The translations under genes and the position numbers were made by a program. This document shows positions 1-28,461 of a DNA stretch of 28,461 nucleotides, piece after piece. The notes beneath the pieces were generated by a model, which saw only the letters and a program-made list of their open reading frames with translations, had not been told where the DNA came from and made no database searches. The stretch is from Dicyema japonicum (lineage: Eukaryota > Dicyemida > Rhombozoa > Dicyemidae). Within the stretch, counting starts at the first letter, position 1; every line of letters starts with the position of its first letter. The DNA is taken from the NCBI GenBank assembly GCA_011109175.1, contig RDEW01000090.1:78163-106623 (forward strand), read 5' to 3'.

Positions 1-1037
1 TAAGTGGTATAAATCGAGTCATAAATATGGTGAGGCTTGATGAAGAGACAAGTGAAATGGCTGATCATAATAGAAGCTTAGTATTTTTCATTTACACTTG
101 ATACTCGAGCCTGAGAGACCGCTTCCGTTTTTTCCAAACGTCTTCGAAACCTTTCAATTTAGCTAATAGAATATCGTAAGAGTTTTTCTAAATTGCATTG
201 AGACTTTCGAGAGTTAAGATGGTTGATCATCAGCTAGCAAAAGTCATTGTTTTAAAATGCGTCAATAAAATTTAGTTCGAATATCACAGCTGCCCATTCC
301 GATTGAAAGTTCGATGGATCAATAATTCCTTCTGGGATGACTAGTGACCCCTTCAGCATTGATTACCAACTGCGGACTGAATTGTCTACTGAAAGTTGCA
401 TCCAACCAAAATGAAAAAAAGACTTTTTTGATCATTCTTAATTGCTTGTCCCCTTCCTACTATTTATTATTGTTATCTTTTCAAATAAAAATTGGAGTCT
501 AAGAACTACAACACTATGTTCTCACATTTATGACTTCATAAAAAAAGAATGAGGGTAACGTAACGCCGTAGGAACTTGAAGGAATATCATAATTCTTTTC
601 AACTCGTTTAAGTAATTCTNACTGAAAGTTGCATCCAACCAAAATGAAAAAAAGACTTTTTTGATCATTCTTAATTGCTTGTCCCCTTCCTACTATTTAT
701 TATTGTTATCTTTTCAAATAAAAATTGGAGTCTAAGAACTACAACACTATGTTCTCACATTTATGACTTCATAAAAAAAGAATGAGGGTAACGTAACGCC
801 GTAGGAACTTGAAGGAATATCATAATTCTTTTCAACTCGTTTAAGTAATTCTGGAATATGTGCAAAACGAGAAACTAGCAACAAAGTCATCTTTCTTCAC
901 TTAACCATGGAGTATCCAAGGTCTAATTTACCTGTGGATAAATGAGGGATCTAATTGGACAAAAAGACAACCTTTGAATGGGTTTCACTAAGTTTTTCAT
1001 TCATTCTTTATATAAAAAAGGAAATAGAAGACTGTTG
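1..1037. other. Non-coding stretch, no gene seen
   Basis: No reading frame of note on either strand and no recognisable protein similarity. The only structure is the exact duplication at 388-852 described separately. The rest is AT-rich unique sequence. Confidence 0.6.
388..852. repeat. Exact 232-bp direct duplication around one N
   Basis: Bases 388-619 and 621-852 read identically from start to end, and the single base between them (620) is N. A perfect duplicate on both sides of a one-base gap is the usual signature of two contig ends that overlapped but were joined without merging. I therefore read this as an assembly artefact rather than a genomic duplication. Confidence 0.95.
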
Positions 1038-1221
1038 GCGTCCAATACAAAGTTACCGAATTCATTTCAATTTTTAAATTGGTTTTAGCTGACCCGCAGT
1101 TAAGTAAACGCACAGGGATAAACATTTTTGCGTCCAATACAAAGTTACCGAACTCATTTCAATCTTTAAATTGGTTTTAGCTGACCCGCAGTTAAGTAAA
1201 CGCACAGGGATAAACATTTTT
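1038..1221. repeat. Tandem duplication, 92-bp unit
   Basis: Two head-to-tail copies, 1038-1129 and 1130-1221, differ at only two positions near the start of the unit (ttc/ctc and ttt/tct). The duplication lies in the 3' part of the minus-strand RTE remnant and repeats part of its linker coding sequence. Confidence 0.93.
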
Positions 1222-1766
1222 GCACCAGATTGTAATCTTTCCACTTCCAATACTCGTTGGACCAAAAAGACCGACCATGATCGGAGCACATTCTTCTTAA
1301 TTTCGTGTTGGATTGTATCTCGCAATTTTTTTAATTCGGATTTTTGTTCATGATCACAAGCTTCAATTTGAAGTCTTATATCTCGTTGACGGATAGACAA
1401 TCGATTGACTGTCGAGTTATGTGCTCCTTTATATCTTCCTTTCATAGTATTTTCGCGAATCCCACTGCTTCTTCGGCAGCCGTCATTATGGTTTTAGAGA
1501 TTCTTTCCTACACAATGTGGAGTAGGCCATCCATAGAAATATCGGATAGATGATGGTCCATTCGCTGCTGGTATCTCGTGAGGAGTACAGGATTATTAAC
1601 TAATTCTTCTCCCGCTATCATCTGTGTTTTTCTGGGACGTGCATGATTCGCATATAATATTCCATAATGCCTGCTAAGATTCAACCGACAGACTACGATC
1701 TTATGATTTGTCAATGATCTTCCATACGAACGAAAGTCCACTAATAATCTCTTGTGCGACACCTAC
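1074..1766 (-). pseudogene. RTE-type non-LTR retrotransposon remnant: endonuclease end and linker
   Basis: Two minus-strand frames (1762-1508 and 1445-1074) match consecutive parts of the better preserved RTE copy at 11561-13087. The upstream frame carries the end of the AP-like endonuclease: FRSYGRSLTNHKIVV lines up with ARSYGRSMINSDHKMVI there. The downstream frame carries the charged linker before the reverse transcriptase, with LQSGAKMFIPVRLL matching LKDNAQMFVAVRLM. The two are in element order but in different frames. The catalytic SDH motif is degraded to TNH, so this copy is dead. No RT domain follows; the 92-bp duplication and then unrelated sequence lie at the 3' side. Family assignment rests on this internal comparison plus the known RTE architecture. 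Confidence 0.8.
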
Positions 1767-3456
1767 TCGACGTAACGATAAACCTATTTCTATCGACATC
1801 TCATTGTCATCACCGTCCTTGGCAATTTTATTGACTGCTCAGTGAAGTGTGACTCCAGAAGTGACCACAATCCAATATTTTTGGAGGTCAAAACAAGGTC
1901 ACGGATAAAGTGACAATGCCCAACGATAACTAACTACAGCCTTGCGAATTGGAGATGATTCCGTCGATAATTGTATTGGACTATTAAATTTCCCCACTCC
2001 TCCATCAGTCGAACAATTAGTGAAATGGTTTAACTCCACCATAAACGCTGCCTATGGGGAAACAATCTACGTCATCAAAACGTTTCAACACAACGACGAA
2101 ACATCTGATCAGAGGACGAAATAATCTAAAGATGGTAAAATCGCCAACAGAAGAAAACATCAGAAAAAAACGAGAATTGAACAGAGAGATCGACAACAAC
2201 AGAAAGGCAGAGATTGCAAATAGATGAACGAGGCTATCGAAGGCTTTCTGCAAGAACCACCCAATGTAGAGAGTGTGGAAGTGGATCAAGAACATCAAAA
2301 GATTCTCTCCAGAGAGAATTGTCAAAGTCTACATAAAACCAGACACTCTGATAAAATATTACACGTCTATCTCCTACAAGAAGTACACTAAGTATTCCTG
2401 AATAAGATTGAAACGAAACGCTCCGATGACTGGATCCTATTTACTAGTCAGGATGTTCGCAGAGCCATATTAAAGGCCAACAACTCAGAGGCCAAAGGAC
2501 CAGACAACATAACCACATGTGAACTGAGGCACCTAGGTCATCGAGCCCTGGAATTATTAGCCTATATCTTCAACCTATCCATTAACACAAATACAATCCC
2601 TGGAAGATGGAAGAAGTCTCTAATCAGACCTATCCGAAAACCCAACAAACCAATAAATGAACCATCTTTTTATCGCCTAATATATATTCTAAGTCCGGTC
2701 TCAAGGATCCTTGAAAGGCTTGTTTTGGAAAAAAATACAAAACTCAATCTCAATACCTCCGACCCAGCACGGATTCCGGGATAATCATTTGACAACAACA
2801 CACCTTACAACCCTCACACAATTCATTGCGGAAGGATTTAACTCCCCCAAACCCCACCAGAGGACAGTAATTATACCCGTGGACATCTCAAAAGCGTTCG
2901 ACTCAGTCCCTAGAAAACTCCTAACAAAGAAAATATTTGAAACCAACATCCATCCGAACCTGAAACTTTGGCTTGGAAACTTCCTAAATGGAAGACGAGC
3001 ACAAGTACTCTGCAACAACATCAAATCAAGATCTCGCTATTTCCCAAATGGAGTCCCTCAAGGATACTCAGTCCGCTCAACAAATGCTTGACAAGCTAAC
3101 TATGACTCTCGAAGCGGTCTTTTGTCACACTGTTTACCACCTACAAAAACAGGTAACCAAAAAGAACGAAGCTATTCCTATTAACAAAACACAGAATATT
3201 CTGGGAGTAACCTTTGATCAGGGACTCACCTTTATCCGACATGTTGAAAACAAAGTAACTTCTGCTCTGAAAAAAATGTGAATTTTAAAAGTGCTCTCAA
3301 AAATACTTAGAGACCGAACTAGTGGCCTTACCACGATTTATGAACAATTTATCCGACTAACGATGACGTATGCAATCCTTCATGGGAAATGCAGATTTCA
3401 CTATCCTCCTCATTGAAACTATCTGCAATCTAGGGGACTGAATAAAGTTAATTGAC

Positions 3457-3724
3457 CAGAACACAAAATCCAGCCTATTGAAAATTTCTTAATCGAATTA
3501 CAACGGAAACTCTTAAAGGAGGCTATTTTACCGAGCTGCCCTCTATTCCATACACCATTGAAATATCTACAATCATCATAAATTTTGAGATCAGAACACA
3601 AAATCCAGCCTATTGAAAATTTCTTAATCGAATTACAACAGAAACTCTTAAAGGAGGCTATTTTACCGAGCTGCCCTATATTCCATACACTATCGAATTA
3701 TCTACGATCATCATAAGTTTTGAG
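3457..3724. repeat. Tandem duplication, 135-bp unit
   Basis: Copies 3457-3591 and 3592-3724 differ at roughly seven positions. The unit encodes the C-terminal stretch IQPIENFLIELQ... of the Jockey-type copy, followed by a stop in each unit. The divergence argues against a simple uncollapsed contig overlap, though two merged alleles or paralogues could also give it. Confidence 0.92.
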
Positions 3725-3848
3725 CCGATGCCATGTCCAATGAGAAGATTCTCGACCCAACTGGACTCGTCCTCTCGTTTGTCGGTCTAGGATCACTTAG
3801 TTAGATGAAAACTTTTATTTCTTTTCTTTGACCCAGTGATCCTGGGGG

Positions 3849-3870
3849 TAATAATAATAATACTAATAAT
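3849..3870 (+). repeat. TAA-rich 3' tail of the Jockey-type copy
   Basis: A run of TAA triplets with one TAC interruption follows the last coding remnant of the element. Short microsatellite tails instead of poly(A) are known at 3' ends of several non-LTR clades, so this probably marks the 3' terminus. Confidence 0.6.
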
Positions 3871-3873
3871 TCA

Positions 3874-4197
3874 TAGGTATTAAAGACTGTATAATCAAGT
3901 CAAAGAGATACTCATGANGAGAGCCAAAATGTCTATAGCTACGCATAGGCAGGACACACACTTTATTTAAGTAAAGAACAATTGATTGCAAAGAGAACTG
4001 GCGAAAGCGAGTCCTCTTGAGGAGTACCAATCTAGGCTCCGTTGATTTTTTTGTTCCCTCGAAACTTTTGGAAAAACGTCAGCGGCTGGTTGGGATTATT
4101 TGGATGGACCTATATTTTAATAAAATATAAGAACCCTTCGTAAATGCTGACTTAATCTAGAAAGCTTCATAGCCTCGTTAAAAAATGACTTTGAGCA
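3874..4197. other. Spacer, no gene seen
   Basis: Sequence between the Jockey-type 3' tail and the target duplication of the Ginger-like element. It holds a single N at 3918, probably an assembly join. No coding pattern or repeat recognised. Confidence 0.5.
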
Positions 4198-4202
4198 TAA
4201 TA
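4198..4202. repeat. Target site duplication TAATA, left
   Basis: Five bases directly outside the left inverted repeat, identical to 5597-5601. The flanks share AT-rich context, so chance agreement of five bases is possible, but the repeats fix its position exactly. Confidence 0.75.
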
Positions 4203-4252
4203 TGTCGCGAGAGCTACCTGCAACTACGCGCTACTTGCAATATCGATTTTTT
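4203..4252 (+). repeat. Left terminal inverted repeat of Ginger-like element
   Basis: Fifty bases that match the reverse complement of 5547-5596 with four substitutions, ending in a T-run. It contains the 11-base word GCTACYTGCAA twice, about one and a half helical turns apart, a likely transposase binding site. Confidence 0.92.
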
Positions 4253-4507
4253 TCCTCGAAATTAAACGAATAGTCTTATGACACTCACAAGTCGAACTCA
4301 GTAAAAGAAACCAGTTTTCTCAAAAAAACATGAAACTAAAATAATATAAAGATTTATGTTATGCTTTAAAAATTATAAAATTGAATTTATTTTTTAAATC
4401 CAATATTTTAAACAATTTAAAATCCCAGGTTAGACGATTGTATTCATTTAAGTTTCAATTAAGACAAAAAATTCAAAAAAAATATTTTATTTATAAGAAA
4501 GGATAAG

Positions 4508-5053
4508 TCACTTCTTTTTAAGCTTTTTAACGCGACTCATGTGGACGATCTCGGTATGTCCCTCATTCGATTGAAGTGTCATTCGCTTGTTAGACAATAT
4601 ATCTACGACTTTCACTTTTTCACTGTAGGGAAATTCAAATTTCCTTAACTTAGCGAGGGATTGTTGCTAATATATGATTTTCTTCATCATATTCCTTAAG
4701 ACTTTTGGCAAAAAGACATGTCTCACAATTGGAAACAACATCGCGAATAACATCTCTTTTCACAAAAAATATCGTTCTTTACAATATGTTTCTAGGTTGT
4801 TTTGGCCACAATGTGTTAAATCATGAATTTGAGTAGCGACAAACTTCATTTCCTCAACGTTGTCCGAATCAATAACCAATTTATCGCCTTCTGGGTCTTT
4901 TAGATACATTCTTCCTTCTTTAAGAACGAAGCTCTTGGACTTTTTTCGGATCCTGCACATAGCACATGCAGGCACATCAGTAGGTAAGCCTCCTTCCAGA
5001 ATAATTTTGAGATTATCATATTCAACAGATGTCTTAACAAACAAGCGTGACAT
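4508..5053 (-). pseudogene. Integrase-like transposase with the DDE core deleted
   Basis: From ATG at 5053 (minus) the frame runs 97 codons. It has a lead-in with FVLKEGRMYLKD and then an H2C2 integrase zinc-binding domain: HDLTHCG, followed after a frameshift near 4757 by NCETC (near 4705-4720), giving the H-x3-H...C-x2-C ligands. Downstream, at about 4650-4508, another frame gives KVKVVDILSNKRMTLQS, EIVHMSRVKKLKKK and a stop. This resembles the SH3-like C-terminal domain of Gypsy-type integrases. The rve catalytic core of about 150 residues that should lie between the two is absent, with only some 50 bp left. The element therefore cannot encode an active transposase. The missing LTRs and the presence of inverted repeats favour a DNA transposon over a Gypsy retroelement. 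Confidence 0.78.
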
Positions 5054-5423
5054 AACAATTCAAATTATTATTATTATTATAAGCAACTACATAGAATCAT
5101 ATAAACTATAATTCTATTCGTGCCGCGTCTGAACAATCCTCTTAATTAGCCTTTCCCATCCCCTCCTGTCCTATGCCAAGTGCCGCAGACTACTAAGGTC
5201 TTCACCGTCCTTTAGTAGTCTGGTTACTGATCTCAGGTCACCATTAAGGACTTCCGGAAGAGTTATTCTTGGACGACCTCTGAACTTCTCCCCTGACGTA
5301 TCGAAGTATTCTTCCATGACGACGTTTGCTGGCGTGTCTTGTTCCAATCTGAGAATATGGCCAAACAATCTCCAGCGAGCCTTCATGATCATGGTGCTCA
5401 GAGGTCCGGAACCGCATCTTCTA
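5054..5423 (-). mobile_element. 5'-truncated RTE copy nested in the Ginger-like element
   Basis: On the minus strand the segment reads RRCGSGPLSTMI, KARWRLFGHILRL, then RPRITLPEVLNGDL, LLKDGEDLSSLRHLA, a stop, and DRRGWERLIKRIV. This is the C-terminal region found after the RT in RTE elements, with the same order as in 9640-9830 and 13260-13460. It finishes in a run of TAA units (plus-strand ATT run at 5065-5080), the 3' tail, which abuts the transposase start codon at 5053. 5' truncation is typical of target-primed reverse transcription. It inserted after the DNA transposon, so it is younger. No clear target duplication found. Confidence 0.82.
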
Positions 5424-5546
5424 TATAATTAGTATTAATAGTTTATAATAATTTTATACAATAAAATTAATATTTTATATTACTAAAAATTAGAATTTTA
5501 ATCCAAAAGAACAATTTTTATAGATTCAAAAAAATTCAAAAAATTC

Positions 5547-5596
5547 AAAAAATCGATATTGCAGGTAGCGCATAGTTGCAAGTAGCGCTCGCGACA
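5547..5596 (-). repeat. Right terminal inverted repeat of Ginger-like element
   Basis: Reverse-complement partner of 4203-4252 with four mismatches. The inner side runs into a short AAATTC-type simple repeat (5523-5550), and the outer end is CTCGCGACA. Confidence 0.92.
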
Positions 5597-5601
5597 TAAT
5601 A
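5597..5601. repeat. Target site duplication TAATA, right
   Basis: Partner of 4198-4202, immediately outside the right inverted repeat. Confidence 0.75.
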
Positions 5602-6021
5602 AACAGAAAGGTTATTTCCATCATTAGTAGATGCGATGAAAACATATTTTAAATATTAAATATTACATAAAAAATTTTTTTTATTTAGTGTCTTTTGCTC
5701 CATTGTTATACAATACCTATACACCGCAAATGACGCTAGTGTCAATTTGAAAATACAGGTTCACAATACTAAAATTCTATTTCTGTAAACATTTTTACCG
5801 CAAAATCAACGAATTAGAAAAAGTTAAAAGTTAACTACTAACTAAGTTATCCCGGTTTTCCGGGTTCTGGCTCTCGTTCGGGTCCTCGAAGATCCTACAG
5901 AATTGATAAAAACGGGGACGGTCTCATTCTCCATAGATTCCCCGCATTTTCAAGATAGTCAAATATAGAGTGAAAGCGGACAGCCGTTTTTCATAGCCCA
6001 CTGTAGAAATAACTTCATTCT
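5602..6021. other. Spacer, no gene seen
   Basis: AT-rich sequence with a slightly GC-richer patch at 5850-5950. No frame or repeat stands out on either strand. Confidence 0.5.
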
Positions 6022-6374
6022 TTACCTTAGATGTTCTTTAAGATTCATTACGTTATTCACATTTTTCTTATTAATTATTTTTAAGGCAGTTGGTTGTGCG
6101 GCTTCTAATTTTTGAGACTTTTGAGACGACGATTCAGGTATCAGCTTCAGAAAGGACATGCGTAATCGATTGCTGGCAGTATGTATTGTCTGTAAATTTT
6201 CTGTAGTAAGAAGGTGTTGTGCCCAATTGGTGATCGGGACATAATTTTCAATATGCTGGTTATAATGTCATTGAAGTGTTCGCCGAATGTCAAGAGAGTA
6301 TCCAACTTTAATCCTAGTGAAATATATGGAGTCGAATAAAGGAGGCGGAAGCGATTGGTTAACAAAATCATCAA
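6022..6374 (-). pseudogene. Jockey/CR1-type RT C-terminal fragment
   Basis: The minus-strand frame from 6374 gives a thumb-like GLKLDTLLTFGEHF, then IMSRSPIGHNTFLLQKIYRQ and YILPAIDYACPF. This is the same order as ILGVTFDQGLTF ... LTTIYEQFIR in the Jockey-type copy at 3195-3345. After a one-base shift near 6147 the frame continues with SQKLEAAQPTALKII to a stop at 6022. This is the region after the RT palm in Jockey/CR1-like elements. No catalytic motif is included, and both ends run into unrelated sequence, so it is an isolated fragment. Confidence 0.65.
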
Positions 6375-6589
6375 AGTGCTAATAGTAAGTGAAAATAAGA
6401 CATTTTATTAAAAAGTAAGTTAAAATTAAAGTTGTTATGAGGTCTCCATTATGACCTGGAAATATTGAACACGCGATGGGAGATACCTTTTATAATCTCG
6501 AGCACAATGTTCTGGAAAAGCCATCGCGTCATTCTAGGTTCACCCTTCCTCTTCTTTACAGCTGCCCGATTAACCTGATAAACTCATTA

Positions 6590-6745
6590 ACCTGATCCGA
6601 TTTCGCAGTGAGATGTTCACTGATGACGGCGTCATTCGTCAAGCCAAAGCATTTTATATGCGTGGAACTTTTATCCGGAATGTACAGCTGCGAGATTCGA
6701 ACTATGATTCCTCAGGCCATTTACAGCTCTCATAACAACGCCAAA
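6590..6745 (-). mobile_element. tRNA-derived SINE, copy 1
   Basis: Reverse-complemented, this matches 21747-21902. Shared blocks are a B-box-like AGTTCGAATCTCGC, TGTACATTC, and the 3' block TGACGCCGTCATCAGTG followed by AACATCTCACTGCG. The regions between the blocks are diverged. A B box near the 5' part and a conserved unrelated body are the layout of a tRNA-derived SINE. Beyond the body the copy shows ATCAGGTTAAT twice, a possible tail repeat. No protein is encoded. Confidence 0.75.
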
Positions 6746-6847
6746 TCGGAATGTAATATTATAGTTTATTGAAGATAATGTTAATTTATTGTATTTTATG
6801 ATTTTTTAATAAAATGTAATATAAAGTAATTTATTTATTTTAAGAAT

Positions 6848-6858
6848 ATGAAGGTTAT
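6848..6858. repeat. 11-bp target site duplication, left
   Basis: ATGAAGGTTAT here recurs exactly at 9870-9880, just after the short ATAATAAC tail of the RTE element. This sets the element at 6859-9869 and implies that the ATG at 6848 belongs to the flank, not to the element. Confidence 0.75.
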
Positions 6859-6892
6859 TTTGGTTGAGGTGGTGACGTCCCTCTCGAAAAGT

Positions 6893-7724
6893 ATGTCTGA
6901 AAAACACGAAAATTGCAACCTAAATGACTTCTCTCTTTTAACGTTCAACGTCAGAGGACTCTCTAGTGCATGGAAAAGAAAAGAACTTTGTGAAGACCTT
7001 TCAAAATACAAGATATCATTCGGATGTTTCCAAGAGACAAAATTATCGAAGGAGTTTGAAGAACACGGAATGTTTCAGTTAATCTTTCTCTCTGAGGATC
7101 AAAACATTACGGACTTGGATTTCCTGTAAGAAAGGACCTACTCCGGCGCATATACCGTTACTGGACTATCAATGAAATGATTGGGATTTTACAAATAACA
7201 TTGTACGATCATAACTCTCCGAAGAGTTATCTTACAATTATTAACGCATATGCTCCACATAGTGGATGGATCAATAAGAAACCCGAGGAAATTGACGACT
7301 TTTATGCGAATCTGTCTGATGTTTATTCCAATTATGCAAATTCCACATTAATATTGATTGCCGGTGATCTTAATGCAAAAGTTGGAAATCGAATCACTAT
7401 AGAAGAAGCATTCATTGGAAGACATGGAAGGGGAAAAAGGAACATTGCAGAAACCTTGTTAGCTAGCTTTTGTCAAGCAAATTATCTATTTTTTGTAACA
7501 CGGACTTTATCCACTCTGCAAGACACAGGACAGCTTGGTCAGGCAATAGAACTAAGTCTGACGGAAGCATTGCGAAAATCTACAATCAAATAGACTACAT
7601 TATTTGCAGACAAAAAGACCGCAGTATTGTCACTGATGCCCGTGCTTATGAAGGGTCTATAATTGACAGCGATCACAAGATGGTTATTGGCAATATGTCG
7701 ATAAAGAAACTTATGGATTTGTAA
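6893..7724 (+). pseudogene. RTE AP-type endonuclease domain, frameshifted
   Basis: I start at ATG 6893 (MSEKHENCN) because the upstream ATG at 6848 lies in the target duplication. The frame shows LLTFNVRGLSSAWK and CFQETKL, the first two metal-binding regions of exonuclease III-like endonucleases. A shift near 7110 leads to IINAYAPHSGW, LIAGDLNAKVGN and GRHGRGKRN. A second shift near 7480 leads to YNQIDYIICRQKD and SDHKMVIGN, ending at a stop at 7722. All main catalytic blocks (N, E, D-N, S-D-H) are still readable across three frames. In life the domain nicks target DNA to prime reverse transcription. As it stands no full-length protein can be made. Confidence 0.85.
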
Positions 7725-7840
7725 GGGATGAAAAGAAAGTGCAATGGACACACGGACTGAGGGGGAAGGGATAAGTTTTAGACCATTTAAAGAACAATAC
7801 TATCCGGGGAGAGGAATTCTGAAAATACCTCGATGAGGGA

Positions 7841-9119
7841 TTGGAAGAAATATCAGCAGATTTGGCACCGCAAATTGCGTGGACCTTGGTCAAACAGAAG
7901 ATCATGATTGCTGCGGATATATACCTGAAAGAGGACTACGTAACTAATACACCTACTGAAGAAGGGACCGCTTTGAAACGCCTTGCTAATCAACAAAAGG
8001 CGATATGGATACATTGTCTAAAAACAGATGACAAAAATACGAAACAGCGGATACAAAAGAAAAGAACAGTCATCAAAAACAATAAGAAAAGCTGCACGTC
8101 AAATTTAAAGAACGAAACAACAACAAAAATAGAGAAAATCGAAGGCCTTTAAAGACAATGCGAAGTTTTTATGAAGCTGTCGGACAAATCAGAAAACTTC
8201 CAAGGAAAACATTGACTTTACGATATGAAAAAGGAAAACATATTGCTAACCAACAAAAAATGCAGAACTTATAGCGGATTATTTTGAAGCACAATTTGTA
8301 TCAGAAAATAGGAAAAAACTCACCATTAACAGGGATCAGGGAAATTTGGACGAAGAATTAACTTTGGAAGAAGTATTGAGAGCAAGTTTCAAACTGAAGG
8401 ACAATAAGAGTCCTTGCCAAGATGGCTTAAATGGTGAATTTTTCAAATATGGAACTCAAAAACTATACATGGTAATTGCCTGGATTCTAAACGAAACGTA
8501 TACTGTAGGAGCCACTTTGTCACTTGGAGAAGGACTATTATACCAGTACAGAAGCCAAACAAAAAATCGGGTAATGTTGAGAACCTAAAATCAGTGGTCT
8601 TAACCAACAAACTACGAAAGATACTAGCCAAACAAATGGAGAAGTGCGACTGTTCAAAAATTTAAAATAACGACAACCATTCTGGGGATTGATATGTCAA
8701 AGGCTTTTGATTACATCAACAGGATCAAGCTGCTGCAAATACTGGAGCACTTTTTGGAAAGCTCAACGATTAGGATGGTCAGGACACTCGTGACGGACAC
8801 GAGTTTGATGGTCAGGACTGCTAAAGCTTTATCGAGGACATTTGGTTCCTCTCAAGGAAATCCATTATCCCCGATTTTGTTTATTTGGAAAGCTCAACGA
8901 TTAGGATGGTCAGGACACTCGTGACGGACACGAGTTTGATGGTCAGGACTGCTAAAGCTTTATCGAGGACATTTGGTTCCTCTCAAGGAAATCCATTATC
9001 CCCGATTTTGTTTATTATTTATCTGGAGGCAGCTCTACGAGACTTGAAGCCTCATATCAGAGAAGGAAAGAGCATAATAGCATATGCAGACGACGTGGAC
9101 TTTATTTTGAATAACATAT
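7841..9119 (+). pseudogene. RTE linker and reverse transcriptase, broken
   Basis: The linker frame (7841-8152) has LEEISADLAPQIAW and KRLANQQKAIWIHCLKTD, matching SLAKQQREIWIQSLNT of the copy at 11561-13087. The RT begins at 8346 (EVLRASFKLKDNKSPCQDG) and shifts near 8540 to KPNKKSGNVENLKSVVLTN. About 50 residues before motif A are missing. Motif A GIDMSKAFD starts at 8685, motif B SSQGNPLSP appears twice because of a 131-bp duplication, and motif C IAYADDVDFI lies at 9077-9106. All three catalytic aspartates are therefore preserved, unlike most neighbours. A stop follows at 9119. The product would copy element RNA in the nucleus at the nicked target. Confidence 0.85.
8753..9014. repeat. Exact tandem duplication, 131-bp unit
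   Basis: 8753-8883 and 8884-9014 are identical. The unit spans the RT segment up to motif B, so the product would carry the region twice and is also shifted, because 131 is not a multiple of three. Being perfect, it is either very recent or an uncollapsed assembly overlap. Confidence 0.95.
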
Positions 9120-9143
9120 AAGAGTTAATTGCACTTTTTGTAG

Positions 9144-9381
9144 AAAATGCCTGATAAAATGGCTGAGTGGTCATTAAAAGTAAACACAAACAAAACCGAA
9201 ATCACGGAGCTAAAAAGAAGTGAGGAAAGGACCGAGGATCACTGGCGTAGATCAAAAAACTAAAAATGCCTGATAAAATGGCTGAGTGGTCATTAAAAGT
9301 AAACACAAACAAAACCGAAATCACGGAGCTAAAGAGAAGTGAGGAAAGGACCGAGGAACACTAGCGTAGATCAAAAAACTA
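9144..9381. repeat. Tandem duplication, 119-bp unit
   Basis: 9144-9262 and 9263-9381 differ at three positions. The unit encodes the KMAEWSLKVNTNKTEITEL region just after RT motif C. Only the second copy leads on into the rest of the element. Confidence 0.94.
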
Positions 9382-9836
9382 GGATCCCTTCTCGGTGACA
9401 CCGAAGATACAACACGAAGGAAGACACTAACTAATCTCCCGTTCAACAAAATGAATAAGATCTGGCCTCTGCACAAAGGGTTTGACCCTAAAACTCGAAT
9501 GAGACTATTCAATGCCCTAGTGAGGCCAAACCTATTATACAATGCCGGTACATGGGCATGTACAAGGCAGGAACTCGAAAAGTTGAATTTTTTTCACAGA
9601 AATCATCTCCGACGCCACGATATGGGGAGGAGTATTTTGTCTTAGAAGCTTATCGTTTCTGCTGCCGGACGAGGACAACACTGCCGGGTATTCTAGATGA
9701 AGATCTCAAGAGGATTGGAAAGTGCCTTAAAGATGGGGACGATCTAGATATACTACGGAACATGGCAACGGATCGAAAAAGATGGGGGACGTTAATTAGA
9801 TTGATAACTTTTTGTGTTGCACATGTTTTGTCATGA
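9263..9836 (+). pseudogene. RTE post-RT and C-terminal region
   Basis: Across frames: AEWSLKVNTNKTEITELK, KLGSLLGDTEDTTRRK, then KTRMRLFNALVRPNLLYNAG and ELEKLNFFHRNHLRR. The frame then jumps to the last block, TLPGILDEDLKRIGK, LKDGDDLDILRNMA and TDRKRWGTLIRLI. The LFGHILR segment seen at 5370 (minus) is missing between FHRNHLRR and the last block, so there is an internal deletion. The order agrees with the other RTE copies of the window. The tail ATAATAAC and the 11-bp direct repeat follow at 9862-9880. Confidence 0.8.
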
Positions 9837-9869
9837 TCTTGGCATCGCTTACGTGCCTACAATAATAAC

Positions 9870-9880
9870 ATGAAGGTTAT
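9870..9880. repeat. 11-bp target site duplication, right
   Basis: Exact partner of 6848-6858, directly after the ATAATAAC tail. Confidence 0.75.
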
Positions 9881-10176
9881 GACTAGACTAACGTGTCCTT
9901 CTTCTTTTGCAAGATCTTAACCAGCCATCCACATGACTACTTCATCGGATCCGGGTTTGTCTTCATCTTGCCACCCGATATTCTATTCCTCTTGAAACAA
10001 AATGCTTATGTTCTCCTAAAGTAAGAATAGGATTACGTCAAAGATGAGAGGCCTCTGTTAACTCCGTTTTCAGAATCTATATCATCTTTTATGATTTAAC
10101 TCCCATAAGTATACCTGCTGATAAAACCGAATATTTCATGATCACCCATCATTAAGAGAGCTATGGTGTATGCATT

Positions 10177-10922
10177 ATGTTGACAAGCAATGCTTATTTT
10201 AAATTATTTATGTTCGATATATTCGATTGTTTCTTCACTAACGATCATTTTCAACTCAGTCAAAGCTATATGAAAACAATCTATTATTTATCTAATCCTG
10301 AAGCCTGGGAAACCAAAGGAAGACTCCGGCTCCTAGGGACCGATGTCGCTTCTGTATTGTGCAGACAAGAATTTCAGAAAGACTTGTTATGACACTCATC
10401 CGCCCTTTCCTCCCTGACGCATGGTTTCAGCATGGCTTCAAAGAGTGAACGTCGACTGTCTTTGACACCTAAATGCATTAAAGGAATTCATAAAAGATTG
10501 CCTAAACGACGACGATTATTTGCTTAGTTGAAAGAGTGAACGTCGACTGTCTTTGACACCTAAATGCATTAAAGGAATTCATAAAAGATTGCCTATACGA
10601 CGACGATTATTTGCTTAGTTGACAAATTTGACTCTGTCGTAAGATCACCACAAAAAAATTATTCGTCGATCAATGACGCAAATCTAAGTTATGGTTGGGG
10701 AATTTCTTGAGATGTCTCCGAGGGCGAGTACGCCAGGGTAATCGATGTTCATCATCCAGACTATTATTACCAAACGAGGTTCCTTCGGGTTCCCCATTAT
10801 CTCCAGTCATATGCAATCTAATTACGAATGACTTAACAATTCAACAAGATGACGACACATTAAGGTCCTACGCGGATGATATTGTTGTTTCACAACCATC
10901 AATAAAGCTAATGAATTCTTGA
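10177..10922 (+). pseudogene. Jockey/CR1-type RT fragment with motif C
   Basis: Read across frames it gives SYMKTIYYLS, LKPGKPKEDSGS and GPMSLLYCADKNFRKT. Next come RPFLPD and QHGFK, a stop-riddled stretch that still resembles the region before motif A, LVDKFDSVV near 10620, motif B NEVPSGSPLSP near 10768-10800 and motif C RSYADDIVVS at 10866-10895. The frame ends at 10922 with no thumb or C-terminus. The QHGFK context matches FQHGFKSD in the copy at 25487-26280, but this looks like a different subfamily. A 91-bp tandem duplication (10440-10621) sits before motif A. Confidence 0.75.
10440..10621. repeat. Tandem duplication, 91-bp unit
   Basis: 10440-10530 and 10531-10621 differ at a single position (gcctaaacg against gcctatacg). 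The unit duplicates the part of the RT fragment between QHGFK and motif A. Confidence 0.95.
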
Positions 10923-11115
10923 AGTATTTTTTTTACGAAAGCTCCTTTTTCTCAATTTCGAGTGCAGGGAATCCACCATAAAATGTTAAAATTCAGACTA
11001 AAGGCGATTCTTTGTGAAAGTCCTTTATTTCAAAACAATCTTTTCAGAGATATAGAATACATACATCAATAGCGATTTTCTCCTTATTAGAGAGCTTGAG
11101 ACAGAAATTCGGTGT

Positions 11116-11560
11116 NNNNNNNNNNNNNNNNNNNNNNNNNNNNNNNNNNNNNNNNNNNNNNNNNNNNNNNNNNNNNNNNNNNNNNNNNNNNNNNNNNNNN
11201 NNNNNNNNNNNNNNNNNNNNNNNNNNNNNNNNNNNNNNNNNNNNNNNNNNNNNNNNNNNNNNNNNNNNNNNNNNNNNNNNNNNNNNNNNNNNNNNNNNNN
11301 NNNNNNNNNNNNNNNNNNNNNNNNNNNNNNNNNNNNNNNNNNNNNNNNNNNNNNNNNNNNNNNNNNNNNNNNNNNNNNNNNNNNNNNNNNNNNNNNNNNN
11401 NNNNNNNNNNNNNNNNNNNNNNNNNNNNNNNNNNNNNNNNNNNNNNNNNNNNNNNNNNNNNNNNNNNNNNNNNNNNNNNNNNNNNNNNNNNNNNNNNNNN
11501 NNNNNNNNNNNNNNNNNNNNNNNNNNNNNNNNNNNNNNNNNNNNNNNNNNNNNNNNNNNN
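11116..11560. other. Assembly gap of 445 N
   Basis: Unbroken run of N inside the RTE copy on the minus strand. The remainder of that copy's RT probably lies in the gap. The 90 bases on the low side (11025-11115) show no recognisable RTE sequence. Confidence 0.99.
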
Positions 11561-13087
11561 ATCTTTGAGCCGTTGCACACCGCCACCTGTGGCTCCACAG
11601 AATGTCCGCTGTCGACCTTCCTTCACGAAATCCACTATGGCATGCTGATAGGTAATTTCCTGCAGGATGTTTTAAGCGGTCCAAAGCAACAGATGCAAGA
11701 ACTTTTCGTAATGTGTTTAACAATATGACTGGGCGTTTGCTTTCTAGTGGTCCCTTTGGTTTGTTAGGCTTTTGTATAGGTATCAATGTCCCTTTCCCCA
11801 GTGGTATGACAGAGTTGGATGTAAACATTCCATTTAACAATGTCGCAATGGTTTCGAATAGACGCATAGGTCCATATTTCAGCAGTTCGGGAGGGATGTT
11901 GTCTGGTCCAGCGCTCCTGTGATTCTTTAGCTTACTGCACGCACTCTGAACTTCTTTAGATGTGATAATTGTTTCCAGCATCCGCGGTTCTCCGATGAAA
12001 GGGGCCAGTTCTTGGCCGTTCGCATTGAACAGTTTTTCAAAATGGGCAGCAATCAATTCGATCTGTTCATCTGGTTTTAAGATAAGTTTCCCCTTCCCAT
12101 CCATAACATGTACTGTCGCTTTTTTCTTTCCTCGCATTAGTCGGACTGCAACGAACATTTGTGCATTGTCCTTTAGTTGCTCCAGCTCTCTAAGATGTGA
12201 TAGGAAGACATCCTTCGAGTGTTCATTATTAAGCTTCATGATTCTTCTCTTGATAATATTTCGTTCAGTTCGTAGTTTGTTTTTGATATTTATATCTGTC
12301 GTGTTTAGACTCTGTATCCATATTTCTCGTTGTTGTTTTGCCAGTGATAAGGAGTCTGGATGGCCAAGTGACATATTTCCGGTTGTCTGCCGTCTCACTC
12401 CAAGGTGGGTGTTTGCGGCAAGGCAAATAATGCTTTTGGTCTGATCCCATAGGTCTTGTATAGTCATATTAGCTGGTAATGTATATAGGTGGTTCTCTAT
12501 ATGTTTTTGGAAGTTTGTCACCAGCAGCGGCTGAGACCAGAGCTTCTCAGTCATATATACATGGGTATGGTAAGGTGGTATCGTTTTGCTTAGACTCAGG
12601 TTCTTCCTACCAATGTAGTATTTCTTCAAGGAGAACTTGCCAATAACCATTTTATGGTCACTATTTATCATCGACCTTCCATAAGAACGGGCATCATTCA
12701 GTAGGTGTTTGTTCTTGGTCCGACAAATGATGTAATCAATTTGATTATAAATATTGACACTTTTGTTTTCCGAGTTCGTTCTATGGCCAGTCCATGTGCT
12801 CCTGTGGCGAGCTGGGTGCATAAAGGCAGTTTTTCCTATGAAAAGATCATTCGCTTGACAGAAAGTGTTCCCGGGGTGTTTCTCCACCCCCGTCCATGCC
12901 TGCCGATGAACGATTCCTCTCCACTGCGTCGCATCCCAACTTTAGCGTTAAAGTCCCCGGCAATAAATATCAACGACGAAGATTCGTATTCCATATATTG
13001 ATTGACCTTGAAAATTGTATTGAGAAACTGGAGTTTTTGTTGAATGACGATTAGTTTCTTAGTGTTTTTTGTTAGATTTGCATTCAT
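11561..13087 (-). pseudogene. Best preserved RTE copy: endonuclease to start of RT
   Basis: From 13087 (minus) the frame includes LIFIAGDFNAKVG and GRHGRGW. After one frameshift near 12880 it stays open for about 440 codons down to the gap: CQANDLFIGKTAF, YNQIDYIICRTKN, SDHKMVIGKFSLKK, the linker QMFVAVRLMRGKKKA, and RT regions KNHRSAGPDNIPPELLKYG, LIPIQKPNKPKG, LLNTLRKVLASV and HSGFREGRSTADILW. The first endonuclease blocks are degraded or lost before 13087. The open frame is the longest in the window, so this copy decayed least. RT motifs A to C would lie in the gap. The frame found across the gap is meaningless because it reads N. Confidence 0.88.
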
Positions 13088-13259
13088 ATGTAAATTCGGT
13101 GATTTTTAGTCCAGTAGTTAAGTTTTTTTACCGATTTCCGTAAAAACCATTGAACATTCAACGGAGACATAGATTGGGAGTTGTCTTAGAGGGGGAGATA
13201 ATTAGATGGACTATCAGAGTTTGTTGCAACAGGGACAGTAAAGGACGATACGCTGCTGT

Positions 13260-14540
13260 TTATTTTTCAGGTTGCAACTCTATGGCATCAAAGTGCACTC
13301 GTGCAGCACTCGAGACAATCTTCAGAACTAACTTCTTCCAATTTCCTCGATCGTAAGACAGTTTTCTCAACTTGTCCAAATCGTTTCCACTTTTTATACT
13401 TTTTTCATAAGCTTTAAAACTACATCAAGTGTTTCTGGAAGTGTAATATGACGGTGACGGGGAAACTCGGTTTCTCTGCGATTGTCTGACGATATATAAT
13501 TCCGATTGTTTCATTTATATTTACTGGGGTTTTCTGGCTAAGAGCCCGTGTGACATTTATTTTCTGCAGTCTTTTGGCGAGAACTTTTTTGGCATGGAAG
13601 GTAAAATTAAGCAGCCTGTCGTAAGTCATTTTTAGGATTGTGGGTTTTCCTTTGACAGGTATTCGAGTATGTCCGATGAAGATTTATGGTCTTTCTTTGC
13701 ACCGAAAGGAGGAGGTGAATGGAGTGCATGATGTGTTGCAATTACCTCCTTTTGCTATTCAGCAATCAGTTGTATCTTGCCATTTTTGTCTTCGATTATT
13801 ATTCGTTTTTTTCCGGTTTGTGTGGCGTAGTAAGCGAGCGGCCATATACAATTGTGAATTATCTCTTAGTTTGGATACTTCATTGATTTTGCAAAGCAGG
13901 TCTGCTTGGTGGAGTGTCTTGTTCAAAATCCTGATTTTTTACGGATTTGGTCCTGCCCCTGAAGGGCTTTTCTCTTGTTATAGTCTTTTTTCGTTTAGTT
14001 TTTTTTGTATGGATTTCTATTAACTCTTTTGCTAGTTCTGTATGTATCGTCCAATCCTTACTGTCCATCTCCCAAGTGCCGAGGTACTGACTGGCTGCTT
14101 CGTTTATTATATACTTTGTGCGATTCCAAGAACTTCCAACTGTTAGGTCCTTTAGATGAGAGCAGATATATTTTTGGTAATTTATGACTGTATCTGGATG
14201 AGACATCAGTTATTCCGTTGCGTATCCATTTCTTGTATTCTCATTATTATTGTTTGTTGTTATGTTTCTTATGTTTGATACATGGTTCGCCAGGCTGAAT
14301 GTTACAATAACCATTTTGTGATCGCTGACAGTTGTTGAACCTTCGAATGAGCGTGCGTTTATAAGAGAGCGTTTGTCGTTAATATAATATAATCAATTTG
14401 GTTGTACATAGGGATTAGTTTTCCATCTGGGTTTATTCGTTCGCTCATCCAAGTTGTTATGTGGCATGCACGATGAGAGAATGCAGTGTTGCACAAGAAC
14501 AATTTGTTACCGTTCAGAAATGGCCAAGCTCATTGCCTAA
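13260..14540 (-). pseudogene. RTE copy with the RT core deleted
   Basis: From about 14540 (minus): NKLFLCNTAFSHRACH, MYNQIDYII, INARSFEGSTTVSDHKMVI (endonuclease end). The linker follows at 14206-13880 (NEAASQYLGTWEMD, ELIEIHTKKTKRKK) with LYMAARLL near 13835. The sequence then passes directly, near 13640, to the C-terminal region: LSQKTPVNINETIG, ITLPETLDVVLKAYEKS, GNDLDKLRKLSYDRGNWKKL, and a stop at 13260. No RT motif A, B or C exists in between, so some 400 codons were lost. Several frame changes occur. The C-terminal block aligns with 5171-5400 and 9640-9830. Confidence 0.82.
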
Positions 14541-15544
14541 AAGGTCATAATGAAGACTGAGCAGATCACTTCAATGCCACCTAAGATGTTGATAAAATTG
14601 ACAAAAGGCAAAAAATATAAAGCGGCAGTTTCCTCGGTCCATTTTTACATGAATTGCTTTCAACTATATTATTTCTAAAATATATTCCAAAGTATAAGCC
14701 TATTCATTATCAGACAGAAAGCCTGACGATGTCAATTTTATTAATTTGTTTTTTCTCTACTGGAGTCAAATTTTGAATATAAAATACAGATAAGACAGAA
14801 TTCCTTCCCCTCTATTTACTTTTCAGACAGTATTGAATCTGACCAACTCCCATGAGGAATCTAGCGAACCCAACTTCAAGGCTGATAGAAATATGACAAA
14901 AATCAACATAGATTTCATGTTCATTAGTAGAATCATGAGTTAACTGAACGCATCAAGTTTACGAGATAAAGGATTCTCCCTGCAGTATGGTCTCATGAAT
15001 TTTTAATTGTCGGCATTTTAGCAAATCATAACTTCAATTAGTAAAATTAATTATTATATTGAGCGACTTCAATAGCCAGGTATTTTACCTTGCAAAATAC
15101 AATTTCGAAACAATCAGTCTTACTAGATCCTAACCGATATTAATGATCTTCGTCGTCATAAACTGAATATCAGCCAAATTTGTTGGAGAGTGTTTTTAAC
15201 ACGTGTAACGCACTAAACCATGTTTCCACCATTATCGAACGGGAAAATAGTTATCCCTTCGGGGCGTTGCCATCGCAAAGAGAAACTAGTTGTGGCCAGC
15301 ATAGAAAGTGCATTTTTTAATGTCAAGTAGTGACATCATGTATGGGAACAGCCATAAATCAGCTTAAAAGATGATAACCATCGATCCACCGTCCTCGAGG
15401 ATATTTCAATTTAACACAAAATTAAGGTTAAGACAGAGCGAGGCAGCTATTCTCACTGCTTCGTCGTCAGAAGGTTGCTAATTTTATCACATGAATATAC
15501 ATTCAAACAAGCAATTGTTGAATCATCTTGAAGCAGATCTTAAG

Positions 15545-15976
15545 AGTACTAATAGCATCTATTGTCATCAAATGTATATTTAAAATTACTTTAACGGTTG
15601 ACCTAATTTTACTGTCAAGGAGAAATATGACCTATTTTTACTCTCAAGTAAAAAGAACATCGGAAATTGAAAATCTTTCAGTCCTGNACACATCGTAATG
15701 AGATTTCAGATTAATTCGGTCATTTAGATCATTAAGGAAATATTCTCCTTAACGTCCACAGATCCAGAAATAAGAGTGAAGGGTAAGGTCAGTATAAACC
15801 ATGGCATCCACATTTGGTTGCGAATAATAGTAAGGATACTAATAGCATATATAGTCATCAAATATAGTTAAAATTACTTTAACGGTTGACCTAATTTTAC
15901 TGTCAAGGAGAAATATGACCTATTTTTACTTTTAAATAGAAAAGAACATCGGATGGTGAAAAGCTTTTGATCCTGA
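15545..15976. repeat. Diverged 142-bp direct repeat, 290 bp apart
   Basis: 15545-15686 and 15835-15976 share long blocks (ACTAATAGCAT, TTAACGGTTGACCTAATTTT, CAAGGAGAAATATGACC) with about 12 percent differences by eye. The first copy ends exactly at the N at 15687. The divergence excludes a simple assembly duplicate. It could be two copies of an unknown repeat. Confidence 0.85.
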
Positions 15977-16496
15977 TAGATCAATCTGTAGCCAAAATAG
16001 CACAATAAAATTATTTTGTCATCAAACGATCACTTTTAATATTTCACATAAAACCAATTCGAGAGTGCGAATGCTGATAATTCGTTACTTAGAACAATAT
16101 CATCTATTTGATTCTAAAAGAGGCAAAAGATTCTCCCATCATACTCTGGCTAACTACTTCATACTGCTGTGTTAACATCACGTATAATCCTCCAAAATTA
16201 GACCAATATATTACATTGCAGTACTCTTGTCTGAAAAAAATAATTTCAATTATCCTGCAGTACTCTTGTTTGAAAAAGAATTAGATATCATCATACTTCA
16301 AAACCAAAATCCAGGTCATCCGCATATTTAATTCCTAGATAGAAGTAGGACAATTTTTAGCTCTCAGATTACGAAGAGCAGCTTCCAGATAGACAACAAG
16401 AAGATTGGTTATTGTGAGTCACTTCTTAAGTGTCAATGTGCGTAGCCTCTCTTCAGATTCACTTAAAATTTTATTTTTGCGTAAATTGACCTGTAA

Positions 16497-16641
16497 TTAA
16501 ACATTATTCAAAAGGTATTAAACTTTTGACACAATTTCTAGACATTTTGATAAAGCTATTAAACATTGTGGCAAAGTTATTAGACATTTTTGACAAATTT
16601 ATTAAATTTTATGGTAAAATTATTAAACAAATTGGAAAACC
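16497..16641. repeat. Degenerate 21-22-bp tandem repeat
   Basis: About seven units resembling TATTAAACATTTTGACAAAGT, with starts near 16497, 16515, 16538, 16557, 16578, 16600 and 16621. Spacing is close to two helical turns, though the units have drifted. No coding function is seen. Confidence 0.7.
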
Positions 16642-17346
16642 ATGTTAATTGTGTAAATTTAATTAAATTATTTTTTAATTTTATTTATTTAATCCAACAC
16701 TTTATTTAATAAAATTAAATTAATTATGACGACTGTAAATCATGTAATAATTTTAATTTCTTGTGGTTACTAGTATATTCATCATTTTGGTATTTAATTT
16801 TATAGATGTTCAATTTCATCATCTTATACCTTCCATTTGGCATTTTGACACAGAAAAATTGTCAAGAAATAAATCAGGTGCGATCTCTGTATTATATATT
16901 AATTATTAAGATATTTGATTAATTGTACATTTTCTGGCCTACAAGTTGATTCTAAAGTAATTTTTACGAATTCAATACATCACATTTGAACATGGTTTCA
17001 ATTTTTCTATTATGCGATCGAATGTGACCGATTTGTATTAAATATTAGTTAATATAGTTACTGTTGGGAAGAAAGTTTAAAATATGTAATCAATAATACT
17101 TTTCCATCTACTATTTTTACCTTGTTATATATATTATTAAATTAATAGGATTTGAACATGCAATTCCCTCATATACATCGCAATCAATTTTGCCGAACAT
17201 TTAACATCACTTTTCGACAATGTAAATTTTTTTAATTTATGTAGTTTCTTTCCACAGAGAATAGAGGTTATTCAAGAATTTAGAATTAGTTCCTTTAGTG
17301 TTTCATTAATTAAGTATTTTCAATAATAATTAGTGTTATTGTGTGC

Positions 17347-17595
17347 ATGGATTCATTCGATGATGCAGAAGCGTATGATAGTATATTTATCATAGGTACA
17401 CATCACGTCTACCTAATCTATACATGTTTCTCAAAAATAATAATATGTATATGTTCGAAAGTAATATATTTAGACGAAACAGCAAGCAGACAAGTAAAAC
17501 ATGTAATTAATAATGTTATTTCAGACTGCAGTGCCATTGCGAACAAGTACAATGTAATGGGTACTTGCGGAGTTACTAACATTGTACTAACTTAA
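17347..17595 (+). CDS. Possible 5' part of a Tctex-type dynein light chain gene
   Basis: ATG at 17347 opens DSFDDAEAYDSIFII. If bases 17396-17473 are removed as a 78-nt GT...TAG intron, the text continues with DETASRQVKHVINNVIS and NKYNVMGTCGVTNIV. This resembles the N-terminal half of Tctex-type (DYNLT) light chains: an acidic start, F-V-V-D-E, an amphipathic helix (..VKEAIE..I), then K-V-N-x-W-T-x-x-V-V. The family is about 110 residues and binds cargo and the dynein intermediate chain. Here the frame stops at 17593 after about 56 residues, and the conserved strand region (KYIVT...GLHTASSC) is not found nearby. It may be a truncated gene, a pseudogene, or have distant exons. The intron length is a multiple of three, so unspliced reading is also open. 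The similarity is judged from memory and is modest. Confidence 0.4.
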   Translation: MDSFDDAEAYDSIFIIGTHHVYLIYTCFSKIIICICSKVIYLDETASRQVKHVINNVISDCSAIANKYNVMGTCGVTNIVLT

Positions 17596-18225
17596 TCGGT
17601 TCTTTTTGGAAAATAAAAATTGGTGTTAATTAATTCAAATTTATTATGATTTAAATAATTTCCTGGTTGGCCAAATGAATCACATATCTCTACTCTTGAC
17701 TTGGAAAGAATAATTTTATTTAAAAAAACGATGAAGAAATGAATCGAATATGGTGGGTTGTAAAGAACGGATAGGTTTCCTTAGATTTATGAATGACGTG
17801 AGCATTATCCCAATTAATTTATTTAGTTTTGATCCCAGTCCATATAATTGTAACTTAGTTCTTTCTCAAGATATTCAAGGAATTCAATTATATGAACACA
17901 ATTGTCTTTGAGAGAGTCAAGCGTCCAACTTTCTTAAGAATATTCCTGAATATCGCAAGTGTTTTCTTCGTCATGCATATACCACCGTCTGGTTTATTTT
18001 ATATAATCTTTTCTTCCCCCGACTTCGTACACCTTATCTTCCGATAGTATTTCCAAAATAGGGATTTTTACATAAATCTTCGCACCCTCAGCCTTTCATA
18101 TACGGTCCGTTTATTATTTCCATCATTATACATGAATACCCTATAGTGACCCCAATCTAAATGTGATATGTTAAACCTCAAGAAAACTAAAGTAATGCTA
18201 GTTCATTATGCATTTTCCTTAAGGA
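17596..18225. other. Spacer with possible retrotransposon traces
   Basis: An AATAAA at 17612-17617 could serve the gene upstream. A 53-codon plus-strand frame starts at 17750 with no recognised similarity. The part next to 18226, read on the minus strand, gives SLRKMHNELALL, which might be the start of an ORF2 endonuclease belonging to the ORF1 remnant beyond it, but this is weak. Confidence 0.4.
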
Positions 18226-18990
18226 TCAAGCATTCACTAGCAATATAATCCTTGTTTCAACATTTGATGACCTTGCTTCTTCAAAACCAAGCTTACTCTC
18301 TATTAAATCCATCTGTGTATTTGCGGACAAATAGTTAAGCTGTGAAATAATCTTTGATATTTCTGTATATACCTTCTCTGATAGATTGGGTGTGACTTCA
18401 TTCGATTTCGACAAATTTTGGTGACGTCTTTGACGTAACTGTCTTTGCTGTCCACGTTCTCCCAATATCGCTTATTATCACCTGTCCATCGTTTTACCCT
18501 ACTCTCCTATGATCAGACTTTTTGGCGAATGGACATCCATCATATCTATCACAATGTGAGGACGAGCCACAATTTATGCAATTAATTGTGTTCCAGGAAT
18601 CTTTCACACGCAGACAGATCGTGTTCTCCTCAAGTGAGACATCTTGTATTCTTACTGAAGCAGGATATATGCCCATAGCGTTGGCAGTTGAATCATTTAT
18701 GAGGGCTTCTTCCGTACAATTCGCATGTAATGGTACGTGAGAAATGTTGAAACAATGTCCGACAAGCGAAGTAGCCTCCGCCTATGATCCAACTAGAACC
18801 CTTATAAAAGGGAGTCTCCATCTGCCTTGTAGAAATGGCATAAGCTCGTTGTAGAAGAGGATAATTCCTTTACAAATTCATGAAGGTCGTTATCATATAC
18901 CCATAAAAGCAGGTTGTTAACACAATTTCGAAAAATCTAGTCGGATTTAACTAAAGCAATGGTTTCCAAGAACATAAGGAGAAGTAGCAT
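18226..18990 (-). pseudogene. Non-LTR retrotransposon ORF1 (gag-like) remnant with zinc knuckle
   Basis: Minus-strand frame 18676-18494 reads MGIYPASVRIQDVSLEEN, then the zinc knuckle CINCGSSSHCDRYDGCPFAK. Its spacing is C-x2-C-x4-H-x6-C, the CxxC..H..Y.GCP..K form seen in ORF1 proteins of Jockey-like elements. Upstream, up to about 18990, fragments in other frames (EEALINDSTANA, LVGHCFNISHVPL) fit the preceding gag-like region. After a shift, the downstream frame 18465-18226 is basic and glutamine-rich (RGQQRQLRQRRHQN). ORF1 proteins bind element RNA as chaperones. Only one knuckle is present. No adjoining intact ORF2 was found on this strand. Confidence 0.62.
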
Positions 18991-19114
18991 CCACATGTTC
19001 ATATAAATTCCTTTGTCCCCTCCTTTCTGAATTCGAGGCGGAAGTTCCCGGAGCCTTTGTGACTCAATCTGATAGATCCCGTCAAGTCGAGGAGTACAGC
19101 ACGTTATAAATTTT

Positions 19115-19990
19115 GATAGCTCTCATATTCGATGTGACAGAAATCTGTATAAACACATTGCCAGAGTATTCAAAAGCTGGCTAGAAGAATTTCCCGAATG
19201 CGAGCGAAAGAAAAGTATCGACATTTCATCCACTATCTTGGGGTTGATCAAAGAAAAAAATCGACTGATAACTAAACTAAGATGTGTTGACCGGATAGAC
19301 CGAATGGCTCTCAACGATCGGCTCAAGATGACGAAAAGAGCCATCGAAGAGGGAACGAGATTGGTTCTGGGGCAAAGATGGAAACCTCGGCAATCTTCAA
19401 AAGACAATTAGACCAAATCCAGAGAGTAAACCCAATGTTGTTGATCCCAGTGAAGTGATGGAAGCATCGCAAGAACTTTGTAACTATTCTCTGAACGACC
19501 TCAAGAATGACGAGATAAGAATCACCCTCGAGGATGTCATGAATGCAATCAGAATATGCACAGCAAATACTCCAGACCATGACCACGTTATCATGAGTAT
19601 GTTCAAAGAAGGCCAAGAGGCCTTGTTGCTCGTCAGAAGATCTTCTGCACGCGCAAGTTGGCTGTCAATACGGAAATCTTCCTCTTCACGAGGATAATCC
19701 TACCGAAGCTATTGTATGGGTGGTAACATGGTATCTATCCACTAAGAAGGAAAGGAAATAATCACTGCTGAAGAAGTCTAGAAAATCTGCCATGAAGTTA
19801 GCCCTGGGGAGGAGACTAGGTGACGTCTTAAGCACCAAAAAAAACAAAATGCTTGCTCCAATGGAGAAAATAGAGGGAAACAGGATTTATGGATCCCTAC
19901 GTAAAGACGCATACTAATGATGGAGATGGGGGTCGTCAGAAGTGTCCAGGCTGAAAGGTGGATTAGATAAAGCCCGTATACCTAACTCCT
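19115..19990 (+). pseudogene. Non-LTR RT remnant of another lineage, core deleted
   Basis: The plus frame from about 19115 reads HIRCDRNLYKHIARVFKSW, KKSIDISSTILGLIKEKNRL, MALNDRLKMTKRAIEEG: a basic helical linker as precedes an RT. A shift near 19375 leads to NVVDPSEVMEASQELCN and RITLEDVMNAIRICTAN, with DHVIMSMF, the first RT block. Near 19630 the text jumps to RKLAVNTEIFLFTRIILPKL and LLYGW, which resembles the post-catalytic KxxxxxxxF...LLYG region. Motifs A, B and C are all absent. Some 100 further residues may continue to about 19990 (RKSAMKLALGRRLGD). It differs from the RTE and Jockey-type copies of this window, and I cannot name the clade. Confidence 0.62.
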
Positions 19991-20930
19991 AATCCGGTTT
20001 TGTAATAAAGTTTTTCAGTTTTTTAGTATAAGGTTTTCTCACAACTTACCCGAAAGAAGAGCTATTGGATCCACCATATGTAACCAAAACTCAAAAAATT
20101 AAGGTCCGAAGACTCCAGAAAATCGTTGGGTCAATATCCCTTACTGTGCACAAGTGGTCCAGTCAAGCTTTAGGCCATCAGCCATTACCTTTTAAAACTG
20201 TTATCCGGGAGAGACCAGTCTAGTCATACCGCTACTTCACTACTTCCAAAAACTAAGCTCTGTGAAGTCCATAAAAACTAAGCTCTGAGTAAGTCCGGAA
20301 AATGGTCGAGTCGTTTGCCACTATTATTGAACACACGTCGGGTAGGGTAGACCAGTCATGCACTAAAGCTTTTTGCCATTTCATCCAAAAGTAAGTGATC
20401 TCTGTTGCGATCGCTGAGGAAACCCAACGTTGATTATGTCGATGGAATCATTTTTGATTGATTTTTTTGTGTTTATACAGATGTAAAGCAAAAGAAGTCC
20501 TGATTTATATATGCAACTCTATCAACTCTTATGTATTCACAAACAACAGACTGCACTCAATGAATATTCTGAAATGTTATAGACCTTTCTTGTTACTAAA
20601 GTAAGAGGTTATCGTAATACCTCAATATGTCCCCACATATAGGCATATTGCCTTAACGCTCCACATTTTTTGATAATCCCATATATACCTGAAATAGGTT
20701 TTATCCATTTCCCCAAGTTCAAAGTAGACGTATTATTTTTAAATATTATTCTTCTATCCACCATTTTGGAAAACCTTTGAGTTGTATGACATATATGTAT
20801 CGGAGTGGTAATCGACCCCACAGATAACAGATAAATTTTTATTTAACACCCAAGACCACGGTAAAACCAAACTAACTATCACGTGATCCCGATGCGATCC
20901 ACCAAAATCTTCTCCCGGTGCTCCACCTTC
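19991..20930. other. Spacer with short internal repeats
   Basis: At 20244-20290 the word AAAAACTAAGCTCTG occurs twice about 36 bases apart. Around it, the segments near 20110-20200 and 20295-20390 are weakly similar (CCAGAAAATCGTTGGGTC against CCGGAAAATGGTCGAGTC), perhaps a decayed tandem unit. A 70-codon minus-strand frame at 20609-20821 has no recognised similarity and is not claimed as a gene. Confidence 0.45.
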
Positions 20931-21019
20931 TTACCCCAGGATCTTCAAACATTTGCTGAAGGGGATTTCAACGTTGTCCAATTTTAAGGTGACAGTCTTC
21001 GTCCCCAACCTTTTGTCCG
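20931..21019 (-). pseudogene. Tiny RT thumb fragment
   Basis: Thirty codons on the minus strand read KRLGTKTVTLKLDNVEIPFS then KCLKILG and a stop. The pattern of strand, (D/G)-x-x-I-P, and K-x-L-G is that of the segment after RT motif C in non-LTR elements. It is too short to assign to a family. Confidence 0.4.
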
Positions 21020-21111
21020 AAGATAAATGCGACTCTTTAATATAAACACAGAACCATGATACGAGAGAACTGTAGTATTTTATTTATTATTTAATAATAT
21101 TAAAAAATACA

Positions 21112-21600
21112 CTAATCACAAATTTTATTAATCCTTTCAAATTTATTAATCACATCATTAATACAAACATTAAGCCTTTTACCAGATTCCTTACATCTCA
21201 AAATAACTGTTCCATTACACCTTTGTCTGTCCCCTAAAATCAATAAAATACAAACTGACTGTATAATTATAATTATCATCTCAATAATAATCCATATAAC
21301 GGTTGAACCCTTCATTCCTCAATTTCTGCTAAGCCTAAATATGCCCACCATAACTCAACCTGACTAGCATAATCATTAGATGACTCTCCAACCAAGATAA
21401 TAATGCATTGGAAAGAGCCTATTATAGTTTTACCACCAAAATCAAGTTCCATTATAACTTTCACACAGAATGGCAAACTTCCGATCGAATGACCCAAGGA
21501 TCGCACGATGAATGATGACTGGTCGCTCAAATTCTTGCTAATCACTAAATAATATCACATAAATCTCAATGACCACGATTATTTGATCTTACATTGTATA
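21112..21600 (-). CDS. Possible intron-containing gene, function unknown
   Basis: Two minus-strand frames, 21545-21312 and 21315-21112, overlap by four bases and look coding rather than random: [46 protein letters not shown], and later [20 protein letters not shown] with a stop at 21112. The first frame has no ATG and follows TATTTAG, as an exon would. Short GT...AG segments of about 25-31 nt would link the frames, for example from the GT after DYASQ, but I could not fix one unique model. Read without splicing, the second frame would begin with a hydrophobic segment ([20 protein letters not shown]). No family is recognised. It could equally be a remnant of a mobile element. Confidence 0.28.
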
Positions 21601-21746
21601 CACAAGTTCGAATTGCTCAGGAAGTTAAAAGTCAAGTTTTATGGTACCACGCTAACGAGGTTTTCCCCGGGATTCGTGAATAAACATATCAATCTTTACT
21701 AACACAACAACATTACTTTCGGTCTATAAAATAATCCATCCCCCTT

Positions 21747-21902
21747 GGGATAGGGGTAAGTAAAGAGTGTCAGGCAAAAGGCCTGATGGCCCCTAGTTCG
21801 AATCTCGCTGCTGTACATTCAGGTTGAGGTTTTACGTATCTACGTTGTTTGGTTTAAAGAGTGACGCCGTCATCAGTGAACATCTCACTGCGGAACCTGG
21901 TC
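21747..21902 (+). mobile_element. tRNA-derived SINE, copy 2
   Basis: Shares with 6590-6745 (opposite strand) the B-box-like AGTTCGAATCTCGC at 21795-21808, the following TGTACATTC, and the 3' block TGACGCCGTCATCAGTG plus AACATCTCACTGCG at about 21862-21892. A weak A-box-like stretch (GGTAAGTAAAGAG) lies about 40 bases before the B box. The ends do not form an acceptor stem, so it is not a tRNA gene. RNA polymerase III transcription is inferred from the boxes. Confidence 0.75.
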
Positions 21903-22393
21903 GTCTAAAAAAGGACTCACATTCATCAAAAAGTTTATCTTCTGTTCCTTTTGTAGCCTCTCTGAGTTGACAGCAAATCACCCTTTTTGAATGTCCCGAG
22001 TTTGTAAAATGTTTTTCTACAATGCTAAACTGTCCTTTTTATGGCAGCCACCGGCATTTGTAGCGCCCTACTTAATAGCCACCGATCTTCTACATATTAA
22101 TGAAACCGGGGTTACTTTACTGACTATTTACATTTTGTGTAACCTCACTTACTTTGATCAATTCACCTGACCATTAGACCAACTACTTTTACATTCCACA
22201 AATAAGAGAATGAATAGTTCACTTTAGACATCACAGTTTTCTCTTCCTATAATTTACTGTCGCATGCCATCGCGTCCGCCAGTGCCATAATGTCAAGCCA
22301 AATTCTTAAGCTTGTTTAATCACTAAGTAAAAATTTGATTTTTTGATTTTAAATAATATTCGATTTAAATGATTAATTTTTTAAATATTTAAT
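21903..22393. other. Spacer, no gene seen
   Basis: AT-rich sequence between the SINE and the nuclease-domain remnant. The last 70 bases are almost pure A/T. No frame or repeat recognised. Confidence 0.5.
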
Positions 22394-22941
22394 ATGTTAT
22401 TTTTGGACGATGATTCTTTGAGGATTGGAATCGGACAAAGGCTGGAACTAGACGTTTGCCAGGAGCACCGATGCCGATGCGGGAAAACAATCGATGTGAA
22501 GGGATTGCACCCGCTGTCCTGCAGAAAAAGCGCCAGAAGAGGACCACGAAGCACCTGAACGATTTGATCGTCAGAGCTCTGAAGGCTACAGGCTTCCTAG
22601 CACAGCTTGAACCAGTTGGTCTTGATCGAAAAGATGGAAAGAGACCTGACGGGATGACCCTTTTCCTCTTCACGCCTGGACAATCTTTGGTCTGGGACGC
22701 AACTTGTGTAGACACGTTCTCAAGCACGAATATTTTCAAATCTGTTCAGACACCTGGAGCTGTTGCTTCGACTGCGGAGAACCTAAAACTCAAGAAATAT
22801 TCTTGCCTCGGGGACCGCTACCGATTTACTCCTGTTGCGACCGAATCATCGGGAGCCGTTGGTCCAATGACAACTGAATTCTTGCGAGAACTCAGAGGAA
22901 TGCTTGCCAGAGAGAAAAGGGATCAACGAGAAGGGTTATAG
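22394..22941 (+). pseudogene. C-terminal CCHC and restriction-endonuclease-like domain of a non-LTR element
   Basis: From ATG 22394 one frame reads DDDSLRIGIGQRLELDVCQE, then CRCGKTIDVKGLHPLSC, a C-x-C-x9-H-x3-C zinc site at 22472-22522, and stops at 22556. A frameshift near 22545 continues as KHLNDLIVRALKATGF, LEPVGLDRKDGKRPDGMTL, SLVWDATCVDTFSS, KLKKYSCLGDRYRFTPVA, ending at 22941. This set is the C-terminus of a widespread but poorly named group of animal retroelement RTs. RPDG (Asp at 22648) and WDAT (Asp at 22695) are spaced as in a PD-(D/E)XK nuclease fold. A zinc finger followed by such a fold is the arrangement of RLE-type elements of the R2 kind; equating the two is inference. No RT precedes it, so the copy is 5' truncated. 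Confidence 0.72.
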
Positions 22942-23633
22942 TTTTGCAAATGTAAGTCCTTGGTCAAACGTCACTCCCAGGATGGTTGTCTGGCCGTAAA
23001 AGAGATTGCCACATCATCGTTAATCAAGGAAGAGTAGTTGTCGGATCTCTGGCGAGGCAGCACAACATGGATATTAATGAAAACTATTTTTCGGAGTGTG
23101 TTCAATAATTTCTCCAAATTTATACTTCCTATAATTTAGTTGAATGTCAGCCATTCTTATTCTTTCTCATCTAACTCGAATCACTTCTATTTTCTTCCTT
23201 ATCTTGAATTCATACAGGTCTCTTATGGTAATAAATTATAGTAGGTTAAAATCTAACAAATAAAAATTCTGATTTTATGGTAAACAAATTTATTTAATAG
23301 CCCCTTAAATGCGTAGCTATTCTCTTACAGGATAGCAAGGGAGATTCGCTCAAATAACCAGCAGCGCTCACGGAGATCTCATGTGCGTGCATAAATCCGA
23401 TTCTCTTAACGACTCAGAAATTTCAGCGTTGTAGCGCAAAGGAACCGGCAGTTTCAATTGCGAGCGGAAGAAACAAAAAATCTACGGGTAGGAACGCGTA
23501 TTTTGCTCGTTTTGATTTATTGGCTTTCTCAGAGGAGGCTTTAGACGAACTCTGATGTAGTTTGCAAGGAGTAAATGTATAAGTGCAGTGACTTCCCAGA
23601 CAACAGATTTCCCGGCTTTAAAGGCGAAGATGG
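22942..23633. other. Spacer between two convergent retroelement copies
   Basis: The first 100 bases may hold the decayed tail of the plus-strand copy, and the last 100 the decayed nuclease part of the minus-strand copy. A plus-strand frame at 23575-23928 is the shadow of the minus-strand gene. Nothing else recognised. Confidence 0.45.
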
Positions 23634-25345
23634 TCACTCCATCGGGTTGTTTACAGTCACGTCAGCAAATGTCGACTGGTTTGAACATAGAAGGATGTCT
23701 AGAAGATCTTCGAACAAAGTTCTTCTGACTACTTCGGTAAATCCCACGTGTTTGGAATATCTTTCTCGCACTCTCCCTGCAGGAGTGTTGATGATGCCAA
23801 AACAGTCAATCTGGTTCCTAAATTTGCATGGATGCGGTACACAGTCTTTCAATCCGAGTCGTAATGAGATCACAATGCGAACACATTCATCATCGAGAAT
23901 GGTCACAACCCCACTTGGAATGACGTAGAGCCAGGCTCCACTTTCGGGAGAAGACTCCAAAAACGAACAAGCACGGCGGCGTTGGTTAGATGACACCAGT
24001 AGATCTTCAAATAACTTTCGACATATGTCATCGTCAGACCCCGTTAAGAGTTCAAGGAAGGTGGAAAAACAGGTAGGTACGATTCTAGGCTTCACGTGCA
24101 TGATCGAAATCCTGGTCAATAAAAAATTCTGCCAGAATCTGCTAGAGTAACGTCGTTTTTCCCGTATGGTCCCCCATTGTACGAATGGTGATTGGGGATC
24201 CGAGAAATATAAGGTCTTTGTTGGGGATGGAAAAACTTCCGGGAAGCAAATTCGTGAACAATGAGATAACTTGTGAATATTTTTCATTGAAAGTCCACAA
24301 TTGTAAAGCCAGAATTAACATCTGAATGTGGACTGTATCTGGGGGTCCTCATCCAGATACAACTGGTTTATGAACCATTGGGGAAGTTTGGTGAATCCTT
24401 TGATTGCGAGATAGAATAGCAGATGTCTAAAAAATCTCCTTGTTTACTCTGGAAGACGAAGAGATTAGGTATCTCTGAAAAGTAAAAATGAATGTAGACT
24501 ACAGGAAAGATTCATCATTTCGAAAATATTACGACATTTTTCCATACACGCTTCCAGAATATCATCTCTCTTCAGATTGTTGAGCGTTCTTGATATCTAG
24601 TTTCCTTGGAAATCTTCTATGCTTCGGTTTAAGAGTAAACTCTCCCCCTACTTGAGGAAGATTTAAAAATTAATAGAATATCTGGATTTTTGCAGACAGC
24701 CTCCTGTATACAAACCCGACCACAATTTGGAGTACTCTACCTCCTTTTTTAACAAAGGCGATATGGTTCGTGGAAAACAGGACGTGAGGGAACACTTCGG
24801 GAAGTAGTCCAGGTATAATTCGGTTCATAAGTGAGGTAACTGAATTCGTATGACAAAGTTCTGATTCTCCAACTGACAAAGAAGTCAGCTCTTTTAGATG
24901 AACAGGTCTCAGTCCTCCCAACCCGGCATTGCTACTGGGGACAAAATTCCGTATTGCAAGGAGTATTTTATCATTTGATGCGGTCGTTCCGCTTGAAGAA
25001 AATGCCTTAATTATTGCACGAGTTCCATCTTCGGTTAACTTCGAGCGATCAGTTTTCTTGAGAGGGAACACTTCTACTTCCTTGTTCTGACTATGCGTCT
25101 CCCGCATTTTGTTAAAGGTGTTGGTTAACCGAGGAATGGGTTCCTTTAATAAAAACGAATGGTTGTCTTCATGGTGACAGCGAGAGACTCATTTCAGTTA
25201 CCTTTGCGATTAAGTCTCAGCGCGACGAACCCAGTCTTGTATTGAATTCGTCAGGAAGGCATCCTCGATCGTACTAGATAGGTCCTCCCCAGCGACTGGG
25301 AGCGCGGCATTGATGATCTTCACCAGAATAGTCCGTGATGATGAG
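23634..25345 (-). pseudogene. RT of the CCHC/nuclease-like lineage, broken
   Basis: From about 25345 downward: ALPVAGEDLSSTIEDAF, then frame 25107-24670 with LLAIRNFVPSSNAGLGGLRP, HLKELTSL, LMNRIIPGLLPEVF, HIAFVKKGGR and IVVGFVYRRLSAK, the first RT blocks. Next, in shifted frames, come a motif A-like LDIKNALNNLKRDDILEA near 24590, motif B KQGD near 24433-24444 and motif C LYLDED at 24345-24362 (usual form YLDDG). The frame 24287-23634 continues with ACSFLESSPESGAWLYVIPS, LDDECVRIVISLRLGL and CVPHPC, the start of the CCHC region, after which it loses the pattern. All parts except the nuclease domain are visible. It belongs to the same family as 22394-22941, in opposite orientation. Confidence 0.75.
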
Positions 25346-25486
25346 AAGTAAGATTGATTCAGAGTACGCGGTTAATAAAAAACAGATTTTATTGACCTAA
25401 AAATTAAATTTCAATCAAATTTGACAAATTTTTGACTCTATTTATATTATTAGCAAAAAACAATATTTTTGAAAGTTTTAACGATT

Positions 25487-26280
25487 TTAAAAAACATATG
25501 ATTTCAGTCCTCCGAGGCATACATGTCCTCTTCGTCCACTTAAGAAATTTTTTATCCAAAGTTTAAGCTTCCCCGGGATCTCGGACTGGAAAATTTTCTT
25601 TGATAGTATTTTTCTCGAAATAGAATCAAAGGCCTTGTTAATATCAATGGAACATAAGACTGTCTTCAAATGCCTTGGTTTGTTTGAAAAACCATCTCTA
25701 ATAAAGTTGGTTAATTTCTGTAGGTACGTTGATGTATAACAATCGCTCTTGAATCCGTGTTGAAAATCCTTATCTGGTAAGAAAGCCTTGATTCTCACAA
25801 GCACAAGCCTTTCCAGAATTTTCGATATGAACATAACAATGACTCATGTCTAAATGATGCTGGATCTTCCTTAGGTTTCCCATGTTTCAGTATAGGTCGT
25901 ATGTTGGCTTGTTCCATAACAACGGTATTACATTACAATTAATTGAATAGTTATACACCGACGTTAGAAAACCGACTCCAATATCTCCAAGGTTCTTTAA
26001 TAACACTGCTGGAATGTTGTCGGGACCGGCAGAGTACGTTGTTCTTGTAAAATGCAGCTCATTCATCACGTCCTCATCCGAGAAGTAAACTGGGTTAGAA
26101 TCCTTCTTCAGTTTTCTCCATGAGGAGAGAAGCACTCCCGACTTCCTGTGTTCCTTGTACGAAATTTTTGTGTAGAATTTTATCAAATTGTTAACGTCTC
26201 GTTGAGTATAGTCATCCTCGGGGGAGGTTTCTTCTCCCTTTGCAACATTTCGGATGGTTTTCCACACGTCTATTTTCTAC
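25487..26280 (-). pseudogene. Jockey-type RT fragment, first half
   Basis: Minus frame 26267-25887: VNNLIKFYTKISYKEHRKSG, FSDEDVMNELHF, AGPDNIPAVLLKNLG, NYSINCNVIPLLWNK. A shift near 25905 gives ILKHGKPKEDPASFR and then frame 25834-25487: MFISKILERLVLVRIKAFLP, FQHGFKSD, and motif A CSIDINKAFDSISRKIL (about 25600-25650), IPGKLKLWIKNFLSGRRG. It stops before motif B and runs into AT-rich sequence. KFYTKISYKEHRK and the SGRR block match the copy at 1795-3870 closely, so both are one family. The catalytic motif C is missing here as well. Confidence 0.85.
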
Positions 26281-26369
26281 TGCTCCTAACTCCAAGACCG
26301 TAATCCATCTCCGCCATCTGCTGTGAATTCTGGTCTATTGGTGTTCGTTGAGAGAGTTTGTTAATTAAT

Positions 26370-26850
26370 ACTGGTCGACTTTACTCTAAGAATCTGGAGT
26401 AGAAATTGTCATTGACCAAGTTGCACTCGCATATGTCAATACTGGGTGGAAAACTGTCTGTAGATAGTAGAGAGGGATCCAGCATTGTTTCCGAAAGCTA
26501 CATCGTTAAGATTTTCATTTTTTTCCTGATTTTCACATGTTTAGCTAAGGAAGTCCCTGATCAAACATGACTCCCATGTTGTTTGACGTGGTATTGACTT
26601 GAATAATCGTATTGTATAAAAGGATTCTTGGTTTAATATATTTAGTCCATTTTACGAGTGGACTTGTATTCCTTTCAGAAGTTGATCAGTAAAAGTTTAA
26701 TATTCAACATTCGGTTTGAATGAATTTTTCTTGATACCGAGTCGAATATTTCGTTTACATCGAGTGATTCCAGGAATGATAGTTGATCTGGTCTCATTGC
26801 ATTGACACACTTTCTCTCCATTGCAAGCAACTATTTATTGGTTTATTTGA
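26370..26850 (-). pseudogene. Second Jockey-type RT fragment, motif A joined to thumb
   Basis: Read on the minus strand from about 26850: MERKCVNAMRPDQLSFLESL, motif A LDVNEIFDSVSRKI near 26750, then after a gap in similarity NNMGVMFDQGL (thumb, like ILGVTFDQGLTF at 3200), TIYRQF and HPVLTYASATWSM, TPDS and a stop near 26390. Motifs B and C are missing. It precedes the fragment at 26280-25487 in the same orientation, but its C-terminal part lies upstream of the other's N-terminal part. These are therefore two separate copies, not one. Confidence 0.7.
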
Positions 26851-27078
26851 TAGTAGCTACGAGATAAGCGCCAAACTAACGTCAACAGTTCCTTCTATTG
26901 ATATTCTTAGATGACGTATAGCAAAACCCTGGACCGGCTTCCTCTGTTCGAAGGATGACTGTCCTCTAACTATTCTACATTGTAATATTATAATTTCAAA
27001 TATAATAAAATAAAATATTTAATTAAAAAATATATAATAAATAGCGGCATTTTCATTCATTCTGGTGTGATACTAGCC

Positions 27079-27566
27079 ATGGAAGAAATGATACAAACTA
27101 TTCCTAAGAGCTCAGAATATTCCGAAAAATTAGTTGACTTTCGATATTTTAAATAGAAATCACAAAGATATAATGATAGATATTAACAATTATCGAATCT
27201 ACAAACGTTTTTGTCGAAGTTCAATTTTCTGATTACTATTGACGAAATTCTCAAAGCCTTTTATAAAAATATTATGAATGTATTTAATAATATGTGTTAT
27301 TTAGGTGATTACCAAAGACAAGATCCATGTCTTAATCGGAGTGGCGGTTGAAATGGTGGAGACAATCCATCTAAACTTGGGTGACCAATTTAAAACGTTC
27401 TTTTATTTTGTTTAAAAATTATGTTATTTCTTAGACCATATTTATTATACTTAAGGGTGCAGGTCATGTGAAATCTGAAATCATTCAACACCTGCGTGAT
27501 TTGACGTTAAAATTGGTTTATTTATTTTTATCATATTTTTTGTTTTATTGTGCTTTATACAATTAA
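27079..27566 (+). CDS. Probable host gene with 25-nt introns, function unknown
   Basis: Removing 27280-27304 and 27410-27434 (each exactly 25 nt, GT...TTAG) joins three frames: 27220-27279 (FLITIDEILKAFYKNIMN), 27305-27409 (VITKDKIHVLIGVAVEMV, ETIHLNLGDQF) and 27435-27566 (GAGHVKSEIIQHLRDLTLKL, then a hydrophobic LVYLFLSYFLFYC and a stop at 27564). Exon lengths are 60, 105 and 129 coding bases. The 5' end is uncertain: ATG 27079 opens EEMIQTIPKSSEYSEKL, with a possible donor at 27133, but the joint to 27220 would be 87 nt, unlike the others. The hydrophobic C-terminus could be a membrane anchor. An alternative splice to CAG at 27462 also reads on in frame. No family recognised. Confidence 0.42.
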
Positions 27567-28104
27567 CCTCATATATTTTATTTGTATTTTTCAGTCACAA
27601 TTATGATCTGGGAAATATTTTGTAATTAATCATCATAATAGCTTACACTGCTTTTCTAATGTTATAACTTTAGACGAACCCTGAGAGTTATTTGAATAAT
27701 TGATAATTTTTTTTGATGAGAAAAACACGTTTATACTTATTTAGACCACAAATTTCATTTATCAATATCTGTTGTGTCTCCGTAACCAACTTTCAACGAA
27801 AATTCCACAAATAATATTATTTTCAATCCTAAAAAAACTTGTTAAAGTTTGTTTTGTATAATTTCTAAAGTTGACTTGCAACTCTTTGGATGAAGTAAGG
27901 ACTGCTTCTTTCAGTGAAATTTATGCCTTTGTTGTTGTTTTGAGATAGTGTGTAGAAAAAATACATTTCAAATTTAAACAACCACAAACTAAAGAAAGTC
28001 AAACTAATTTATAAATTTAGAATGATCATCTCGTGGAATTTGAAAATTCCAAATTACGGATTGAGTCTTAAAATCTAACCGGTTTTCTGAAATTTTCATT
28101 TTAG
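27567..28104. other. Spacer, possibly with unresolved exons
   Basis: AT-rich. It contains GT...AG segments of 20-25 nt, for example 27896-27915 (GTAAGG...TTTCAG), and short frames such as NDHLVEFENSKLRIES after 28020. These may be early exons of the gene at 28105, but I could not build a stop-free model through them. The proposed intron 28082-28104 (23 nt) precedes the first clear exon. Confidence 0.4.
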
Positions 28105-28461
28105 TCTGAAATATCGGCCAGTTGGGGAAAGTCTATCTGGGTTGGAAAAGGAAGCGACTCCTCTTATTCAAAAATTCAGACGCATAGAACGAATAACGAT
28201 TGTAATTGATAAATTTTAACATTTAGAATACTTCTGACGAGGATCAACAGGAGGGAAATACAAAATTTGTTTATCCACTTTTTAATTTTAGAATTTTCCA
28301 GCCAATACGAGTTCCATGACAAAACAAGTGACTGTATTTCCAAGTTTTATTAAAATAGTTCACAAAATGGAAATTTGACAAACCGAGTGCTTTGCATTTG
28401 GAAGAACTAAAATTATATTTTAACCAGAATTTCCCAGCTGATGTTTCAAACAAGCTACTTT
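28105..28461 (+). CDS. Host gene with three 23-25-nt introns, partial at window end, function unknown
   Basis: Four exons read as one stop-free frame if three tiny introns are removed: 28202-28226 (25 nt), 28269-28291 (23 nt) and 28334-28358 (25 nt), all GT...TAG. Exons: 28105-28201 (LKYRPVGESLSGLEKEATPL, IQKFRRIERITI), 28227-28268 (NTSDEDQQEGNTKF), 28292-28333 (NFPANTSSMTKQVT) and 28359 to the end (FTKWKFDKPSALHLEELKLY, FNQNFPADVSNKLL). Without splicing each exon runs into stops or a different frame, so the fit of three same-sized introns is strong evidence. A preceding intron at 28082-28104 is likely. The start lies upstream and is unresolved. The polypeptide is mixed charged and helical in look, with an acidic, serine-rich middle. 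No family recognised. Confidence 0.62.

Follow-up and report, generated by a model that had tools for sequence, protein, structure and literature searches.

A dead transposon copy of a probably Ginger-like family with 5-bp TAWTA target duplications in the genome of Dicyema japonicum

The element and its present state

The stretch of Dicyema japonicum DNA analysed here (28,461 nucleotides, hereafter the window) contains a transposon copy bounded by terminal inverted repeats (TIRs) and flanked by 5-bp target-site duplications (TSDs; Table 1). The outer letters of the element are TGTCGCGAG...CTCGCGACA, with TGTCG at the ends. When its last 50 nucleotides are reverse-complemented, 46 of them agree with its first 50; among 285,440 N-free 50-nt inverted pairs drawn at random from the window, none agreed at more than 30. 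The initial annotation had described 50-bp inverted repeats and a TAATA direct repeat, and both are confirmed. The range that it gave, 4198-5601, has exact termini but includes the duplications, which lie outside the element proper.

Two pieces of a transposase gene are retained. The N-terminal piece matches residues 1-98 of a Dictyocoela protein of 458 aa (P0002) at 32% (E 9e-13), and the C-terminal piece matches residues 416-458 of the same protein at 47% (E 3e-9); neither reaches Pfam significance in hmmscan. An integrase-type gene, as had been proposed, is recognizable in its two ends, but the zinc site is present only by half and the DDE core is missing. Relative to L046, a sibling on contig C13, about 867-870 bp are absent at the deletion junction, a loss that takes in the DDE core, the remainder of the zinc site and some of the C-terminus; another 85 bp are absent near position 4400. 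The piece nested within the element, which has no Pfam match in hmmscan, is in our reading of its frame and layout the end of a LINE; among the matches listed it has at least 30 other copies in the genome, at 96-100% identity. Because it is nested inside the element, the putative LINE would be the younger of the two. With the whole DDE core deleted and a truncated LINE inside, the gene in the window is dead, as had been stated, and the copy, taken alone, is an unremarkable dead transposon.

Contig C109 carries a near-copy whose flanks are the same (L055, C109:91000-98500). This near-copy covers about positions 2098-6599 of the window, including the element, in pieces that are 93-98% identical; about 1 kb exists in L055 only. 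It is an allele or a segmental duplication, not an independent insertion.

Table 1. Features of the transposon copy and of its surroundings (window coordinates)
Feature	Position	Strand	Basis or remark
Transposon copy	4203-5596	minus (transposase strand)	internally deleted and LINE-interrupted
Left TSD, TAATA	4198-4202		sequence; single copy at unoccupied relatives of the site
Right TSD, TAATA	5597-5601		sequence; unoccupied relatives of the site
Left TIR, 50 bp, begins TGTCGCGAG, TGTNR type	4203-4252	+	sequence comparison of ends
Right TIR, 50 bp	5547-5596	minus	sequence comparison of ends
Transposase N-terminal extension and first half (HH) of HHCC zinc site	4760-5059	minus	open frame; P0002 match
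Transposase C-terminal domain remnant, SH3-like by fold matches of a relative	4508-4666	minus	open frame; P0002 match
Internal deletion junction	4659-4663		alignment with sibling L046
Putative nested 5'-truncated LINE 3' end with AT-rich tail, about 350-365 bp	about 5064-5428 (left edge ± about 20 bp)	minus	frame, layout
Tandem duplications	385-852, 1038-1223, 3457-3724, 8753-9016, 9144-9381, 10440-10622		

The surroundings have features of their own. The first 10.6 kb of the window carry six near-perfect two-copy tandem duplications (units of 91-233 bp, 94-100% matches), and three further two-copy duplications occur in L060, a locus discussed below. Among tandem arrays with a unit of at least 60 bp, 10 of 13 have about two copies (193,387 bases scanned). 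These duplications may be artefacts of the assembly or the product of a genuine duplication process. A LINE endonuclease/reverse-transcriptase-like open frame, recognized by eye, lies at 11025-12941 on the minus strand, and is interrupted by an N gap of 445 bases (11116-11560).

Termini, target word and empty sites

The genome assembly (G000) comprises 64.7 Mb in 191 contigs, and the G+C content of the window is 36.3%. For D. japonicum, the available portion of PMC6736024 reports 67.5 Mb, 36.7% G+C, 377 scaffolds and a mean intron of 38 bp. The termini allow family-wide searches, as the initial annotation had anticipated. The 15-base terminus TGTCGCGAGCGSTAC has 66 exact occurrences in the genome, on 33 contigs, and TAATA or TATTA stands directly before 49 of them, the other 17 being without TAWTA; the 66 are partly non-independent, for they include a tandem array of three copies on C23 and the C109 duplicate of the window. 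The background frequency of the two words is 0.0058, or about 0.6%, over 180,814 positions of genome sequence.

A sister family, L061 (C62:283200-285700, positions 138-2067), has another terminus, TGTCACATGGGC, and again a TAATA duplication. This terminus occurs exactly 251 times, adjoining TAWTA in 138 cases and not in 113. The core of L061 is 56% identical to that of L046; its transposase has six candidate introns of 24-27 nt, placed by alignment, and in our own reading this copy has one in-frame stop. Where both ends abut TAWTA, the word forms a direct repeat in every one of the 11 adjacent pairs in the window family. In the sister family, for which the first 100 of the 138 places were covered, it does so in 25 of 26, the exception, on C112, being inverted. 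Because the repeat at adjacent end pairs is direct, TAWTA is a duplication and not part of the repeat. Identical 5-bp direct repeats flank 12 of 15 two-ended elements (11 TAWTA and one GAATA), and L044, L045 and L056 are without matching repeats. These 15 are 14 members of the window family and L061, the C23 array being counted once, and L041 (right flank N) and the C109 duplicate being left out.

Siblings of about 2 kb, L046 among them, retain the DDE core. A 2-kb sibling contains transposase frames alone, without an OTU or Ulp1 frame. The reverse transcriptase (RT) frames of the longer copies L039 and L040 resemble nested LINEs. In L049 (1901-9348), family termini with matching GAATA lie 7.4 kb apart, which points to a large composite or heavily nested copy. 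L045 has ends at 612, 2001 and 3970, two left and one right, of which the outer pair has TATTA and the inner left end follows AATTA.

Empty sites were sought by joining 80 bp of flank from each side with one copy of the target and searching the genome with the product. Eight insertions were searched, seven of them repeated, and the best 40 candidates were scored per search. Among these candidates, matches cross the junction at 12 places in the genome for the window insertion, at 3 for L046 and at 19 for L048; for L043 at least 40 do so (40 of 40 among the matches listed), and for L040, L042, L047 and L051 none of the matches listed crosses it. The element is absent from every site read (five for the window, three for L043, two each for L046 and L048). 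The single target copy at the window sites is TAATA in three, AAATA in one and AAA-A in one; it is TATTA at all three L043 sites, CATTA at both L046 sites and TATTA at both L048 sites. The departures from TAWTA, at two of the five window sites and both L046 sites, are expected of diverged repeats, yet they do not prove the target word. The unoccupied relatives of the window flanks mean that the insertion entered a repeat of the host genome. The empty sites, at which the target stands once and the element is lacking, prove the predicted boundaries for the window and for three sibling insertions; the limits drawn in the initial annotation are upheld at the unoccupied sites that it had named as their test.

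The transposase and its relatives

As judged from sequence and from the model of a relative, the family protein opens with an N-terminal extension, followed by an HHCC zinc site, a DD35E core and, at the C-terminus, a beta domain. In L046 and relatives, hmmscan detects an rve domain (E 1.3e-11), absent from the window copy, and zf-H2C2 at E 9e-4, below its own cut-off and likewise not in the window copy. HHCC and DD35E are conserved across 30 relatives. The window tail reads FPY, without GP[YF]; none of the 26 near relatives whose C-terminus is sufficiently long has GP[YFW], which is a weak test, the gypsy control having it in only one of three. A GPF motif is present in L059, of a sister lineage. 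Neither OTU nor Ulp1 is among the precomputed domains of the 102 profile matches described below. In P0002 the N-terminal extension is present and modelled, though by eye the Y-P pair of the Ginger1 motif YPYY is not conserved, and the part matching the window's C-terminal remnant is built of beta strands in the model. The best fold match of this model is the solved structure of prototype foamy virus integrase.

A profile built from four cores, with matches restricted to 0.55-1.75 times the query length, retrieved 102 proteins. The top named sources are Dictyocoela and Nosema granulosis, followed by Pseudoloma and Cucumispora, with many unnamed sources interspersed. The proteins of Dictyocoela roeselum, D. 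muelleri, N. granulosis and Pseudoloma neurophilia are annotated as Gag-Pol, Tf2 or transposable element; those inspected have the domain order of the window family. A scan of viral contigs with P0002 found no relative.

Two trees were built, a quick one of 102 rows (10 of 112 were dropped as short) and a careful one of 51 chosen rows, including 7 of the 11 gypsy rows. The careful tree places the L046 core and L061 in one group (100/97) with P0002 and P0017, both from Dictyocoela, and with one metagenome protein. L059 and L060, for which the end search gave no convincing ends, occupy a neighbouring branch, and L066 falls elsewhere; L064-L066, chosen as gypsy references, belong to a further Ginger-like transposase lineage of this genome, its fourth. 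The seven gypsy rows stand apart at 100/100; in the quick tree one of the 11 lies on the wrong side. The KRBA2-like animal rows, which we presume may be Ginger2, form one clade (100/99) among the relatives of the window lineage. The window clade is the same in both trees, but the branching place of the KRBA2-like clade differs between them.

In the careful tree the families of the host genome need three label changes, two of them forced by starred branches. These changes fit repeated transfer between microsporidia and the animal, but they could also be explained by animal host DNA in microsporidian assemblies or by missing sampling.

Interpretation and comparison with known elements

We consider that the window contains a dead copy of a family of Ginger-like cut-and-paste DNA transposons, allied to Ginger2/Tdd by its traits, and put the probability of this reading at about 0.92. 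It draws on the demonstrated termini, 5-bp duplication, target word and empty sites, and on the protein architecture evident in the sequence and in a relative's model. Active members would encode one protein, comprising the N-terminal extension, the HHCC domain, a DD35E RNase-H core and an SH3-like C-terminus. The transposase would bind the 50-bp TIRs, pair both TGT...ACA ends and join these to the target at 5-bp staggered nicks within TA-W-TA; after repair, TAATA or TATTA would stand on both sides. Movement would probably be by cut and paste rather than by copying. The window copy landed in a host repeat; an internal deletion removed its DDE core, and the putative LINE inserted into it.

It is most improbable that the unit is instead a gypsy LTR remnant, in which two LTR pieces came to lie in opposite orientations around an integrase fragment. 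The integrase similarity would suit such a remnant, LTR elements also have TGT...ACA ends and 5-bp duplications, many relatives are annotated as Gag-Pol or Tf2, and two distant matches of the 102 (P0088 and P0103) carry RT or RNase H domains. However, the inverted layout is common to many separate insertions, the empty sites cover the whole TIR unit, and the gypsy rows split off in the careful tree. Moreover, P0002, P0003, P0008, P0022 and P0026 start with Met just before a conserved EY, as in the window family; because of this shared start such relatives appear complete at 360-470 aa, with no RT, most of these near relatives being on contigs of 1-2 kb, too short to reveal an upstream gene. 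The separation from LTR elements made in the initial annotation thus stands, both on the tree and on the 2-kb sibling with its transposase frames only. There is as little to recommend the idea that the element is microsporidian DNA contaminating the assembly: the nearest proteins do carry microsporidian annotation, but the exact termini are spread over those 33 contigs, the insertions lie in repeats found throughout the host genome, and contig C13 bears both a family copy and a PAX gene, PAX domains occurring at four places in the genome and none above cut-off in 14 control genomes.

The harder question is which Ginger group is concerned. In the available portion of PMC2836005, Ginger1 has a 4-bp CCGG/CCGT TSD, GPY/F and mostly OTU or Ulp1, and Ginger2 has RTATAY targets, a 4-bp TSD (5 in TDD-4/5) and no GPY/F; the part of PMC10045372 at hand likewise puts the TSD at 4 bp in Ginger1 and at 4 or 5 bp in Ginger2. 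Membership of Ginger1 proper seems improbable. The extension before the zinc site, the SH3-like C-terminus and the GPF of L059 speak for it, and the 5-bp TAWTA duplication, the absence of OTU and Ulp1 from the 102 matches and, as a weak test, that of GP[YFW] from the 26 near relatives speak against it. An ordinary member of Ginger2/Tdd, with TAWTA as one of several AT-rich targets, has a chance approaching one half, being favoured by the TGTNR ends, the 50-bp TIR, the 5-bp AT-rich TSD and the lack of GP[YF] in the window tail. Against it, the KRBA2-like set, which may be Ginger2, forms a separate clade, though in the careful tree that clade lies among the relatives of this lineage. In addition, TAWTA, an AT-rich TA..TA word of 5 bp, is common to two families here, whereas Ginger2 as published targets RTATAY and in animals makes 4-bp TSDs (PMC2836005, in part). 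More doubtful is a third Ginger group, marked by 5-bp TAWTA and by an integrase whose N-terminal extension recalls foamy virus, with movement of the group between microsporidia and an animal parasite; this is suggested by the several places in which host-genome families fall among microsporidian proteins. By its traits, on which the placement rests, the family is nearer Ginger2/Tdd than Ginger1. Polinton/Maverick elements, with a 6-bp TSD and many genes including a DNA polymerase, were ruled out by the unit of about 2 kb and the 5-bp TSD.

AT-rich targeting by such enzymes has a precedent, since AT repeats are the insertion sites of endogenous nimaviruses that carry a Ginger2-like gene, according to the accessible text of PMC10871703. 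The initial annotation had called Ginger transposons rarely described in small parasitic animals, a remark to be qualified by the Ginger2 already known from one of them, Trichinella (PMC2836005, same portion). As far as titles and the openings of abstracts go, and Repbase aside, the papers listed for dicyemid transposons or for Ginger in microsporidia include none on such an element, and the word Ginger does not appear in the available parts of PMC4202319 and PMC7313128, on microsporidian transposons.

Ginger transposons are DNA-transposon relatives of retroviral and gypsy integrases, and this family is of interest because it targets a 5-bp word, is abundant with clean empty sites and has relatives reported from microsporidia. 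Since its ends are exact, its termini number in the hundreds, its target word is strong and empty sites are many, the lineage is an unusually clean case for asking how an integrase-type enzyme altered its cut spacing and target. The findings also suggest that microsporidian proteins bearing the label Gag-Pol could be DNA transposases, and that microsporidian parasites and animals may have exchanged such transposases.

Prototype foamy virus integrase has an N-terminal extension, an HHCC domain, a DDE core and an SH3-like tail, as here. Identity to it is about 19%, with a TM-score of 0.34 to the whole P0002 model, and the domain arrangement differs; unlike the transposase, it is a viral enzyme acting on reverse-transcribed DNA. 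With the Ginger superfamily as a whole the family shares TIRs, TGTNR ends and, in siblings, a gypsy-integrase-like transposase with H2C2 and DDE. It resembles Ginger1, as described in the available text of PMC2836005, in its integrase-type transposase, TIRs (40-270 bp in Ginger1), TGTNR ends and candidate GT-AG introns, and differs in having no CCGG/CCGT TSD, no OTU or Ulp1 among the 102 matches or in the 2-kb sibling, and GPF in the L059 lineage only. The likeness to Ginger2/Tdd (TDD-4, TDD-5 and Ginger2-1_TS in the same text) extends to the TIR, the TGTNR ends, the H2C2 and DDE transposase, the AT-rich target, a TSD of 4 or 5 bp and the lack of GPY/F; the family departs from it in the preference of two families for 5-bp TAWTA, in the N-terminal extension and in an element of about 2 kb.
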